A stretch of DNA of 64,000 bases from the NCBI GenBank assembly GCA_017441925.1, contig JAFRUE010000007.1, positions 744,001-808,000 of the forward strand. Reading direction: 5' to 3'. This stretch comes from Bacillota bacterium (lineage in GTDB: Bacteria > Bacillota > Clostridia > Lachnospirales > Bianqueaceae). The notes under the pieces are model-generated. The model worked only from the letters and a program-made list of their open reading frames with translations. It searched no databases and was not told the origin of the DNA. The position numbers and the translations under genes are program-made. Of the stretch, positions 1 through 64,000 are shown piece after piece (the stretch's first letter is position 1; each line of letters begins with the position of its first letter).

Positions 1-598
1 TGAAGAACCTGTCATAATACTTGCCGTTATCGCCGCCGATCAGGTTAAGGCTCTTCAGCAGCTCTGCGGAATATCCCTTGTCCATCAGATATCTGCAGAG
101 CTGATTACGTGAGATCGGGGCGTACCCCAGCCCGAACTTCTTCAGATACTCTGTCGTGACTTTGCGGGAATCCAGATAATCCCGCGCCTGCTGAGCGTAT
201 GGACTCTGCGTGAGCTGCATGTAGAAGAAACGCGCCGCGTCGCGGTTGGCAAGACGCATCTTCTCCCTGCGGTCGATACGGGCCTTCTCCTCCGGAGACA
301 TTTCCGTCTGCGGGAGCTCGATATGAGCCTCCTCCGCGAGCTGCTCGAGCGCTTCAGGGAACGTGATGTTCTCCATCCTCTGCAGAAATGTGAATACGTT
401 GCCGCCCACGCCGCATCCAAAGCAGTGGAAGAACTGTCCCGGAGCGTTTACCGAAAACGACGGGGTCTTCTCGGAATGAAAGGGACACAGACCGAAATAA
501 TTGTTGCCGCGGCGTGTCAGAGATACGTACCGCGAGACGACACTGACGATATCGCTTCTGTCGCGGACCTCCTGGACCTTCTCGTCCGGATAATACAT
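1..598 (-). CDS. dnaG: DNA primase, N-terminal part (cut by window edge)
   Basis: DnaG makes the RNA primers for replication at the fork, working with the DnaB helicase. The visible 199 residues begin MYYPDEKVQEVRDRSDIVSV and carry the CHC2-type zinc-binding domain: CPFH near residue 38, then FHCFGCG about 17 residues later (C-x2-H...C-x2-C). The start of the catalytic core follows and runs off the left edge of the window, so the TOPRIM domain is not seen. The start is the ATG at 598, preceded on the minus strand by a strong GGAGGGGG ribosome site. No clear promoter is seen in the 120 bp upstream, which holds a hairpin that probably ends the preceding operon. In Firmicutes dnaG is usually followed by rpoD, which would lie outside the window. 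Confidence 0.93.
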   Translation of the reverse strand, partial: MYYPDEKVQEVRDRSDIVSVVSRYVSLTRRGNNYFGLCPFHSEKTPSFSVNAPGQFFHCFGCGVGGNVFTFLQRMENITFPEALEQLAEEAHIELPQTEMSPEEKARIDRREKMRLANRDAARFFYMQLTQSPYAQQARDYLDSRKVTTEYLKKFGLGYAPISRNQLCRYLMDKGYSAELLKSLNLIGGDNGKYYDRFF

Positions 599-626
599 CT
601 GTCCCCCTCCTTTCCTGCATAAAAGA

Positions 627-651
627 AGCAGAATCCGGCATGGACTCTGCT
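627..651 (-). terminator. Hairpin terminator after the CofE-like gene
   Basis: On the minus strand AGCAGAGTCC and GGATTCTGCT pair with one A-C mismatch around a five-base loop, followed by TTCTTTTAT. It lies 72 bp after the stop of the CofE-like gene and just before dnaG. The U-run is broken, so termination may be partial. Confidence 0.5.
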
Positions 652-722
652 CCCCATTCGGATGCTATTATTGTTTATTCGACATGAAGCATCCGCATCC
701 TTTTTTATTTTTACGTCAAATC

Positions 723-1925
723 TCAATCCTTGGAATAATTGTCAAAATATCCCTGGATCAGAACGATCGGCGTTCCCTTGTCGCCGCTTCCGCTTGTCAG
801 ATCCGCAAGGGATCCGATCAGATCGGTCAGACGTCTCGGTGTCGTACCTTCGGAGATCATATTGCCCGTCAGGTTCTGCGCCTTGCGGTCTTTCTCCTTG
901 ATATACTCGGTGATCGCGTTCTGCAGCTCTGCTCCGGCAAGATCGCTGAAATCATTGTCCGCCAGATATTTAAGCTTGACTTCGTTCGGACGGCCCGCAA
1001 GTCCCTCGGAATATGCCGGAGAAACGACCGGATCGGCCAGTTCCCAGATCTCGCCGACCGGATCCTTGAAAGCTCCGTCGCCGTAGATCATGACTTCGAT
1101 ATTCTTGCCGGTACGCTCCGCGAACATCGCGTGCATACGGTCCACGACCTCCTGGCAGTGGATCGGGAACAGCTTGACGCGGTCCTCTGTAGCCTTGTTG
1201 GAGCCAAGCAGACCGTACTTGTCATTGTAGCCGCTGCCGTCGATACTCTTATTCAGAATATCGGTCAGGGTATAAACCTTCTCCGCGCCTGCATTCTCAA
1301 GGATCCTGCGGGTCCTCTCGCGGGAATGAATGTCGCAGGTCAGGACATTCCTGGTATACGCGAGGATCGCCTTGGGGTTATTGGCAAAGATGATCTCAGC
1401 CTCTGCACCGGCTTCCTCGATAACGCTCTTGTAATAGGTGACATAATTAACACCGGTGAAAGGATGGCACGGATCTCCGAACGTATCCTTGAACTGCTTC
1501 TCATCCAGCACGTCGCTCCACGGATTGACTCCGCTCTCGTCCAGCTGATCCAGAGAGATCAGGTGGTTGCCGACCTCATCGGAGGGGTAGGAAAGCATCA
1601 GAACGACTTTGCGGCAGCCCTTGGCGATACCGCGCAGGCAGATGGCGAAACGGTTGCGGCTCAGGATCGGGAACAGTACTCCGACCGGCTCGTCTCCAAA
1701 CTTCTCATGAACGTCCGCGGCAATCTGGTCGACTGTCGCGTAATTGCCCTGTGCTCTCGCAACAACGGCTTCCGTAACCGCGACGACGTCACGGTCTCTC
1801 AGCGCGAAGCCCTCTCCCTCGGCTGCTCCGATCACGCTGTTCACAACGATCTCGGCAATGTCGTCACCCTCACGGATGATCGGCGCGCGGACTCCTCTTG
1901 AAACCGTACCTGTCATTCTTTTCAT
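723..1925 (-). CDS. CofE-like coenzyme F420-0:L-glutamate ligase family protein
   Basis: The N-terminal part (about residues 10-65, with RAPIIREGDDIAEIVV and LRDRDVVAVTEAVVARAQG) matches the CofE family, which in archaea and actinobacteria adds glutamate to coenzyme F420. At 400 residues it is much longer than the roughly 250-residue archaeal enzyme and belongs to the long form common in anaerobic Firmicutes and Bacteroidetes. Later blocks such as GLLGSNKATEDRVKLFP and YGDGAFKDPVGEIWELADP look conserved and phosphate-binding, but I cannot assign a substrate. The gene follows the ComB-like gene by 15 bp, with an AAGGAG ribosome site, so the two form an operon. No other F420 gene is visible, so the real reaction is probably a different amide ligation. 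Family assignment is fairly sure, function is not. Confidence 0.72.
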   Translation of the reverse strand: MKRMTGTVSRGVRAPIIREGDDIAEIVVNSVIGAAEGEGFALRDRDVVAVTEAVVARAQGNYATVDQIAADVHEKFGDEPVGVLFPILSRNRFAICLRGIAKGCRKVVLMLSYPSDEVGNHLISLDQLDESGVNPWSDVLDEKQFKDTFGDPCHPFTGVNYVTYYKSVIEEAGAEAEIIFANNPKAILAYTRNVLTCDIHSRERTRRILENAGAEKVYTLTDILNKSIDGSGYNDKYGLLGSNKATEDRVKLFPIHCQEVVDRMHAMFAERTGKNIEVMIYGDGAFKDPVGEIWELADPVVSPAYSEGLAGRPNEVKLKYLADNDFSDLAGAELQNAITEYIKEKDRKAQNLTGNMISEGTTPRRLTDLIGSLADLTSGSGDKGTPIVLIQGYFDNYSKD

Positions 1926-1940
1926 CGGCTTATCTCCTTT

Positions 1941-2633
1941 TTATAATATATTGATCTTACGGGACGTGTACAGACCGTCCTGCTTCTCTGCTCTCAGTAC
2001 AAACGGATAAATGCTCAACTGTGTGCAGAAGTCAAAATCCGCCTGCGGATAGATATGCTGCCTGTCCGGATCAAAGAAATGCTTCCCTCCGTCCTCGCGC
2101 AGCAGTGGGATCTTTTCCGCGATCGGGTATTCCCCGCCCTCAAGCAATGCGCGCAGATACTCCGCACAGACCGTATCTTCCAGACTCGGAGCCTTGCCGG
2201 CCCGGCCCATGCAGACCAGCGAAACCGTCTCGGGATTCTGCCTCCTTATGTATTCGACGATCGCTGCCGCGTTCACCAGGCTGCCGGTAATGATCTCGTC
2301 CGCTCCGGACGCGTTCACGATTCCCTGCGTCCCGGCTCCTGTCGTATGCACGATTACCCGGCCTGCGACATCCGCGTCCATGCACTGCGTCGGCGAGTTC
2401 CCGTAGGCAAAACCCTCGACCCGCGCACCGTGGCGCTCACCGAAAAGGATCCAGTCCGGATGCTCCGCCTTCAGAGCAAAAGCCTCTTCCACCTTTCCGA
2501 CCGGATGTATGGCAGCGGCTCCTTTGGCCGTCAGCAGACATTCCAGCGAGAACGCGCGGAATACATCGATAATCACGGTCAGGCCTCTCGCAGCCTTTGC
2601 CCCTTCGATCAGGTCCAGAATCTGTATCTCCAC
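1941..2633 (-). CDS. 2-phosphosulfolactate phosphatase (ComB) family protein
   Basis: ComB removes phosphate from 2-phosphosulfolactate in coenzyme M synthesis, but the family is also widespread in bacteria that make no coenzyme M. The 230-residue protein has the family blocks in order: VIIDVFRAFS near residue 20, GERHGARVEGFAYGNSP near 64, TTGAGTQGI near 96 (where archaeal forms have TTNGTRA), GSLVNAAAIVEY near 117, and SLEDTVCAEYL near 150. It starts at GTG 2633, chosen because AAGGAG lies six bases upstream. It is the first gene of a two-gene operon with the CofE-like gene and has a good promoter. Substrate unknown; a Mg-dependent acid phosphatase is the safest reading. Confidence 0.75.
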   Translation of the reverse strand: MEIQILDLIEGAKAARGLTVIIDVFRAFSLECLLTAKGAAAIHPVGKVEEAFALKAEHPDWILFGERHGARVEGFAYGNSPTQCMDADVAGRVIVHTTGAGTQGIVNASGADEIITGSLVNAAAIVEYIRRQNPETVSLVCMGRAGKAPSLEDTVCAEYLRALLEGGEYPIAEKIPLLREDGGKHFFDPDRQHIYPQADFDFCTQLSIYPFVLRAEKQDGLYTSRKINIL

Positions 2634-2669
2634 AGGCGTCTCCTTTCAGACATTCTTCAAACCTTTATA

Positions 2670-2697
2670 ATTTTACCACACTGATTCCCTCTGTCAA
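2670..2697 (-). promoter_or_regulatory. Promoter of the ComB-like/CofE-like operon
   Basis: Read on the minus strand: TTGACA, 16 bp spacer, TAAAAT, about 37 bp before the GTG start at 2633. It is divergent from the serS promoter. Confidence 0.7.
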
Positions 2698-2788
2698 GAT
2701 TTTTTTATGAGGAAGAATACCGAATTACTGACTATTTATTGATCCGTACAGCCCTGGGCAGACACGCGGGGCAACTTGCCGTTTTCGC

Positions 2789-2817
2789 TTGACAAAACCG
2801 CAAATTGAGAGTACGAT
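2789..2817 (+). promoter_or_regulatory. serS promoter
   Basis: TTGACA (2789-2794), 17 bp, TACGAT (2812-2817). Transcription would start near 2824, leaving a leader of only about 30 bases, so there is no room for a T-box. Confidence 0.75.
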
Positions 2818-2852
2818 ATCGGCATATCATTTTTACACAGGAGAGATTGCAG

Positions 2853-4139
2853 ATGCTGGATATCAGATTCGTCCGGGAGAATCCGGAAGTCGTTAAGCAG
2901 AATATAAGAAACAAATTCCAGGACGCCAAGCTGCCTCTGGTCGATGAAGTCATCGAACTGGACGCGCAGGCAAGAGCCGCTCAGAAGGAAGCCGACGACC
3001 TGCGCGCAAGCCGCAACAAGCTGAGCAAGCAGATCGGTATGCTGATGGGCCAGAAGAAATTCGACGAAGCCAATGCCGTTAAGGAGCAGGTTACACAGAA
3101 TGCCGCGCGTCTTGCCGAGCTCGAGAAGTCTGAAGCCGAGCTTGCCGAGAAAGTCAAGAAGATCATGATGGTGATCCCGAATATCATCGATCCGTCCGTC
3201 CCGATCGGCAAAGATGATTCCGAGAACGTCGAGGTTGAGCGTTTCGGCGAGCCTGTTGTCCCAGATTACGAGATCCCGTATCATACCGATATTATGGAGA
3301 GCTTCGGCGGCATCGATCTCGACAGTGCGCACCGCGTAGCCGGCAATGGTTTCTACTATCTGATCGGCGACATCGCGAGACTCCACTCCGCTGTCATCAC
3401 ATATGCGCGCGATTTCATGATCAACCGCGGATTCACTTACTGCATCCCGCCTTTCATGATCCGCAGCGCCGTTGTAGACGGTGTCATGAGCTTTGCCGAG
3501 ATGGATTCGATGATGTATAAGATCGAAGGCGAAGATCTGTATCTGATCGGTACCTCCGAGCACTCGATGATCGGCCGTTTCATCGACCAGATCCTGGACG
3601 AGAGCAAACTGCCGCAGACCCTGACCAGCTATTCGCCCTGCTTCCGTAAGGAAAAAGGCGCCCACGGCCTGGAGGAGCGCGGCGTCTATCGTATCCATCA
3701 GTTCGAAAAGCAGGAAATGATCGTTGTCTGCAAACCCGAGGACAGCAATTACTGGTATGACAAGCTGTGGCAGAATACTGTCGATCTTTTCCGCAGCATG
3801 GACATCCCGGTCCGCACCCTCGCCTGCTGCTCCGGCGACCTGGCCGATCTGAAGGTCAAGTCTCTGGACGTTGAGGCCTGGAGTCCGCGTCAGAAGAAGT
3901 ATTTCGAAGTCGGCAGCTGCTCCAATCTCGGAGAAGCACAAGCCCGCCGTCTGCGTATCCGTATCCGTGGGGAGAAAGGTACCTATCTGCCGCATACCCT
4001 GAATAATACCGTCGTGGCTCCTCCGCGCATGCTGATCGCGTTCCTCGAGAATAATCTGCAGGCTGACGGCACAGTTAAGATTCCGGATGTCCTGCAGCCC
4101 TACATGGGCGGCACCAAGCTGCTGGTCCCGAATAAATAA
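2853..4139 (+). CDS. serS: Seryl-tRNA synthetase
   Basis: Charges tRNA-Ser (and tRNA-Sec where present) with serine in the cytosol. The 428-residue protein starts MLDIRFVRENPEVVKQN; ATG 2853 was chosen over an in-frame TTG at 2805 because AGGAGAG (2839-2845) is placed correctly and 2805 lies between the -35 and -10 boxes. Residues 1-105 form the long antiparallel coiled-coil arm that grips the tRNA variable arm. The class II core follows: TSEHSMIG, motif 2 FRKEKGAHG...RIHQFEKQE, and motif 3 GSCSNLGEAQARRLRIRIR. TSEHSMIG and SCSNLGEAQARR differ from the common TAEVPLT and SCSNCTDFQARR; from memory this is the variant usual in Lachnospiraceae. Ends at a bidirectional terminator. Confidence 0.96.
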   Translation: MLDIRFVRENPEVVKQNIRNKFQDAKLPLVDEVIELDAQARAAQKEADDLRASRNKLSKQIGMLMGQKKFDEANAVKEQVTQNAARLAELEKSEAELAEKVKKIMMVIPNIIDPSVPIGKDDSENVEVERFGEPVVPDYEIPYHTDIMESFGGIDLDSAHRVAGNGFYYLIGDIARLHSAVITYARDFMINRGFTYCIPPFMIRSAVVDGVMSFAEMDSMMYKIEGEDLYLIGTSEHSMIGRFIDQILDESKLPQTLTSYSPCFRKEKGAHGLEERGVYRIHQFEKQEMIVVCKPEDSNYWYDKLWQNTVDLFRSMDIPVRTLACCSGDLADLKVKSLDVEAWSPRQKKYFEVGSCSNLGEAQARRLRIRIRGEKGTYLPHTLNNTVVAPPRMLIAFLENNLQADGTVKIPDVLQPYMGGTKLLVPNK

Positions 4140-4175
4140 AAAACGCGAGGTTCCGTTTTATCCCGGACCGATCGC

Positions 4176-4214
4176 AAAAAATAAGGTATGGCTGCCAGCC
4201 ATGCCTTATTTTTT
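4176..4214. terminator. Bidirectional terminator between serS and the esterase gene
   Basis: AAAATAAGG-T-ATGGCTG and CAGCCAT-GCCTTATTTT form a long stem with a very short loop. It is flanked by A-run and T-run, so it serves both converging genes. Confidence 0.9.
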
Positions 4215-4235
4215 GCCGAATGCGCTTATTCCCGT

Positions 4236-5258
4236 TTATCTGTCCGGAATTTCTCTGATCCGCTGTGTCAGCCGCTCCGCGATCTGCGCTACACCGTAAA
4301 TATTCGGATGCACTTCATCCGCGGACATAAAAGACATATCCCCGATCATATCCAGCCCGTTTATATATGTCACATTCGGATAACCCAACTCCTTTACGAC
4401 CAGTTCGATACATCTGCGCCATTTCTGCCCGTGACCGGCCGTATCGAAATCATCCCCGCAGTAATAGAACGGTGAAATGACGACGACCGGTTTGTCCGGA
4501 TTCCTGCCGGCGATCTCGCGGATCATATTTGTCACGCGTCCGATGATCTTGTCTTCTTTCCATGCCAGAACATTGATGCCAAGCTCTAATGTCGTCAGAT
4601 CCCAGCGTCCTTTTTCTCCCTCGGATGCGATATAATCTGCCATTGCGGGCTCCAGAGCGCAGCCGCCTGCCATACCGAGATTCCTGGCATCCATGTTCAG
4701 ATTATGCGCCAGAAGAGAGACCCATGAATGAGAAGCATCGATAGAATTTGAACCATGCGTAATGGAGGAACCGTATGCCAGCAGCGTCCTCTGCGGACAC
4801 TGTCCGGCCGCGGGCGGTTCTATATCTCCGATGATATCGTGTATCTTAAAGAATCCTCTGTCAAAAATGATCCTGATGACTGCCGGATCCCAGTCTGTCC
4901 CGCTCTTCTCCGACATCACCTTTAGGTGGTCGGGATTAGCGGATCTGGTGATCACGTAATCCTCAACGGCCGTGCTGACATGTTTATGGACTTCATGATC
5001 ATCCCAGCTGCCCTGAATGCCGCCCCGATACACGTGGAAGATCCCGTCGTCTTCTCTGGTGCTCATCCGGATCACGGCCTGTTCCCCTTTCAGAACGAAC
5101 CGCAGCTCAACACCGGTGGCTGAATCCACCATCCGCCTTCCGTGCGCGCTTTCCATTTCCGAACAGACAGCAGCCGGTACTCTCTTCCAGGAAATGCTGC
5201 CGTCATCGTTATTAACGATCTCCGCCGCGTTGTAAAGTTCAGCGTTCTTGAATATCAT
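4236..5258 (-). CDS. SGNH/GDSL-family esterase with N-terminal jelly-roll domain
   Basis: A 340-residue carbohydrate-esterase-like protein. The N-terminal 130 residues (VELRFVLKGEQAVIRMS, GIFHVYRGG) look like the beta-sandwich found ahead of SGNH esterases. The hydrolase domain then shows the four SGNH blocks: LAYGSSITHGSNS (nucleophile Ser, near 165), NLGMAGGCALEPAMADYI (Gly block), LELGINVL (Asn block), and DEVHPN (catalytic Asp and His, near 317). There is no signal peptide, so it probably works in the cytosol, for example removing acetyl groups from imported sugars; this is inference. It lies 37 bp after msrA with an AGAGGAG ribosome site and ends at a terminator shared with serS. Exact substrate unknown. 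Confidence 0.82.
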   Translation of the reverse strand: MIFKNAELYNAAEIVNNDDGSISWKRVPAAVCSEMESAHGRRMVDSATGVELRFVLKGEQAVIRMSTREDDGIFHVYRGGIQGSWDDHEVHKHVSTAVEDYVITRSANPDHLKVMSEKSGTDWDPAVIRIIFDRGFFKIHDIIGDIEPPAAGQCPQRTLLAYGSSITHGSNSIDASHSWVSLLAHNLNMDARNLGMAGGCALEPAMADYIASEGEKGRWDLTTLELGINVLAWKEDKIIGRVTNMIREIAGRNPDKPVVVISPFYYCGDDFDTAGHGQKWRRCIELVVKELGYPNVTYINGLDMIGDMSFMSADEVHPNIYGVAQIAERLTQRIREIPDR

Positions 5259-5295
5259 GGTTCTCTCCTCTTATTCTGAAAGAATTCGGATCAGG

Positions 5296-5796
5296 TCATT
5301 CCTGCAGTTTTTTAACCTCATCCATCTGTACCGGTGTGATATGGCAGTATCCGCTCGGATTTTTTTCGAGATAATCCTGATGATACTCTTCAGCGGAATA
5401 AAAGACATCAAGCGGTGCGAGCTCGACATAGAATTTATCGTGTTTGGCTTGTTCCGCGTCGTAGATCTCATGGATCGCAGGCAGATCGGCATCGTCCGCG
5501 TAATAGATGCCTGTCTGGTACTGTGTACCGATATCATGTCCCTGCTGATCCTTAACCTCAGGATCGATCACCAGGAAATAAGCCTTAAGAATCGTCGAGA
5601 GAGCAATCGCTTCCGGGTCGTATTCTACCTTAACGGTCTCACGATGTCCCGTCGTATCCGTGCAGACCTCTTTATAAGTCGGATTTGCAGTATGTCCGTT
5701 CGCGTAGCCGACAGTCGTCTCCGCAACGCCGCGCAGAGATTTGAAAACCCGCTCTGTCCCCCAGAAACATCCTCCTGCCAGATAAATCGTTTTCAT
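5296..5796 (-). CDS. msrA: Peptide-methionine (S)-S-oxide reductase
   Basis: Reduces the S-epimer of methionine sulfoxide in proteins and free methionine, repairing oxidative damage. The 166-residue protein has the diagnostic active-site block AGGCFWGTERVF at residues 7-18 (catalytic Cys10), followed by GYANGHTANPTYKEVCT and TTGHRETVKVEYDP, and ends with the typical YHQDYLEKNPSGYC, which carries the resolving cysteine. There is no fused MsrB domain. It is flanked by the FGE-sialidase gene (37 bp upstream) and the SGNH esterase gene (37 bp downstream), probably in one transcript; no hairpin separates them. Confidence 0.96.
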   Translation of the reverse strand: MKTIYLAGGCFWGTERVFKSLRGVAETTVGYANGHTANPTYKEVCTDTTGHRETVKVEYDPEAIALSTILKAYFLVIDPEVKDQQGHDIGTQYQTGIYYADDADLPAIHEIYDAEQAKHDKFYVELAPLDVFYSAEEYHQDYLEKNPSGYCHITPVQMDEVKKLQE

Positions 5797-5833
5797 ATAC
5801 TGTCCCTTTCTGTCTAATCAATATCGCAGATAA

Positions 5834-8107
5834 TTATTCCAGCGGAAGCCGGTCGATTACGATCCGTCCCTCGTGGAAAAAAGTCCTGTGCAGAAGTTTT
5901 CCGTCCGGAGCATACTCCAGTGCTTCTCCTTCTGCGGTTCTGCCGGCAAACGGACAGACTGTATGGATCTGATCCGTCCCCGGATAATACGTCGTCAGCA
6001 CATGCGTTTCCGGATCCGCTTCCGAAAGGATCGAAAGCCGCGGGAAGCCGTCCAGATTCCAGACCTTGCTCTCGCCCTGACGTTTGCCGAGATGATAATG
6101 AGAAACAGCCCGTACACGGCCGGCTGTATCATACTCGGTCTCTTCTCCCTCGAGCAGGAACCTGCCGTCGTCAGCGATGCCTCCGTGATATACAAGCCGC
6201 AGCGAACCGTCCTCGAAATACTCTTTATATTCCTGCACTCCGTCCGGATAACCGGCAGCACAGCCGCTCATGAGTTCCTCTTCTGCCGGTTCTTCAGACT
6301 CCGGCGCAAGCAGCCAGGCTTCATTGAACTCAAAATGCAGCAGAGGCTGTACATTCGTCGCGACCAGATGGATCATGCCGTCCGGACTCTGACGCAGAAC
6401 GCAGTATCCAAGAGTATCCGAACCGTCAAAAAGCCCCGGATTGTCCTTGCGCGGCTGTGTCCCCCACAGTTTTTTGAAATGCCAGTTCTGTCCCTCATCG
6501 TCCGACCATGCCGCGTAGCAGTCCCTGTCCGTACTGCCGGCAGGTCTGCGGCCGAGTTTGTCCTGATAATCGCCGCACATTACGAGCCGTCCGGAAGCAA
6601 GCCGCAGCACACAGGGCCGCTGGCCGGAATTCAATGCCGTGAAAGGCGATTTCGTGATTTCGTAACTGTCCCCTCCGTCACGCGTCACCGCCTGCGGCAT
6701 GTATCCGTCTATATCGGAATTCTTTCCGCCGAGACAAAGGATCGAACCGTCCTTCAGCTCGACTGCCGTGGTATGACGCCCCGCCGTCCGTCCGACGGGA
6801 TTCTCCCAGGTTTTCAGGCCGTCTTTGGATCGCCAGAGGACGGAGGACGCTTCGAGAGAACTGTCACAGACGAGATAGAATGTCCCGTCCTGCGCATGGA
6901 CACAGGTATTGACCGGCTGACGCACGACGTATTCCGCTTTATTTGTGAACAGCGGGAACTGTGTATCACTCCATGTCACGCCGTTGTCCGTTGACTTTTT
7001 GAACTGGAACGGGAATGAATCCGGCAGCTGCTGCCATCCCCAGAACTGGTAAACTGTCCCGTCCGTATCCGTATAAAGAAGCGGCGCGTGATCATTCACA
7101 CCGACCGGATTCAGGAAAAGATCCGGCAGATCCCATCCGTCCCTGCCCTTACGCATCCGGACAGCAACAAGACCGGATTCCGCGTCATATTCATGGAATG
7201 TCGAATAAACCGAGAGCAGCAGATCACCGTTCGGGCAGACGGTAAAGCCCGGACTGTGGTGATGGTGACGGAATCCCGCAGGAAAGCCCGCTGCGATGGA
7301 TTCCGGAACAGCCGTATTATCCGGCGGGATCGTGAAAAGCTGCCGCTTGCGGTAATATGGCTTCGAGGCATCCGGCGCGGCTTTGATAAAATCTTCCTGA
7401 TCCTGACGGACACCGACCGTAATCAGAGACAGAACCTGTTCGCCTTCCGGCTTCACGGATTCTCCCCGCACAATGCGGAAACCGATTGGATGCCGTCCGA
7501 ACGGATTGTTCTTGTCTTCGCGGTAATGACGATAGGACGGCGGCAGCGCACAGCGCATCCAGAGCTCCAGAGGTTCTTCATTATAACGTGCCGGATTGTC
7601 AAGATAACCGCCGCGGACGCATTTCCAGTCACCGGAGACGGGTCCGGCCGGATCTGCCGCGTCCTGATGCGTATACGGAGCAAACCAGTCATAGCACCAT
7701 TCACGGATATGTGCATCGCATATACGGTCCAGATTCAGTTCACCGCTATGACGCGCGGCATATTCCCATTCTGCCTCTGTCGGCAGCCTGTACGGGAGGT
7801 TTTCTTTGACGGAAAGCCATTCGCAATATGCGGCGGCTTCATGCCAGCTGACTCCGAGCACGTAACCCCGGTAATCCGTAACGTCCGGATCTTCAGCTTC
7901 GTTTCCGGTATGCATATCCCGCCAGAATTCTGCAAAATCCGCATACCGTACGGGTTCTTCCGCGATCCAGTAACCTTTGCTGATCGTAACGTTATGAACC
8001 GGCAGTCCGTCAGGACATTTTACGATGTCCCCGCCGCCCATCTTAAACGTCACCGGCCTGATATAGACCATTCTGGTACCTGTCAGATTTGTATAATCTC
8101 CGATCAT
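5834..8107 (-). CDS. FGE/sulfatase-modifying-like domain fused to sialidase-like propeller and YwqK-like tail
   Basis: A 757-residue multidomain protein. Residues 1-215 match the FGE-sulfatase (SUMF1) fold: [16 protein letters not shown] (85-100), [15 protein letters not shown] (106-120), [15 protein letters not shown] (161-175), [11 protein letters not shown] (206-216). The paired active-site cysteines of true formylglycine-generating enzymes are not seen; only [10 protein letters not shown] is present, so catalysis is doubtful. Residues 280-600 form a sialidase-like beta-propeller with four Asp-box-like repeats: STDNGVTW (372), SKDGLKTW (427), TRDGGDSY (475), SDDEGQNW (535). Residues 620-757 carry YwqK/MORN-like repeats. 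No signal peptide. Its ATG overlaps the stop of the upstream kinase by four bases (ATGA), so the two are translationally coupled. Function unknown; a glycan-binding or cleaving role is inferred. Confidence 0.72.
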
Positions 8108-9282
8108 CTGTACTCCTCCATCTTATGAATCACCTGCCGGCTGCCAAGGCCGCCGGATTTTGCAAAGATCCGCAGCCTGCCGCAAACCGTGTCCGCCAGG
8201 CACACCGAAACTCCGTCCTCGATCTGACCGGTCACCCGGATCTGTCTCCAGCCAAGTGCTGCCAGGATCCCTTCCAAAGTGTCTCCGCCGAAAACGGCCA
8301 GATCCCGGCATCCTGATCCACGGATCAGTTTCACGGCGGTCTGTGTCATCCGTTCCATCAGTTCTTCGTGATAAGAAGCCGGTACATTTCTCTGTACTTC
8401 TTCTTCCCGTTCGGCCGCCGCTACGATCGCGGTCCCTCCGGAACGCAGAACAGACAGAGCCGCCTCTGCCTCATCCAGCCGGAAGAGCGGGATTTCTCCG
8501 CGATCCGCAAGCTGCTCAAATGTTATCGGATTCGCGCTCCCGCTGAAAATCAGGAAACCACCCTGTACTTCGGTTTTGCCTGTATCTTCTGTGCTGTCGG
8601 ATCTTCCGTCCGCCTCCGCCAGCAGCTTTGCGTAAACATTTCCCAGTCCCGCGCACCCGCTGATCAGGCGATAGTCTTTCCGTATTATCTCACGGGCCCT
8701 GCTCTCCATGGATCCCTCTGTTGAACAGTCATAAAGGAAGACCTCGGGTAATCCTTCATCCAGGCCGTCAGAAGCCTCTGACCATGCGCCTTCCGGAACT
8801 TTCCGCACCCGCAGCGGATAATCCATCCGCAGCAGATCCGTCCCGCTTGAGACCCGCATCGGCGAACGCGGATCCTTTGCAAAGACTGACTGTTCCAGCA
8901 GCTTTTCTCCGATATAGACTGTGCCGTCCTTAAGCATCCTCCCGATCTGCGGATAGGCCGGCATCGCGTGCAATGTCTGCCCGGTGGTACGGACCGCCGC
9001 CGCGGCCGCTGCCGAGATATTGCCGCGCCATGCGGAATCCGTCTTCAGGAAAATGCATCCGGCCCGGTCTTTCCACTGCTCAATGATACGGGCTGTCGTC
9101 TCATAAGCCTCTCCCGGCAGCATATGCCGCGATCCGGACGCGAAGACCAGGACCTCCGGATCGATATCCTGCATAACCGCATCAAGAGCGGCCGGCAGCA
9201 GCCATGTCCGGAAGCCGTATTTTGCAAAGCAGCAGCTTGTATCGAGCGCACCTGTAAAATCATCCGCGATAATCAGAATCAT
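8104..9282 (-). CDS. Four-carbon acid sugar kinase family protein (DUF1537-type)
   Basis: This family phosphorylates four-carbon acid sugars such as D-threonate, D-erythronate or related compounds. The 392-residue protein opens with [20 protein letters not shown], the typical N-terminal ADDFTGA motif, then [12 protein letters not shown] (substrate-binding KTDS-R-GN block, near 100) and [15 protein letters not shown] near 335, equivalent to the GGDT nucleotide-binding block, and ends with the FAKSGGLGS signature. The length is usual. It sits between a PHP hydrolase (19 bp upstream) and the FGE-sialidase gene (four-base overlap). No dedicated dehydrogenase or aldolase partner is adjacent, so the substrate cannot be told. 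Confidence 0.85.
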
Positions 9283-9301
9283 TGAAACATCCTTCCCGGC
9301 T

Positions 9302-10099
9302 TCATATCTGAAGCATCATTTCATCCGTGATCCCCGCCTCGCCGGCGACAGTTTCCGCAAGTTTCTTGTAGGCGAACTGCGCCGTTCCATGCAGGTCGGA
9401 TCCGTAAACAAATGTGCATCCCTCTTCCCGAGCGATCGTATAGAATCTCACCCACTCGCTGCGGACAAGCTCTTCCGGCGAGAATCCGTGCACGGTAAGG
9501 GAATTGATCTCAAGCGCTATCCCCTTATCCCGCGCCTCCCGGACACATTCACGGAACTGCGTGTCAGGTATCCACCGCAGGATCTCATTCTGATGTTCTC
9601 CGTATCCAACGGGTTCAAAAGGATGCGCGAGGACGGTGATCCTGTCCGCGAGAGGATGACTGGTCACGCCGCGGAATGTCTGCACCATATATTCTGCGCA
9701 TTCTTTCCAGTGATCCGTATAATCGTGCGGGGCCGTCACGCCGATATAATTCAGGTGCGAATGCGGTACGACGACGTAATCCAGCAGGGACAGATCTTCC
9801 TCTGTCAGCGGGATCGTCCCGTCCATACCGTATTCGGACTCGCAGCCTGTCAGGATTTTCAAAGAAGTCTCCTCCTGCAGCATCCGGACAGCCTCCCGGA
9901 TCTCCCGCAGTGTCTCCGGGCCACGGTCCTCATAATACCGGCCTTTTCCCGGAAAAGCCCTGTTCCAGTAATGTTCCGAGAAACCGATCGTCTCAAGTCC
10001 GTTCTTTCTAGCCGCGGCAGCGCACTCCCTCATGACACTCAGCCGGTCCGCCTGTGCCGGATAATCACTGTGTATATGCAGATCTGTTGTGAAAAACAT
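9302..10099 (-). CDS. PHP-domain phosphoesterase (histidinol-phosphatase-like)
   Basis: A 265-residue metal-dependent phosphoesterase of the PHP superfamily. It begins MFFTTDLHIHSDYP with the HxH metal site at residues 8-10, then ETIGFSEHYW, GCESEYGMDG (metal-binding Glu), VVVPHSHLN, VLAHPFEP, and closes with YGSDLHGTAQFAYK, which matches the final metal-binding GSDxH block. The open frame extends 93 codons further upstream, but that part runs antisense through mscL; ATG 10099 has AAGGG eight bases upstream and gives the expected N-terminus. Histidinol phosphatase HisK is one option, but the context (acid-sugar kinase, glycan-related fusion, no his genes) does not support histidine synthesis. 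First gene of the run to 4236. Confidence 0.8.
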   Translation of the reverse strand: MFFTTDLHIHSDYPAQADRLSVMRECAAAARKNGLETIGFSEHYWNRAFPGKGRYYEDRGPETLREIREAVRMLQEETSLKILTGCESEYGMDGTIPLTEEDLSLLDYVVVPHSHLNYIGVTAPHDYTDHWKECAEYMVQTFRGVTSHPLADRITVLAHPFEPVGYGEHQNEILRWIPDTQFRECVREARDKGIALEINSLTVHGFSPEELVRSEWVRFYTIAREEGCTFVYGSDLHGTAQFAYKKLAETVAGEAGITDEMMLQI

Positions 10100-10117
10100 C
10101 TTGTACCCTTTCCGTAC

Positions 10118-10146
10118 TTGCTTTTTTATTGAATCAATGATATAAT
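10118..10146 (+). promoter_or_regulatory. mscL promoter
   Basis: TTGCTT (10118-10123), 17 bp, TATAAT (10141-10146). On the other strand TTGATT and ATAAAA with a 17 bp gap could serve the divergent PHP gene, so the two promoters would overlap. Confidence 0.65.
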
Positions 10147-10187
10147 AATCAAAACTTTGGTGTAGACCAAAAGGAGGAAAAACTAAA

Positions 10188-10655
10188 ATGGGAATGAGAA
10201 AAGAATTCAAGGAATTCGTTCTCCGCGGCAACATGATGGATCTGGCAGTCGGCGTTATCGTCGGCGGAGCTTTTAACGGTCTCGTTACTTCCTTCGTCAA
10301 CAACATCATTATGCCTGTCATCAGCCTGTTCACCGGCAAGATCGATTTTGAGAACATGTTCGTAGCGCTTGACGGATCCAAGTACGCTACGCTTGCCGAG
10401 GCTCAGGAGGCCGGAACCGCTGTTATCGCTTACGGAAGCTTCATCACGGCTATCATCAACTTCCTTATCCTTGCGCTTGTCGTATTCTTCCTGGTTAAGG
10501 GAATCAACAAGATGAGAGCTGCCACCAAGAAGGAAGAGGCGCCCGCGGCACCGACGACCAAGGTCTGCCCGTTCTGCAAGACCGAGATCGACATCAACGC
10601 TACCCGCTGCCCGCACTGCACTTCCGAACTTCCGGCAGAAGAAGCAGCCGAATAA
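10188..10655 (+). CDS. mscL: Large-conductance mechanosensitive channel with C-terminal zinc ribbon
   Basis: MscL opens in the membrane under turgor stress and releases solutes. Residues 1-110 are a normal MscL: amphipathic start [20 protein letters not shown], first membrane helix with [23 protein letters not shown], periplasmic loop with [10 protein letters not shown], second helix [17 protein letters not shown]. The last 30 residues add a zinc ribbon, CPFC-x10-CPHC (about 127-143), not present in the E. coli channel but seen in a number of Firmicutes forms. Strong ribosome site AAGGAGG at 10171-10177. The gene stands alone between its own promoter and a terminator. Confidence 0.96.
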
Positions 10656-10683
10656 CTTCTGCAGACCGAATACTTCTTATGAA

Positions 10684-10711
10684 ACGGGCAGCCTGGAGCT
10701 GCTCGTTTTTT
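10684..10711 (+). terminator. mscL terminator
   Basis: ACGGGCAGC and GCTGCTCGT pair (one G-T) around CTGGA, followed by six Ts. Confidence 0.88.
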
Positions 10712-10724
10712 ATGTTCTTATGAA

Positions 10725-10768
10725 GTAAGAGCTGTGACGCACATCTGCATGCATACCACAGCTCTTAC
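10725..10768 (-). terminator. 12-bp stem hairpin after the sortase gene
   Basis: GTAAGAGCTGTG and CACAGCTCTTAC are perfectly complementary with a 20-base loop. It lies eight bases after the sortase stop on the minus strand. No U-run follows, so it may protect the 3' end or work together with the adjacent mscL hairpin. Confidence 0.5.
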
Positions 10769-10775
10769 GCGGCAT

Positions 10776-11636
10776 TTATTCTACTTTAACAATCTTGGCA
10801 TAAAGAGCCTGCCGGCCTGTCTCATAATTCTCCGAATAGTTGCAGGTCGAGAGTGTCAGGATCTTATCCTCCGCCGTGATCTCCACGTCCGGGAAAACAG
10901 CTTCTGACAATGACCGCATCTCTTCAACATAGTTCAGGAAATCCTCGTCGCTTTCAAAATCCAGTCGCAGATAATCCTCAAAAACCGTTGTACGGTACGT
11001 CGAAAAGATCTGGCATTCGTAGACCGCGTCCGGCATGATATACCAGAAGACCGGGTTCTGATCAGCATTCTCCTGACTCAGCAGTCTGCGGAGCTTGCCC
11101 ATCATGGACCCGTCCGCCATACTGTGACCGTAGATCACGCAGTTCCGGCTCTCGCCCCATTCACTGCGCCAGTCCATGAACATCGTGCCGGCGTATTCAA
11201 TATCACCGTAGATATTCATGTGCAGATATACGTCGTTGTTGTAGGACTGAACGACCGGATGATTGACCTCCGCCACCGGGATCAGGAGCCATCCCTGAAC
11301 GTCCGGATTCAGCTCGAGCAGCTTGGTAAAATCGTAATGCGGCAGTTTCGGCTTACGTACGCCTCCTGCGCCTTCGTTATTTACAGGCAGATTCTCATCG
11401 GTAATGACCTTGGAGCTCTCCTCCGTCTCCCCGGGCTCATCTGCCGTATCCGAGGCATCTGTGAAGAACATATCCTTGACTTCCCGCTGTACTTTTGCGT
11501 TATGCGCGTAATTGTACAGGATCTTGCCGAGCCGGATTCCCGAATAGACAAAGACTGCCGCGAAAATCAGGATCAGGATCAGCAGAATGACACTCTTCTT
11601 ATCTTTCTTCTTGCTTTTATCTATATTATTGCTCAT
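10776..11636 (-). CDS. srtB: Class B sortase
   Basis: A membrane-anchored transpeptidase that cuts surface proteins at a sorting motif and joins them to peptidoglycan. The 286-residue protein has a lysine-rich N-terminus and one membrane helix (residues 15-33), a Glu/Asp-rich linker, then the sortase B barrel: GWLLIPVAEVNHPVVQ, catalytic His171 in VIYGHSM, Cys264 in TLSTCNYS and Arg274 in GRQALYAKIV. No protein with a sortase B sorting signal is encoded nearby, so its substrate is elsewhere. It follows a membrane protein gene by 27 bp, sharing its promoter. Confidence 0.93.
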   Translation of the reverse strand: MSNNIDKSKKKDKKSVILLILILIFAAVFVYSGIRLGKILYNYAHNAKVQREVKDMFFTDASDTADEPGETEESSKVITDENLPVNNEGAGGVRKPKLPHYDFTKLLELNPDVQGWLLIPVAEVNHPVVQSYNNDVYLHMNIYGDIEYAGTMFMDWRSEWGESRNCVIYGHSMADGSMMGKLRRLLSQENADQNPVFWYIMPDAVYECQIFSTYRTTVFEDYLRLDFESDEDFLNYVEEMRSLSEAVFPDVEITAEDKILTLSTCNYSENYETGRQALYAKIVKVE

Positions 11637-11663
11637 ATATTTCCTGTCTGTCCCTTCAAATTG

Positions 11664-12320
11664 TTACTCTGAAGATGAATCCTGCTGTACAGGCACTTTG
11701 CGCCAGGACGGCAGGACATGCGTGATCTTCTTGGACGTCACCATCGACTGCATATAAACGCCCAGTCCGAAGAAGAAAAGCGCGATCATCCATACCAGCC
11801 ACTTGGGAGGCGTCTGCAGCTGATAGATCATTCCGTACAGGAGGAGATGTGCAGTCAATACTCCCCCGCCAAGAGACATCGTGATAATGGTAAAACCTTT
11901 ATTCGCGGCCTGAATCAGGAAGGCGACAAAGATCCCTGCTGCAACGGAGATCACCATAGCAAGGCTGTGCTGCTCCGGTTTCAGGAACGTACCAAGCACC
12001 TGAACCAGCACCGTGTATGTCGACAGTCCCGACAGCAGGAACAGTCCGATGCGGACCGATATGACCGACAATGCCGCCAACAGCACTCCGATGGCGGCTG
12101 AAATTACAAGTACCGTCACAGGCTTCCAGCCCGTATCCCGCAGCAGATAGATCCCTCCGAGCAAGCCGAGGACAAAAAGCCCTGCCGCTGTAAAGAACCG
12201 CAGGAAGCGGTAGCCGCAGCACGTATAAATCAGCGACGCAGCGAGCAGAATCAGTAGAAAAAGCCATACAGGCTGCGCCTGCAGGGCACTCAGCAATGTT
12301 TTTAGCGATTCCGCGAGCAT
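11664..12320 (-). CDS. Polytopic membrane protein (TMEM198/DUF4203-like)
   Basis: A 218-residue protein with about seven hydrophobic segments, beginning VWLFLLILLAASLIYTCCGYRFLRFFTAAGLFVLGLLGGIY. The repeated glycine-rich helices resemble DUF4203/TMEM198-type proteins, but I am not certain of the family. The C-terminal 30 residues (SKKITHVLPSWRKVPVQQDSSSE) are polar and probably cytosolic. It is the first gene of a two-gene operon with sortase B, 27 bp apart, driven by a strong promoter, so a role in sortase placement or cell-surface assembly is possible but only inferred. Confidence 0.68.
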   Translation of the reverse strand: MLAESLKTLLSALQAQPVWLFLLILLAASLIYTCCGYRFLRFFTAAGLFVLGLLGGIYLLRDTGWKPVTVLVISAAIGVLLAALSVISVRIGLFLLSGLSTYTVLVQVLGTFLKPEQHSLAMVISVAAGIFVAFLIQAANKGFTIITMSLGGGVLTAHLLLYGMIYQLQTPPKWLVWMIALFFFGLGVYMQSMVTSKKITHVLPSWRKVPVQQDSSSE

Positions 12321-12365
12321 CTTAATCCCCTCCGTTAACCAGATTTCACGATATAATCTTACAAT

Positions 12366-12394
12366 ATTATACTAGAGGATCGCCTGTCCGTCAA
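12366..12394 (-). promoter_or_regulatory. Promoter of the membrane protein/sortase operon
   Basis: Minus strand: TTGACG, 17 bp, TATAAT. Lies 46 bp before the start codon. Confidence 0.78.
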
Positions 12395-12440
12395 GTATTG
12401 TGACAAATCCGGGTTATTCATAACTTTTCCCGAATCAGGC

Positions 12441-12469
12441 TTGCCTTCCCGCATCATATCTGTTATAAT
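12441..12469 (+). promoter_or_regulatory. Promoter of the ABC exporter genes
   Basis: TTGCCT (12441-12446), 17 bp, TATAAT (12464-12469). Transcription from about 12476 would leave almost no leader for the ATG at 12484, which supports the start at 12508. Confidence 0.65.
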
Positions 12470-12507
12470 TAGTAAGATATCTTATGAAAGAAGGGCAGAT
12501 ACCGCTT

Positions 12508-14232
12508 ATGAAAACGATTACCGGATATCTCAAGCCTTATATCCCCCGTATGATCCTCGGCCTTTTTGTAAAGGTCCTCGGAACGTTCATGGATCTGGGG
12601 CTTCCCTGGGTCCTCGCGCATATTGTAAACGAAGTCATTCCGCTTAAGGATTACCGTATTCTGGCAAGGTGGGGCGTGATCATGCTTCTCCTGGCCGCCG
12701 GCGCCCGGATCTTTAATGTAGTCGCGAACCGCATGGCTTCAAAGGTCGGTCATGATACGATCATCCAGATCCGTCATGATCTGTTCGCACGTATCCAGCT
12801 TCTGTCCGGGACGGATCTCGACCGCTTCAGCATCGCGTCCCTGATCTCCCGTATGACGACGGATACCTACAACATCCACGGCACGATCGGCCGTATCCAG
12901 CGTCTTGGCGTACGCGCGCCGATCATCCTTTTCGGCGGCATCATCATCACCTTTACGATGGAGCCGCGCCTGACCATGATCCTCCTGATCTGCATGCCCA
13001 TCATCGCGATCGGCATCATCCTGATCTCCCGCAAAGGCATCCCGATGTACGCGGCATTGCAGAAGAAAGTCGACTCCATGGTCCGTGTCGTCCGTGAGAA
13101 CGTCACCGGCGTCCGCGTCATCAAGGCTCTTTCCAAGAACGAATACGAGCGCACCCGTTTTGAACAGGTCAATCAGGACGTCTGCTCGCAGGATTTCCGC
13201 GCCGGCCGCACGATGGGTGCGATGAATCCGATGATGAATATGGTCCTGAACAGTGCCCTGACCGTGATGATCGTTGTCGGCGCCTACCGGATCAATGACG
13301 GCTATACACAGGTCGGTACAGTCATGGCTTTCCTGCAGTACTTTACAATGATCCTGAACGCGGTCATGTCCTTTAACCGTCTGTTCATCGATATTTCCAA
13401 GACCAGCGCCTCCTCCGCCCGCGTGCGCGAGGTGCTCAATACTCCGTTCGATCAGCCCAGGATGGACATTCCCGCAGTGGAGACGCCTTATCATATCGAG
13501 TTCCGCGACGTTACCTTCAACTATCATCCGCATAAACCGTACGAAGATGTTCCGGACTGTCTGTCCCACATTTCCTTCTCCCTGAAAAAAGGCGAAACTC
13601 TCGGTATTATCGGTTCGACCGGTGCTGGTAAAACGACCGTCATCAATCTGCTGATGCGTTTCTATGATCTGGAATCCGGGCAGATCCTGATCGACGGACG
13701 CGACGTCCGGAGCTTCGAACTTCCAGAGCTCAGAAGCCGTTTCGGCGTCGTATTCCAGAACGACATCCTGTTTGCGGATACCGTCGCCAACAATATCGCT
13801 TTCAGCCGCGACATCACGCCCGTAGAGATCCGTCAGGCAGCCGAAGACGCTCAGGCGCTCGGCTTCATCGAGCAGATGCCTAAGGATTTTGATAGCCAGG
13901 TCGACGCGAAAGGCGCCAACCTCTCCGGCGGTCAGAAGCAGCGTCTCCTGATCGCGCGTTCTCTTGCCGGCAAACCCGAGATCCTGATCCTTGACGATTC
14001 GTCAAGCGCTCTGGACTACAAGACCGATGCAGACCTCAGACAGGCTCTGCGCAGCCATTACGCCGGCACGACCGAGATCATTATCGCCCAGCGTATCAGC
14101 TCCATCTATCACTGCGACCATATTCTGGTCCTGGAAGACGGTGCCTGTGTCGGTTACGGCAAGCATGAGGACCTTATGGAATCCTGCGCGATCTACCGCG
14201 AGATTCATGAGTCCCAGATGCAGATCGAATAA
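12508..14232 (+). CDS. ABC exporter half-transporter, subunit A (degenerate ATP site)
   Basis: Membrane-spanning and ATP-binding half of a heterodimeric type IV exporter. From ATG 12508 it has 574 residues; an in-frame ATG at 12484 has no ribosome site, while GAAGGG lies 12 bases before 12508. Residues 15-290 hold six membrane helices. The nucleotide domain has Walker A GSTGAGKT (369-376), signature LSGGQ (472-476) and Walker B ILILDD. The catalytic glutamate after Walker B is replaced by Asp497 (DDSSSALD), as in the degenerate-site subunit of TM287/288-like exporters. Subunit B follows 17 bp downstream. Substrate unknown; drug or peptide export is usual for the type. Confidence 0.9.
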   Translation: MKTITGYLKPYIPRMILGLFVKVLGTFMDLGLPWVLAHIVNEVIPLKDYRILARWGVIMLLLAAGARIFNVVANRMASKVGHDTIIQIRHDLFARIQLLSGTDLDRFSIASLISRMTTDTYNIHGTIGRIQRLGVRAPIILFGGIIITFTMEPRLTMILLICMPIIAIGIILISRKGIPMYAALQKKVDSMVRVVRENVTGVRVIKALSKNEYERTRFEQVNQDVCSQDFRAGRTMGAMNPMMNMVLNSALTVMIVVGAYRINDGYTQVGTVMAFLQYFTMILNAVMSFNRLFIDISKTSASSARVREVLNTPFDQPRMDIPAVETPYHIEFRDVTFNYHPHKPYEDVPDCLSHISFSLKKGETLGIIGSTGAGKTTVINLLMRFYDLESGQILIDGRDVRSFELPELRSRFGVVFQNDILFADTVANNIAFSRDITPVEIRQAAEDAQALGFIEQMPKDFDSQVDAKGANLSGGQKQRLLIARSLAGKPEILILDDSSSALDYKTDADLRQALRSHYAGTTEIIIAQRISSIYHCDHILVLEDGACVGYGKHEDLMESCAIYREIHESQMQIE

Positions 14233-14249
14233 GGAAAGGAGGAAACAAA

Positions 14250-16040
14250 ATGCCACAGCCTGCAAGAGGTCCCAAGACATTCGGCGCCGGAGGCGGACAC
14301 GCGAAGAACGCTAAGTATACGCTTCACCGTCTCGGCGGTTATATCTGGCAGTATAAATACCTGTTCCTCCTCGCGATCATCGTCAGCCTTGCAAGCAACC
14401 TGTTCGCACTCGTCGGCCCTCTCCTCTCCGGTTATGCGATCGACGCGCTGGAGCTTGGCAAAGGCCGTGTGGATTTCCCCAAAGTCTTCCACTACGCGAC
14501 GCTGATGATCATTTTCTACATCGCTTCCGCTCTGCTCTCCTACACCCTTTCCGTCCTGATGATGTATATCACGCAGCGGATCGTCGGAAGGATGCGAAAA
14601 GATGTCTTTGACAAACTGATGCGGCTCCCGGTCAGCTACTTCGACAAACAGCTGACGGGCGACATTTTGAGCCGTATGTCCTACGATATCGATACAATCA
14701 ACGTTTCACTGTCGACGGATCTGGTCCAGATCTTCTCCAGTATCATCACGATCGTCGGATCTTTCGTGATGATGGTCGTGATCTCGCCGTATCTGGTCCT
14801 GGTCATGCTCATCACGATCCCGCTCTCGATCCTCTACACGAAACACACGGCGGCCAAGCTCCGTCCCCTCTACGTGATCCGTTCACAGCGCCTCGGCGAG
14901 ATGAACGGCTATATCGAAGAGATGATCACGGGACAGAAGACCATCCGTGCCTATGCCCGGGAGAAGAAGATCACAAAACGTTTCGATACAATCAATCAGG
15001 CCGGTGCGGACGCTTACTACAATGCCGAATACAACGCGGCCGTCATGGGTCCGACCGTAACTTTCATCAACAATCTGTCCCTGACGCTCGTCACCGTCTT
15101 TGGCGCAGGCCTTTACATGGGCGGAATCCTGACGATGGGGAATATCGGTTCTTTCGTCCAGTATTCCCGCAAATTCAGCGGCCCGATCAACGAGATCGCC
15201 AACATCATCGGTGAGCTGCAGTCTGCTCTTGCCGCGGCCGAGCGTGTCTTCACCCTTCTGGATGAAGAGGAAGAAACAGCTGATGCTCCCGGTGCAAAAG
15301 ATCCGGGCACGATCGAAGGCGACGTACGTCTGGAAGACGTAGATTTCCGGTATCTGCCGGAGATCCCGGTCATTCATGATTTCAGCATGCACGCGAAGCC
15401 CGGTCAGGTCATCGCGATCGTCGGACCGACCGGTGCCGGCAAGACCACGATCGTAAACCTCCTGATGCGTTTTTACGACATCGATTCGGGACGGATCGAG
15501 ATGGACGGGACGGAGATCCGCGAAATCACCCGTTCCGGCCTGCGTCGCCAGTTCGCGATGGTCCTGCAGGACACCTGGCTCTTTGACGGTACGATCTTTG
15601 AAAACATCGCCTACGGCCGGGAAGGCGCTACGATGGAAGAAGTCACGGCAGCTGCCAGAGCCGCTCACATCCACAATTTCATCCGCCGGCTGCCGGACGG
15701 ATACAATACGATGATCAACGGCGACGGGGTCAATATCTCCAAGGGACAGAAACAGCTCCTCACAATCGCACGAGCCTTCCTGCTGAATGCGCGGATCTTG
15801 ATCCTCGACGAAGCGACTTCCAACGTCGACACCCGTACCGAGATCCAGATTCAGGACGCCATGCAGCAGCTGATGAAAGGCAAGACCTGTTTTGTCATCG
15901 CGCACCGCCTGTCCACGATCCGCAATGCCGACCTGATCCTTGTCATGCGGAACGGCAACGTAATCGAACAGGGAACGCATTCCGAACTGATCCGGCAGAA
16001 GGGTTTCTACCATCAGCTGTATAATTCGCAGTTCCAGTAA
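14250..16040 (+). CDS. ABC exporter half-transporter, subunit B
   Basis: Second half of the heterodimeric exporter, 596 residues from ATG 14250 with GGAAAGGAGG upstream. A short glycine-rich N-terminus (PQPARGPKTFGAGGGHAKNAK) precedes six membrane helices. The nucleotide domain has Walker A GPTGAGKT (392-399), Walker B ILILDE with the normal catalytic Glu521, and a changed signature ISKGQ (496-500) instead of LSGGQ. The changed signature faces the Asp-type Walker B site of subunit A, so one of the two ATP sites is degenerate and the other canonical. This complementarity is good evidence that the two proteins work as a pair. Confidence 0.92.
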   Translation: MPQPARGPKTFGAGGGHAKNAKYTLHRLGGYIWQYKYLFLLAIIVSLASNLFALVGPLLSGYAIDALELGKGRVDFPKVFHYATLMIIFYIASALLSYTLSVLMMYITQRIVGRMRKDVFDKLMRLPVSYFDKQLTGDILSRMSYDIDTINVSLSTDLVQIFSSIITIVGSFVMMVVISPYLVLVMLITIPLSILYTKHTAAKLRPLYVIRSQRLGEMNGYIEEMITGQKTIRAYAREKKITKRFDTINQAGADAYYNAEYNAAVMGPTVTFINNLSLTLVTVFGAGLYMGGILTMGNIGSFVQYSRKFSGPINEIANIIGELQSALAAAERVFTLLDEEEETADAPGAKDPGTIEGDVRLEDVDFRYLPEIPVIHDFSMHAKPGQVIAIVGPTGAGKTTIVNLLMRFYDIDSGRIEMDGTEIREITRSGLRRQFAMVLQDTWLFDGTIFENIAYGREGATMEEVTAAARAAHIHNFIRRLPDGYNTMINGDGVNISKGQKQLLTIARAFLLNARILILDEATSNVDTRTEIQIQDAMQQLMKGKTCFVIAHRLSTIRNADLILVMRNGNVIEQGTHSELIRQKGFYHQLYNSQFQ

Positions 16041-16059
16041 GATAAAGCATATAATAATC

Positions 16060-16108
16060 CCCTCCGCAAAACAGTTGCTGGCGCAAAAAGTTTTGCGGAG
16101 GGAATTTT
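16060..16108 (+). terminator. Terminator of the ABC exporter genes, constant-loop type
   Basis: CCCTCCGCAAAAC (16060-16072) and GTTTTGCGGAGGG (16090-16102) pair perfectly; AATTTTAT follows. The 17-base loop AGTTGCTGGCGCAAAAA recurs in two further hairpins near 17.85 and 18.05 kb. Confidence 0.9.
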
Positions 16109-16196
16109 ATATGCTACCTTTACGGAACTGACGAAATGGCTGCGGTATGGGCTTTTTGTGTCCACAGAGGATTTCTGTCGGATTTATCTGTATTCG

Positions 16197-16225
16197 TTGT
16201 CTGGGACAGCTTTGTATGATATACT
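16197..16225 (+). promoter_or_regulatory. Promoter of the GNAT/phosphatase/GNAT genes
   Basis: TTGTCT (16197-16202), 17 bp, TATACT (16220-16225), 35 bp before the ATG at 16261. Confidence 0.5.
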
Positions 16226-16260
16226 TGTTTTGTTATTCTGTTTCTGCAGGTGATTTATAT

Positions 16261-16743
16261 ATGGAAAGTGATATTCTGATTCGTCCGTACACGGCCGGGA
16301 ACGAGACTGCTTTTTCGCAGTTGATTGCCGATACAATGAGGATCAGCAGCCGGAAAGACTATTCTCTGGAATACATCGATAGGATCATACAAGGTTATTC
16401 TCCCGAGTTTTTTACCGGGCACGCAAAAGATACACATTTTTATGCCGCTCTTGACCGCTGTAGGATCATCGGATGCGGCGGTGTAACAAGGTATCACGGC
16501 TGCACGGATGAGAGCTATCTGCTGTCGGTCTTTGTTCTGCCGGAATATCAGGGGCAAGGCATCGGTAAGCTGATCGTCGAAGCCCTTGAAAAAGACGAAT
16601 ACTCCCTGTGCGCCGAGCGTATAACGCTCGCATCCTCCACTACTGCCGTCGGATTTTACAGGCAGTTAGGATATGAATTCGTTGACGGTCTGTCCGAGCC
16701 TGACGGACACGGCGTTGTCAAAATGGAAAAACGGAGGCAATAA
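16261..16743 (+). CDS. GNAT-family N-acetyltransferase
   Basis: A 160-residue acetyl-CoA-dependent transferase. The start at ATG 16261 was preferred over an open-frame extension to 16147 because AGGTGA lies seven bases upstream and the protein then begins at the expected first strand, ILIRPYTAGNETAFSQLIAD. The acetyl-CoA site is LSVFVLPEYQGQGIGKLIVEALEKD (Q/R-x-x-G-x-G/A in QGQGIG, near residue 100), followed by the typical end ASSTTAVGFYRQLGYEF. The acceptor substrate cannot be told. It is the first of three closely packed genes: the histidine phosphatase starts two bases after its stop. Confidence 0.88.
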   Translation: MESDILIRPYTAGNETAFSQLIADTMRISSRKDYSLEYIDRIIQGYSPEFFTGHAKDTHFYAALDRCRIIGCGGVTRYHGCTDESYLLSVFVLPEYQGQGIGKLIVEALEKDEYSLCAERITLASSTTAVGFYRQLGYEFVDGLSEPDGHGVVKMEKRRQ

Positions 16744-16745
16744 CG

Positions 16746-17354
16746 GTGAAAACGATCTATACGGTCCAGCATACGCAGTCTGTACATCACATCAACGGAA
16801 TGGTCGGATCGTGGACGGACTGGGATCTGACAGAGCTCGGCAGACAGCAGGCGGACCGCATCGGCAGAAAACTGCAGGAGGAGCTGGGTGGTAAGCCTCT
16901 GATCCTTTATACTTCAGATCTCAAACGCGCCAGACAGACGGCCGATCTTATTGCTGCCCATCTTGGGACAACACCGGTCATCAGACCTGAGCTTCGCGAA
17001 CGCAACCTCGGAAGATGCTGCGGCAGATCCGTACAATGGCTTCGTGAGAATCTCAAATGCGACGAAAAGACCATCGATGACAGGCTTTTCCCAGATGCGG
17101 AGAGCCGCCGCGACGAATGGAACCGCCTGAAGCCTTTCTTCAGCCAGATCATGACAGAAAACATCGAGAATATCATCCTCGTCTCACACGGAGATCTGCT
17201 GGGCGTTTTTCAAGCGATGTTTCTTGGATTCGAAGCCGACGCACTGAACAGCCATGATTTCTCCGGTTTCGTCGGCGGAGTGTCTCAGCTCGCGATCACA
17301 GATAACGGCAAACGCATCGTCAGGCGCTTCAGTGACAGATCATATATCCTATAG
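16746..17354 (+). CDS. Histidine phosphatase family protein with altered RHG motif
   Basis: A 202-residue member of the phosphoglycerate-mutase-like superfamily, which moves phosphate through a phosphohistidine. The start is GTG 16746 with GGAGG eight bases upstream. The N-terminal catalytic RHG motif reads QHT here (IYTVQHTQSVHH), so the nucleophilic His is kept but the phosphate-binding Arg is Gln. The rest is intact: LTELGRQQA, TSDLKRARQTAD, ELRERNLG and the second catalytic His in LVSHGDLLG. The Gln form may be a recognised subfamily in Clostridia; the substrate is unknown. It sits between two acetyltransferase genes in one operon. Confidence 0.87.
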   Translation: MKTIYTVQHTQSVHHINGMVGSWTDWDLTELGRQQADRIGRKLQEELGGKPLILYTSDLKRARQTADLIAAHLGTTPVIRPELRERNLGRCCGRSVQWLRENLKCDEKTIDDRLFPDAESRRDEWNRLKPFFSQIMTENIENIILVSHGDLLGVFQAMFLGFEADALNSHDFSGFVGGVSQLAITDNGKRIVRRFSDRSYIL

Positions 17355-17372
17355 CTTTATGCGGAGACGATC

Positions 17373-17792
17373 ATGGAATATCACATCATAAATGCTTCTC
17401 AGATCAATGCTTTATGGGATCTGCAGAAATGCTATAAGGCCGAGATCGGCGAAGATGAGCCCTGTGCCGAAGATAAGACTTCCCTGGCAAAGGCTATGGC
17501 CGATAACAAAATCACCTTCTACGGTGCCTGGGAGGAAAACCGGCTGATCGGCTGCTGTTCCGTCACCATCGGCTTCTCGACATTCAATTACCATCCGAGC
17601 GGCGTTTTTGAAGACTTCTATATCCTACCCGGATACCGTCATCAAGGTATCGCACGCCAGCTGGTTCAGTTCGCATACCGCGAAAGCGGCGTCTCTTCCC
17701 TGACCGTCGGCTGTGCAGACTGCGATGTTCCGATGTATGAGACACTTGGATTTACGATTCCGCTTGGGAATCTGCTTGCATTGGATATTTGA
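17373..17792 (+). CDS. GNAT-family N-acetyltransferase, short
   Basis: A 139-residue acetyltransferase. The acetyl-CoA binding block is VFEDFYILPGYRHQGIARQLVQFAYRE (RHQGIA, near residue 93), followed by the usual C-terminal strand and helix with DCDVPMYETLGF. The N-terminal YHIINASQINALWDLQKCYKAEIGEDEP resembles family members that start with an acidic helix pair. It lies 18 bp after the histidine phosphatase and ends before a strong hairpin terminator. Substrate unknown. Confidence 0.85.
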   Translation: MEYHIINASQINALWDLQKCYKAEIGEDEPCAEDKTSLAKAMADNKITFYGAWEENRLIGCCSVTIGFSTFNYHPSGVFEDFYILPGYRHQGIARQLVQFAYRESGVSSLTVGCADCDVPMYETLGFTIPLGNLLALDI

Positions 17793-17840
17793 GCTGCTGA
17801 TCTGTGAATGACGGCAGACTATAAATCATAAATAAGATCC

Positions 17841-17889
17841 TGTCTCTCTCAAAAACAGTTGCTTGCGCAAAAAGTTTTTGAGAGAGACA
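17841..17889 (+). terminator. 16-bp hairpin with constant loop, after the GNAT genes
   Basis: TGTCTCTCTCAAAAAC (17841-17856) and GTTTTTGAGAGAGACA (17874-17889) pair perfectly. The loop AGTTGCTTGCGCAAAAA differs by one base from that of the hairpin at 16060. No long U-run follows. The 324 bp between 17793 and 18116 otherwise hold only the next palindrome and no gene I can support. Confidence 0.8.
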
Positions 17890-17989
17890 AGTGTTTATTA
17901 TCTATGTATATTCTGATTTACAGATCAGCGGCATCCCGGCATGCAAAACCGACGATACCCTCCTGCCCGGATTCGCACTCAGGCCTTTG

Positions 17990-18123
17990 TCATTGATTTT
18001 TGACTGATCGGTAACAAGGAATATAAAGAGCCCCTCTCCTGCAAAAACCCTTTGCGCAAGCAACTGTTTTTGCAGGAGAAGGGCTCTTATATTTCGTTAA
18101 CTAACTCAGTCAAAAATCAATGA
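17990..18123. repeat. 134-nt imperfect palindrome mirroring the end of ftsZ; contains the ftsZ terminator
   Basis: The outer arm TCATTGATTTTTGACTGA at 17990-18007 is an exact inverted copy of 18106-18123, which on the minus strand spans the last codon and stop of ftsZ. A less conserved stretch follows, then an inner arm of nearly 30 bp (AATATAA-GAGCCC and TCTCCTGCAAAAAC) closes on a loop which, on the minus strand, reads AGTTGCTTGCGCAAAGG. That is the same loop as in the hairpins at 16060 and 17841. The inner hairpin should terminate ftsZ; the outer arm suggests an inverted duplication. Confidence 0.85.
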
Positions 18124-19322
18124 CGGCCCTTACGCAGGAACACCGGAATATCCACCGGATAATCATTGTCGCTGCGCTTCTGCTGCGGCTGGCCGTATCC
18201 AGAATTTCCCTGATAGCTGCTGCTCGCGGTATTGAAACTGGATCCTACGTTGGGAGCGGTCTTGGCTTCCGTCTTGGGAGCAGCGGGATCAAGCTCGGAC
18301 AGATCCTTGGCTACATCATTGTCCTTAACGTTAATCTTGGGGACAGGATTGAATGTCGGTGTCTGCTCGCCGAAGTCCGTAGCGATAACCGTAACGATGA
18401 TCTCGTCCTGCAGATTCTCGTCAACAGATGTTCCGTAGATGACCTCTGCGTCCGGATCGACATGAGAAGTGATCATGTTCGGGATCTCGACCGCATCGTA
18501 CATGGTCATATCCGGTCCACCGCAGATGTTGATCAGAACGCCCTTGGCTCCGTCGATCGTGGTATCCATCAGCGGTGAGCTGATAGCCATCTCGGCTGCC
18601 TTATGCGCCTTGTCTTCACCCTTTGCGCGGCCGATGCCCATGTGAGCAACGCCCTTGTTCTGCATGATCGTCTTAACGTCGTTGAAGTCGACGTTGATGA
18701 TACCGGGACGGTAGATCAGATCGGAAACGCCCTGTACGCCCTGACGCAGAATGCTGTCGGCCAGACGGAAGGCATCCTGGATCGTGGTCCTCTTGTCTGC
18801 GATCTGGAGCAGCTTGTCGTTGGAGATGCAGATCAGTGTGTCGACTCCGTCACGCAGTTTCATGATGCCTGCCTCTGCGGTACGCATCTTGCGCGCGCCT
18901 TCGAAAAGGAACGGCTTTGTTACGACACCGACCGTCAGAATACCCATCTCACGGGCGATACGCGCGACAACAGGAGCAGCTCCAGTACCGGTGCCGCCGC
19001 CCATGCCGGCTGTTACGAATACCATATCGGCTCCGCTCAGCGCGTCCTTGATCTCCTCTTCGCTCTCCTCGGCAGCCTGTGCGCCGATCTCGGGGTTGCC
19101 GCCGGCACCCAGTCCGCGGGTCAGCTTCTGTCCGATGAGAAGCTTGTTCTCAGCGGTTCCCAGACGCAGGACCTGCGCGTCCGTATTTACAATAAGAAAG
19201 TCAGCGCCTTGCAGTCCGTCATTTATCATACGGTCTACCGCGTTATTACCGCCTCCGCCGACTCCAACTACCTTTATCTTAGCCTTATTCTCAGTCAGGT
19301 CTTCTGTCCATTCGAAATCCAA
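18117..19322 (-). CDS. ftsZ: Cell division protein FtsZ
   Basis: The tubulin-like GTPase that forms the division ring. From TTG 19322 it has 401 residues. This start was chosen because AAGGAGG lies exactly eight bases upstream; the longer frame from 19343 would put that ribosome site inside the gene. Visible motifs are [16 protein letters not shown] (GTP-binding), the tubulin signature [10 protein letters not shown], and the T7 loop [12 protein letters not shown] variable Ser/Gln-rich linker precedes the conserved tail [11 protein letters not shown], the peptide that binds FtsA and other partners. It has its own promoter and is last in the dcw cluster. ftsA, usually just upstream, is absent. 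Confidence 0.97.
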
Positions 19323-19357
19323 TTCAACTTCCTCCTTCGACAAAAACTAGTACCATT

Positions 19358-19386
19358 ATCATACCTGTTTTATGAACAGAAATCAA
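19358..19386 (-). promoter_or_regulatory. ftsZ promoter with palindrome in the spacer
   Basis: Minus strand: TTGATT, 17 bp, TATGAT. The spacer holds an inverted repeat, CTGTT-N5-AACAG (19365-19379), that could be an operator. Confidence 0.7.
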
Positions 19387-19438
19387 TAGTACATTTCAAA
19401 GTTTTTAAAATTTTTACAATCGCTGTAACAAATATGAC

Positions 19439-20188
19439 TCAGACGTTCTTCTCCAGATAGATCTGTCCATCGATGTCTTCCAGATGCAGGATTCCCTCCG
19501 CGTCCGGTGTTTTTTCCAGGATCGCGGCAAGCGCCTGCGCCTTCCTGTCGATATCATAATCCTCGCCGAAACGGATCTCAAGTCTCCCCGTATACAGGCG
19601 GATATCCGAGATCCTGGCCAGATCCATGGAAACGATCTGTGATGAGATCCCGTATTTACGCAGTGCTGCGCAGATCTCCATAACAGTCTGGGAGACTGAA
19701 GCGCTGGCTGTATTCAGCGGCTCGCCAAGGCGGAAATTACGGATCTCCACGCCCTGCACGACCGGCATTTCGTCCGTCAGATAATGCGTCGAATCCACGA
19801 CATATCCTGCTTCATCGATGCAGAGATACGTCCCCATGTATTCGACATATCCGATGACCGTACGTTCTTTTACGTCGATCACAAGTGTCCCCGGCCAGTC
19901 CATATAAATATCCAGTGTCTCGATCCGGGGAGAGATCACGGGCTTCTGGATTGATTTTGCGATCAGGAAGCGGATACTGTTCATCCCGGGTTTCACACCG
20001 AGACTCTCGAGCAGTTCTTCTTCCGAAACCGTCTCGCATCCGTTGACTTCGATCTTCTGGATACGGAACAGGAGCGAACTCAGGATCAGAAGGAGCGCGA
20101 TGACACACAGGATGATCAGCCATCTGCGGCGGCGCTTTCCTGCGGCGTTAAAACGGTACTGCTGATCCAGTCGGATCTGTCCTGGCAT
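19439..20188 (-). CDS. ftsQ: Cell division protein FtsQ/DivIB
   Basis: A single-pass membrane protein of the divisome that links FtsL, FtsB/DivIC and FtsI. The 249 residues have a basic cytosolic N-terminus (AGKRRRRW), a membrane helix (about residues 22-42), the POTRA domain beginning FRIQKIEVNGCETVSEEELLESLG, and a beta domain with DWPGTLVIDVKERTVIGYVE and YLCIDEAGYVVDS. This arrangement is standard for FtsQ/DivIB. Ribosome site AAGGAGG; 15 bp after ftsW, 116 bp before the ftsZ start. Confidence 0.92.
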   Translation of the reverse strand: MPGQIRLDQQYRFNAAGKRRRRWLIILCVIALLLILSSLLFRIQKIEVNGCETVSEEELLESLGVKPGMNSIRFLIAKSIQKPVISPRIETLDIYMDWPGTLVIDVKERTVIGYVEYMGTYLCIDEAGYVVDSTHYLTDEMPVVQGVEIRNFRLGEPLNTASASVSQTVMEICAALRKYGISSQIVSMDLARISDIRLYTGRLEIRFGEDYDIDRKAQALAAILEKTPDAEGILHLEDIDGQIYLEKNV

Positions 20189-20203
20189 CTTCTCGCCTCC
20201 TTT

Positions 20204-21487
20204 CTACTGTTTGGCCGTCGCCACGGAATAACGGGATATGTTCAGCAATATCCCCATGGAGACGAGCAGGAAAACCAATGATGAACCGCCGTAGCTGATG
20301 AACGGCAGCGTAACACCGGTGACCGGTATCAGATTCACATTAACCGCAATGTTGATGATCGCCTGCACTGCAACCTGCGCGATCAGGCCGGACGCCAGAC
20401 AGCGGGTGAAAAAGTTTGGCGCATAGGACGCGATCCTGATCCCGTTTACGATCAGTCCGACGAAAAGCAGTATTACGACGAGTGCTCCGAGAATTCCAAG
20501 TTCTTCACAGATGACGGAAAAAATGATGTCATTATGAGCTTCCGGGATGTAGCCGAGCTTCTGGATGCTCTTGCCGAGTCCTTTGCCGAAGAATCCGCCG
20601 GACGCGATCGCGTACAGAGACTGTACGGTCTGATAACCGATATTGTCCGAATACTTGAACGGATCGAGCCAGGCCTGTATACGCAGTGTTCTGTAATAGA
20701 ATTCATTCAGGATCGGCTGCAGGAAGCGCGGTGCCTGATTGATCTGTATGATCAGCGGCAGGACCAGTATGAACGTCACGGCCAGACCGCCGAAAGCGAC
20801 AAGAGCAACAATGTGGCGGATCTTCGCTCCACCGGCGTACAGGATCATCAGACCGATCGAGAAATTAATGACCGCCGTAGAAAGGTTTTCCTTCAGGATC
20901 AGAGCTGTCGGGATCAGCAGGATCACGATGATCTGCATGAATGTTCCCGGATGTGTGATCCTGTCTCTGTAGCGGTTCACGAGCCAGGCCATGAACATGG
21001 CCGTCGCAATCTTGGTGAATTCGGACGGCTGGAAGCTGAAGAAGCCCAGATCGTACCAGCGGCGTGATCCGTTGATCTCTTCTCCGAGGAAAAGAACACC
21101 GATCTGCAGTATGATCGCGCCGATATAGGCGAGCGGCGCCAGCGTCTGATACGCACGGAGCGGGAAATAGAGAGCCGCAAGAGCTCCGAACAGACCGGCA
21201 GCAAGCGCGATCGCCTGCTTTCTTGTATAAAACAGACTGTCGCCGCCGTTATATGCCGAGTAGATACTCGACGAAGTGACCATGATCATACCGAAGACAC
21301 ACAGAAGGACAAGACAGGCGATGAAGACGAAGTTGGTCTCTTTTCTGTGCGGAAGGCCCCAGGATTCCTGTTTATCCTGCCGGTATTCCGGATCAGAAGC
21401 GAAATTCAGGAGATCCCGGAAGAAACCGGCAAACCAGTTCCGGATCCTTACGGAAATCCTGGTCTTAATGATTCTCGCATCAGTCAT
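20204..21487 (-). CDS. ftsW: Lipid II flippase/glycosyltransferase of the FtsW/RodA/SpoVE family
   Basis: A SEDS-family peptidoglycan glycosyltransferase that polymerises lipid II at the septum together with FtsI. The 427-residue protein has an unusually long N-terminal cytosolic stretch of about 50 residues (to PHRKETNFVF) and then about ten membrane helices. Family blocks include SSSIYSAYNGGDSLFYTRKQ, NGSRRWYDLGFFSFQPSEFTKIA, GGFFGKGLGKSIQKLGYIPEAHNDIIFSVICEELG (with the conserved PEAHND and E-E-G) and TGVTLPFISYGGSS at the C-terminus. Lies between mraY and ftsQ, where murD or murG would often be found; both are missing. Confidence 0.93.
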   Translation of the reverse strand: MTDARIIKTRISVRIRNWFAGFFRDLLNFASDPEYRQDKQESWGLPHRKETNFVFIACLVLLCVFGMIMVTSSSIYSAYNGGDSLFYTRKQAIALAAGLFGALAALYFPLRAYQTLAPLAYIGAIILQIGVLFLGEEINGSRRWYDLGFFSFQPSEFTKIATAMFMAWLVNRYRDRITHPGTFMQIIVILLIPTALILKENLSTAVINFSIGLMILYAGGAKIRHIVALVAFGGLAVTFILVLPLIIQINQAPRFLQPILNEFYYRTLRIQAWLDPFKYSDNIGYQTVQSLYAIASGGFFGKGLGKSIQKLGYIPEAHNDIIFSVICEELGILGALVVILLFVGLIVNGIRIASYAPNFFTRCLASGLIAQVAVQAIINIAVNVNLIPVTGVTLPFISYGGSSLVFLLVSMGILLNISRYSVATAKQ

Positions 21488-21536
21488 ACTGTCCCTCCTT
21501 TCTCCGATATTATATGGTCTGATATTGTATGAACCG

Positions 21537-21566
21537 GCCGCGGCTCCCGCAAGGAAGCCGTGCGGC
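21537..21566. other. GC-rich hairpin between mraY and ftsW
   Basis: GCCGC-GGCTCCC and GGAAGCC-GT-GCGGC pair with one internal mismatch and a GCAA loop on the plus strand (TTGC on the transcript strand). No U-run follows, so it is more likely an RNA-processing or stability element than a terminator. It sits in the 103-bp gap between mraY and ftsW. Confidence 0.5.
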
Positions 21567-21590
21567 TTATTTATGCTCTCTTTATGCGTA

Positions 21591-22535
21591 TTATGCGTAG
21601 ACTCCGATGAAGCACAGGACTGCCGTCACGATCATGAACATCGCGACGATCTGTGTCTCTTTCATGCCGCTAAGCTCAAAATGATGATGGATCGGCGCCA
21701 TTTTGAAGATGCGTTTGCCGTGTGTCAGCTTGAAATATCCGACCTGCAGGATGACCGACGCGACCTCCGCGACATAGATGAAGCCGACAAGGAAAAGGAT
21801 GATCGGATCATCCAGAAGAATCGCCATAGCGCTCACGAAACCGCCGATCGCAAGCGATCCGGTATCACCCATAAAGACTTTCGCAGGATTCGCGTTAAAC
21901 AGCAGGAATCCGAGAAGCGCGCCGATCATGGCCATCGTGACGGATACAAGCGCGGTCTCTCCCATACGGAATCCGACAAAAGCAAAGAATACGGCAATGA
22001 CCACGGTGACGCCGGACAGCAGCCCGTCCAGTCCGTCCGTGAAATTGGTCCCGTTCGTAAATCCGAGAATGTACAGGAACATGATCACATAATACCAGGC
22101 GCCCAGATTCCAGCGGATCTCGGTGAAAGGCACACGTACTGTCACCGGCTGATCCTTGGTGATGAACAGGAAGATCCCGACCGCCAGGCACTGCAGGATC
22201 CATTTCTGCCAGACCTTAAGACCTTCGTTCTGCTTATGGCGCAGCTTCAGAAAATCATCCAGGAATCCGACGATACCAAGCATGAAGACCAACAGCAGGA
22301 CCGAGAAAACGCGCTTGTCAAGCGGCGCCGCGATCAGGGACGCCGCCAGGAAAGACAGCAGGATCATGATTCCGCCCATAGTCGGCGTACCGGTCTTCTT
22401 TTTGTGCGCTTCCGGTCCTAATTCACGGATATACTGCCCGATCTTCAGACGGTGCAGCATCGGGATCCCTACAGGACACAGGATGAGCTGGAGAACAAAC
22501 GCGGCCAGCAGCGCGATGAGCGGCATAACATTCAT
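21591..22535 (-). CDS. mraY: Phospho-N-acetylmuramoyl-pentapeptide transferase
   Basis: An integral membrane enzyme that moves phospho-MurNAc-pentapeptide onto undecaprenyl phosphate to make lipid I. The start at ATG 22535 (MNVMPLIALLAAF) was chosen because it follows the murF stop by one base with GAGGA just upstream; the open frame extends further into murF. The protein has 314 residues and about ten helices. Key blocks: GPEAHKKKTGTPTMGGI (substrate site), FLDDFLK (Mg-binding Asp pair), NGTNFTDGLDGLLSG, NANPAKVFMGDTGSLAIGG, and FKMAPIHHHFELSG near the end. Confidence 0.96.
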   Translation of the reverse strand: MNVMPLIALLAAFVLQLILCPVGIPMLHRLKIGQYIRELGPEAHKKKTGTPTMGGIMILLSFLAASLIAAPLDKRVFSVLLLVFMLGIVGFLDDFLKLRHKQNEGLKVWQKWILQCLAVGIFLFITKDQPVTVRVPFTEIRWNLGAWYYVIMFLYILGFTNGTNFTDGLDGLLSGVTVVIAVFFAFVGFRMGETALVSVTMAMIGALLGFLLFNANPAKVFMGDTGSLAIGGFVSAMAILLDDPIILFLVGFIYVAEVASVILQVGYFKLTHGKRIFKMAPIHHHFELSGMKETQIVAMFMIVTAVLCFIGVYA

Positions 22536-22536
22536 T

Positions 22537-23964
22537 TTATGGTTCCTCTTTTCCGACCGCATCTGTCTGCGGCCCTTTTTCAAGCAGCGGCACCAGGGTG
22601 TCAAAAGCCATCCTGCGCGATGCCTTGACCAGTATTATATCACCGGAACGGACCCGCGAAAAGAGGTCCGCCTTTAATTCTTCCAAAGTTTTGTAGGAAT
22701 GGATCTCTGTCCCTTTGTTCTGCGCGGCGGCTTCCTCCGCTATGTACCTGGAATCGCTGCCTGCCGTAAGCAGCAGGTCCACGCCCTTCTCCGCGGCATA
22801 GGCACCGACCTCCCGGTGTCCGGTCTCGGAATAGAAGCCCATCTCGAACATATCGCCGAGGATCGCGACCGCGCGGCGGCCTGCCGCGGCTTTCTCCTTG
22901 CAGATCACGTCGATCGCGGCCTTCATGGAAGCAGGGCTCGCATTGTAGGAATCGTCGATGATCCGGTACTGATCTGTCGTAATGCTTTCCATCCGCATGC
23001 CTGTAGCGGTATAACCGGCAATGCCTTCCCGGATCTGCTCCGGCGTAAGCCCGGTCAACCGTCCGGCGGCATAGGCGGCAAGCATCGCATAGACCATATG
23101 ATTGCCGATCGTGTTTGCACGCACTGTCACGGCCGGCTCATCAAGGTAACGGATCTCCGCTTCCAAAATGTCCCCGTCCTGTTTTGACGCGGTACAGCGG
23201 ACGTCATTCGCCTCACCAAAGCCGTACATAAGGTGCGGGACCTTGCAGGATGCCGCGTATTCCGCGAGCAGCGGATCGTCCCCGCAGAAAAGCATCATAT
23301 TATGACTGTCCATCTCTTCGAGCATCTCAGTCTTGGCCTGCAGGATACCCCGCTGCGAGCCCAGGAACTCGATATGAGAAACGCCGATATTCGTGATCAC
23401 GCCGATGTCCGGTCTCGCGATATGCGCAAGATACCGGATCTCGCCGAAATGATTCATGCCCATCTCGATCACAGCTGCCTGCGTATCCGCCTCAAGGCCG
23501 AATACCGTAAGCGGCAGTCCGAACTGGTTGTTCAGGTTCGCAGGTGTCTTGGCCGTTTTGAATCCTCCGGAAAGCGCTGCTGCGATCATGTCCTTTGTCG
23601 AAGTCTTGCCGACGCTTCCCGTAACACCGACGACAGGGATCTGAAACTGCCTGCGGTACCATGCGGCAAGATCTCCCATCGACAGAACCGGATCTTCACA
23701 GATTACGAGCATCCGTCCCTCGGGAACATCGATCTCATGGGAAGAAGCGAATTCACGCGACGCGAAAACACAGCCCGCTCCGGACGCGTACGCCTGCGCG
23801 ATGAACCGGTGACTGTCGACGTTCTCGCCTTTCATCGCGACAAAAAGCGCATTTTCAGTCACTTTCCGAGAATCGATCACAACATTTGCAATCAGTGCAT
23901 TCAGATGTCCCCGGTATTCTCCGGCGACTGCCTCACGCAGCCCCTGCTCCTTGATCGGAATCAT
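22537..23964 (-). CDS. murF: UDP-MurNAc-tripeptide D-alanyl-D-alanine ligase
   Basis: Cytosolic ATP-dependent ligase that adds D-Ala-D-Ala to the UDP-MurNAc-tripeptide. The 475 residues carry the Mur ligase order: N-terminal uridine-binding domain (VVIDSRKVTENALFVAMKGENVDSHRF), P-loop VTGSVGKTSTKDM (near 135), central NLNNQFGLP and VIEMGMNHFGEI, and a C-terminal domain with IDDSYNASPASMKAAIDV and ILGDMFEMG. The start ATG overlaps the murE stop by four bases (ATGA), so the two are translationally coupled. The mraY start follows its stop by one base. Confidence 0.96.
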   Translation of the reverse strand: MIPIKEQGLREAVAGEYRGHLNALIANVVIDSRKVTENALFVAMKGENVDSHRFIAQAYASGAGCVFASREFASSHEIDVPEGRMLVICEDPVLSMGDLAAWYRRQFQIPVVGVTGSVGKTSTKDMIAAALSGGFKTAKTPANLNNQFGLPLTVFGLEADTQAAVIEMGMNHFGEIRYLAHIARPDIGVITNIGVSHIEFLGSQRGILQAKTEMLEEMDSHNMMLFCGDDPLLAEYAASCKVPHLMYGFGEANDVRCTASKQDGDILEAEIRYLDEPAVTVRANTIGNHMVYAMLAAYAAGRLTGLTPEQIREGIAGYTATGMRMESITTDQYRIIDDSYNASPASMKAAIDVICKEKAAAGRRAVAILGDMFEMGFYSETGHREVGAYAAEKGVDLLLTAGSDSRYIAEEAAAQNKGTEIHSYKTLEELKADLFSRVRSGDIILVKASRRMAFDTLVPLLEKGPQTDAVGKEEP

Positions 23965-25421
23965 TTTTCTTTCTCCTCAAAAGCTTTACGGACTTCTTCC
24001 ACATCATCCAGATGATGCTTGGTCCGGCCGATGATCTGATAGTCCTCGTGTCCCTTACCGGCAACCAGTACAATATCGCCCGGCTGCGCCTGTTTAATGG
24101 CTCTCGAGATCGCTTCACGGCGGTCCTCCACGACCTCATACGGACAGCCTGTCTCTTTGGTGCCGGGTTCGATCTCCGCAAGGATCGCGAACGGATCCTC
24201 CGTGCGCGGATTGTCGGAGGTCAGGATCACATAATCGCTGTACTGTCCCGCGATCCGTCCCATAACGGGTCTCTTGGTCCTGTCTCTGTCTCCCCCGCAT
24301 CCGACGACCGTGATCACGCGGTTGGTCTTGAATTCGTTAATGGTCTCCAGCACATTCTGCAGCGCATCCGGAACGTGGGAATAATCAACGATCGCAGCAA
24401 TGCCGTCGGGGCCATGCAGGATCTCCATCCTGCCCCGAACAGACCTGTCGGTCCTTGCAAGCTCCTTCCGGATCACTTCCGGATCGATTCCGAGCTCCAG
24501 GCAGACCGCAGCGGCTGCCAGCGTATTATAGACGTTGAAACGTCCCGGCACGGGATAAGAAACCGGGAAGCATTTTCCGTCCGGTGTCTTCAGGTCATAA
24601 CGGATCCCATGCACGTCCATCTTGAGGTTTACGGCCTGATAATCAGTCTCGGTATCCACGGCATATCCGCGCATCCTGCAGAATCCGCATTCCCGCACGA
24701 TCCGTCCTTCCGGGCTGTCCATATTGGTCAGGCCCATACGGCACATTCTGAACAGCTGAATCTTGGCCTGCAGATAGGCTTCCATTGTTTTGTGAAAATC
24801 CAGATGGTCAAGGGACAGATTCGTGAAAACGCCGATCTCGAATTTCATCCCGTCGACACGGTGCAGGGCCAGCGCATGCGAAGAAACTTCCATCGCGGCA
24901 GCCTGTACGTTTTCGTCTTTCATCTGCTTAAGCAGTTCTTCCAGGTCAAAAGCCTGCGGCGTCGTATACTGGGACGGATAGACATCCTCGCCGATCCGGT
25001 TCTCGATCGTGCCGATCAGGCCGGCTTTCTGTCCGGCGGCAAGCAGGATACGGTAAATCAGCGTTGTAGTCGTCGTTTTCCCCTTTGTGCCTGTCACACC
25101 GATCATTGTCATCGACTCACAGGGTTTCTCGTAGAAATTGACGGCCATGACCGGCATGGCCTCCAGCGTGCTCTCGACCAGCAGCACCATCATTCCTTCC
25201 GGATAAGACGGCAGCTCATGTTCAACGACCGCCAGCACGGCTCCTTGTTCTGCCGCTTTGGCAACATAATCGTGGCCGTCAAAAGCGGTCCCTTTGACCG
25301 CCGCGAAAGCACTGCCGGGGCCTGCTTTTCTCGAATCATATGTGATCGAGGTAATATCCGCTTCCGTCCCTGTCGCGAGCACTTTATACTTCACTCCGTT
25401 CATGACTTCTTTCCAGTTCAT
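23961..25421 (-). CDS. murE: UDP-MurNAc-L-Ala-D-Glu:meso-diaminopimelate ligase
   Basis: Adds the third amino acid of the peptidoglycan stem peptide. The 486-residue protein has the P-loop GTKGKTTT (111-118), MEVSSHAL (178-184), the lysine expected to be carbamylated in YLQAKIQLF (Lys220), NVYNTLAAAA and VVGCGGDRDRTKRPVMG. The specificity motif is DNPR at 403-406, which marks meso-diaminopimelate enzymes; lysine-adding enzymes have a different sequence there. The wall is therefore inferred to be DAP-type. The usual VDYAHTPDAL reads VDYSHVPDAL here. It is 12 bp after ftsI and overlaps murF by four bases. Confidence 0.96.
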   Translation of the reverse strand: MNWKEVMNGVKYKVLATGTEADITSITYDSRKAGPGSAFAAVKGTAFDGHDYVAKAAEQGAVLAVVEHELPSYPEGMMVLLVESTLEAMPVMAVNFYEKPCESMTMIGVTGTKGKTTTTTLIYRILLAAGQKAGLIGTIENRIGEDVYPSQYTTPQAFDLEELLKQMKDENVQAAAMEVSSHALALHRVDGMKFEIGVFTNLSLDHLDFHKTMEAYLQAKIQLFRMCRMGLTNMDSPEGRIVRECGFCRMRGYAVDTETDYQAVNLKMDVHGIRYDLKTPDGKCFPVSYPVPGRFNVYNTLAAAAVCLELGIDPEVIRKELARTDRSVRGRMEILHGPDGIAAIVDYSHVPDALQNVLETINEFKTNRVITVVGCGGDRDRTKRPVMGRIAGQYSDYVILTSDNPRTEDPFAILAEIEPGTKETGCPYEVVEDRREAISRAIKQAQPGDIVLVAGKGHEDYQIIGRTKHHLDDVEEVRKAFEEKEK

Positions 25422-25433
25422 ATATGCCTCCTG

Positions 25434-27191
25434 TTAGTCTTCCGGATACAGATTCATGTACGGCAGCGTTTTCTTGAAAACCTTGGCCGCGACTCTCTGC
25501 GCGACCGCGCTTGTACCCTCATCCGCTTCATCCAGAACGATCAGTAATCCGACCTCGGGATCCTCGATCGGAGCGAATCCGACAAAGGAAACCACGTATC
25601 TTTTATCTTCATAGTCTTTCTCTGCGGTACCGGTCTTGCCGCCGATATGATAGCCTTCCAGCTCGCCCCAGATACCGGGTTCGCTCTCGACCACAGCCTC
25701 CATACCGTCTCTGATGATGCTTGAAGTCTCCTGAGAGATCACCTGCCGCGCGATCTGCACCGGTTTATCCTCCAGGAGGTTCCCTTCGGCATCCGTGATC
25801 CCGGAAACCACCCGCGGCTGTACCAGATATCCGTTATTGACGCATGCAGAGACAGCTGTGATCAGCTGGATCGGCGTCAGATTGAATCCCTGGCCGAACG
25901 ACGCCGTCGCACGCTCAACCGGACCCATTGAATACTTGTCATAGACCAGCGTCTTTGCCGAAGCTTCTCCCGGCAGATCGATCCCTGTCCTGCGGCCGAT
26001 CCCGAAAGCATCCTGATACGCGCAGTACTCTTCTGTCGTGATCTGCTCACTGACCTGGATCATACCGACGTTGCAGGAATTCTGAATGATATCCCGGATC
26101 GTTTCAAGTCCGTGAGCCATATAGAAGGCGCACTTGAACTCGATATCGTAATATTGATAGACCGCGCCGCATTCAAAAGTGTCATACTCGCTGATCGCCC
26201 CGCAATCCAGTGCCGCTGAAGCAAATACCGGCTTGAATGTCGAACCGGGTTCATAGGTCTCGCTCACGACCGGGTTATTCCACAGAGCCGGCAGGAAAGA
26301 CTCGGCTCTGACTTCTTCCGGTTTATACTTGGACGTCAGTCCGATCACGTCCTCAACGTCGTTCAGATCGAACGTCGGATAACCGGCCATCGCATAGATC
26401 TCTCCGGTCTTGGGATTCATCAGGATCCCCCACGCCCTGCGGCAGTTCTGCTCCTGCATGACGTCGGCAAGCGCCGTTTCCAGATAATACTGGACCGTAC
26501 GATCCAGCGTGGTGATCAGGTTCTTGCCGTTGATCGCCTCCACGACCTGCGTCGAATATGTCCCGTCGGACATCTGAACGGTCATGCGGCGTCCGGACGT
26601 ACCCGATAACTCTTCGTTGTAATAGTATTCCAGTCCGTAAGCTTCGTTAAACCCGATTACATGCGCGGCAAGCTCTTTCTCCGGATAACGGCGTTCCTGG
26701 ATCTCTTCCATCCAGACGCCCTTGATCACGCCTTCGGAAATCCTCTGTTCGATCAGAGCATTTATGGATTCCGATACGCCCCGTCCCGCCGAGAAAAGCT
26801 CGTAACGGCTGTTCTTGTAGGACGGATCCAGATATTTTGTAAGCAATGCATCGTCCTTGATCCGCAGGATATCCGTCAGTTCCTTGATCGTATACTGCTG
26901 ATCTACCGGTGAAGCGTCCTGCAGGACCTTCGGATCGATGATTACGTTGTATACATGTTCGCTCTGCGCAAGGACCTGTCCGTTGCGGTCATAGATCGTT
27001 CCCCTGAGCGACTGGATCTCCCTGTCCTCGGACGTGCCGATCTGTCCCTTGATCGCTTCGCTGTAAGCTTCTCCGTGAACGATCTGCAGATAGATGATCC
27101 GTCCGACCGCAGCAACAAAAAAGAGGGCGATAACAAGCGTAAAAACAAAAAGTCTCAGTCTGAATGAATTCTCTTTCTGTCTTTTGGTCAT
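25434..27191 (-). CDS. ftsI: Penicillin-binding protein 2 / FtsI division transpeptidase
   Basis: Class B penicillin-binding protein that cross-links septal peptidoglycan. The 585 residues start with a basic tail and one membrane helix (about 12-33), then the dimerisation domain with LRGTIYDRNGQVLAQS, and the transpeptidase with active-site STFK (317-320), SCN (372-374) and KTG (519-521). It ends soon after the KTG domain and has no PASTA repeats, which separates it from the SpoVD/PBP2x forms that often sit at this place in Firmicutes. Ribosome site GAGGAG; a hairpin lies between ftsL and this gene. Confidence 0.93.
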   Translation of the reverse strand: MTKRQKENSFRLRLFVFTLVIALFFVAAVGRIIYLQIVHGEAYSEAIKGQIGTSEDREIQSLRGTIYDRNGQVLAQSEHVYNVIIDPKVLQDASPVDQQYTIKELTDILRIKDDALLTKYLDPSYKNSRYELFSAGRGVSESINALIEQRISEGVIKGVWMEEIQERRYPEKELAAHVIGFNEAYGLEYYYNEELSGTSGRRMTVQMSDGTYSTQVVEAINGKNLITTLDRTVQYYLETALADVMQEQNCRRAWGILMNPKTGEIYAMAGYPTFDLNDVEDVIGLTSKYKPEEVRAESFLPALWNNPVVSETYEPGSTFKPVFASAALDCGAISEYDTFECGAVYQYYDIEFKCAFYMAHGLETIRDIIQNSCNVGMIQVSEQITTEEYCAYQDAFGIGRRTGIDLPGEASAKTLVYDKYSMGPVERATASFGQGFNLTPIQLITAVSACVNNGYLVQPRVVSGITDAEGNLLEDKPVQIARQVISQETSSIIRDGMEAVVESEPGIWGELEGYHIGGKTGTAEKDYEDKRYVVSFVGFAPIEDPEVGLLIVLDEADEGTSAVAQRVAAKVFKKTLPYMNLYPED

Positions 27192-27210
27192 ATCGCTCTC
27201 TCCTCAAAGA

Positions 27211-27235
27211 AAAGGGCCTGATCGTCAGACCCTTT
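27211..27235 (-). terminator. Internal hairpin between ftsL and ftsI (possible attenuator)
   Basis: On the transcript strand AAAGGGTCTGA and TCAGGCCCTTT pair over 11 bp with a three-base loop, followed by TCTTT. It lies only 10 bp after the ftsL stop and overlaps the approach to the ftsI ribosome site, so it could reduce read-through or block translation. Confidence 0.6.
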
Positions 27236-27245
27236 CGGATTCCAA

Positions 27246-27779
27246 TTATTTGCCGAACCAGTGGATGCGGATCTCGGTGTCTTTCCTTTCTTCCTGGATC
27301 GTCTGCACCGTATACACATCGACAAGCGGGCCGATAACGACATATTCGCCCGGCTGTGCCTCCCGCATTCCATAACGCTCTACCGCATCCTTATAGAGAT
27401 CGGACATCGACAGGACCGTCTCGGCCTTATCCTGCAGGACCGCTGTCTTCTTCCGCTCTTCCTCCAGCTTGTCTCTGGTGTCCTCATATTTCTGACGCGC
27501 GGCGTAGACACGGTTCGCGTCTGTCGTCATATACATCAGTGTAAAGCCAAAGAGGATGAAAAGCGCCAACACCGCGGCCTTCCCGAAGAAGGATATCGGA
27601 CGGACTTCTGTCTGCGGAACTTGTGAGACGACAGGCTCCTCGATTACAGGAGTCTCGATCTGCGGCTCTTCCGGCAGCCAGTCCGGCGCCTGTTCGGCAG
27701 CGGACTGCTCATAGAAATAGTAGGCAGCATTCAGGTCTCTTGCGAGATTGCCTTCCGTTGCCGTGAATTTCTCAGCCAT
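27246..27779 (-). CDS. ftsL: FtsL-like septum protein
   Basis: A small bitopic divisome protein; FtsL links FtsQ/DivIB and FtsB/DivIC and helps activate FtsI. From ATG 27779 it has 177 residues; a GTG nine bases upstream lacks a ribosome site, while GAGGTGG lies seven bases before the ATG. There is a long acidic, proline-rich cytosolic region (WLPEEPQIETPVIEEPVVSQ), one membrane helix (FGKAAVLALFILFGFTLMYM, about 92-111) and a coiled coil (YAARQKYEDTRDKLEEERKKTAVLQ). Sequence similarity is weak, as usual for FtsL; position between rsmH and ftsI and topology decide the call. Confidence 0.82.
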   Translation of the reverse strand: MAEKFTATEGNLARDLNAAYYFYEQSAAEQAPDWLPEEPQIETPVIEEPVVSQVPQTEVRPISFFGKAAVLALFILFGFTLMYMTTDANRVYAARQKYEDTRDKLEEERKKTAVLQDKAETVLSMSDLYKDAVERYGMREAQPGEYVVIGPLVDVYTVQTIQEERKDTEIRIHWFGK

Positions 27780-27813
27780 ACTGCCCACCTCTTTTCTTAT
27801 CGTAATAATGATC

Positions 27814-28755
27814 TTACGGATGCTTTACGCCCTCGGCCACACGCAGCTTCGCGCTTCGCGACCTGGGATTGTCCGCAAGTTCCTCTTCTGTCGGGACGAT
27901 CGGTTTCTTTGTAATGACACGGATGACAGGTTTCTTGCCGCAGATACAGACCGGCAAGGTCTTAGGACAGGTGCACGGATTCTCCAGGCGTTTGAACGTC
28001 TGTTTTACGATCCGGTCCTCCAGTGAATGGAAGGTGATGACGCACAGCCTGCCGCCCGGAACGAGCAGATTCGCCATATCGTCCAGGGCCTGTCCCAGTA
28101 TCGTCAGTTCCTGATTGACCTCTATGCGGATCGCCTGAAAAGATCTCTTCGCGGGATGCGGCCCGTCCTCGCGGGCGCCCTTAGGCACCGCGTTCTTGAT
28201 GATCCGGACCAGCTCCCCGGTCGTTTTGATCGGTTTTGCCGTCCTTGCTTCTGCGATAAAATCAGCGATCCTGGAAGCCCAGCGCTCTTCTCCGTATTCG
28301 GTCAGAACACGCCGCAGCTCCTCTTTGCTATATTCATTTACAACATTATAGGCGGAAAAAGCAGCTCTTTCGTCCATCCTCATGTCAAGCGGCGCATCCT
28401 GCATATAGGAAAAGCCCCGCTCCGGATCGTCGAGCTGTTTAGACGAGACCCCGAGATCCAACAGGACCCCGTTCACCTGCTGAATCCCGAGTTCTCTTAT
28501 AATGCTTTTGAAATTCCTGAAATTATCACGTACGATCGTGACATTCGGTAATCCGGCCAAACGCTCTTTGCCGGCCTGAACAGCCTCTTCGTCCTGGTCG
28601 ATCCCAATGAACCGGCCCTGCGGAGACAGCCTTCTGCAGATCTCGGCGGCATGTCCCGCGCCGCCAAGTGTCCCATCGACGTATACACCGTCGGGACGGA
28701 TCTCCAGATTCCGGATGCATTCATCCCTCAGAACAGAAACATGTCTGAATTCCAC
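27814..28755 (-). CDS. rsmH: 16S rRNA (cytosine-1402-N4)-methyltransferase
   Basis: Methylates C1402 in the ribosomal P site of 16S rRNA using S-adenosylmethionine. The 313-residue protein has [17 protein letters not shown] (SAM site, near 22), [35 protein letters not shown] and the late block RIEVNQEL...[16 protein letters not shown]. It starts at GTG 28755, with GAGG eight bases upstream; no ATG fits. It lies 38 bp after mraZ and 34 bp before ftsL, the standard order. Confidence 0.96.
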
Positions 28756-28793
28756 GTTCTCAGCCTCGTTATACTCTATAGATGCCCTGTTCC

Positions 28794-29273
28794 TTAGAAG
28801 CCCAGTGACCCAAGCGTTTCGCTCCAGTGGGACCCGTCGTCCTCATCTGCCGCCTGGTAAGCCTTCCAAGCATCCGCGTTCCAGACCTCAATACGCATGT
28901 CCATTCCGATCAGCTTGACATCGTGCTCGATCCCCGCGTATTCCTTCAGCTCGGGAATGATAAGTACACGACCCTGTTTGTCAAGCGTCGTACTCTGTGT
29001 GCTGGAGAAAAACTTTCTCTTCATGCGGCGGACCTGCGGATCCTGTTCACTCATCCCCGCAAGCTTGTCGCGCAGCATTCTGTAATTATCTTCCGGCCAC
29101 AGATACAGGCAAGGCTCCTGTGCTCCCATCGGATCCCACAGATTGGTCGTAATGTAGAAACGGCGAGGATACCCGTTATCGCTGCCTCCGCCTGCCAGTT
29201 CTTCTCTGTACTCCACAGGGATGATCAGACGTCCCTTATCGTCAATCGTATGATTGTATTTATTGCAGAACAA
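28794..29273 (-). CDS. mraZ: Transcriptional regulator MraZ
   Basis: MraZ is a ring-forming DNA-binding protein that represses its own promoter and so the dcw cluster. The 159-residue protein has two SpoVT/AbrB-type halves, the first with [19 protein letters not shown] (6-24) and the second with [21 protein letters not shown] (about 94-114). The start is TTG 29273: it gives the family N-terminus [11 protein letters not shown] and has AGGTGAG five bases upstream. Repeated TGGAG-type boxes lie directly upstream and are probably its operator. Confidence 0.95.
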
Positions 29274-29294
29274 CGAGTCTCACCTGCCTTTCGT

Positions 29295-29351
29295 CTCCAA
29301 ACTGTCTTCACTTGACTCCAAATAATAGCAATTTGCCTCCATACGCCCCCA
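29295..29351 (-). promoter_or_regulatory. Candidate MraZ operator: five phased TGGAG-like boxes
   Basis: On the minus strand boxes lie at 29351 (TGGGG), 29341 (TGGAG), 29320 (TGGAG), 29310 (TGAAG) and 29299 (TGGAG). Their spacing of 10, 21, 10 and 11 bp puts them on one face of the helix. MraZ of other bacteria binds tandem TGGGN repeats ten bp apart. Confidence 0.65.
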
Positions 29352-29378
29352 TTATATCATAAATCTATAATTTTGCAA
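29351..29378 (-). promoter_or_regulatory. Promoter of the dcw cluster (mraZ promoter)
   Basis: Minus strand: TTGCAA, 16 bp, TATAAT, followed within a few bases by the TGGAG boxes. The mRNA leader before the TTG start is about 70 bases. Confidence 0.78.
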
Positions 29379-29408
29379 TAGATTTTGTTGATTTTTTTGC
29401 AAAAAAAG

Positions 29409-29445
29409 AGGACGAAAGGCCTTATTTTATAAAGTCTTCCGTCCT
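29409..29445 (-). terminator. Terminator of the GH29/GH67-like operon
   Basis: Minus strand AGGACG-GAAGAC pairs with GCCTTT-CGTCCT with one mismatch, followed by a C and seven Ts. It sits 43 bp after the stop at 29489 and also insulates the mraZ promoter. Confidence 0.8.
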
Positions 29446-29488
29446 TGACCCCGTCATCGAGGACCTCTGCCGCTTTTATCTGTCAAGA

Positions 29489-32206
29489 TCAGTCCTCGTA
29501 CAGCCAATCCAGAGTCTCAAGAGCTTCATCACGGATCTCCGCATTCCGGGGAGTGACCGGCTGATCCGCCTTGATTATGCCGGCCGCCAGGAAAGCTCCC
29601 TGATCGAATGCCAGCTCATGCCTGCCTTTCTCATACCTAAGCATGTGGAAATTGACCTTAGGACATCCTGTCACGTTCATGCCGTTCTTATAGACCGGCT
29701 CAAGTCCGCCTCTGTCATCGGCATGTGTATTCGTCTCGAGATCCGGGACCTGCAGCCACTGTACAGCCTTTTCCCGGAAATATCCGATAATGATCCGGCT
29801 GTCCTCCTCAAGGTTCACCGTGAAGCGGATGCCGTGATTCACCGCCTGTTCCTGTGAGAAACGGATACCGGTAAGCCCGGCAAGTTCCGGGATCATTTCG
29901 ACAATGCGCTTATCGGAACCACCGGCAAACGCCTGCGCGCCTTTCTGTATCGTATAGGTCTCAAGCCCTGCCTGCGGCTCGAGGGTAAAAGCGGCCGGAA
30001 TAAGCGGACTGTAATTATCCGCATCCGCAGATGCCTGCGGATACTGTCCCTTTTCCATTTCTCTGATGTGCCGGCAGAGATTCCGGTATTCTTTCTCGTA
30101 TTCCGGCAGGCAGTCCCTCCAGTGTCCGTAAATCTCAGCGTTTGGGAACGGGATCTTTCGCTGCGGTGTGATCATGCTCTGGGCATAGAGATAGGTTTTA
30201 TCCGTGAGTTCCGTCACTTCGCGGTATGCCGCGAGACTCTTCTCCAGAAAAGCAGCCGCTTTTTTCAGGAACCGCAGATCTCCCCGCATGTTCTCGTCCA
30301 TGGAATACTTGTATTTCAGCACTTCACAGGCTGCTTCGATCTTACGGTTATAGGATTCCGTAATCAGGCAGAGAGCTCGGATATCGTTCTTCCAGCCTTC
30401 GAAATCATCTGAATCATTACGGATGCCCTTCTCTGCTTCCTGTATGGCGGCCCAAGCTTTAGCCGCCAGCCGGTCAGTCTCTTCCGCCATATCGAGCGGC
30501 GTTTCCCCGAGATGTCGGATATGGCCGAGTTCACGCTCTGCAAACAGATCGGGCTGCTCTCCGCGTCCGCCCACCGAATTCCACAATTCGGGATTGGGCC
30601 GGTAGCGGACAACGTTTGTCAGCTCGCTCATGCTCATACCAAGGCTCCAGGTCTGGCGGTTTCCCTCCGTGATACCGACCCTGCGCAGACTCCGCGGAGC
30701 AAGCTGTCCGGCTGCCTCCGCCGCCTCCAGGAACAGAGCGGCTGTTTCTGGACTGCATCCATATTTTTCCTGCAGACGCTCCCGCCAGTACAGCTGCTCC
30801 GTTTCCTCGTCACGGTAAGGATTCCACGCATACCGGAACCATGTATCATACCATAAGCGGTCCCGTACAAGCTGCAGTGTTCTGGGTTCGGTCTTGTCGG
30901 CCGAATACGGCCAATCCCAGTAAAACAACGGATACAGATGCAGGCTGTTGCCTCCCAGCCGGTACGCGCCGGCCTGCACGCAGTGCTGGATGAACCGGGG
31001 CGCCATATAGCGGAAAGGTTCCAGATCCGCCACAATGTGTACGTTCAGAATATGCGCGCCGCCGAGTGCAGAGAGCTGCAGATGCTCCTTCTGCCAATTG
31101 CCCCTCGGTTCATAGGTCGTCAGCCCTTCTCCGTTGTATTTCCACATGGTATACAGGTTGTGATATAACGGCAGCGCCCTGTTCATGGCATCCACCGGAT
31201 CACAGTCGTGTCCGCGGAGGATCAGCGGAGGCTCTTCTGTCAGTCCGGCCTCCCGGATCCCGTCTTTAACACCCGGAATGATCGTCTCGATGAACCACCG
31301 AGTCTTGGCTTCCAGCCCGCGCAGCGCTTCTCCGAGGCAGACCATGAGCCCGATATGCGGATAGGAACGGATAAATGCGGCGATGGATTTGCGAGTATAA
31401 TCGGCAACCAGCGGATGAATGCTTGTCTGATGCGGGTCAAGGCCGTGATAGACCGCAAATTCGTATGGAATATGGATATTGTAGAATTTCAGGACCACCC
31501 AGATCCCGCGGCGGTCGCATTCCTCCGTCAGCCAGAGGAAAACTTCCCGGTTCATTTCCAGTTCTTCTGCGGTGACTTCCAGTGCTTCCGGATATTCCGG
31601 TACGCGTACCAGCGACGCAAAAGGATGCCCGCTCCAGATATACAGTACGTTGCAGCGGTTCTCCAGCATCATTTCGAGGTAGTCCAGCCACTGTTCTTTA
31701 TCGTAGAACCACGGGAAACGGTCCGGTGTGATCGGATATTCATAGGTGCGGCGCGGCGGCTCGATATGTGTCTTCTGCAGGCCAAGCACGGGACCGCGGA
31801 GTCTGAATACAGGATGATCGGCAAACGCGAGCTCCTCAGGGACCTCTCCGGCTTTGCGGAAGCGGCTGATCCATTCAAGGCATCCGTACAGGCAGCCTGT
31901 AGGATCGGTCCCTGCGATTACTGTCAGATGCGGCGGTATAGTCGAGAGATAGAAACCTTCTTCCGCAGGCGGTTCTGTATGATACAGCAGCAGCTCCTCC
32001 TGTTCCAGCCAGTTCAGGAAACCGCTCTGACTGCGGATCCCGGCAAAAACCTTTTCTCCGGGATATTCGCGATACTCCGCATATTCCTCAAGTGTCCGTA
32101 TTTCAACAGAATAGCCGGCTTTTTCCAGCACGTCTTTTATCCTCTCCAGGCCGAACTGTATACGTTTATTGCCTGTTTCGTCCCGGATGACGGTGATCTG
32201 TTTCAT
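29489..32206 (-). CDS. Large glycoside-hydrolase-like protein (GH67/GH115-like)
   Basis: A 905-residue protein without a signal peptide. Residues 1-130 look like the alpha/beta domain found ahead of GH20, GH67, GH84 and GH115 catalytic domains (EGFYLSTIPPHLTVIAGTD and CLYGCLEWISRF). Residues 150-520 look like a TIM barrel (DYLEMMLENRCNVLYIWSG, WVVLKFYNIHIPYE, GLMVCLGEALRGLE), followed by WFRYAWNPYRDEETEQLYWRE, reminiscent of the GH67 helical region. The C-terminal 150 residues form a separate beta-rich domain. I cannot name the family or the catalytic residues with certainty; an intracellular glycosidase acting on uronic-acid or similar decorations is inferred from fold and from the adjoining fucosidase, three bases upstream. 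Confidence 0.55.
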   Translation of the reverse strand: MKQITVIRDETGNKRIQFGLERIKDVLEKAGYSVEIRTLEEYAEYREYPGEKVFAGIRSQSGFLNWLEQEELLLYHTEPPAEEGFYLSTIPPHLTVIAGTDPTGCLYGCLEWISRFRKAGEVPEELAFADHPVFRLRGPVLGLQKTHIEPPRRTYEYPITPDRFPWFYDKEQWLDYLEMMLENRCNVLYIWSGHPFASLVRVPEYPEALEVTAEELEMNREVFLWLTEECDRRGIWVVLKFYNIHIPYEFAVYHGLDPHQTSIHPLVADYTRKSIAAFIRSYPHIGLMVCLGEALRGLEAKTRWFIETIIPGVKDGIREAGLTEEPPLILRGHDCDPVDAMNRALPLYHNLYTMWKYNGEGLTTYEPRGNWQKEHLQLSALGGAHILNVHIVADLEPFRYMAPRFIQHCVQAGAYRLGGNSLHLYPLFYWDWPYSADKTEPRTLQLVRDRLWYDTWFRYAWNPYRDEETEQLYWRERLQEKYGCSPETAALFLEAAEAAGQLAPRSLRRVGITEGNRQTWSLGMSMSELTNVVRYRPNPELWNSVGGRGEQPDLFAERELGHIRHLGETPLDMAEETDRLAAKAWAAIQEAEKGIRNDSDDFEGWKNDIRALCLITESYNRKIEAACEVLKYKYSMDENMRGDLRFLKKAAAFLEKSLAAYREVTELTDKTYLYAQSMITPQRKIPFPNAEIYGHWRDCLPEYEKEYRNLCRHIREMEKGQYPQASADADNYSPLIPAAFTLEPQAGLETYTIQKGAQAFAGGSDKRIVEMIPELAGLTGIRFSQEQAVNHGIRFTVNLEEDSRIIIGYFREKAVQWLQVPDLETNTHADDRGGLEPVYKNGMNVTGCPKVNFHMLRYEKGRHELAFDQGAFLAAGIIKADQPVTPRNAEIRDEALETLDWLYED

Positions 32207-32209
32207 GGT

Positions 32210-33571
32210 TTATTCCTTCCCCGTAAAGTAGATTTCCGGATCGTCTGCCGTACGCACCGGAGCGGACAGCGTGACCGTTACGATCGTATCGGTTTCTTCA
32301 CGCAGTCCTTGCGGGAACTCCCAGCTCAATGTGTCAGCTTCCTGCGCAAAATCAACCGGAATTCCATGAATGCTGACACTTTCAACAGAGTTCTCAGCCA
32401 TTCCGAACGGCATCCGGACGGGACCAAGAGCCTGGAACGCTCCCCTGTCCAGAATATGGAAATAGATTGTATTATCATGGTACGTGGTGCCGAAAACACG
32501 ATCAACAGGCTGCACCGGGCCGCCGCGGGTACCATAGACAGCTTCCCCGTTTTCCTTAAGCCATGCACCGAATTCTCTGGCACGGGCTGCCACTTCTTCC
32601 GGGATGGAACCATCGCCTCTCGGGCCGATATTCAGCAGCAGGTTTCCGTCCCTGGCTATGACGTTGACGAGCATCGTGATCAGCCTATCCAGCGACAGCG
32701 GCGGATCATTCGGGATCCATCCCCAGGACGTCCCGGAACAGATGCACATACTCTTCTCCCACGGCACCGGGATGATACTCCCCTTGACCTCATGAGAACC
32801 CTCGTCGCAGTAGAAATCACCTTCCCAGCCGGACCTCGGATTGATGAGCATATCCGGATTATAGCTTCTGGCCATGGTATTCAGTTTTACCGGTTCCCAG
32901 AGCCAGGCAGCCGAGGTGTCGCTTCCTTTATGTGCAAGCCATGATCCATCGTACCACAGGATATCTACCTTGCCGTAACGGCTGCACAGCTCCCTGACCT
33001 GATCATAAGCCTGCTGTTTCATGCGCAGAGCGCTCTCCGGCTTCCCTTCCGGGTCAAAATATCCCGGGAATCTCCAGTCCATATTGGAATAGTAAATACC
33101 GGTATACAATCCGGCTTCATGACACGCGTCCGTATACTCCCGGATAAAATCCCGGTGCGCCGCGCTGTTCATGGATGTGAACGCCTTGTAGCTCCCGGGA
33201 CTGTCCCACAACGAAAAACCGTCATGATGACGGGCCACCATGACCATATAGCGCGCGCCCATGTCCTTAGCGAGAGAAGCCCATTCTCTCATGTCGCAGC
33301 CGCTGCCGTCAAAACGCTCCGTCAAAGCCTCATATTCATCATCCGGAATCTGCTCGTTGAACCGCACCCACTCTCCGCGGCCCACGATCGAATACAGTCC
33401 CCAGTGAATGAACATACCGACTTTACAGTCTCTCCACCATTGCTTTTTGCTGCCGGGAAGTGTAAGGACCGGTGAACGCATTCCTCCAAGACTCTTGAAA
33501 TTGACACTTGATTTCAGCATGGAAGCGAGCTCCGCTCCGGTCATCATACGCGGCAATCCGGAATCTGACAT
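32210..33571 (-). CDS. GH29 alpha-L-fucosidase
   Basis: Releases L-fucose from glycans by a retaining mechanism. The 453-residue protein shows the GH29 blocks: WWRDCKVGMFIHWGLYS (45-61), ARHHDGFSLWDS (113-124), GIYYSNMDW, and KVDILWYDGSW (201-211), where Asp208 is the expected nucleophile. NPRSGWEGDFYCDEGSHE and NLLLNIGPRGDGSIP complete the barrel; a beta-sandwich follows. No signal peptide, so it is likely cytosolic and acts on imported oligosaccharides. The next gene starts three bases after its stop. Its promoter carries a palindrome over the -10 box. Confidence 0.93.
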   Translation of the reverse strand: MSDSGLPRMMTGAELASMLKSSVNFKSLGGMRSPVLTLPGSKKQWWRDCKVGMFIHWGLYSIVGRGEWVRFNEQIPDDEYEALTERFDGSGCDMREWASLAKDMGARYMVMVARHHDGFSLWDSPGSYKAFTSMNSAAHRDFIREYTDACHEAGLYTGIYYSNMDWRFPGYFDPEGKPESALRMKQQAYDQVRELCSRYGKVDILWYDGSWLAHKGSDTSAAWLWEPVKLNTMARSYNPDMLINPRSGWEGDFYCDEGSHEVKGSIIPVPWEKSMCICSGTSWGWIPNDPPLSLDRLITMLVNVIARDGNLLLNIGPRGDGSIPEEVAARAREFGAWLKENGEAVYGTRGGPVQPVDRVFGTTYHDNTIYFHILDRGAFQALGPVRMPFGMAENSVESVSIHGIPVDFAQEADTLSWEFPQGLREETDTIVTVTLSAPVRTADDPEIYFTGKE

Positions 33572-33596
33572 GTTTCTTTCCTCCGATTCTATATGC

Positions 33597-33632
33597 TGTT
33601 CTGAACATACCTTATTTCGCCGTTTCTGTCAA
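33597..33632 (-). promoter_or_regulatory. Fucosidase operon promoter with palindromic operator
   Basis: Minus strand: TTGACA, 17 bp, TATGTT (33609-33604). The perfect palindrome TGTTC-T-GAACA at 33597-33607 overlaps the -10 box and start site, as expected for a repressor site. No regulator gene is adjacent. Confidence 0.7.
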
Positions 33633-33711
33633 GCAGAGCATACAGCGATATCCGCCGGAAACCTGTCCGACCGGCCGCGCACGCTTCTGTCCGACCGTAC
33701 ATGCATTTCTA

Positions 33712-33740
33712 TTGACGAATCCCCCCTGATGTGCTATTCT
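33712..33740 (+). promoter_or_regulatory. Promoter of the YczE-like gene
   Basis: TTGACG (33712-33717), 17 bp, TATTCT (33735-33740). Confidence 0.65.
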
Positions 33741-33807
33741 GTCGTCGTTCTGCCGTTTGCATTTTGCGGATGAAAGCTGAAGACATCTATCGAAGAGGAG
33801 CCTTGTT

Positions 33808-34488
33808 ATGAATAAACATCTGTCTGTGTTCTCGGATCCTGTCTTCCGCCGCCGGCTGCTGATGAGTGTCGCGGGCGTACTGATCTGCGGTCTCTCTGTC
33901 GGGCTTTTTAAGAGAGCGGCCTTCGGCGTGGATCCATTCCAGTCGATGATGAGCGGTCTTGACGCCGTCATTCCGATACCTTTCGGGACACTTTACATGA
34001 TCGTCTGCGCGGTATTTCTGATCTTCTCTCTGGTCTTTGACCGTTCAAAGATCGGCATCGCCACTTTTATCAATCTGTTCCTGCTGGGATATGTGGCCGA
34101 GTTTTCCCTCGGACTGCTGACGAAGCTGTTCCCCGCGCCTTCTGTGCTGCTGCGGGCAGTATTCCTGGTCCTAGGCATCGTGATCATGTGCTTCTCCGCT
34201 TCGCTCTATTTCACAGCGGATCTCGGCGTATCGGTGTACGACGCGATCGCACTGATCCTTTCGGAGAAACAGTCCCGGATCCCGTTCCGCGTGCTGCGGA
34301 TCATGGCCGACTTTATCTGCGTACTGATCGGCGTGCTCCTGTGCCTTGCAGCAGGCTTCTCCTGGCAGAAGATCTTTGCCTCTGTCGGCATCGGCACCAT
34401 CATCACCGCGTTCTTCATGGGGCCTCTGATCGACCTGTTCTGCCGCAGGATCGCGCAGCCGTTCCTTGATAAAGCGCGCATGGATTAA
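33808..34488 (+). CDS. YczE/YyaS/YitT-family membrane protein
   Basis: A 226-residue membrane protein with five to six helices (LLMSVAGVLICGLSVGLF; LYMIVCAVFLIFSLVF; VLLRAVFLVLGIVIMCFSASLYF). Blocks such as GVDPFQSMMSGLDAVIPIPFGTLYMI and ADLGVSVYDAIALIL match the YczE/YitT family, whose molecular role is not settled; B. subtilis YczE is linked to bacillaene and surfactin control. AGAGGAG lies upstream of ATG 33808. Single gene, with a promoter and a bidirectional terminator. Confidence 0.82.
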   Translation: MNKHLSVFSDPVFRRRLLMSVAGVLICGLSVGLFKRAAFGVDPFQSMMSGLDAVIPIPFGTLYMIVCAVFLIFSLVFDRSKIGIATFINLFLLGYVAEFSLGLLTKLFPAPSVLLRAVFLVLGIVIMCFSASLYFTADLGVSVYDAIALILSEKQSRIPFRVLRIMADFICVLIGVLLCLAAGFSWQKIFASVGIGTIITAFFMGPLIDLFCRRIAQPFLDKARMD

Positions 34489-34502
34489 AAAAAGCATACC
34501 AA

Positions 34503-34566
34503 AGCAAAAAAAGCTCCCAAAAGCTGTCTCATTTTAAAGGCCAGCTTTTGAGAGCTTTTCTTTGCT
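34503..34566. terminator. Long bidirectional terminator
   Basis: AGCAAAAAAAGCTC and CAAAAGCTG pair with CAGCTTTTG and GAGCTTTTCTTTGCT; the minus-strand side ends in seven Ts. Serves the YczE-like gene and the convergent GNAT gene. Confidence 0.85.
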
Positions 34567-34665
34567 ATAGATTCATCTTGTATTAATTCATGTGTGCCCA
34601 ATTAACGGACCAACTTTCGGTCTTGCTTTTTCCAGCTAAATGTAGCCGTTTAAATCATGCGTGCT

Positions 34666-35169
34666 TTACAGGATTGTTTCCATGCCGACTTTATACGGCT
34701 TCATACCGCATGCTTCGTAGAAGCGCATTGCCTGCGGATTGCAGCTCCACACATTCAGGGTCATATGATAGCAGCCCTGCTCTTTCGCGAATCGCTTGAC
34801 ATATTCATACAACTGCGTGCCGATATGCTGTCCGCGCGCATTCTCGTCAACACAAATATCGTCCACATAAAGTGTCCGGATATCGGTAAGCACATGTGAA
34901 TCCGTATTCTGTTCAAAGATACAGAACGCGTATCCGGCCACATGCGGTCCGTCTCCACTGTCCGTTTCGAAAACGAATACCGGCCGCGTGTCATCGGCAA
35001 AGATCTCTTTGAGCTCCTCCGTCGTATACTTGGTCGCGGGTCCTTTGAAGAGATCCGGCCTACCATTGTGATGGACCATATCCACCTGTACAAGGAGCCG
35101 CAGTACATCATCGGTATCGCCGGGACACGCCCTCCGGATCCTGCCCTCTGCAATCACTGACGCATCCAC
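34666..35169 (-). CDS. GNAT-family N-acetyltransferase
   Basis: A 167-residue acetyltransferase with IRRACPGDTDDVLRLLVQVDMVHHNGRPDLF near the start, the acetyl-CoA site DDICVDENARGQHIGTQLYEYVKRFAKEQGC (ARGQHIG, near 112) and the usual end NPQAMRFYEACGMKPYKVGMETIL. The GTG at 35169 lies three bases after the stop of the upstream gene and has only a weak ribosome site, so the true start could be a few codons further in. Acceptor unknown. Co-transcribed with the small unknown gene. Confidence 0.85.
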   Translation of the reverse strand: MDASVIAEGRIRRACPGDTDDVLRLLVQVDMVHHNGRPDLFKGPATKYTTEELKEIFADDTRPVFVFETDSGDGPHVAGYAFCIFEQNTDSHVLTDIRTLYVDDICVDENARGQHIGTQLYEYVKRFAKEQGCYHMTLNVWSCNPQAMRFYEACGMKPYKVGMETIL

Positions 35170-35172
35170 TGA

Positions 35173-35472
35173 TTATTTCTTGGTGCTGTCGTACAGAGAA
35201 ACCTTGTTCTCCTTGCAGAACGCTGCCAGATTCTCTTTATAGAAATCAAATTTGTCCTTCTCTTTGCCCTTGAAGAACTCGATCGGCTTGCCCAATCCGC
35301 GGACCGTCATGGAGATCTTCTCGGAATCCTTGCGGAACAGGCCCTCTTTGCACTTATCGAACGCAACGCTCGTGATCTTGTCATAGGTAATATCACGGAG
35401 CACAGGACGCTTGCCGCTCTCGTCAACGACCATCAGCTCTGTCTTGTCAAAAACGATTTTATCATGTTTCAT
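35173..35472 (-). CDS. Small protein of unknown function (PH-like fold possible)
   Basis: I do not recognise this 99-residue protein with certainty. It is basic and rich in strands with a C-terminal helix: IVFDKTELMVVDESGKRPVLRDITYDKITSVAFDKC, then MTVRGLGKPIEFFKGKEKDKFDFYKENLAAFCKEN. The pattern of strands followed by one amphipathic helix fits bacterial PH-like domains. No signal peptide or membrane segment. Strong GGAGGAGG ribosome site, its own promoter, and three bases before the GNAT gene. Confidence 0.7.
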   Translation of the reverse strand: MKHDKIVFDKTELMVVDESGKRPVLRDITYDKITSVAFDKCKEGLFRKDSEKISMTVRGLGKPIEFFKGKEKDKFDFYKENLAAFCKENKVSLYDSTKK

Positions 35473-35511
35473 GTTACTGTTTCCTCCTCCAATTAATAAT
35501 ATACCTTAATA

Positions 35512-35540
35512 AGTATAACACAGACAATTCCAATAATCAA
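35512..35540 (-). promoter_or_regulatory. Promoter of the small protein/GNAT pair
   Basis: Minus strand: TTGATT, 17 bp, TATACT. Confidence 0.65.
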
Positions 35541-35547
35541 TAGCAAA

Positions 35548-35575
35548 AATCCCCGGGATTAAAGTCCCGGGGATT
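35548..35575 (-). terminator. rpsU terminator
   Basis: AATCCCCGGGA and TCCCGGGGATT pair perfectly over 11 bp with a six-base loop; on the minus strand a T-run follows. It starts 12 bp after the rpsU stop. Confidence 0.92.
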
Positions 35576-35586
35576 CCGTTTGTCAA

Positions 35587-35766
35587 TCAGTAATTGTACT
35601 TCCTCTTGCGAGCCGCTTCAGACTTCTTCTTGCGTCTTACGCTGGGCTTCTCGTAATGCTCTCTCTTGCGGACTTCCTGCATGATACCAGCCTTGGCACA
35701 GCTTCTCTTAAAGCGACGAAGGGCGCTGTCTAAAGACTCGTTCTCCTTGACGATTACGTTCGACAT
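35587..35766 (-). CDS. rpsU: 30S ribosomal protein S21
   Basis: A 59-residue basic protein of the small ribosomal subunit, near the anti-Shine-Dalgarno end of 16S rRNA. The sequence begins [19 protein letters not shown] and continues [23 protein letters not shown], then the lysine/arginine-rich tail [17 protein letters not shown], all typical of bS21. A purine-rich ribosome site, GGGAGGGG, precedes ATG 35766. Single gene with its own strong promoter and terminator. Confidence 0.97.
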
Positions 35767-35834
35767 ATCTTCTCACCCCTCCCTCTGCTGCAAATGTGCA
35801 TGCTAAACAAAATCTTCTCAACATACCGGAAATG

Positions 35835-35863
35835 ATTATAACGGAAATCCGGCGATCCGTCAA
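35835..35863 (-). promoter_or_regulatory. rpsU promoter
   Basis: Minus strand: TTGACG, 17 bp, TATAAT; leader about 60 bases. Confidence 0.8.
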
Positions 35864-35891
35864 GCCGTTTTTTGAAAAAATCTAAAAGCCT

Positions 35892-35905
35892 CAGCCTCAT
35901 GGCTG
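35892..35905 (-). terminator. Weak hairpin after yajC
   Basis: Minus strand CAGCC-ATGA-GGCTG followed by AGGCTTTTAGATTTTTT. The stem is only five bp and the T-run lies several bases away. Confidence 0.4.
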
Positions 35906-35911
35906 CCGCGC

Positions 35912-36373
35912 TCAGTCCTTCTTGGAGAAAAGGCCTTTCTTTTTCTTCTCGCCCTTCTCGAGCAGATACTGATCATACTGATCCAGCTTGTCCTCTGCCA
36001 GGTCATCGCCGATGACAGCGTCAGAAGGAGCCTTCTCCGGAGCGTCCTCTACGATCTTCTGCGTAAGGTCGGGTTCCTTCTTGGCCAGGATCTGGTCTCT
36101 GCGGACCGGAATGATGATGCCGCGGTTTACGCCGAACTCAACCATCAGATTGTCGTTGATCACGTTGACGACCTTACCGTACATACCGTTATTGAGCAGT
36201 ACCCAGTCGCCGCCGGTGATCTCGTTCTGCATCTTGGCGGTCTCCTTCTGCTGCTTGCGCTGCGGACGGATCATAACAAAGTAAAGGATCGCGAAGAAAG
36301 CAACATAGATCAGAATCAGCGGAAGCATGCTGCCGCCCATTCCGCCGGCTGCTGTAAGCAATGCAAAGTTCAT
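35912..36373 (-). CDS. yajC: Preprotein translocase subunit YajC
   Basis: Accessory membrane subunit of the SecDF-YajC complex, which helps protein export through SecYEG. The 153 residues begin with one membrane helix (LPLILIYVAFFAILYFVMIRPQ, about 17-38), ending in the family block IRPQRKQQKE, followed by EITGGDWVLLNNGMYGKVVNV and VEFGVNRGIIIPVRRDQI. The acidic and lysine-rich tail (LLEKGEKKKKGLFSKKD) is longer than in E. coli (110 residues). Strong ribosome site AAGGGGG; own promoter. Confidence 0.93.
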   Translation of the reverse strand: MNFALLTAAGGMGGSMLPLILIYVAFFAILYFVMIRPQRKQQKETAKMQNEITGGDWVLLNNGMYGKVVNVINDNLMVEFGVNRGIIIPVRRDQILAKKEPDLTQKIVEDAPEKAPSDAVIGDDLAEDKLDQYDQYLLEKGEKKKKGLFSKKD

Positions 36374-36404
36374 AATAATCCCCCTTAGATTTCACAATAA
36401 ATGT

Positions 36405-36433
36405 ATTATATACTTTCAGCAGCTTTTTTACAA
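36405..36433 (-). promoter_or_regulatory. yajC promoter
   Basis: Minus strand: TTGTAA, 17 bp, TATAAT. Confidence 0.7.
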
Positions 36434-36444
36434 GAGTCTAATTG

Positions 36445-36945
36445 TTATTTTTCTGTGAACCCGCCGTCTTCCCGGCAGAAATGCACGAACTGCGCTCCTA
36501 CAGCCGCTGCGAGATCCTCCGGACGCAGTGAAAGCGTCGTCCCCCTGCGGCCGCCGCTTACATAGATCTTATCCGCAAGTTCAGCCTCTTCTTCGACAAA
36601 AACCGGAAAAGGCTTCTTCAGGCCGATCGGGCTGACTCCGCCCCGGACATATCCGCTGACAGCCTGGATCTCCTTAACATGCAGCATTTCAATGGATTTT
36701 TCCCCTGCTGCGCGGGCTGCGGCCTTCAGATCGATCTCTTCCTCGACCGGAAGCACGTAACAGTAGATCCCGCCGCTCTTGCCCCGCGCGAGCAGCGTCT
36801 TATAGGAGAGCTCCCGAGGCACGCCGGTCTGGTCGGCAACATGGATCCCATCAATAAACTCGTCACATTCATATGTGATCAGTCCGTACTCGATCCCCGC
36901 GCGTTCAAGGATCCGCATCGCGTTGGTCTTAAGTTCTTTAGCCAT
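36445..36945 (-). CDS. ybaK: Cys-tRNA(Pro)/Cys-tRNA(Cys) deacylase, YbaK family
   Basis: Trans-editing enzyme that hydrolyses mischarged Cys-tRNA(Pro). The 166-residue protein begins KTNAMRILERAGIEYGLITYE and has the family blocks YKTLLARGKSGGIYCYVLPVEEEIDLKAAARAAGEKSI, VSGYVRGGVSPIGLKKPFPVFV (with the conserved GGxSPIG motif, near 114) and YVSGGRRGTTLSLRPEDLA. Its ATG overlaps the tgt stop by one base (TAATG), so both are translated from the same message; this groups two tRNA quality and modification functions. Confidence 0.92.
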   Translation of the reverse strand: MAKELKTNAMRILERAGIEYGLITYECDEFIDGIHVADQTGVPRELSYKTLLARGKSGGIYCYVLPVEEEIDLKAAARAAGEKSIEMLHVKEIQAVSGYVRGGVSPIGLKKPFPVFVEEEAELADKIYVSGGRRGTTLSLRPEDLAAAVGAQFVHFCREDGGFTEK

Positions 36946-38081
36946 TACAGTCCGAACTCCTTATAGCCTTCGATCCTCTCGTCGGCAAAACTGTCATACC
37001 GGTGCTCTTCGATCGCTCTGCGGGCACGCTCCATCAGATGGTTGTAATAATACAGGTTGTGCAGCACACACAAACGCATTCCAAGCATCTCGTTCGCTTT
37101 CAGCAGATGGCGCAGATAGGCGCGCGAATACATCCTGCATGTCGGGCAGCCGCAATCCTCATCGATCGGACGGTCGTCCCGCTCATATTTTGCGTTCCAG
37201 AGATTCAGTTTGCCTTTGTCCGTATAGACATGTCCGTGACGGCCGTTCCGCGCGGGCAGAACGCAGTCAAAAAAGTCCACGCCTCTGCGGATTCCTTCCA
37301 CAATATTGGCAGGCGTACCGACCCCCATCAGATATGTCGGCTTGTCCTTGGGAAGCTCCGGAATGACGGCGTCAAGGATCCTGTACATCTCTTCATGCGT
37401 CTCGCCTACCGCAAGTCCTCCGATCGCGTACCCGTCAAGATCAAGACTGCGGATCTCCTTCGCGTGCGCTATCCGCACGTCTTCCAGAATTCCACCCTGA
37501 TTGATCCCGAAAAGCATCTGGTGCGGATTCAGTGTCTCCGGCAGACTCTTCAGCCGTTCCATTTCAGCCTTGCAGCGGTAAAGCCAACGGGTCGTACGCG
37601 CGACGGAAGTCTCGATGTAGCTGCGTTCCGCTTTGCTCGGAGGGCACTCGTCAAACGCCATCGCGATCGTCGAAGCGAGATTCGACTGGATCTGCATGCT
37701 CTCTTCCGGTCCCATAAAGATCCTGTGGCCGTCGATATGAGACGCGAAAGTCACACCTTCCTCTTTGATCTTACCGCGGAGAGACGTCAGGGAGAAGACC
37801 TGGAATCCGCCTGAATCGGTCAGGATCGGATGGCGCCAGTTCATAAAACGGCCAAGCCCTCCCAGATCATGGATCAGTTTGTCACCGGTCCGTACATGCA
37901 GATGATAAGTATTGGAGAGCTCGACCTGACAGCCGATCTCCTCCAGATCCGCGGAAGATACGGCACCCTTGATCGCACCGACAGTTCCCACATTCATGAA
38001 AACGGGCGTCTCTATATCCCCGTGGACTGTGGTCATATGCGCTCTTTTGGCCCTTCCGTCTGTTGCTGTTACAGTATACAC
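36945..38081 (-). CDS. tgt: tRNA-guanine transglycosylase
   Basis: Exchanges G34 for a queuine precursor in tRNAs with GUN anticodons. The 378-residue protein has LSNTYHLHVRTGDKLI, the substrate block ILTDSGGFQVFSL (proton-acceptor Asp), FGINQGG, YAIGGLAVGE, the catalytic Asp region GVDFFDCVLPARNGRHGHVYTDKG, and the zinc site C-x-C-x2-C...H (CGCPTC, then VLHNLYYY). It starts at GTG 38081 with AAGGA eight bases upstream; the nearby ATG is out of frame. Confidence 0.96.
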   Translation of the reverse strand: MYTVTATDGRAKRAHMTTVHGDIETPVFMNVGTVGAIKGAVSSADLEEIGCQVELSNTYHLHVRTGDKLIHDLGGLGRFMNWRHPILTDSGGFQVFSLTSLRGKIKEEGVTFASHIDGHRIFMGPEESMQIQSNLASTIAMAFDECPPSKAERSYIETSVARTTRWLYRCKAEMERLKSLPETLNPHQMLFGINQGGILEDVRIAHAKEIRSLDLDGYAIGGLAVGETHEEMYRILDAVIPELPKDKPTYLMGVGTPANIVEGIRRGVDFFDCVLPARNGRHGHVYTDKGKLNLWNAKYERDDRPIDEDCGCPTCRMYSRAYLRHLLKANEMLGMRLCVLHNLYYYNHLMERARRAIEEHRYDSFADERIEGYKEFGL

Positions 38082-38111
38082 GGCATATCCTTTCTATTTG
38101 TATTTTCTCTA

Positions 38112-38140
38112 TTGACAAGCTCTCTGTGACCCGTTATAAT
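38112..38140 (+). promoter_or_regulatory. Consensus promoter of the XRE-cupin gene
   Basis: TTGACA (38112-38117), exactly 17 bp, TATAAT (38135-38140): a full sigma-A consensus. Confidence 0.88.
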
Positions 38141-38150
38141 GAGAGCATAC

Positions 38151-38167
38151 GTTTAGTTTGCCTAAAC
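38151..38167 (+). promoter_or_regulatory. Palindromic operator candidate of the XRE-cupin gene
   Basis: GTTTAG-TTTGC-CTAAAC, a 17-base palindrome starting about four bases after the expected transcription start. Position and symmetry fit autoregulation by the HTH protein it precedes. Confidence 0.65.
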
Positions 38168-38220
38168 TTATTTTTTAGAAATGCGTAACACGGCATGTTT
38201 CGCAAGGAGGTTTATACGCA

Positions 38221-38760
38221 ATGGATATCGGTAAAAAGATCCGCGAACTCCGTATTCTCAACCAGCTGACACAGCAGGAGCTGGCTGACCGCTGTGAACT
38301 GTCCAAAGGATTCATTTCCCAGCTTGAGAACAACCTTACCTCGCCTTCCATCGCTACCCTGACGGATCTGCTGCAGTGTCTCGGGACCAATCTGCGGGAT
38401 TTCTTCAGCGATGAGCGGGATGACCAGGTCGTCTTCCGTCAGAAAGATTATTTTGAGAAAGACGACGAGGACGAGGGTGTACTGATCCGCTGGATCGTTC
38501 CCAATGCGCAGCGCAATATGATGGAACCGATCTGGGTGCAGCTTGCGCCCGGCGCTCAGACCGAGACCGACGTTCCGCACGACGGCGAGGAATTCGGCTA
38601 CTGCCTGTCCGGCACGCTGATGCTGACGATCGGCTCTTCTTCCTATGCGGTGCATCGCGGCGAGACGTTCTATTACCGTCCCGATCAGCCGCACTTTATC
38701 CGCAATAACGGAACCACGCCGGCCCGTTTCATCTGGGTCACCACGCCTCCTAATTTCTGA
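38221..38760 (+). CDS. XRE-family regulator with cupin domain
   Basis: A 179-residue transcription regulator. Residues 3-60 are an XRE helix-turn-helix (GKKIRELRILNQLTQQELADRCELSKGFISQLENNLTSPS). Residues 105-177 are a cupin barrel (VQLAPGAQTETDVPHDGEEFGYCLSGTLMLTIGSSSYAVHRGETFYYRPDQPHFIRNNG). The arrangement is that of PuuR-type regulators, which sense small amines or acids. AGGAGG lies ten bases before ATG 38221. An unusually strong promoter with a palindrome just after it suggests self-repression. Effector and other targets are unknown; it converges on the BMP-domain gene. Confidence 0.92.
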   Translation: MDIGKKIRELRILNQLTQQELADRCELSKGFISQLENNLTSPSIATLTDLLQCLGTNLRDFFSDERDDQVVFRQKDYFEKDDEDEGVLIRWIVPNAQRNMMEPIWVQLAPGAQTETDVPHDGEEFGYCLSGTLMLTIGSSSYAVHRGETFYYRPDQPHFIRNNGTTPARFIWVTTPPNF

Positions 38761-38781
38761 GCCGGCATCCGGACTGCCGGC
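38761..38781. terminator. Short hairpin between convergent genes
   Basis: GCCGGCA and TGCCGGC pair around TCCGGAC in the 31-bp gap between the XRE-cupin gene and the BMP-domain gene. No T-run. Confidence 0.45.
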
Positions 38782-38791
38782 CACCGTCCTG

Positions 38792-40702
38792 TCAGATCTT
38801 TGCCGGATCCAGCGCAAGCGCTGCTCTCTCCCGGAAAGCCGTCTGCGGCGGGATCGTTCCGTTCACGTTCTCCGCGAGCCAGTTCATATTGAGGATCCCT
38901 TCTACGTCCAGGAAGCTTCCGGATGGTACCTGAATCTTCCCTTCGTTATCGCGGATCTCACCTTCAAAGATCTGTATCGCGCGGTGATGGACCATGCGCC
39001 GGAGCATCTCCGCCAGGCGTCTGGTCCTCTCCGGCAGCTTCTCACTGTAAATGATGTCGATCACGTGGCTCGCCATGCCCCACCAGTAGTTGATCGCTTT
39101 GCCGGATCCGTCCTGTTCGTCATAAGATCCGTTCTCCAGACTCTCAAGGATCTTCTCATAGAAAACGCCCCAGTTGAAGACAGGCATCGCCAGATTCCAT
39201 ATCTCTCCGTCCGGGTTCTTCTTGAAGACACCGTATCGGCGCGAAGCATGCGTCGGAGAGATCATATCCTGCATGGACATGATGTCCACGCCCAATCTGT
39301 CCAGACGGTCCGCCGGCCTCTCGGTCCTGTCCTTCAGAGCCGTATACTCCAGATAGATCTGCGCGCGGGGATTTACAAGCTGCGCTCCAAGCGCGAACGC
39401 GTTAATGCTCGCGATCGTCGGTGCTGTCGGGAAATCCGTGATATAGCCGATCTTGTCCGTCTCCGTCATCGATCCCGCGATCGCGCCGGAAATATACTTG
39501 GCTTCATGCATCCGGCCGCTGTAGGTCCGCACATGCTGATACGGCAGATTGACCGAACAGTTCAGGAACCTTGTCTGCGGATGCAGGATAGCCGCTTTTA
39601 CACTTGGTGTGATCAGCGTCGCGGACGTTGTGAAGATCACGTCGAATCCCTGATCTGCGATCCTGCCGAGCTCTTCGCTGCCCTTGTCCGGGTCGGTCGA
39701 CACATTGTCGAACCGCTCCGTAATGACGCGTCCCTGCATAACGTCTTCCACATGCTGTCTTCCCAGTTCATGCGCGTACGCCCAGCTTACCTTGTCGGGC
39801 GAATCCGCATAAACAAAGGCAGCTTTTATTGTTTTAGGCTGTCCGGTAAAAAGCGACGAAAGAATGCTCTTCTTCACCGGTTCAGCCGGCTTCATGCTCA
39901 GATCGACAGGATTGTCGTCAGACTCGAACTGCAGCTCCGGCCAGAGAACAGCAAGATTCTCACGTATTTTGGCTTCCGTCTCATCATACAGCGTCCTATA
40001 GCCGAAAACATTGATATATTTAAGGAAAGCGTCACCGGTCGTGATCCTCAGTCTGTCCCGGTCGATATCTTTATAGATCTTACGGAACTGATAGTAATTT
40101 GAATGGAAACGGGTCCTGGCGTCCAGATCCTTCCACGCTTCCTCGGTCTGCATGTCCACGGCGGCGCACAGAGATGCGAAGGAACCCTCTTCCGTGAACC
40201 ATACGTAATTGACTTTGCTGATCTTATAGAAATCCAGGAACTCAAAATAAATCCGGACCGTCGGGTCATCCGACCGTTTGGGCATGATCCTTGTCACACG
40301 GCCGGGAATCGTCTCCGCGTCAAAAAACTTCAGGACGCTGACACGCTTGTTGCCCTCGACCACATAATACAGATTCAGGAACTCATATACCTCTATCGCT
40401 GTACGGATACCGACCTCCAGATGGCTTTCGCATAGATTGCTCCACTTGGAAGCAAACTCCGTCCCGTCCGGCAGGATCGGCATATAATTTCTCGCAAATG
40501 AAAGACTGCGCGCGTGCGCACTCGTTCCGACGATTTTGCCGAGCGGGATATCCACTACTCCGAGGCCGATCTCATTCTGTGTATCAAGGCCTTCCCTATC
40601 CTCTTCAAGGACTCTCAGATAGGGATTCTCACCTCTCGCCCGGGCTTCTGCAAAACATCTCTTACCTGCCTTAAGAGCATCCGCATAATACTCACTTGCC
40701 AT
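38792..40702 (-). CDS. Cytosolic BMP/PnrA-like ligand-binding protein with ParB-like N-terminus
   Basis: A 636-residue protein. Residues 291 to about 580 form a BMP-family (PnrA-like) domain, normally the nucleoside-binding lipoprotein of ABC importers: IKAAFVYADSPDKVSWAYAHELGRQ, FDVIFTTSATLITPSVKAA, KYISGAIAGSMTETDKIGYITD. Here there is no signal peptide or lipobox. Residues 45-140 (VVDIPLGKIVGTSAHARSLSF and YYVVEGNKRVSVLKFFDAE) resemble a ParB/sulfiredoxin-like domain. Residues 141-290 are unassigned. It has its own promoter and no transporter genes next to it. A cytosolic ligand-sensing or regulatory role is inferred; the protein type seems common in Lachnospiraceae, but its function is unknown to me. 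Confidence 0.75.
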   Translation of the reverse strand: MASEYYADALKAGKRCFAEARARGENPYLRVLEEDREGLDTQNEIGLGVVDIPLGKIVGTSAHARSLSFARNYMPILPDGTEFASKWSNLCESHLEVGIRTAIEVYEFLNLYYVVEGNKRVSVLKFFDAETIPGRVTRIMPKRSDDPTVRIYFEFLDFYKISKVNYVWFTEEGSFASLCAAVDMQTEEAWKDLDARTRFHSNYYQFRKIYKDIDRDRLRITTGDAFLKYINVFGYRTLYDETEAKIRENLAVLWPELQFESDDNPVDLSMKPAEPVKKSILSSLFTGQPKTIKAAFVYADSPDKVSWAYAHELGRQHVEDVMQGRVITERFDNVSTDPDKGSEELGRIADQGFDVIFTTSATLITPSVKAAILHPQTRFLNCSVNLPYQHVRTYSGRMHEAKYISGAIAGSMTETDKIGYITDFPTAPTIASINAFALGAQLVNPRAQIYLEYTALKDRTERPADRLDRLGVDIMSMQDMISPTHASRRYGVFKKNPDGEIWNLAMPVFNWGVFYEKILESLENGSYDEQDGSGKAINYWWGMASHVIDIIYSEKLPERTRRLAEMLRRMVHHRAIQIFEGEIRDNEGKIQVPSGSFLDVEGILNMNWLAENVNGTIPPQTAFRERAALALDPAKI

Positions 40703-40739
40703 AATAACTCCTCCTTACTGCTTTGCTCCGGCGAACGTT

Positions 40740-40768
40740 ATTGTACCATCTCCGGACTTTTTTCGCAA
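40740..40768 (-). promoter_or_regulatory. Promoter of the BMP-domain gene
   Basis: Minus strand: TTGCGA, 17 bp, TACAAT. Confidence 0.65.
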
Positions 40769-40772
40769 CACC

Positions 40773-40807
40773 GACCTGCATTTTGGCACGGCAGACTTGC
40801 ATTTTGG
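40773..40807 (+). promoter_or_regulatory. Direct repeat over the clpE -35 region
   Basis: Two copies of GAC(C/T)TGCATTTTGG, at 40773-40786 and 40794-40807, start 21 bp apart (two helical turns). The second covers the -35 box of clpE. They do not match the CtsR heptad GGTCAAA. Confidence 0.6.
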
Positions 40808-40825
40808 GGCAACTGCCATTATAAT
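40797..40825 (+). promoter_or_regulatory. clpE promoter
   Basis: TTGCAT (40797-40802), 17 bp, TATAAT (40820-40825). Confidence 0.72.
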
Positions 40826-40852
40826 ATCTGATACGAAGGAGTGATTGCTCAT

Positions 40853-43243
40853 ATGTTATGTCAGCTTTGCCGCAAGAATCCTGCGGTGATTTTCCTGAAC
40901 CGTCTTGAGGACGGACAGACCAAACGGTTTGCGCTTTGCATGTCCTGTGCGCGCAAACAGGGAGTGAATATGAAACAGTTGTTTTCAAGCGCCGGCATGA
41001 CCGAAGAACAGGCCGAGCAGCTCAATAAAGCGTTATCCGATGCTCTGGAGGGCACCGATCCGCGTACACTGCAGGAGGGTCTCGGACCCCTTGCCAACAT
41101 CCTGCCTCCGGGCATGCTGGAGATGATGACCGGTTCCACCCCGACAGGCGGTGAGGACGAGAACGGCGACATGCCTGCTGAAGAAGGCATGCATAATCTT
41201 GCCGGATTGTCCGGTGAAGAGGACGATAACCTTATGCAGCCGGGCCAGAGCCAGGACACGGATGAAAACGGTGACCCGACGGAGAAGCGTCGCTGGGAAC
41301 GCAAATATCCGTATTTGTCCAAGTTCAGCACCAGCATTACGGACGAAGCCCGCCGCGGCGAGACGGATCCGATCGTCGGCCGCGATAAAGAGATCGAGCG
41401 CGTCATGCAGATCCTGAACCGCCGCACCAAGAACAATCCTGTTCTTCTCGGCGAACCGGGCGTCGGCAAGACCGCGATCGCCGAGGGCCTTGCCCAGCGT
41501 ATCGCGCAGAAAAAAGTCCCTGTCAAGCTTCTGCATAAGGACATCCGTCTGCTCGATATGACCGGGCTTGTCGCGGGCACACAGTTCCGCGGCCAGTTCG
41601 AGGGCCGTATGAAAGGGATCCTGAACGAAGTGACCAAGGCCAAGAACATCATCCTGGTCATCGATGAGATCCATAACCTGATCGGAGCCGGCGACGCGCA
41701 GAACGCGATGAACGCTGCCAATATCCTTAAGCCGGCGCTGGCCAAGGGAACGATCCAGATCATCGGCACGACGACGCTTGAAGAATACCGCAAGTATATC
41801 GAGAAAGATTCCGCTCTGGAACGCCGTTTCCAGCCGGTCATCGTCGACGAGCCCTCTCCGGAGGAGACCATCGAGATCCTGAAAGGTCTGCGTCCCGTTT
41901 ATGAGGAATACCATAACGTCAGTATTTCGGACGCTGTCCTGGAGGAAGCGGTCCGCATGTCCGTCCGCTACATTCACCAGCGTTATCTCCCCGATAAAGC
42001 GATCGATCTGATCGATGAGGCTTCTTCCCGCGTCAATCTGCATAATGACTTTCTGGTCCAGATCGATGATCTGGAGCGTCAGCTCGAAGCCGTTGAGATG
42101 GACAAGGAGATGGCCGCTCAGAAGAATAATTTTGAGGAAGCCGCAAACTGCCGTGTGGAAGAACTACGCCTGACGGATGAGATCAATAAGGCCAAGGCTC
42201 TGGGAACGCATGTGCCGCTGTCAGAGGAAGACATCGCAGGCGTCGTCGAAGCCTGGACCAAGATCCCGGTCCACCGTCTGACCGCGCAGGAGGCCGACAA
42301 GCTCATGCATCTGGAGGATCAGCTGCATAAGCGTGTCATCGGCCAGGAAGAAGCCGTGAACGCGGTCTCCAAGGCGATCCGCCGCAGCCGCAGCGGATTC
42401 CGCAAAGAGCGCAAACCCGCTTCATTTATCTTTGCCGGACCGACCGGCGTCGGTAAGACCGAGCTCGCCAAAGCGCTTGCGGAAGAGATGTTCGGTTCCG
42501 AAGACGCTCTGATCCGTGTCGACATGTCCGAATATATGGACAGTTTCACGTCGTCCAAACTGATCGGCGCGCCTCCGGGATACGTCGGTTATGATGAAGG
42601 CGGCCAGCTCTCCGAGAAGGTCCGCCGCCGCCCGTATTCGGTCGTGCTGCTGGACGAGATCGAGAAAGCTCATCCTGATATTTTCAACGTACTGCTGCAG
42701 ATCCTTGACGACGGACGTCTGACGGACAACCAGGGACGCGTCGTGAATTTTGAGAATACGATCGTGATCATGACGACCAACGCCGGATCGCAGAATCTGA
42801 ACCGTACGCTCGGCTTCGGATCCGGAGAAGGCGTATCTCTCTCCCAGTCCATCAACGCCGCGCTCAAGAACGCGTTCCGTCCGGAATTCCTGAACCGTAT
42901 CGACGAGATCATCACTTTCGAACCGCTGAAGCGTGAAGAGATCAGCCTCATCACGGATCTGATGCTTAAGGATATCGACAAGTCCGCTGCTGCTCACAGC
43001 ATGACGGTTCATGTATCCGATGAAGTGAGGAAAGATCTCTCCGAGCGCGGATACAGCCCCGAATTCGGAGCCCGTCCTCTGCGCCGCCTGATCCAGCGCG
43101 AACTGGAGGATCTGATCTCGGAGAAATATCTCTCCGGAGAGGTCAAAGACGGCGATCACGTCGAAGTCGTGCTGGCGGAAGACGGCAAAATCGCCCTTCA
43201 GACGGTCCATATCGATATCTCGGACGCATCTGTGATCGAATAA
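40853..43243 (+). CDS. clpE: ClpE-type ATP-dependent unfoldase
   Basis: A Hsp100 AAA+ ring that unfolds proteins and feeds them to ClpP. From ATG 40853 it has 796 residues; a GTG at 40841 overlaps the ribosome site AAGGAG. Instead of the usual Clp N-domain it begins with a zinc finger (C3, C6, C29, C32), the mark of ClpE, followed by an acidic linker. First ATPase: GEPGVGKT (200-207), VIDEIHNLIGAG. A short middle coiled coil (about 400-450) follows. Second ATPase: GPTGVGKT (529-536), VLLDEIEKAHPD. The ClpP-docking tripeptide appears as LGF in NRTLGFGSGE. The promoter carries a direct repeat unlike a CtsR site. Confidence 0.93.
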   Translation: MLCQLCRKNPAVIFLNRLEDGQTKRFALCMSCARKQGVNMKQLFSSAGMTEEQAEQLNKALSDALEGTDPRTLQEGLGPLANILPPGMLEMMTGSTPTGGEDENGDMPAEEGMHNLAGLSGEEDDNLMQPGQSQDTDENGDPTEKRRWERKYPYLSKFSTSITDEARRGETDPIVGRDKEIERVMQILNRRTKNNPVLLGEPGVGKTAIAEGLAQRIAQKKVPVKLLHKDIRLLDMTGLVAGTQFRGQFEGRMKGILNEVTKAKNIILVIDEIHNLIGAGDAQNAMNAANILKPALAKGTIQIIGTTTLEEYRKYIEKDSALERRFQPVIVDEPSPEETIEILKGLRPVYEEYHNVSISDAVLEEAVRMSVRYIHQRYLPDKAIDLIDEASSRVNLHNDFLVQIDDLERQLEAVEMDKEMAAQKNNFEEAANCRVEELRLTDEINKAKALGTHVPLSEEDIAGVVEAWTKIPVHRLTAQEADKLMHLEDQLHKRVIGQEEAVNAVSKAIRRSRSGFRKERKPASFIFAGPTGVGKTELAKALAEEMFGSEDALIRVDMSEYMDSFTSSKLIGAPPGYVGYDEGGQLSEKVRRRPYSVVLLDEIEKAHPDIFNVLLQILDDGRLTDNQGRVVNFENTIVIMTTNAGSQNLNRTLGFGSGEGVSLSQSINAALKNAFRPEFLNRIDEIITFEPLKREEISLITDLMLKDIDKSAAAHSMTVHVSDEVRKDLSERGYSPEFGARPLRRLIQRELEDLISEKYLSGEVKDGDHVEVVLAEDGKIALQTVHIDISDASVIE

Positions 43244-43275
43244 TCAAGAAATTTTTAAAAAACGAAAGATTTTCC

Positions 43276-43304
43276 TTGCTTTTTCGTTTCTCATCTGTTA
43301 GAAT
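43276..43304 (+). promoter_or_regulatory. rpmB promoter
   Basis: TTGCTT (43276-43281), 17 bp, TAGAAT (43299-43304). Confidence 0.7.
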
Positions 43305-43315
43305 AGACACGTTGC

Positions 43316-43331
43316 ATATTGAGGTCAATAT
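43316..43331 (+). promoter_or_regulatory. Inverted repeat in the rpmB leader
   Basis: ATATTGA-GG-TCAATAT lies about six bases after the expected transcript start, framed by TTGCA and TGCAA a little further out. It could be an operator or part of a folded leader. Confidence 0.45.
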
Positions 43332-43376
43332 CTGGAGCCTTTGCAATAGTCGATAAAAGGAGGTGCACCCATAGTT

Positions 43377-43562
43377 ATGGCAAAGTGTGATATTTGTGAT
43401 AAAGGAGCTCATTTCGGAATTAAGGTCAGCCATTCTCACAGACGTTCCAACAAGATGTGGAAGGCGAACATCCGCACCGTAAAGGCGATTGTAAACGGTA
43501 CTCCTATGACTCTGCATGTCTGCGCGGATTGTCTGAAGTCCAACAAGATCGTACGTGCGTAA
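43377..43562 (+). CDS. rpmB: 50S ribosomal protein L28
   Basis: A 61-residue protein of the large ribosomal subunit. It begins MAKCDICDKGAHFGIKVSHSHRRSNKMW and continues PNIRT-type sequence as KANIRTVKAIVNGTPMTLHVCADCLKSNKIVRA. The two CxxC pairs (CDIC and CADC) make it the zinc-binding C+ form; many bacteria also carry a cysteine-free copy. Ribosome site AAAGGAGGTG lies 14 bases before ATG 43377. Single gene with its own promoter and a strong terminator. Confidence 0.96.
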   Translation: MAKCDICDKGAHFGIKVSHSHRRSNKMWKANIRTVKAIVNGTPMTLHVCADCLKSNKIVRA

Positions 43563-43582
43563 GTTCGTTCTGAGAAGATAAG

Positions 43583-43612
43583 AGGACGTTTCGTTGAGAA
43601 ACGTCCTTTTTG
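43583..43612 (+). terminator. rpmB terminator
   Basis: AGGACGTTTC and GAAACGTCCT pair perfectly around GTTGA, followed by five Ts. Confidence 0.93.
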
Positions 43613-43635
43613 TTTTCTGACGAAGGGGGTATTTT

Positions 43636-45162
43636 ATGCTCGAATGCAGAAATCTTACACTTACGCTTCTGCTTGACGGACGGAATCTAATAAAAGATTT
43701 CTCCTTTACCCTGCAGCGAGGGGACAAAGCCGTGATCATCGGCGAAGAGGGAAACGGCAAGTCCACGCTGCTTAAGACGATTTATAACGCGGATCTGACC
43801 GCGGATTACTGTGAAATGTCCGGTCAGATTATCACAAAAGCCAAGCTCGCCTATCTGCCGCAGAGTCTGCCGGAATCCGATCTTTCCAGGACGCTCGCGG
43901 AGTATTATGCTGATGTCGACGTCTTCCACCATCTGGCGGAATTCCGTCAGATCGGGATCGATCCGGAGCTTACATCAAGCAGCCGGACTCTCGGGTCTTT
44001 CTCCGGCGGAGAGCGGATCCGGCTCGAAGCCGCTCATCTGCTCTCGCAGGATCCGGACATCCTGCTGCTGGATGAGCCGACCAATGATCTGGATCTGGAG
44101 GCTCTGGAATGGATGGAGCAGCTGATCTCCTCTACCGAGCTTCCTGTTCTCTATATTTCTCATGATGAGACACTGATCGAGCGGACCGCCAATGTGATCC
44201 TGCATCTGGAGCTTACACACCGTAAGCAAAACTGCAAGATGACGGTTGCCCGCGTCCCTTATTCAGAGTATCTGGCACGGCGCTCCCGCGATATGGAGCA
44301 CCAGGATCAGGTTGCTGCCAAGCAGCGCGAGGACTACAGGAATCAGATGGAGCGCTACCGCAAGATCCGGGACAAGGTAGATCACCAGCAGCGGACAATC
44401 TCCCGACAGGATCCCTCGGGCGGGCGGCTGCTCAAGAAAAAAATGCATTCTGTCCTGTCCATGGGCGCCCGGTTTGAACGTGAGAAAGAAAATTTCACCG
44501 AGTTCACGGATCCGGAAAAGGCAATCCTGACGAAATTCGACCCATCGATCCGTATCCCGGCCGGCAAAACCGTCCTTGAAACAGTGATTCCCGAGGTGAC
44601 CGCCGGAGGGAGAGTTCTGTCCCGCAATGTTTCTCTTACCGTACGCGGCCCCGCGCATGTCGGCATCATCGGACGGAACGGCTCCGGCAAGACAACACTG
44701 CTCCGCCGCATCCGTGAAGAACTTGCCGGACGGCGGGACATTCACGTTTTCTATATGCCACAGGATTATCAGGAAGTACTGGAATATGACAGGAATCCGA
44801 TCGACTATCTTGCCGGGCATTACGCGAAAGCAGACGTAACACGCGCCCGCACTTTTATGGGCAATATGCGGTTTACGCCGGACGAGATGCTGCAGCCGAT
44901 CCGTTCGTTAAGCGGCGGACAGAAGGCCAAGATCCTTTTCCTCGAGGCTGTCCTGCGCGGCTCGGACGTACTGCTGCTCGATGAGCCGACCCGCAATTTC
45001 AGCCCGCTCTCTGCGCCCGTGATCCGCGAGACTCTGCAGGCTTTCAGCGGCACGATCATCAGCATCTCGCACGACCGGAAGTATCTTACCGAAGTCTGCG
45101 ATACTCTCTATGAACTGACTCCGGACGGACTGGTCTCTGTCAGGCCGGACCGGTTTGAGTGA
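43636..45162 (+). CDS. ABC-F family ATP-binding protein
   Basis: A soluble 508-residue protein with two ATPase domains and no membrane segment. First domain: Walker A GEEGNGKST (36-44), signature FSGGERIR, Walker B ILLLDEPTNDLD. Linker: YLARRSRDMEHQDQVAAKQREDYRNQMER region, helical and charged. Second domain: GRNGSGKTT, signature LSGGQKAK, Walker B VLLLDEPTRNFSPLS, in which the usual TNDLD or TNHLD is altered. ABC-F proteins act on the ribosome, either as translation factors or by protecting it from antibiotics; which applies here cannot be told. It follows rpmB but has a terminator in front, so it is probably expressed separately. Confidence 0.9.
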   Translation: MLECRNLTLTLLLDGRNLIKDFSFTLQRGDKAVIIGEEGNGKSTLLKTIYNADLTADYCEMSGQIITKAKLAYLPQSLPESDLSRTLAEYYADVDVFHHLAEFRQIGIDPELTSSSRTLGSFSGGERIRLEAAHLLSQDPDILLLDEPTNDLDLEALEWMEQLISSTELPVLYISHDETLIERTANVILHLELTHRKQNCKMTVARVPYSEYLARRSRDMEHQDQVAAKQREDYRNQMERYRKIRDKVDHQQRTISRQDPSGGRLLKKKMHSVLSMGARFEREKENFTEFTDPEKAILTKFDPSIRIPAGKTVLETVIPEVTAGGRVLSRNVSLTVRGPAHVGIIGRNGSGKTTLLRRIREELAGRRDIHVFYMPQDYQEVLEYDRNPIDYLAGHYAKADVTRARTFMGNMRFTPDEMLQPIRSLSGGQKAKILFLEAVLRGSDVLLLDEPTRNFSPLSAPVIRETLQAFSGTIISISHDRKYLTEVCDTLYELTPDGLVSVRPDRFE

Positions 45163-45197
45163 TGCTTTTCATGAAGACATCCTGATTCATGTTCCAG

Positions 45198-45227
45198 ACG
45201 GCAGTTCCCTATGGACTGCCGTTTTTA
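45198..45227 (+). terminator. Terminator after the ABC-F gene
   Basis: ACGGCAGT and ACTGCCGT pair around a nine-base loop, followed by TTTTAAT. Confidence 0.88.
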
Positions 45228-45272
45228 ATAATTCTTTCCTGAGAATCTGCAACCTTTCCGGATAATGCAAGA

Positions 45273-45312
45273 AAACAGACATGGTCATAACGGCCATGTC
45301 TGTTTTTTTGTG
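45273..45312. terminator. Second, bidirectional terminator before the aldo-keto reductase gene
   Basis: AAACAGACATGG and CCATGTCTGTTT pair over 12 bp around TCATAACGG; T-run follows on the plus strand, and A-rich flank gives a shorter one on the minus strand. Confidence 0.85.
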
Positions 45313-45343
45313 AATCATGAATCGGATCTCTCTGAATGACAAA

Positions 45344-46195
45344 TCAGAACGTGATGAAGTCCGGATCACGCATGGTGCTCCACTCGCCTTTGGTCTCGCT
45401 GATCAACTTCACGTCTTCATCAGACAGTTCAAAATCAAAGACCTTTGCATTCGCCGCGATTCGGTCTGGGTTGACGGACTTGGCAAGCGGGAGATAACCC
45501 ATCTGCAGGCTGTAGCGCAGGCAGATCTGGGCGATCGAACGGTTGTATTTCTCTGCGATCTTTTTCATCTCTTCGGAGCTGAAGATCGAGCCGTGTCCCA
45601 TCGGACTGTACGCCTCGATCAGCATCTCACGGCCGCGGCAGTAACGGACGGTCTCCGGCTGTGTGAGACCGGGGCCAAGCTTGATCTGGTTGACCATCGG
45701 TCCGACGTTCGCAGTTTTGTAAAGCTTGTCCAGATGATGCGGAAAAAAGTTAGAAACGCCGATCGAACGGACATAGCCTTCCTTATACAGCTTCTCAAAG
45801 GCCTTCCAGGTCTCTGCGTTCTTCTCTTCCCAGCAATCGTGGAAATCGCCCGGCACCGGCCAGTGGATCAGATACAGATCGATGTAGTCCAGTCCCAGCC
45901 ACTTGATCGAATCATTGAAAGCGGCGAGCGTGGACTCGTATCCGTGCTGCGGGTTGCGGAGCTTCGTCGTGACAAAAAGCTCATCACGCGCAATACCGCT
46001 CTCGCGGATCGCTTTGCCGACGCTCTCCTCGTTGCCGTAAGCGGTCGCGGTATCGATGTGGCGGTATCCGCTCTCGATCGCGGCCCTGACGGACCTCTCC
46101 GCTTCCTCACCGGACGCGGCCAGCCATGTGCCGAATCCGAGGCACGGAATCTTTACTCCGTTATAGAGGGTATAGGTGTCTGTTAAACTTTTCAT
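45344..46195 (-). CDS. Aldo-keto reductase
   Basis: NADPH-dependent reductase of aldehydes or keto compounds. The 283-residue TIM barrel shows the classic features: VKIPCLGFGTW, RHIDTATAYGNEESVGKAI (catalytic Asp and Tyr), VTTKLRNPQHGYE (catalytic Lys), YIDLYLIHWPVPGDF (catalytic His), SIGVSNFFPHHLD, and the NADPH-binding end LAKSVNPDRIAANAKVFDFELSDED. The family is broad and the substrate unknown. It is the last gene of the minus-strand array running from mtnN to this point. Confidence 0.93.
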   Translation of the reverse strand: MKSLTDTYTLYNGVKIPCLGFGTWLAASGEEAERSVRAAIESGYRHIDTATAYGNEESVGKAIRESGIARDELFVTTKLRNPQHGYESTLAAFNDSIKWLGLDYIDLYLIHWPVPGDFHDCWEEKNAETWKAFEKLYKEGYVRSIGVSNFFPHHLDKLYKTANVGPMVNQIKLGPGLTQPETVRYCRGREMLIEAYSPMGHGSIFSSEEMKKIAEKYNRSIAQICLRYSLQMGYLPLAKSVNPDRIAANAKVFDFELSDEDVKLISETKGEWSTMRDPDFITF

Positions 46196-46267
46196 TTGTG
46201 ACCTCCTGTATATTGTATTTTGTATAAACTGATGAATAACTGCTGCCCACGATCAGGCCGTCCGCAA

Positions 46268-47089
46268 TCACACCGTCCGGCGGATCCAGTCGCAGCACAG
46301 ATCGATCCATCCGGCGACTTCCGGGATGATCATCTCGGGATCGCCGTTGCAGGTATGCTCGTTCGCGAGCGCAAGGCCGTGCTTGCCTTTCGGGTAGATA
46401 TGCAGCTCAAACGGAACCTTTTTCGCGGAAAGCGCTTTGCTCATCGCCAGCGCATTCTGTACCGGAACGGCAGGATCCGTTGCCGTATGCCAGATAAAGG
46501 TAGGCGGATTTTCTTCCGTCACGTGGTTCGGGATAAACGCGAACTTGAGCATTTCCGGATCACTGATGCTCTCGCCGCACAGCCGGCCGGCAAAAGGTCC
46601 GGGATCCGACTCGTCCGGTCCCGCTGTCACCACAGAATACCCGAGGAAAACGCCGTTCGGGCGCGCTTTGCGGCCCTCGATGCCGATCTCGCGGATACGC
46701 TTATCGTTCCAGAACGTCGCGATTGCAGCCGAGAGATGTCCGCCTGCGGAGAATCCTCCGATCACGATCTTATCCGGATCAAGGTCCCACTCCTCCGCAT
46801 GATCCCGAACCGTACTGATCGCTTTAGCCGCGTCGAGCAGCGGTTTGGGGTACGTTACCGGCTTCAGGGAATAGCGCAGGACAAACGTTTGGAATCCTTT
46901 CGCGGCAAATGCCATCGCGATCGGTTCACCTTCCCGCGGGGACAGATGCGTATAGCCGCCTCCGGGGCAGACAATGACGGAAGTAAAATGCTGCGGTGCT
47001 TCGCCCGGCATTTTTTCCAGCAAATAACAATCCAGTACCGGATCGCCATGATCCGGTGATGCGTCCAGGTGAATACTGAATACTCTCAT
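46268..47089 (-). CDS. Alpha/beta hydrolase, esterase family (paralogue 1)
   Basis: A 273-residue serine esterase. The start ATG 47089 (MRVFSIHLDASPD) has AAGGAG five bases upstream; the frame extends further but without a ribosome site. Motifs: SVIVCPGGGYTHLSPREGEP (oxyanion hole GGG), GGFSAGGH with the nucleophile serine, IWHTATDPAVPVQNAL with the catalytic Asp, and KGKHGLAL with the catalytic His. The family includes acetyl-xylan and feruloyl esterases. It is clearly paralogous to the gene at 47949-48773, with shared blocks such as GFQTFVL, DHAEEW/EHAEEW and LGYSV. An EEP-family gene separates the two copies. No signal peptide. Confidence 0.85.
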   Translation of the reverse strand: MRVFSIHLDASPDHGDPVLDCYLLEKMPGEAPQHFTSVIVCPGGGYTHLSPREGEPIAMAFAAKGFQTFVLRYSLKPVTYPKPLLDAAKAISTVRDHAEEWDLDPDKIVIGGFSAGGHLSAAIATFWNDKRIREIGIEGRKARPNGVFLGYSVVTAGPDESDPGPFAGRLCGESISDPEMLKFAFIPNHVTEENPPTFIWHTATDPAVPVQNALAMSKALSAKKVPFELHIYPKGKHGLALANEHTCNGDPEMIIPEVAGWIDLCCDWIRRTV

Positions 47090-47141
47090 GATTACTCCTT
47101 TCTGAAACAGACCGTCCTGTCCGGCCTGAGCGTTTACAGTG

Positions 47142-47903
47142 TTACTGTTCAAATGTAATCTCACAGCATACGGGGTAATGGTCAGAAAGATACACGCCGT
47201 CCTCTATGTCTTCCCATTTCTGGGCTTTTCCACAGTGCAGCGCTCCGCGCGTTACGATATAGTCGATCTGCGTGGGATGCGGCGCCATGCCGTATCCGTG
47301 ATACGTTATTCCGGTATCCAGAGTCGCAACCGTAAGATCCGGATTTTCAAAGAGCGGTGCCATTTCTTCACTGTCAGGCTCGGCGTTAAAGTCACCCGCC
47401 AGGATCATCGGCGCATCGGCAAAAGCTTTCACGGACGGTGTATACTTCAGGACCTGCATCAGGCCGAGCTTTCTGGCCTCCGCGCTGACATGGTCCAGAT
47501 GCGTATTCAGCACACGGAAGATCTGTCCGCTCGCGTCTTCCATCAGAACGGTATCGGTACAGATTCGCGGACAGCTGCTCTGTCCCGGATAGATGCTGCC
47601 GGGCACGTCCGGCGTCTCTGAGAGCCAGTATGTATGCATTTCCAGCAGCTGATAACTGTCCCTGCGGATGGCGATCGTCATCTGCTCCGAGTCCAGCTTC
47701 ACTCCGCGCCCGCAGCCAAAGACCAGATAATCCGTCAGGTTGTTCTTCAGCCACAGTGCAACGTGCGGCAGCACTTCCTGGAAACAGATGATGTCGGGCT
47801 TCTCCTGTGCAAACTTCCTGAGGATCAGACTCTTCCGGTTATCGAAACAATTGTCTCCGTCCTGTCCGTGATCACAGCGTATGTTGAATGTTACAAACTT
47901 CAT
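47142..47903 (-). CDS. Endonuclease/exonuclease/phosphatase (EEP) family protein
   Basis: A Mg-dependent phosphodiesterase fold of 253 residues. ATG 47903 is preferred to an upstream in-frame TTG because GGAGG lies just before it. Motifs: MKFVTFNIRCDHGQDG (metal-binding Asn), PDIICFQEVLPH (Glu), LNTHLDHVSAEAR, LAGDFNAEPDSEEM (Asp and Asn) and LSDHYPVCCEI (Asp-His) at the end. These match the DNase I-like superfamily. Family members include nucleases, sphingomyelinases and phosphatases; short cytosolic forms of this kind are common in gut Firmicutes and uncharacterised. It lies between two paralogous esterase genes. Confidence 0.88.
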   Translation of the reverse strand: MKFVTFNIRCDHGQDGDNCFDNRKSLILRKFAQEKPDIICFQEVLPHVALWLKNNLTDYLVFGCGRGVKLDSEQMTIAIRRDSYQLLEMHTYWLSETPDVPGSIYPGQSSCPRICTDTVLMEDASGQIFRVLNTHLDHVSAEARKLGLMQVLKYTPSVKAFADAPMILAGDFNAEPDSEEMAPLFENPDLTVATLDTGITYHGYGMAPHPTQIDYIVTRGALHCGKAQKWEDIEDGVYLSDHYPVCCEITFEQ

Positions 47904-47948
47904 AGCCGCCTCCAAATGTTTCCGTGAATATAACCCGGCTAAATCGCT

Positions 47949-48773
47949 TTACTCCAGTCCAAACGTCCTTACCAGCCAGTCTGCGGAAAGAGGCAGCCAT
48001 TTGGCGACTTCCGTGATGTTCCTCTCCGGATGGCCCTGCATGACACGGCGGTTCGCAAGTGACAGGCCATGACCGCCGCTTGGGAAAACGTGCAGTTCAC
48101 AGGGGATCTTATGAGCGGACAGCGCTTCAGCCATCATCAGACTGTTCTCAACAGGGACACCGGCGTCCGCTGCCGTGTGCCACAGGAACACGGGCGGCGT
48201 ATCGTCCGTAACGCGTGTTTCCAGCGCCATCGCCTCTCTGAGTTCTCCGATCCTGTCCCCGAGAAGGTTCTCGACGGAACCTTCATGGCAGAGGCCTTTT
48301 TTCGTCGTGATAACGGAATAGCCGAGAATGCAGGCATCGGGACGTGCTTCCTTCGGATCGATGCCGGCTTCCCGCACCTCCGGACTATCCCACAGACAGG
48401 CAAGCGTAGCCGCTGCATGTCCGCCTGCAGAGAAACCGAGGATCGCGATTTTCTCCGGATCCACTTTCCACTCCTCTGCATGCTCGCGGATAATGCTGAC
48501 CGCCCGTGCGCCGTCCAGCAGCTGAGCCGGATAGTACGCGTACGGAGCCAGACTGTAATACAGTACGAAAGTCTGGAATCCGTATCCCGAATAGGCCATC
48601 GCTACAGGCTCCGCCTCATGCGCGGCCAGATGTGTATAGCCTCCGCCGGGATAGACCACGACCGCTGGAAGCTTCTTCTCCGGATCTCCCGGCATCGGTT
48701 CCTGCAGGTAAGCCGTCATATACGGCTCATGTTCTCCTTCCTTATCGGACAGCGGAATATCAAAAACTCTCAT
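47949..48773 (-). CDS. Alpha/beta hydrolase, esterase family (paralogue 2)
   Basis: A 274-residue serine esterase from ATG 48773 (MRVFDIPLSDKEGEHEPYM), with GGAG nine bases upstream. Motifs: VVVYPGGGYTHLAAHEAEP (oxyanion hole), ILGFSAGGHAAAT (nucleophile Ser), FLWHTAADAGVPVENSLMM (catalytic Asp), PSGGHGLSLANRR (catalytic His). It is a paralogue of the gene at 46268-47089 and probably arose by duplication around the EEP gene. No signal peptide, so it would act on compounds already inside the cell. It lies 34 bp after pyrD without an intervening terminator. Confidence 0.86.
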   Translation of the reverse strand: MRVFDIPLSDKEGEHEPYMTAYLQEPMPGDPEKKLPAVVVYPGGGYTHLAAHEAEPVAMAYSGYGFQTFVLYYSLAPYAYYPAQLLDGARAVSIIREHAEEWKVDPEKIAILGFSAGGHAAATLACLWDSPEVREAGIDPKEARPDACILGYSVITTKKGLCHEGSVENLLGDRIGELREAMALETRVTDDTPPVFLWHTAADAGVPVENSLMMAEALSAHKIPCELHVFPSGGHGLSLANRRVMQGHPERNITEVAKWLPLSADWLVRTFGLE

Positions 48774-48807
48774 TCGCTTTTCTCCTTTTATAAACCTGTC
48801 TGCTGCG

Positions 48808-49713
48808 TTATACGCATCCGCGGATCTCATTGACGTCACGGATGCCGAGCCTGTTAAGCGTTTCTTCGAGCTCACCGAGTATGCGCACCGGTGCCTGCGG
48901 ATCCGTCAGGCAGACGGTCCCAAGAGCCACTGCTGTCGCTCCTGCCATGATCATCTCCACAACGTCTTCTCCAGTCGAGACTCCGCCCATACCAAGGACC
49001 GGGACGTCCACAGCATGGCTGACTTGCCAGACCATCCTGACCGCGACGGGCTTGACAGCCGGTCCCGAAAAGCCGCCCACGCTTCTTGCGAGGATCGGCT
49101 GTCTCCTGCGGATATCGATCCGCATACCGAGCAGCGTATTGATCAGGGACAGGGCGTCCGCACCGCCAGCGACAGCCGCCCGCGCGATCTCGGTGATATC
49201 CGTCACGTTCGGGCTGAGTTTTACGATCAGCGGTTTATCGGTGATCCGTTTCACCGCTTTTACGACCTGCTCCGCCATCCGCGCGTCCGTGCCGAAAGTC
49301 ATCCCGCCCTCTTTGACATTTGGGCAGGAAATATTGAGCTCGAACATATCAATCCGGTCCGCTCCGCAGAGCATCTCCGTTACGCGTTCATACTCTTCGA
49401 TGCTGTGTCCGGCAAGGTTAACGATCACTTTCGTGTCAAATTGCTCCATATATGGGATCTCGTGTGCAAGATACTCCGCCGCTCCCGGATTCTGCAGTCC
49501 GACGGAATTAAGCATTCCTCCGTAGGTTTCCGCGATACGCGGTGTGGGATTGCCCTGCCAGGCCTCTGCGGAGACGCCTTTCAGCGTAACCGCGCCGAGG
49601 ATCGACGGATCGTAGAACTGTCCCGATGCTTCCGGATTATAAGTGCCGGAGGCCGTAACAAGAGGATTCTTCAGCGGAACACCGGCAAAATCCACTTTCA
49701 GTTCGGGTTTCAT
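48808..49713 (-). CDS. pyrD: Dihydroorotate dehydrogenase, class 1B catalytic subunit
   Basis: Oxidises dihydroorotate to orotate in pyrimidine synthesis, passing electrons through PyrK to NAD. The 301 residues show the class 1 pattern: FAGVPLKNPLVTASGTY, LNSVGLQNPGAAEYL, the catalytic cysteine in NISCPNVKEGG (about 132), LIVKLSPNVTDI, ALSLINTLLGM and the FMN phosphate site VPVLGMGGVSTGEDVVEMIMAGA. The cysteine base and the adjoining pyrK mark it as class 1B. Its ATG overlaps the pyrK stop by four bases, so the subunits are made in step. Confidence 0.97.
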   Translation of the reverse strand: MKPELKVDFAGVPLKNPLVTASGTYNPEASGQFYDPSILGAVTLKGVSAEAWQGNPTPRIAETYGGMLNSVGLQNPGAAEYLAHEIPYMEQFDTKVIVNLAGHSIEEYERVTEMLCGADRIDMFELNISCPNVKEGGMTFGTDARMAEQVVKAVKRITDKPLIVKLSPNVTDITEIARAAVAGGADALSLINTLLGMRIDIRRRQPILARSVGGFSGPAVKPVAVRMVWQVSHAVDVPVLGMGGVSTGEDVVEMIMAGATAVALGTVCLTDPQAPVRILGELEETLNRLGIRDVNEIRGCV

Positions 49714-50525
49714 GCGAAGATCACTTCCTCTCCGTTAAATACAGGTCCATCCTTGCAGACCGACGCGAGCCGCTCTCCGTCCCCGTCCGCGCCGGGCACA
49801 CGCAGCCTGACCGGACATCCGGCACAGGCGCCGTATCCGCATCCCATACGTGCTTCCAGAGAGAAGAAACTGTGCATTTCATACCGCGTCTGCCAGTTCT
49901 GCAGTGCCTTAAGCATTGGGACCGGACCGCAGGAATACAGTACGCCCTCATGATCCATATCCTTGGCCATGACCTGGCGGTACTCCATCGCGTCGATCAC
50001 GTTGCCCATGAAGCCGGACGCGCCGTCGTCACTCGCAGAGAAGACTTCTCCATATGGCTCGAAATCCGCCTCGATCCACGGTGTCGAGCGGAATCCGTTG
50101 AAGATCCGGATCGGTTTGTCCGGATAACGTTTGTATAATTCTTTCGCCAGGAACAGCATCGGCGGGACACCAAGTCCGCCGCCCACGACGTAGATCTCCG
50201 TCACAAAAGGCGAATCCGCCTCTTCGAGAGGATATCCGTTGCCGAGAGGTCCCGATACGCGGATCATGCTTCCGTCCGCAAGCCGGCTGAAATGATCCGT
50301 CCCTTTCCCGACGACCGCATAGATCAGGCGGACGGTTCCCTTCTCAGGATCCGTGTCGCAGATGCTGATCGGTCTCGGCAGGAGCAGCGAAGGATCTTCC
50401 GTATACAGATCGACGAACTGTCCCGGAACTGCTGTCTGCGCGATTTCAGGCAGATCCAGGATCATCTCGAATATCCCGTCCGCAAGCTTCCTTTGCCGGA
50501 TCAGACGGGCTTTACCGTAAAACAT
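49710..50525 (-). CDS. pyrK: Dihydroorotate dehydrogenase electron-transfer subunit
   Basis: FAD and 2Fe-2S subunit that connects PyrD to NAD. The 271-residue protein has the flavin block LLLPRPISICDTDPEKG, the NAD-binding region VVGGGLGVPPMLFLAKEL, and the iron-sulfur site C-x4-C-x2-C...C (ARMGCGYGACAGCPVR, then SVCKDGPVF). YSCGPVPMLKAL matches the reductase C-terminal block. It follows pyrF by 12 bp and overlaps pyrD by four bases. Confidence 0.96.
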   Translation of the reverse strand: MFYGKARLIRQRKLADGIFEMILDLPEIAQTAVPGQFVDLYTEDPSLLLPRPISICDTDPEKGTVRLIYAVVGKGTDHFSRLADGSMIRVSGPLGNGYPLEEADSPFVTEIYVVGGGLGVPPMLFLAKELYKRYPDKPIRIFNGFRSTPWIEADFEPYGEVFSASDDGASGFMGNVIDAMEYRQVMAKDMDHEGVLYSCGPVPMLKALQNWQTRYEMHSFFSLEARMGCGYGACAGCPVRLRVPGADGDGERLASVCKDGPVFNGEEVIFA

Positions 50526-50537
50526 AGGCTGCCTCCT

Positions 50538-51464
50538 TTACAGGACACTGTTCAGGTCGTTCTTCATATCGATGACAGCGGCGCGGGCAGCTTCCGCAAA
50601 GTGCTCTTCGCCGTAGTCCGCGTATTTCTTGTTCTTCCAGGCGCCGATCAGCCCGCGGCTGGAGTTGACGACGGCACCGTAACCGTTTTTGTCAAAGCAC
50701 CTTGCGACATCCTTTGCCGTAGCGCCCTGTGCGCCGTAGCCTGGTACGAGGAAGAAGGTATGCGGCATCTTCTGACGCAGCTCGCTCCCCTGCTCCGGAT
50801 AAGTCGCTCCCACAACAGCGCCGATCTCGGAATATCCGAACCATCCGCGTGTCGGCTCTCCCCACTCCTCGACGAGGCGTCCGACATGCTCGTAGAGCGG
50901 GATCTTATCATCCCCGACCAGCATGTCCTGGATCTGTCCGCTTCCGGGATTGGAGGTCTTGACCAGTACGAAGACCGCCTTGTCAAACTCCTTCATATCT
51001 GCGAAATACGGCTCGATACTGTCGTATCCGAGATATGGATTGAGCGTGATCATATCTTCATCGAACATCATGTAACGGTGATCCTCGACCGGAGCCGCTC
51101 CCAGATGGCCGTTCGAATATCCGGCGGCCGTCGAGGCGATATCTCCGCGCTTTACATCTCCGATAACGAGCAGCCCGCGTTTATGCGCATGCAGGACCGT
51201 CCTGTAATAAGCTTCCACGCCAAAGATCCCGTACCGCTCATACATCGCGATCTGGGGCTTGACAGCCGGGAGCAGATCAAACGTTGCCTCGATCAGCGCT
51301 TCGTTAAAGAGGAACAGTGCTTCGGCAGCGCCGCGGGGCGTCTGTCCGTACTGTTCGTAAGCTTTCATTCGGACAGCTTCCGGGATCAGGTCCATTCTGG
51401 GATCCAGCCCCATAACAGTCGGGTTCTTCTTCTCCTGAATGTGTTCTATCAAAAGATCTATCAA
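50538..51464 (-). CDS. pyrF: Orotidine 5'-phosphate decarboxylase (type 2)
   Basis: Last step of UMP synthesis. The 308-residue protein is the long form usual in Clostridia: NPTVMGLDPRMDLIP, VKPQIAMYERYG, and the catalytic block LLVIGDVKRGDIASTA (K-D pair), then NPYLGYDSIEP and FLVPGYGAQGATAKD. It starts at TTG 51464, which has AGGAGG seven bases upstream; there is no suitable ATG. No PyrR attenuator-like leader is seen in the 27 bp before it, which supports transcription from an upstream gene. Confidence 0.96.
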   Translation of the reverse strand: MIDLLIEHIQEKKNPTVMGLDPRMDLIPEAVRMKAYEQYGQTPRGAAEALFLFNEALIEATFDLLPAVKPQIAMYERYGIFGVEAYYRTVLHAHKRGLLVIGDVKRGDIASTAAGYSNGHLGAAPVEDHRYMMFDEDMITLNPYLGYDSIEPYFADMKEFDKAVFVLVKTSNPGSGQIQDMLVGDDKIPLYEHVGRLVEEWGEPTRGWFGYSEIGAVVGATYPEQGSELRQKMPHTFFLVPGYGAQGATAKDVARCFDKNGYGAVVNSSRGLIGAWKNKKYADYGEEHFAEAARAAVIDMKNDLNSVL

Positions 51465-51491
51465 TGTTCTGCCTCCTCTAATTCTTACATA

Positions 51492-51689
51492 TCATTCTTC
51501 TGTAAACAGCGTACAGCCTTGTCTGATGTACTCTCTGATCTTCTCCCTCAGCCGCTCCTCCGGTACGCGGAAAGCCTTCGCCAGACACTCGAGACACAGG
51601 AATTCTGTACTGTCCCGGCTCACCAGCCGCTTATACAGCCCGGTCTCATTATGCGTGAGCTGCTTCCCGCATTGCGTGCAGACTGCCAT
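51492..51689 (-). CDS. Small zinc-ribbon protein of unknown function
   Basis: A 65-residue protein, MAVCTQCGKQLTHNETGLYK followed by RLVSRDSTEFLCLECLAKAF, with two CxxC pairs (C4/C7 and C28/C31 by count) that should bind one zinc. The C-terminal half is helical and charged (VPEERLREKIREYIRQG). The start ATG 51689 has GGAG upstream; an open-frame extension overlaps the GH27 stop region and is not supported. It lies between the GH27 gene (16 bp upstream) and pyrF (27 bp downstream). I do not recognise a function; a DNA- or RNA-binding or regulatory role is possible. Confidence 0.78.
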   Translation of the reverse strand: MAVCTQCGKQLTHNETGLYKRLVSRDSTEFLCLECLAKAFRVPEERLREKIREYIRQGCTLFTEE

Positions 51690-51705
51690 AATGAGTAGCT
51701 CCGCT

Positions 51706-52836
51706 TTATTCGCGGACGACCTTGGCCCGGAACAGCGCACAGTCGTAAGCGTCCACCGGCAGCAGGATCGTGGAATTGGTCACTTTCATCGTCTGATGTG
51801 TCCACAGCTCTTCCATCTCCAGCGTACGTCCGGTGGAATGCGGCAGCCCTAGCTCGTCCAGATTCTGCCGGAACATGCACTTTGAATCGGTCATATTGAA
51901 GAATCCGAGCGCAATGTCTCCGCCCGCAAGCTGTCTGTAATAGACGTAAGTGTCATCGTGTTTCCAGATCGAATTCAGCAGCACAGGTTCTCTGCTTGCG
52001 ATATCCTGGTTGACCGCGATCACATCGGGATTGAGCAGGATATCAAGCGCCGCATCACTGATATTGCGGACATCGCAGCCGATCATCAGCGGGGAGCCGA
52101 GAAGCGCCCACATGGTGAAATGCGTCTTGTACTGCGTATCCGTGCAGCCGGCCAGTCCGACGTTGCCTTTGCCGTACATGCCGACGATCAACATGTCCAT
52201 GTCGTTGAAGCATCCTTTGCCATGATAGGGATGAAGCGCAGGCTGCTGCGCCGCGAGCCTTTTCACGGATTCCCAGCTGTCATTGATATCGCCGGTGGAA
52301 CGCCACATGGACGCGGAGGTTTCCTTGATCCATTCATGTGTCTCGTCCGCGCCCCAGCTGCACGCGCTGAACAGAATGTCCCGGCCGCAGTTCTCGAGCG
52401 CCAGTCCCATTCTGCGGTACAGGTATTTACCCGGAATGATCGGGGAATGATAACAATAATCGTATTTCAGGAAGTCCACGCCCCACTCGGCAAAGGTCTC
52501 CGCATCGACGAATTCGTGCTCAAAGCTGCCCGGATACCCGGCGCAGGTCAGATTGCCCGCGCAGGAATACATGCCGAATTTGAGCCCTTTAGAGTGCACG
52601 TAGTCCGCGACCGCTTTCATACCGTTAGGGAATTTATCCGGATCCGGGACGATCCGCCCGTCCTCTCCACGCTCCTTAAGCGACCAGCAGTCATCGATGA
52701 CAAGATATTTATAGCCGGCATCGCGGAGTCCGGTCTCGACCATCCTGTCCGCTGTCTCAAAGATCAGCTGCTCATTGATGTTTTCTCCGAATGTGTTCCA
52801 TGAGTTCCAGCCCATGGGAGGTGTCTGCTTTACCAT
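51706..52836 (-). CDS. GH27 alpha-galactosidase
   Basis: Cleaves terminal alpha-galactosyl residues by a retaining mechanism. The 376-residue protein begins with the family pattern PPMGWNSWNTFGENINE (6-22), then YLVIDDCWSLKERGEDG, LKFGMYSCAGNLTCAGYPGS, nucleophile Asp126 in DFLKYDYC, and the acid/base Asp183 in WRSTGDI. A C-terminal beta-sandwich follows. No signal peptide, so it probably acts on imported oligosaccharides of the raffinose or galactomannan type; galE, two genes upstream, would then process galactose. GGAGG precedes ATG 52836. Confidence 0.95.
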   Translation of the reverse strand: MVKQTPPMGWNSWNTFGENINEQLIFETADRMVETGLRDAGYKYLVIDDCWSLKERGEDGRIVPDPDKFPNGMKAVADYVHSKGLKFGMYSCAGNLTCAGYPGSFEHEFVDAETFAEWGVDFLKYDYCYHSPIIPGKYLYRRMGLALENCGRDILFSACSWGADETHEWIKETSASMWRSTGDINDSWESVKRLAAQQPALHPYHGKGCFNDMDMLIVGMYGKGNVGLAGCTDTQYKTHFTMWALLGSPLMIGCDVRNISDAALDILLNPDVIAVNQDIASREPVLLNSIWKHDDTYVYYRQLAGGDIALGFFNMTDSKCMFRQNLDELGLPHSTGRTLEMEELWTHQTMKVTNSTILLPVDAYDCALFRAKVVRE

Positions 52837-52878
52837 AATGAATCCTCCTGTATGATCAGTGTTCAGATCAGAACGGCT

Positions 52879-54033
52879 TTACGAAATCGCTGTGTATATC
52901 AGATTGCGCACCTGCGGCAGATGATCCGGCTCCAGGCTCGGAGCGGCCTGCTCCATATAGACTGCGGAAAGACCTGTAGCAGGATCGATATAGACCATCG
53001 TTCCGGCCTTGCCGGTCCAGCCGAATTCTCCCATGACACCGCCGTCCATCCAGGGATCCGTCATCACGCGCACACCCAGGCCGTAACCATAGCAGCGCAT
53101 GTGCAGCCAGTCAAAATCTTTTCTCTGGGCAGGCGTCAGACGGTCCGACGCGTACAGCCGGACGGTCTCCGGCGCCAGAATGCGCACGCCTTCAGCCGAA
53201 GTCCCGCCTCTGCGCAGCGCTTCCGCGAACTTCAGATAGTCGCCGAGTGTCGAGATCGCGCCAGCTCCGCCGCGGTCCATCAGTGCATCAGGTTCGTACA
53301 GACGGTCTTCCCGGTCGTTCACGGTAAAGACGCCGTTTTTATAGTCATAGAACTTAGCCAGACGTTCGTCGCGGACTTCCTTCGGGAAACGGAACGCGGT
53401 ATCGTTCATGCCAAGCGGTTTGAAAATATGTCTGTCGACGTAATCGCTGAATCTTTCTCCGGAAAGGACCTCCACCAGGCGTCCTACGACCTCGTGCGAA
53501 GTGCCGTAGCGCCAGTGCGTGCCCGGCTCAAACGCAAGCGGTGCTTTAGCCGCGGCTTTCACATACTGCTCTGTCGTATAATTCAGAGACTGTGCCGTAA
53601 GCTCGCCGAGGATCCGGTGGAACTCGCGGGAAGCATAATCCGGTGCGTTGTCGTATGTCAGGCCGGAGGTCATGCTCATGATATTTTCCACAAGGATCGG
53701 ATTGCGTGCTTCCTCAAGCTCGACGATCCCGTTCGGACGGTGCACGGCGACCTGCATAGACCTGAATTCCGGCAGATACTTATACAGCGGATCCGCCAGA
53801 TTGAAAAGCCCCTTCTCATACAGCTGCAGCAACGCGGTACAGGTAAAAAGCTTCGTCATCGAATACATGCGGAACATTGTATCCGGCGTGATCGGTTTCT
53901 TCGCCTCGATGTCAGCGTAGCCCGAATAGTTCTCATAGACCAGCTTCCCGTGAAGCATCATCGCAAAACTGCAGCCTGCGATTCCTTTGTCGAACTGTGA
54001 TGCAAAATAACGGTCAAGATTCTCTGTTTTCAT
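52879..54033 (-). CDS. Serine hydrolase of the beta-lactamase (class C-like) family
   Basis: A 384-residue penicillin-binding-protein-fold hydrolase. The active-site SxxK is SMTK near residue 58 (MFRMYSMTKLFTCTALLQL), the second block is Y-x-S/N in HWRYGTSHEVVG near 174, and the C-terminal region has EFGWTGKAGTMVYIDP where the KTG-like HxG or GKAG element is expected. Without a signal peptide it is unlikely to be a resistance enzyme; EstB-type esterases and peptidases share this fold. It lies 21 bp after galE and 42 bp before the GH27 gene, in line with a role in deacylating sugars; this is inference. Confidence 0.85.
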   Translation of the reverse strand: MKTENLDRYFASQFDKGIAGCSFAMMLHGKLVYENYSGYADIEAKKPITPDTMFRMYSMTKLFTCTALLQLYEKGLFNLADPLYKYLPEFRSMQVAVHRPNGIVELEEARNPILVENIMSMTSGLTYDNAPDYASREFHRILGELTAQSLNYTTEQYVKAAAKAPLAFEPGTHWRYGTSHEVVGRLVEVLSGERFSDYVDRHIFKPLGMNDTAFRFPKEVRDERLAKFYDYKNGVFTVNDREDRLYEPDALMDRGGAGAISTLGDYLKFAEALRRGGTSAEGVRILAPETVRLYASDRLTPAQRKDFDWLHMRCYGYGLGVRVMTDPWMDGGVMGEFGWTGKAGTMVYIDPATGLSAVYMEQAAPSLEPDHLPQVRNLIYTAIS

Positions 54034-54054
54034 GAATGTGCCCCCCTGCCGCGG

Positions 54055-55050
54055 TCAGTGTGCCGCGGTTTTCTGTATAAAATTCCAGCTGTCAGCGCAC
54101 ATCTCGGCGAGATTCTTCTCTGCCTTCCAGCCAAGTTCATTGTAGGCCTTGGCCGGATCCGCATAGCATTCCGCGATGTCCCCGGGCCTTCTCGGATCGA
54201 TCACATACGGCAGCTCGTGGCCGCAGGCCTTTTCATACGCATGGATCACGTCCAGGACGGAATAGCCGATTCCTGTTCCCAGATTATAGATATAAACGCC
54301 CGGCTGATCTTTCTGCAGCGCCGCGATATGTCCGAGCGCCAGATCCACGACGTGGATGTAATCCCGTACGCCGGTACCGTCTGCGGTCGGATAATCATTG
54401 CCGAAAACATGTACGAGGGGCAGCTGTCCTGAAGCGACTTTCGCGATATACGGCGTCAGATTGTTCGGAATGCCGTTCGGATCCTCTCCGAGCAGTCCGC
54501 TCGCATGCGCGCCGACCGGATTGAAATAGCGCAGCAGCACGATGTTCCACTCCGGATCAGATCTGTGGAGATCCTGCAGGATCCGTTCGATCATCAGCTT
54601 GGTGCTGCCGTACGGATTCGTCGTCGAGAGAGGGAAATCCTCCCGGATCGGGACACTCGCCGGATCACCGTAGACTGTAGCGGACGAGCTGAAAATGATC
54701 CGTTTCACATTGTGGCGCTGCATCGCCTGACAGAGGTTCAACGTACCGGTAATATTATTGTGATAATAGCGCAGCGGCTGCGCGACCGACTCTCCGACCG
54801 CCTTGAGCCCCGCGAAATGGATCACGGCATCGATACTCTGTTCAGTAAAGACCTTCTCCACTGCGTCCGCGTCCAGGAGATCCGCCTCATAGAACGGGAA
54901 ATCCTTTCCCGTAAGAGTCCTGATCCGATCCAGCACTTCCGGCTTGGAATTTACGAAATTATCCAGGACCACGATCTCATATCCGCGGTCAAGCAACTCC
55001 ACACAAGTATGGCTTCCGATATAGCCCGCTCCGCCTGTAACAAGTATCAT
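54055..55050 (-). CDS. galE: UDP-glucose 4-epimerase
   Basis: Interconverts UDP-galactose and UDP-glucose. The 331-residue protein starts with the NAD-binding MILVTGGAGYIGSHTCVELL, and has VIHFAGLKAVGESV, the catalytic pair in FSSSATVYGD and NPYGSTK (S...Y-x3-K), RYFNPVGAHASGLLGEDPNG, and DGTGVRDYIHVVDLALGH, all standard for GalE. It sits between mtnN and the serine hydrolase gene, just upstream of the alpha-galactosidase, so it probably funnels released galactose into central metabolism. No galK or galT is in the window. Confidence 0.97.
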   Translation of the reverse strand: MILVTGGAGYIGSHTCVELLDRGYEIVVLDNFVNSKPEVLDRIRTLTGKDFPFYEADLLDADAVEKVFTEQSIDAVIHFAGLKAVGESVAQPLRYYHNNITGTLNLCQAMQRHNVKRIIFSSSATVYGDPASVPIREDFPLSTTNPYGSTKLMIERILQDLHRSDPEWNIVLLRYFNPVGAHASGLLGEDPNGIPNNLTPYIAKVASGQLPLVHVFGNDYPTADGTGVRDYIHVVDLALGHIAALQKDQPGVYIYNLGTGIGYSVLDVIHAYEKACGHELPYVIDPRRPGDIAECYADPAKAYNELGWKAEKNLAEMCADSWNFIQKTAAH

Positions 55051-55089
55051 AATCTTTTCTCCCTTTATATTGATTCATTTATCCGGACG

Positions 55090-55809
55090 TCAGGTCCTGT
55101 CAGCGGCCCACATTCCGATCATCCGGCGGATCAGCCGGACCGCTTCGACCGAAGCCTGCGCGGAGAACTCCGTATAGCTGACCGCCGCGGCATCGTCGCC
55201 GTTGTCCGAGATCGCGCGGATGACGACCCACGGGACGTTATTTCGGACACAGCACTGTGCCACGGCCGCGCCTTCCATCTCGGCGCAGACCGCTCCGAAC
55301 GTACCTGCGATCTTCCGTTTCAATGCCGGATCCGATACAAATACGTCTCCGCTTGCGACCGTCCCTGAATGGACATGCAGTCCTTCTTCTGTTCCTGCGC
55401 GGACCGCCAGATCATGAAGCTCCTTGTCGGCTTCACAGAACGGCGAATCATTCCCCGGGACAACGCCTGGCGCGTATCCGAGTCCTGTCACATCCATATC
55501 ATGCTGAACGGTCCTCTCCGCGACCACGATATCGTAGACCGCAAGGCCCTCTCCGATACCGCCCGCCGATCCGATGTTCACGACAGCATCCGGATGGAAA
55601 GTATCGATCATCGCCTGCAGCCCGATCGCCGCGTTGACTTTGCCGATGCCGCACTGCATGGCGGCGACCTTAACACCGTCCGTCTCTCCGACAAGAAAAC
55701 GACAGCCGGCCGGTCCGTCCAGATCCTGAGGACTCTGCAGAAACTCGCTGAATCCGGCAAGCTCCTGTTCCTCTGCCGCGATGACTGCAAAACAAGCCTG
55801 ATTGTTCAT
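55090..55809 (-). CDS. mtnN: 5'-methylthioadenosine/S-adenosylhomocysteine nucleosidase
   Basis: Removes adenine from methylthioadenosine and S-adenosylhomocysteine, recycling methyl-cycle by-products. The 239 residues show VIAAEEQELAGF, CGIGKVNAAIGLQAM, NIGSAGGIGEGL, VQHDMDVTGLGYAPGVVPG, AEMEGAAVAQCCV (catalytic-site Glu and Met-Glu pair), and AISDNGDDAA (catalytic Asp). GGAGG lies upstream of ATG 55809. It is the first gene of a run of eleven minus-strand genes and has its own promoter. LuxS is not seen nearby. Confidence 0.96.
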   Translation of the reverse strand: MNNQACFAVIAAEEQELAGFSEFLQSPQDLDGPAGCRFLVGETDGVKVAAMQCGIGKVNAAIGLQAMIDTFHPDAVVNIGSAGGIGEGLAVYDIVVAERTVQHDMDVTGLGYAPGVVPGNDSPFCEADKELHDLAVRAGTEEGLHVHSGTVASGDVFVSDPALKRKIAGTFGAVCAEMEGAAVAQCCVRNNVPWVVIRAISDNGDDAAAVSYTEFSAQASVEAVRLIRRMIGMWAADRT

Positions 55810-55843
55810 CTAAAGTACCTCCGCAAAGGCTTTATTTTGTTCT

Positions 55844-55872
55844 ATTTTACACTATTTCAGGATAAAGAGCAA
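55844..55872 (-). promoter_or_regulatory. mtnN promoter
   Basis: Minus strand: TTGCTC, 17 bp, TAAAAT. Likely the main promoter for the genes down to 45344. Confidence 0.65.
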
Positions 55873-55901
55873 GAAAAAACTTGTCTTATCCCTGTTGTTT
55901 A

Positions 55902-55930
55902 TTGTCGTTTGTGTTCATTTGTGTTATAAT
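55902..55930 (+). promoter_or_regulatory. Promoter of the aconitase-like/isocitrate dehydrogenase operon
   Basis: TTGTCG (55902-55907), 17 bp, TATAAT (55925-55930). Confidence 0.68.
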
Positions 55931-55943
55931 ACAGAAAATCTGT
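55931..55943 (+). promoter_or_regulatory. Palindrome directly after the -10 box
   Basis: ACAGA-AAA-TCTGT starts on the base after TATAAT and covers the transcript start, a usual place for a repressor site. Confidence 0.5.
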
Positions 55944-55963
55944 AAAAAAAGGCAGGCGAACCC

Positions 55964-58255
55964 ATGATGGAATACAGAGAAGGTAAATTCTGCTATATCA
56001 ACGGCTCCGTCCTTACTGCTGAAGAAGCAGCCGCGAAGCATCCAGGTATCCGTCCCGATCCGGCGGCTACCATGAGCCGTCAGATTCTTGATACCCACAA
56101 CAAGTCTGACGATCCGTCCCAGATGCGGATCACATTCGATTCACTTGTCTCTCACGATATCACTTACGTCGGCATTATCCAGACAGCCCGCGCGAGCGGA
56201 CTGACCGAGTTTCCGATGCCCTACGCGCTGACCAACTGCCACAACAGTCTCTGCGCGGTCGGCGGGACCATCAATGAAGACGACCACGTCTTCGGCCTCA
56301 GTGCCGCGCGTAAATACGGCGGCATTTATGTCCCTGCCAACACGTCCGTCATTCATCAGTATGCCAGAGAGCAGCTTGCCGGCTGCGGCGCGATGATCCT
56401 CGGTTCGGACAGCCATACGCGTTACGGAGCTCTCGGTACGCTCGGCGTCGGTGAGGGTGGTCCCGAGCTTGTCAAACAGCTGCTCGGCAACACCTATGAT
56501 ATCCCGACTCCGCAGGTCGTGCTGGTCTATGTGACCGGCAGACCGCGTCCCGGCGTCGGTCCGCACGACGCGGCGATCGCTCTGTGCGGCGCGCTTTTCC
56601 CGAAAGGCTATGCGAAGAATAAGATCCTTGAATTCGTCGGCCCCGGCATTGCGAATCTGTCGATGGATTTCCGCATCGGTATCGACGTCATGACGACAGA
56701 GACCACATGCCTGTCCTCCATCTGGGAGACAGACGAGGCTGTCGCGAACTATTACCGCATCCACGGACGCGCTGACAGGTACAGCAAGATCACGCCTGCG
56801 GAAGGCGCCTGCTACGATGCGATGATCGAGCTCGATCTGTCGAAGCTCGAATCCATGATCGCTCTGCCCTTCCATCCTTCCAATGCGTTTACGGTCCATG
56901 AACTGCTGGCAAACGCAGGAGATATCCTACGCGAGACGGAGCTTGCGGCGGAAAAATCCTGGAACGGCAAGGTTTCCCTGCGTCTGACGGATAAGATCAC
57001 CAAGGACGGGATCCTGATCGATCAGGGCATTATCGCCGGCTGCGCAGGCGGTATGTATGACAATATCTGCGAAGCCGCTTCCATCCTGAAGACAGGCTCT
57101 GCGGGCAATGGCTATTTCTCCTTGTCCGTCTATCCTTCCAGCCTTCCGGTACAGCTTGCCCTGCTGAAGAACGGTGTGATCGCCTCCCTGACCGAGTCCG
57201 GCGCGATCCTGAAGCCCTGCTTCTGCGGACCGTGCTTTGGAGCCGGTGATGTGCCTGCCAACAACGGGCTTTCCATCCGCCATACGACCCGTAACTTCCC
57301 GAACCGCGAGGGTTCCCGTCCCGGTGACGGACAGCTTGCGGCTGTCGCCCTGATGGACGCCCGTTCGATTGCGGCAACAGCTGCCCGCGGCGGATTGCTC
57401 ACCGCAGCGACCGATATTGAATATGACGCATCTCATGCGCCTTATACCTACGATCCCGCGCCGTACGAGCGCCGTGTCTATAACGGATGGGGCAAGCCTC
57501 TTGCCTCTGAAGAGCTCCGCTTCGGTCCGAATATCACGGACTGGCCTGAGATGAGTCCTCTTGCGGATTCCCTGCTGCTCCGTCTGTGCGCAGTCATTCA
57601 CGATCCGGTCACGACGACGGACGAACTGATCCCGTCCGGCGAGACCTCAAGCTATCGCTCCAACCCGGAAAAACTGTCCCAGTTCGCCCTTTCACGCCGC
57701 GTCCCGGACTATGTGCCGAAGGCCAAGGAAGTCCGTAAAGCTGAAGCAGACCGTAAAGCCGGCCGGATCGATCCGGAGTATGCCGCGGCTTATGAAGCGC
57801 TGACAGGGACAGCTCTTACGGCAGCTGCTGATGAAGCCGGCAAGCCGGCGGCCGTCGGTTTCGGTTCTGTCATCTTTGCCAATAAGCCCGGCGACGGATC
57901 CGCCCGTGAGCAGGCTGCTTCCTGCCAGAAAGTCCTCGGCGGAATGGCGGATCTGTGTTATGAATACGCGACGAAACGTTATCGTTCCAACTGCATCAAC
58001 TGGGGCATTCTGCCGTTTACGATCCCGCAAGACGATCCGTTCGAATACGAATCCGGTGATTTTATCTACATTCCCGGCATCCGTAAAGCTGTACGGGACG
58101 GTATTCCCGAGGTCGAAGCCAAAATTCTCTCCGACGGCAAGATCTATCCTCTCACGCTTACACTGACAGGTCTGACTTCCGACGAGATCACGATCCTGCT
58201 GGAAGGAAGCCTCATCAACTACTATGCACTGCAGAGAAAGGAAAAACTCGCATGA
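55964..58255 (+). CDS. Aconitase-family hydratase (YbhJ-like)
   Basis: A 763-residue Fe-S hydro-lyase of the aconitase superfamily, closest in general shape to E. coli YbhJ. Blocks: MRITFDSLVSHDITYVG, MILGSDSHTRYGALGTLGVGEGG (substrate-binding SDSHT), and the cluster ligands in IAGCAGGMYDN (one Cys) and KPCFCGPCFGAGDVP (C-x2-C). The swivel domain follows with FGSVIFANKPGDGSAREQAASCQ and YRSNCINWGILPF. The isocitrate dehydrogenase gene overlaps it by four bases. That linkage strongly suggests it works as aconitase, turning citrate into isocitrate, although classic AcnA/AcnB signatures are altered. Confidence 0.85.
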   Translation: MMEYREGKFCYINGSVLTAEEAAAKHPGIRPDPAATMSRQILDTHNKSDDPSQMRITFDSLVSHDITYVGIIQTARASGLTEFPMPYALTNCHNSLCAVGGTINEDDHVFGLSAARKYGGIYVPANTSVIHQYAREQLAGCGAMILGSDSHTRYGALGTLGVGEGGPELVKQLLGNTYDIPTPQVVLVYVTGRPRPGVGPHDAAIALCGALFPKGYAKNKILEFVGPGIANLSMDFRIGIDVMTTETTCLSSIWETDEAVANYYRIHGRADRYSKITPAEGACYDAMIELDLSKLESMIALPFHPSNAFTVHELLANAGDILRETELAAEKSWNGKVSLRLTDKITKDGILIDQGIIAGCAGGMYDNICEAASILKTGSAGNGYFSLSVYPSSLPVQLALLKNGVIASLTESGAILKPCFCGPCFGAGDVPANNGLSIRHTTRNFPNREGSRPGDGQLAAVALMDARSIAATAARGGLLTAATDIEYDASHAPYTYDPAPYERRVYNGWGKPLASEELRFGPNITDWPEMSPLADSLLLRLCAVIHDPVTTTDELIPSGETSSYRSNPEKLSQFALSRRVPDYVPKAKEVRKAEADRKAGRIDPEYAAAYEALTGTALTAAADEAGKPAAVGFGSVIFANKPGDGSAREQAASCQKVLGGMADLCYEYATKRYRSNCINWGILPFTIPQDDPFEYESGDFIYIPGIRKAVRDGIPEVEAKILSDGKIYPLTLTLTGLTSDEITILLEGSLINYYALQRKEKLA

Positions 58256-59466
58256 CACGAATTCAGATGAACCCCATCGTCGAGATGGACGGCGATGAAA
58301 TGACCCGTATCCTCTGGAAAAAGATCAAAGAGACACTTCTGGAGCCTTTTGTCGAACTGAACACGGAGTATTATGATCTTGGACTGCCTCATCGCGATGA
58401 GACCGGCGACCAGGTCACCATAGATGCCGCAGAGGCGATCAAGCGCCTGCATGTCGGCGTCAAATGCGCGACCATCACGCCGAATAAACAGCGCGTGGAG
58501 GAATACAATCTGCATCAGATGTGGAAGAGCCCGAACGCGACGATCCGCGCGATCCTCGACGGTACAGTCTTCCGCGCCCCGATCCTGACTGCCCATATCC
58601 GTCCCTACGTCGGCAACTGGACACAGCCGATCACGATCGCCCGTCATGCGTACGGTGACATCTACAAAGCCTCCGAGATCCGGGTCACACAGCCCGGTCA
58701 CGCGGATCTGGTCTTCACTGCCGCAGACGGTACCAAGACAACGGTTCCGGTCATGGATTTTGCCGGTGCGGGCATCCTGCAGGGCATGCACAATACGGAT
58801 AAATCGATCCGTTCCTTCGCTCACTCCTGTTTTGACTACGCGCTCTCCGTACGCCAGGATCTCTGGTTCTCGACAAAAGACACGATCTCCAAGCAGTACG
58901 ATCAGACCTTTAAGCTGATCTTCGCCGAGATCTATGAGAACGAGTACAGGCAGAAGTTTGAAGAAGCCGGCATTTCGTATTTCTACACGCTGATCGATGA
59001 CGCCGTCGCGCGCGTGATCCGTTCGAACGGCGGATTTGTCTGGGCGCTTAAAAATTATGACGGCGACGTCATGAGCGACATGGTCAGTACCGCCTTCGGA
59101 TCTCTGGCGATGATGACAAGCGTCCTCGTCTCTCCGGATGGCAATTATGAATATGAAGCCGCTCACGGCACGGTCACACGCCATTATTACCGGTATCTGA
59201 AGGGCGAAACGACTTCGACAAACCCGATCGCGACCATTTTCGCATGGTCGGGAGCGCTTCGGCGCCGGGGCGAGATCGATGGAAATGCCGCGCTGACCGC
59301 TTTTGCCGGTACGCTGGAAGACGCCTGCCTTGAGACCATCAACAACGGTGATATGACTAAGGATCTGGCGCTTCTTGTCCACGACATCGAACCGCGGACG
59401 CTGGATACCGACGGATTCCTTGCAGCCATCCGCAATACCCTTGATCAGAAGCTGGCAGCTTGCTAA
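58252..59466 (+). CDS. icd: NADP-dependent isocitrate dehydrogenase
   Basis: Converts isocitrate to 2-oxoglutarate with NADP. The 404-residue protein is the eukaryotic-like form (subfamily II): MNPIVEMDGDEMTRILWKKIKE, KCATITPNKQRVEEYNLHQMWKSPNATIRAILDGTVFRAPI (substrate loop with SPNATIR), TLIDDAVARVIRS with NYDGDVMSDMV (metal-binding Asp residues), and YEAAHGTVTRHYYRYLKGETTSTNPIATIFAW (NADP site). Its ATG overlaps the hydratase stop by four bases. With no other TCA genes here the pair probably feeds glutamate synthesis. Terminated by a strong hairpin. Confidence 0.96.
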   Translation: MTRIQMNPIVEMDGDEMTRILWKKIKETLLEPFVELNTEYYDLGLPHRDETGDQVTIDAAEAIKRLHVGVKCATITPNKQRVEEYNLHQMWKSPNATIRAILDGTVFRAPILTAHIRPYVGNWTQPITIARHAYGDIYKASEIRVTQPGHADLVFTAADGTKTTVPVMDFAGAGILQGMHNTDKSIRSFAHSCFDYALSVRQDLWFSTKDTISKQYDQTFKLIFAEIYENEYRQKFEEAGISYFYTLIDDAVARVIRSNGGFVWALKNYDGDVMSDMVSTAFGSLAMMTSVLVSPDGNYEYEAAHGTVTRHYYRYLKGETTSTNPIATIFAWSGALRRRGEIDGNAALTAFAGTLEDACLETINNGDMTKDLALLVHDIEPRTLDTDGFLAAIRNTLDQKLAAC

Positions 59467-59523
59467 AAGATCACCCGCTTGGCTGAAGCCAGCGGTACGC
59501 TAAATCGTTATCATCTGAAATAC

Positions 59524-59591
59524 AAACGCTCCATCCCCAATGCAGACCGGCTTTAAAATGTCCGGTTTGTCATTGGGGTGGAGCGTTTTTT
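59524..59591 (+). terminator. Terminator after icd
   Basis: AAACGCTCCA-T-CCCCAATG pairs with CATTGGGG-TGGAGCGTTT (one bulged base), followed by T-run. The long loop contains a second small stem (ACCGG and CCGGT-like) around CTTTAAAATGT. Confidence 0.92.
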
Positions 59592-59631
59592 GTATCGTAG
59601 ATAATTAACGTGTTTTCGCGTGCCGCCGTCT

Positions 59632-61542
59632 TCAGCCAAGCGGAATCTCGACGACTTCCGCCATCCGCGTCAGGAATCCGTCGATCTGTTCGGAGATCTC
59701 ACGGCCGAGCCGCTCGGTGATCTCGTCGTTCTTGTCTGTTTCAAGCGTCGCCATCAGTTTTTCTTTAATTTCTTTGGTGATCGTATGGATCCGTCCCGCA
59801 AAATAACCTCTCGGGATCAGCTTGCGGATGGGCTTAGGGATCTTTGCGTCCAGAAAAGCCTTCTGGATCGCTTTTTTGCCGAGGAAAAGCACCAGCAGCG
59901 AGATCGCCGCACCGCTGAGAATTCCTGTGATCCCGCTTGAGATCAGCGCAACCCCGCCTCCGCCGCACAGGAGTCCGATGAGGACGGATACGATCGTATT
60001 CATGAGCCAGGTCATTTCCTCGACCGCAAAGACTTTCTTCGCGTCCAGCTGGATCTGTATCTCCTGATAGGACAGATATGAAGTCAGGCTCATGGCCTGA
60101 TACGGCACATTGTGACGGATACAGATCGGGATGGTGTGCTTCTCGATCTCGGAAGAGACCGGCTTCATCCAGGCTGAGACCGGCCGGACCAGCAGTTCCC
60201 CGACCTCATCCGAGCGCAGATATTTCTCGATCTCTTTCTGCAGAACCGCATCGATATCGGACAACCGCTCGATCTCCCCGCTGCGCCAACGGTCAAAGAC
60301 CGGCAGCGCCGCGTTCTCAAGGATCGGCTCGACCAGTGTATCTACAGCTTTTTTATACAGTTCGTCAATGTGATCCCGTACGATATCCTCTACCACGGAT
60401 GAACTTCGCAGTTCATCGATGTCCGCCTTAAAGAGCCGCAGCTCCTCGTCCGTCTTGCCGCACCACGCAAGTCCGCGGCTTACGGAGAATTCCGGTTCGG
60501 CAGCGTTTATAACGACTGCCTCCGGGAACGCTTCGCGGCACCACTCGGCAACAGCCGGTATTCTAGAAACGCCGCCGGTCAGGAAGATCAGTTCCGGAAC
60601 ACCCTCCGCGGCGCTCTGTCTGGCAGTCTTGAGACTCTCCGTAAAGACCTGCCGGAATGAACGTCCGCCAAGATAGGAAGAAGCGCCTTCAAGCAGTCTG
60701 TGCGCAATTTCCGAGTCGATCCGCATGTTCAGCTTACTGCGGCCGTGATACAGAACCGTCACCGTTTTGCTGCACTCGTGATCTGTCCAGTATTCTTCAT
60801 CGGAGAAATACTGTTCTTTCAGCCTTCTGGCGGCAAACTCGCAATAGGTCCGCCAGGGATCGCTCTCCGCGAAGACTCTCTCCAGCTTATCGCGCTGGCG
60901 GCTGTTCTCAACGCAGATATCCAGCAGCATCTCGTCCATTATGCCGCCGCCCAGCACCACTTCGCCGCCGGTCTTAAGCTCCACTTCGCGGCCGCCCGCA
61001 ATATAGGCAAAATCAGTCGTTGAGGAACCGATATCCACGACAAGAACAGGTTTGCTCAGAATATCATAGCTGAGCTGCAGATGTTTAGAATGCACGGCAC
61101 TGACGAGCGCCGCCCTTGATTCCGAAATGATCTTGACCGGCGGATAGCCGACACGTTCAAAGATCTCGCGATAGCGCTCCCGGACGTTCTTATTCCAGCC
61201 GGCCGGACATCCGATATAGAAACAGCAGTCCTCGTTCTGCACCAGGTTTCCGTTCCCGTACAGTTCTCCCAGCACGCCTGCCGCAAAAGCCTGTACATCC
61301 CGCTCCGCGTCCGGATCCGTCAGAAAGCGGCTCTTGAAGCGGAGTCTTCTGGCCGTAACGTCCGAAGCATAACAGGCACTCTCGCCGATCAGAAGCTCCC
61401 CGCCTGTCGTGCGGGCATACGCAGTGATAAAACTCTTCTGGTCCTTGACCGGAAGGATCTCCGGTGTCGTCTGATCATTTGCGTTCAGCCGGGAGACCGC
61501 ACTCTCCGCATCTCCCAGATCCAGTCCATAGAATCGGTTCAT
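59632..61542 (-). CDS. Hsp70-like actin-fold ATPase with C-terminal membrane segment
   Basis: A 636-residue protein. Residues 1-360 resemble the Hsp70 ATPase: phosphate-1 loop YGLDLGDAESAV (5-16, lacking the usual GTTNS), phosphate-2 VVDIGSSTTDFAYI (168-181), VVLGGGIMDEMLLD (195-208) and adenosine block IFLTGGVSRIPAV (319-331). Instead of the substrate-binding domain there is a helical region (365-510), then two membrane helices (about 511-554, MNTIVSVLIGLLCGGGGVAL and AAISLLVLFLG), and a charged tail. That is not DnaK. Its start overlaps the stop of the membrane partner gene by four bases. No DnaJ or GrpE is adjacent. Function unknown; a membrane-bound ATPase switch or chaperone is inferred. 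Confidence 0.8.
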   Translation of the reverse strand: MNRFYGLDLGDAESAVSRLNANDQTTPEILPVKDQKSFITAYARTTGGELLIGESACYASDVTARRLRFKSRFLTDPDAERDVQAFAAGVLGELYGNGNLVQNEDCCFYIGCPAGWNKNVRERYREIFERVGYPPVKIISESRAALVSAVHSKHLQLSYDILSKPVLVVDIGSSTTDFAYIAGGREVELKTGGEVVLGGGIMDEMLLDICVENSRQRDKLERVFAESDPWRTYCEFAARRLKEQYFSDEEYWTDHECSKTVTVLYHGRSKLNMRIDSEIAHRLLEGASSYLGGRSFRQVFTESLKTARQSAAEGVPELIFLTGGVSRIPAVAEWCREAFPEAVVINAAEPEFSVSRGLAWCGKTDEELRLFKADIDELRSSSVVEDIVRDHIDELYKKAVDTLVEPILENAALPVFDRWRSGEIERLSDIDAVLQKEIEKYLRSDEVGELLVRPVSAWMKPVSSEIEKHTIPICIRHNVPYQAMSLTSYLSYQEIQIQLDAKKVFAVEEMTWLMNTIVSVLIGLLCGGGGVALISSGITGILSGAAISLLVLFLGKKAIQKAFLDAKIPKPIRKLIPRGYFAGRIHTITKEIKEKLMATLETDKNDEITERLGREISEQIDGFLTRMAEVVEIPLG

Positions 61543-62381
61543 CCTTTTCCTCCTGCTGCCAGGCCTTTCTTGAGCAGCTTTCCTTTGCAGACCATCGCCG
61601 GGCGGATCAGCCCTCTGCCGTCCTTCAGGAAGTCCTGGGATGCCGGCAGCGTTTCGAACCAGTCCGGATGTTCTTTCTGTGAATCCACAAGCTCCACACC
61701 GATCCGGTGCAGATGGAATTTCAGCGATTCCACTGCCTGCAGCGCGTCCTCGCCGTCATCGGCATACGAAGCCTCCAGCATCTGTGCGTACAGCTCTGTC
61801 TGCTCTTTTGTCAGAATTTCGTCCTCCGGGCCGGTTTTGCGTTTCATCGCCTCAAGCTCCTGTCCGATCTCCGACAGGCTGTGATCGATCGTCAGAGCTA
61901 CGGCATACAGAGCCTGCCAGGCGCTTTCCGCATCGATAAGGATCTCCGCCTTCTGTTCGGCTGTATTCGCGGTCGTGCGGCGGATCATCAGAAAGACCTG
62001 CAGGGCGGCCACTCCCATAAAAGCCGCGACAGCCGCGATCTTCGCCTGCTCTCCGCCTGTAAAAAACAGAAAGACGAGCGCGGCGATGATCCAAACGTCG
62101 ATGAGCAGCCAGAATGGAAAAGCTTTTTTCTTCTCTCCGGAATGCTCCCAGATCTTGGCGTCCTTAGCCGCTTCCATGACCGGAACGGTCCGGGACACAC
62201 TGCGAACGAGGCCTGCTGCGGCGCACTGCAGCACTGGATCCGCGCAGTCCTGATTATACAGGACCAGCAGCCTGTCAAGTTCATTCTGGAGGATCTTCCG
62301 TACAGGAACAGTCCCAAGGTCAGAACGCATCAGCGTCAGCAGCCTGTCCTCGTCCTGCTTCAGATTGTCCGCGAAATTCAT
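61539..62381 (-). CDS. Two-helix membrane protein, partner of the Hsp70-like ATPase
   Basis: I do not recognise this 280-residue protein. Residues 1-87 are a cytosolic helical region (MNFADNLKQDEDRLLTLMRS; AAGLVRSVSRTVPVMEAAKDA), residues 88-107 and 112-133 form a membrane hairpin (FPFWLLIDVWIIAALVFLFF and IAAVAAFMGVAALQVFLM), and 140-280 are a second cytosolic helical region with acidic stretches (AYAVAL-type helix, EAMKRKTGPEDEILTKEQTELYAQML). The hairpin-in-the-middle layout, the operon with the ATPase and the four-base overlap suggest the two proteins form one membrane complex. Ribosome site AAGGGAT. Confidence 0.75.
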   Translation of the reverse strand: MNFADNLKQDEDRLLTLMRSDLGTVPVRKILQNELDRLLVLYNQDCADPVLQCAAAGLVRSVSRTVPVMEAAKDAKIWEHSGEKKKAFPFWLLIDVWIIAALVFLFFTGGEQAKIAAVAAFMGVAALQVFLMIRRTTANTAEQKAEILIDAESAWQALYAVALTIDHSLSEIGQELEAMKRKTGPEDEILTKEQTELYAQMLEASYADDGEDALQAVESLKFHLHRIGVELVDSQKEHPDWFETLPASQDFLKDGRGLIRPAMVCKGKLLKKGLAAGGKG

Positions 62382-62422
62382 ATAAGGATCCCTTCTTCCG
62401 TAATCGATATGCCTAAAGTCAA

Positions 62423-62450
62423 ACTGCCTGCAGAATGTTCCGCAGGCAGT
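62423..62450. terminator. Hairpin between the MATE gene and the partner gene
   Basis: ACTGCCTGC and GCAGGCAGT pair around a ten-base loop. On the plus strand ATATTTTTATT follows; on the minus strand, after the MATE gene, TTGACTTTAG follows, so termination of the MATE transcript may be partial and the two downstream genes may depend on read-through. Confidence 0.65.
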
Positions 62451-62456
62451 ATATTT

Positions 62457-63887
62457 TTATTCTTCAGCAGTTTGCCCGGCATCTTTTCCTCCGCCGGGTC
62501 CCATATTAGTCCCTGCGAGAGCTTTCTTCTTCCAGTTGCCTTTCGCGAACAGGATCGCTGTCAGGACCGCTCCGATGATCCAGGATGCCAGCATGGAGAT
62601 CCACAGGCTCTGATAAGCTCCCTGCGGACGTTCAGCCGTTCTGGTGAGCCATACAAGACCGTAAGCCAGCGGAACGCGGATACCGACCGTCGTGATCAGA
62701 GAGATCCACATGGGCGTCATCGTATCGCCCGCGCCGCGCATAACGCCGGACAGACACTGCGTGATCGCCATCGCGATATAGCCGACCGCGAGGATCCGCA
62801 TCATGTTGTTGGCAAGCGTGACCAGTTCGTCCGTCTTGGTAAAGATTCCCATCAGATATTTGCCGAAGATCACGATCAGACCGGTAATAACTGCCGAAAT
62901 AACTGTCGCGATCAACGTGCCCTGTCTGGTACCCTCTGCGACCCGGTCATATTTGCCGGCTCCGACATTCTGTCCCGCAAAGGTCGTCAGCGCTGTACCG
63001 AACGAGAAGTTAGGCATCATCGCAAATCCGTCGACACGCATGATGATAACGTTCGCCGCAATGACCATCTCGCCGAAACTGTTGGTCAGGGACTGGACCG
63101 TGATCATGGCCATCGAGAAGATCGCCTGCGTGATCCCGGAAGGCAGTCCAAGGCGCACCAGCATGCGGACATAGACTTTTTCCAGCTTCAGAAACTTCCA
63201 CTTCAGATCAAAGATATTTGTCATCTTGCGAAGCTTCAGGAAGGCGAGGACCGCGGACAGAAGCTGCGCGATGACCGTCGCGAGCGCAACGCCCGGGACG
63301 CCCAGTCCGAATGCCGCAACAAATAGAATATCCAGGAAAATGTTCAGGAAACAGGCGATCAGCAGATAGATGAGCGCGGAGACAGAATCGCCGAGTCCGC
63401 GCAGGATTCCGCTGAAAATGTTGTAATATGAAGTACCCGCAATGCCAAGGATCAGGATCATCAGATAGTTCGCGCACCAGTCGATAATACTCTCAGGCGT
63501 GGAAAGCAGCCGCAGCAGCGGTTTCGTAACGATTGTGCCGACGACCATAATGATCAGGGATACGATAGCTGTCAGAGAAATGCTGGTCCCGATACTCTTG
63601 GACAGGTCTTCCCTGCGCTTCGCGCCGAAATACTGGGAAACCATTACGCCCGCGCCGACCGAAACGCCCATGAACAGCACGAGCAGCAGCATATAGATGG
63701 GATTCGCGCTGCCGACCGCTGCAAGCGCGTTATCTCCGACATAGTTGCCGACAACGACACTGTCGGCTGTATTATACAGCTGCTGAGCGATATTGCCGAT
63801 CAGCATGGGGATCGTGAAATTAAGGATCTTCTTCCATGGAGTCCCTTCCGTCATATCAGAAGGTGCGAACATTGATTTTAAACTCAT
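62457..63887 (-). CDS. MATE-family efflux transporter
   Basis: A 476-residue membrane antiporter with twelve predicted helices that exports cationic drugs or metabolites using Na or H gradients. The N-terminus MTEGTPWKKILNFTIPMLIGNIAQQLYNTADSVVVGNYVG is typical, as are NPIYMLLLVLFMGVSVGAGVMVSQYFGAKRRED and the repeat in the second half (GFAMMPNFSFGTALTTFAGQNVGAGKYDR). The C-terminal tail after TAILFAKGNWKKKALAGTN is glycine- and charge-rich. The start at ATG 63887 has GAGGAG 11 bases upstream, which is a little far. Confidence 0.93.
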   Translation of the reverse strand: MSLKSMFAPSDMTEGTPWKKILNFTIPMLIGNIAQQLYNTADSVVVGNYVGDNALAAVGSANPIYMLLLVLFMGVSVGAGVMVSQYFGAKRREDLSKSIGTSISLTAIVSLIIMVVGTIVTKPLLRLLSTPESIIDWCANYLMILILGIAGTSYYNIFSGILRGLGDSVSALIYLLIACFLNIFLDILFVAAFGLGVPGVALATVIAQLLSAVLAFLKLRKMTNIFDLKWKFLKLEKVYVRMLVRLGLPSGITQAIFSMAMITVQSLTNSFGEMVIAANVIIMRVDGFAMMPNFSFGTALTTFAGQNVGAGKYDRVAEGTRQGTLIATVISAVITGLIVIFGKYLMGIFTKTDELVTLANNMMRILAVGYIAMAITQCLSGVMRGAGDTMTPMWISLITTVGIRVPLAYGLVWLTRTAERPQGAYQSLWISMLASWIIGAVLTAILFAKGNWKKKALAGTNMGPGGGKDAGQTAEE

Positions 63888-63931
63888 CCGATACTCTACT
63901 CCTCTCTGTCACAGACTTCTGTCATTATATT

Positions 63932-63960
63932 ATTATAAAAGATTTCTATAGGATTCGCAA
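63932..63960 (-). promoter_or_regulatory. Promoter of the MATE gene
   Basis: Minus strand: TTGCGA, 17 bp, TATAAT. A palindrome ACAGA-CT-TCTGT lies at 63911-63922, ten bases after the -10 box. Confidence 0.68.
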
Positions 63961-64000
63961 GACATATTCCCGGCAGAACCGCAATATTTCACAACCGAAA

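Follow-up and report, generated by a model that had tools for sequence, protein, structure and literature searches.

A membrane-anchored Hsp70-type ATPase encoded beside a membrane-anchored partner with a predicted GrpE-like half

Hsp70 proteins are usually read as peptide-gripping chaperones helped by J-proteins and GrpE. The locus studied here raises the question of what an Hsp70-type ATPase does when the peptide-gripping part is missing and when its gene overlaps that of a membrane protein.

The gene pair and the architecture of the ATPase

The window, i.e. the whole 64-kb stretch of DNA that was analysed, carries the two genes on its minus strand. The ATPase gene (59632..61542) encodes a protein of 636 residues (P0001), for which 80 homologues were collected. 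The partner gene (61539..62381), directly upstream, encodes a membrane protein of 280 residues (P0002). Both open reading frames are present as described in the first-pass annotation, and so is the ATGA sequence in which the partner stop and the ATPase start overlap (61539..61542, minus strand). This overlap suggests translational coupling. A MATE transporter gene lies upstream of the pair on the same strand. The interval between them contains a terminator-like hairpin (62423..62450, minus strand), with a stem of 12 pairs and identified by consensus match only. Downstream, on the opposite strand, are genes for isocitrate dehydrogenase and aconitase. Inspection by eye also revealed, at 59518-59595, a long inverted repeat with a run of T after it, located between the ATPase gene and the isocitrate dehydrogenase gene. 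It is perhaps a bidirectional terminator; a scan for short-loop hairpins did not list it. A motif search found no J-domain in the 64-kb window. The claim that no DnaJ or GrpE is encoded nearby stands as far as genes recognisable by sequence are concerned, but it does not extend to the partner, which itself has a predicted GrpE-like half. Canonical DnaK and GrpE genes are encoded separately in the same genome.

Residues 1-367 of the ATPase (60442..61542, minus strand) correspond to an Hsp70-type nucleotide-binding domain, as delimited with AF2, VIA-align and Foldseek. The AF2 model, computed with the alignment of 80 homologues, has a mean pLDDT of 80. When this region was compared with Hsp70 nucleotide domains using VIA-align, Z values of 30-32 were obtained, with Ssz1 ranking first, followed by DnaK. 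Among the matches listed, Ssz1 has the closest solved nucleotide-domain fold (Z 31.6-32.2). Foldseek gave an E value of 7e-15 for the same domain. The Pfam profile search proposed in the first-pass annotation returned HSP70 at residues 110-358, with 34.3 bits for a curated cut-off of 20.6, and no match to the substrate-binding domain. Some weak matches to the ATPase were also found in the order to which the window belongs; the open reading frames that were read turned out to be ordinary DnaK or other Hsp70 proteins, not members of the family.

The nucleotide blocks DIGSSTTD and LTGGVSRIP were both found in the ATPase, as previously noted. The phosphate-1 loop (residues 8-14; 61501..61521, minus strand) reads DLGDAES in 80 of 80 relatives, versus DLGTTNS in DnaK. 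Positions D8, G10 and S14 are invariant in this set. In two distant relatives, the loop becomes DLGHGET, again keeping D, G and S/T. Thus, the earlier description of a lost phosphate loop was right about the absence of the DnaK sequence but overstated, the loop being altered rather than lost. Five further residues, K70, E141, D170, T175 and D177, are invariant in all 80 relatives. Motif and HMM alignments place them as the equivalents of K70, E171, D194, T199 and D201 of DnaK. Because the catalytic equivalents are invariant, the window protein is expected to be an active ATPase. Mean column identity across the 80 relatives reaches 62%. With this number of relatives, this level of identity and a partner gene adjacent in every case, the observation is not due to chance.

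Beyond residue 370 or so, neither Pfam nor fold searches gave a match to a substrate-binding domain. The loss of this domain, inferred at first from the sequence, is therefore confirmed, and helices followed by a membrane hairpin take its place. The helical region (residues 368-500; 60043..60441, minus strand) was delineated from the AF2 secondary structure. It is conserved even in relatives from a Calothrix plasmid and from G966, a clostridial genome of another family. The hairpin, at about residues 504-555 (59878..60033, minus strand), was located by hydropathy and corresponds to AF2 helices 507-526 and 540-554, of low pLDDT. A central hairpin is also found in the partner, so that the membrane helices announced for the two proteins are accounted for. 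LeoBC, a PADLOC model for a dynamin-like defence protein, was matched below significance (E 0.03) by the C-terminal membrane region (residues 392-632) of the Calothrix ATPase (P0004).

The ATPase finishes with a pair of helices ending in the near-invariant tail MAEVVEIPLG (59635..59667, minus strand), identified by a tail tally and in structural alignments. This tail is the most conserved region of the protein (majority fraction 0.90). For several DnaK chains that stop at residues 390-391, in the linker, the structural alignment extends as far as residue 632 of the ATPase model, inside the tail. This hints that the tail could dock at the Hsp70 interdomain linker site, possibly as a substitute for the linker. 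Docking is only a lead, because pLDDT values in the tail are low (44-73).

The partner and its resemblance to GrpE

The AF2 model of the partner is confident, with a mean pLDDT of 85.8. It starts with a helical domain (residues 1-84; 62130..62381, minus strand), for which pLDDT values of 89-97 were obtained through residue 60. A membrane hairpin follows (residues 90-138; 61968..62114, minus strand), visible as AF2 helices 90-107 and 111-138, and recognised from hydropathy and positive flanks. The remaining half (residues 143-280; 61542..61955, minus strand) was matched to GrpE structures by VIA-align. In the model, it is made of a long helix (151-182), two shorter helices (192-207 and 211-226) and a small beta domain. 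The most conserved motif of the partner, LIRPAMVCKGKLLKKGLA (61557..61610, minus strand), is still recognisable as VYPAVVKDDSIIVKG in G966 and as LAPALLKGDRLLRRG in Calothrix. Overall, the partner is conserved far less than the ATPase (31% versus 62%), and neither protein belongs to a named Pfam or NCBIfam family. Matches of the partner to a threonine exporter, an inclusion membrane protein and a holin were rejected as reflecting membrane-helix composition. Matches of its helices to dynamin and MxA stalks (Z 8-9) were also set aside; they correspond to a common helical arrangement, and no GTPase domain is present.

The two flanks of the partner hairpin each carry a net charge of about +2, and the loop has a median length of 8.5 residues. 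With such positive flanks and such a short loop, the positive-inside rule places both soluble parts of the partner in the cytosol. For the ATPase, the charges beside the hairpin give no indication of orientation; the ATP-using domain must be cytosolic too. Almost nothing of the pair would then be exposed outward, which makes direct sensing of the cell envelope, a role suggested at first, unlikely.

We then consider whether the C-terminal half of the partner is GrpE-like. In the predicted model, the succession of helix, helix pair and beta domain follows the GrpE order. VIA-align superimposed the partner on GrpE 1dkg with Z 7.5 (133 residues, rmsd 10.2), on 9a81 with Z 7.0, on 4ani with Z 6.9, on 9bls with Z 6.2, on 9blt with Z 5.5 (92 residues, 3.9 Å) and on 3a6m with Z 4.4 (66 residues, 3.3 Å), all these values being below Z = 8, the level that the tool treats as safe; in this range, fortuitous matches between helical arrangements can occur. 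Rmsd values of the long alignments are of 7-12 Å. Within the list of 263 chains, no PDB entry other than those of GrpE matches this half (residues 141-280) as a whole; five of the GrpE entries span 141/184-280 and 3a6m covers 209-280. Since GrpE has been solved in about nine PDB entries, six of which are in the list, these matches are unlikely to have arisen by chance.

Sequence comparisons gave a different picture. Pfam searches with 78 partner members, as full proteins and as C-terminal halves, did not list GrpE (PF01025) among the families, and a sequence-profile search of the PDB with the partner found no GrpE. With hhalign, the probability of a match to GrpE was <3%, slightly above that of column-shuffled profiles, and native and strand-swapped GrpE profiles scored equally, and weakly. 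Foldseek searches of the PDB with the partner model yielded nothing at E <0.1, the GrpE matches coming from VIA-align re-ranking. The strand motifs IRPAMV...KKGLA of the partner do recall the end of GrpE, though in swapped order: QKGY precedes RPAMV in GrpE, whereas RPAMV precedes KKGLA in the partner. As the sequence profiles are negative and the last two strand motifs are swapped, we call the partner GrpE-like and do not file it as a member of the GrpE family. That it works like GrpE is the best reading in view of its predicted fold and of its adjacency to an Hsp70-type ATPase.

The partner could instead be an adaptor, that is, a subunit stimulating the ATPase or recruiting substrates, with a coincidental resemblance to GrpE; the pair would still form a membrane Hsp70-like machine. 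The negative profile and hhalign searches and the reversed order of the GrpE motifs fit this explanation. So does the fast divergence of the partner, as often seen with adaptors, and so does the lack of a linked J-domain protein, which leaves hydrolysis in need of another stimulator. We nevertheless consider an adaptor rather unlikely, because the only PDB entries covering the whole of residues 141-280 are GrpE, because the partner adjoins an Hsp70-type ATPase, and because the motif of the beta domain is the part kept across phyla.

Another explanation concerns the ATPase, which could polymerise along the inner membrane as an actin-like scaffold in the manner of MreB or FtsA, the partner serving to anchor or nucleate it. 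The ATPase is indeed tethered to the membrane and devoid of a substrate-binding domain, and it shows weak, sub-threshold matches to MreB, ParM and a phage partition protein. Such a scaffold is quite improbable, as Pfam scores remain below threshold for MreB_Mbl (19.9 bits for a cut-off of 27) and for FtsA (12 for 31.8), but above it for HSP70. In addition, the best 50 structural matches listed all belong to the Hsp70 family and cover the whole nucleotide domain. A GrpE-like partner serving an Hsp70-type ATPase is the reading retained below.

Linkage of the two genes and distribution of the pair

In all 80 relatives fetched from genome contigs (80/80), the partner gene lies directly upstream of the ATPase gene on the same strand. 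Over these loci, the median gap is 18 bases, and the genes overlap in 10 cases. The survey of gene neighbourhoods that the first-pass annotation had called for was carried out by clustering the neighbours of the 80 loci, and it revealed no third conserved gene, no other gene being present in >10 of the 80. In one locus (G1205:C20:2870-4655; L154, L155), the ATPase frame is split in two by a frameshift or an assembly error, and the partner is intact.

The sample of 80 relatives is biased towards the best matches, and an even sample of 200 genomes of the NK3A20 family was added. The ATPase was found in four of the 200, with the partner adjoining it in the same four, and no other genome has either gene. 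Three further weak matches to the partner were obtained in this sample, covering only the membrane helices of proteins of 660-670 residues. In the window's own family, each gene occurs in 7 of 19 genomes, and these are the same seven. Distances within the ATPase family and within the partner family are correlated at 0.91, for a permutation maximum of 0.12, which shows joint inheritance of the two proteins. In these samples, the partner is neither absent from nor unlinked in the genomes carrying the ATPase, and the ATPase does not group with an ordinary DnaK having a complete substrate domain, the genome encoding DnaK and GrpE separately. These data bear out the proposal of a dedicated two-component membrane system distinct from a DnaK variant.

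More than 300 relatives were found in a single pattern scan, mostly in rumen and gut species. Members are named Lachnospiraceae, Oscillospiraceae, Erysipelotrichaceae and others, mainly from rumen or gut assemblies. The pair is infrequent and patchy: in addition to the 4/200 and 7/19 given above, it occurs in 13/195 genomes of the family to which a Solobacterium member belongs. In a quick tree, ATPase copies from Erysipelotrichaceae nest inside those from Lachnospiraceae (the nested copies are L047, L066, L067, L076, L077, L079, L097, L102, L104, L110, L114 and L120). The tree is consistent with horizontal spread, which is probable, although the names given to assembled genomes cannot be relied upon. 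No relative was found in phage records and viral contigs.

Two distant loci keep the same arrangement. G966 encodes an ATPase of at least 698 residues together with a partner of 307 residues ending in the motif given above. A plasmid of the cyanobacterium Calothrix brevissima encodes an ATPase of 640 residues, with 26% identity over 94% (E 3e-62). Upstream of it, a hairpin protein matches the partner profile; its conserved motif is in a shifted frame, the partner copy being frameshifted in the record. This plasmid (strain NIES-22, AP018209.1; L156 4997-5900) is conjugative, and the pair sits between integrase genes. Since both the Calothrix plasmid and G966 preserve the arrangement, the pairing is ancient.

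That the pair is an accessory conflict or defence module, akin to predicted GTPase systems containing HSP70 and GrpE, is very improbable: the patchy and probably horizontal distribution, the integrases around the Calothrix copy and the report by Kaur et al. (2020, PMC7159879) of GTPase-centred systems that contain HSP70 with GrpE, and HSP70 without a peptide-binding domain, are in its favour, but neither P0001 nor P0002 matched a PADLOC model at E values up to 0.1, the genes around the pair vary, being metabolic or transport genes without any defence gene that recurs, and no GTPase or effector is linked to the pair.

Proposed mechanism and comparison with known systems

Overall, we favour, with somewhat better than even confidence, a self-contained system in which a membrane-tethered Hsp70-type ATPase and a membrane-tethered GrpE-like exchange partner would perform a membrane task from the cytosolic side. 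ATP would be bound and hydrolysed in the cytosol by the complete Hsp70-type nucleotide domain. The conformational change would be passed to the helical region and to the membrane hairpin, not to a peptide grip. We infer that the partner, which has a hairpin anchor of its own, would offer the ATPase its GrpE-like helix-plus-beta domain and promote the release of ADP, the cycle thus running on the membrane without soluble GrpE. The VVEIPLG tail may dock at the interdomain-linker site on the nucleotide domain and control hydrolysis. The target of the work would probably be the membrane itself or one of its proteins, acted on from the cytosolic face. A bolder version, tentative but possible, sees an Hsp70-type ATPase rewired to drive the membrane, with the tail, in place of the interdomain linker, as the allosteric switch and a tethered GrpE-like partner, its strands possibly rearranged, recharging it; this would be a free-standing, ATP-driven two-gene machine present in at least two phyla. 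A widespread pair in which the ATPase and its GrpE-like partner are membrane-bound and the grip has been dropped would mean that the Hsp70 cycle is able to drive machinery of another type. Small soluble fragments would be enough for a direct test of the exchange activity of the partner and of the idea of the tail as a linker.

No paper describing the pair turned up in literature searches. Several known systems share some of its features. Ssz1, the closest solved nucleotide-domain fold among the matches listed, is an atypical ribosome-associated Hsp70 in a fixed complex; it is soluble, has a J-protein partner and a truncated beta substrate-binding domain. The window ATPase differs from it by its membrane region and its conserved hydrolysis residues. 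In the order to which the window belongs, DUF5716/DUF5717 clusters also place accessory Hsp70-type proteins, one paralogue being DUF5716, beside a dedicated GrpE-domain protein (L157, G025:C131:3000-12000; L158, G021:C25:38000-47000; L159, G022:C15:55000-62000). In L157, the Pfam-recognised GrpE domain ends a protein of 645 residues, next to the DUF5717/TPR protein. Literature searches under the names DUF5716 and DUF5717 found nothing related. These clusters lack the membrane hairpins of the window pair and differ from it further by a TPR/DUF5717 protein, a Pfam-recognised GrpE and the presence of several Hsp70 paralogues.

The nearest published idea is that of the GAP1-N2 GTPase-centred systems, some of which include HSP70 and GrpE and a second HSP70 without a peptide-binding domain (Kaur et al. 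2020, PMC7159879). In contrast, both proteins of the window pair carry membrane hairpins, and no gene for a GTPase, FNIII or DnaJ protein or for an effector lies in the vicinity. According to two studies (PMC7281324, PMC9239167), cyanobacterial DnaK3 and the DnaK1-DnaJ3-GrpE system involve chaperones of the DnaK type that cooperate with J-proteins and with the general GrpE. They resemble the window ATPase as specialised Hsp70 proteins with membrane-linked roles, whereas no dedicated membrane-anchored exchange partner is described for DnaK3 or DnaK1 in these two studies. Finally, compared with Hsp70/DnaK and GrpE themselves, the pair differs by the missing substrate-binding domain, by DAE in place of TTN in the phosphate-1 loop, by the membrane anchoring of both proteins, by the lack of a linked J-domain protein and by a partner that is not detectable as GrpE by sequence. 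It is alike in its Hsp70-type nucleotide domain with the catalytic residues, and in the predicted GrpE fold of one half of the partner.
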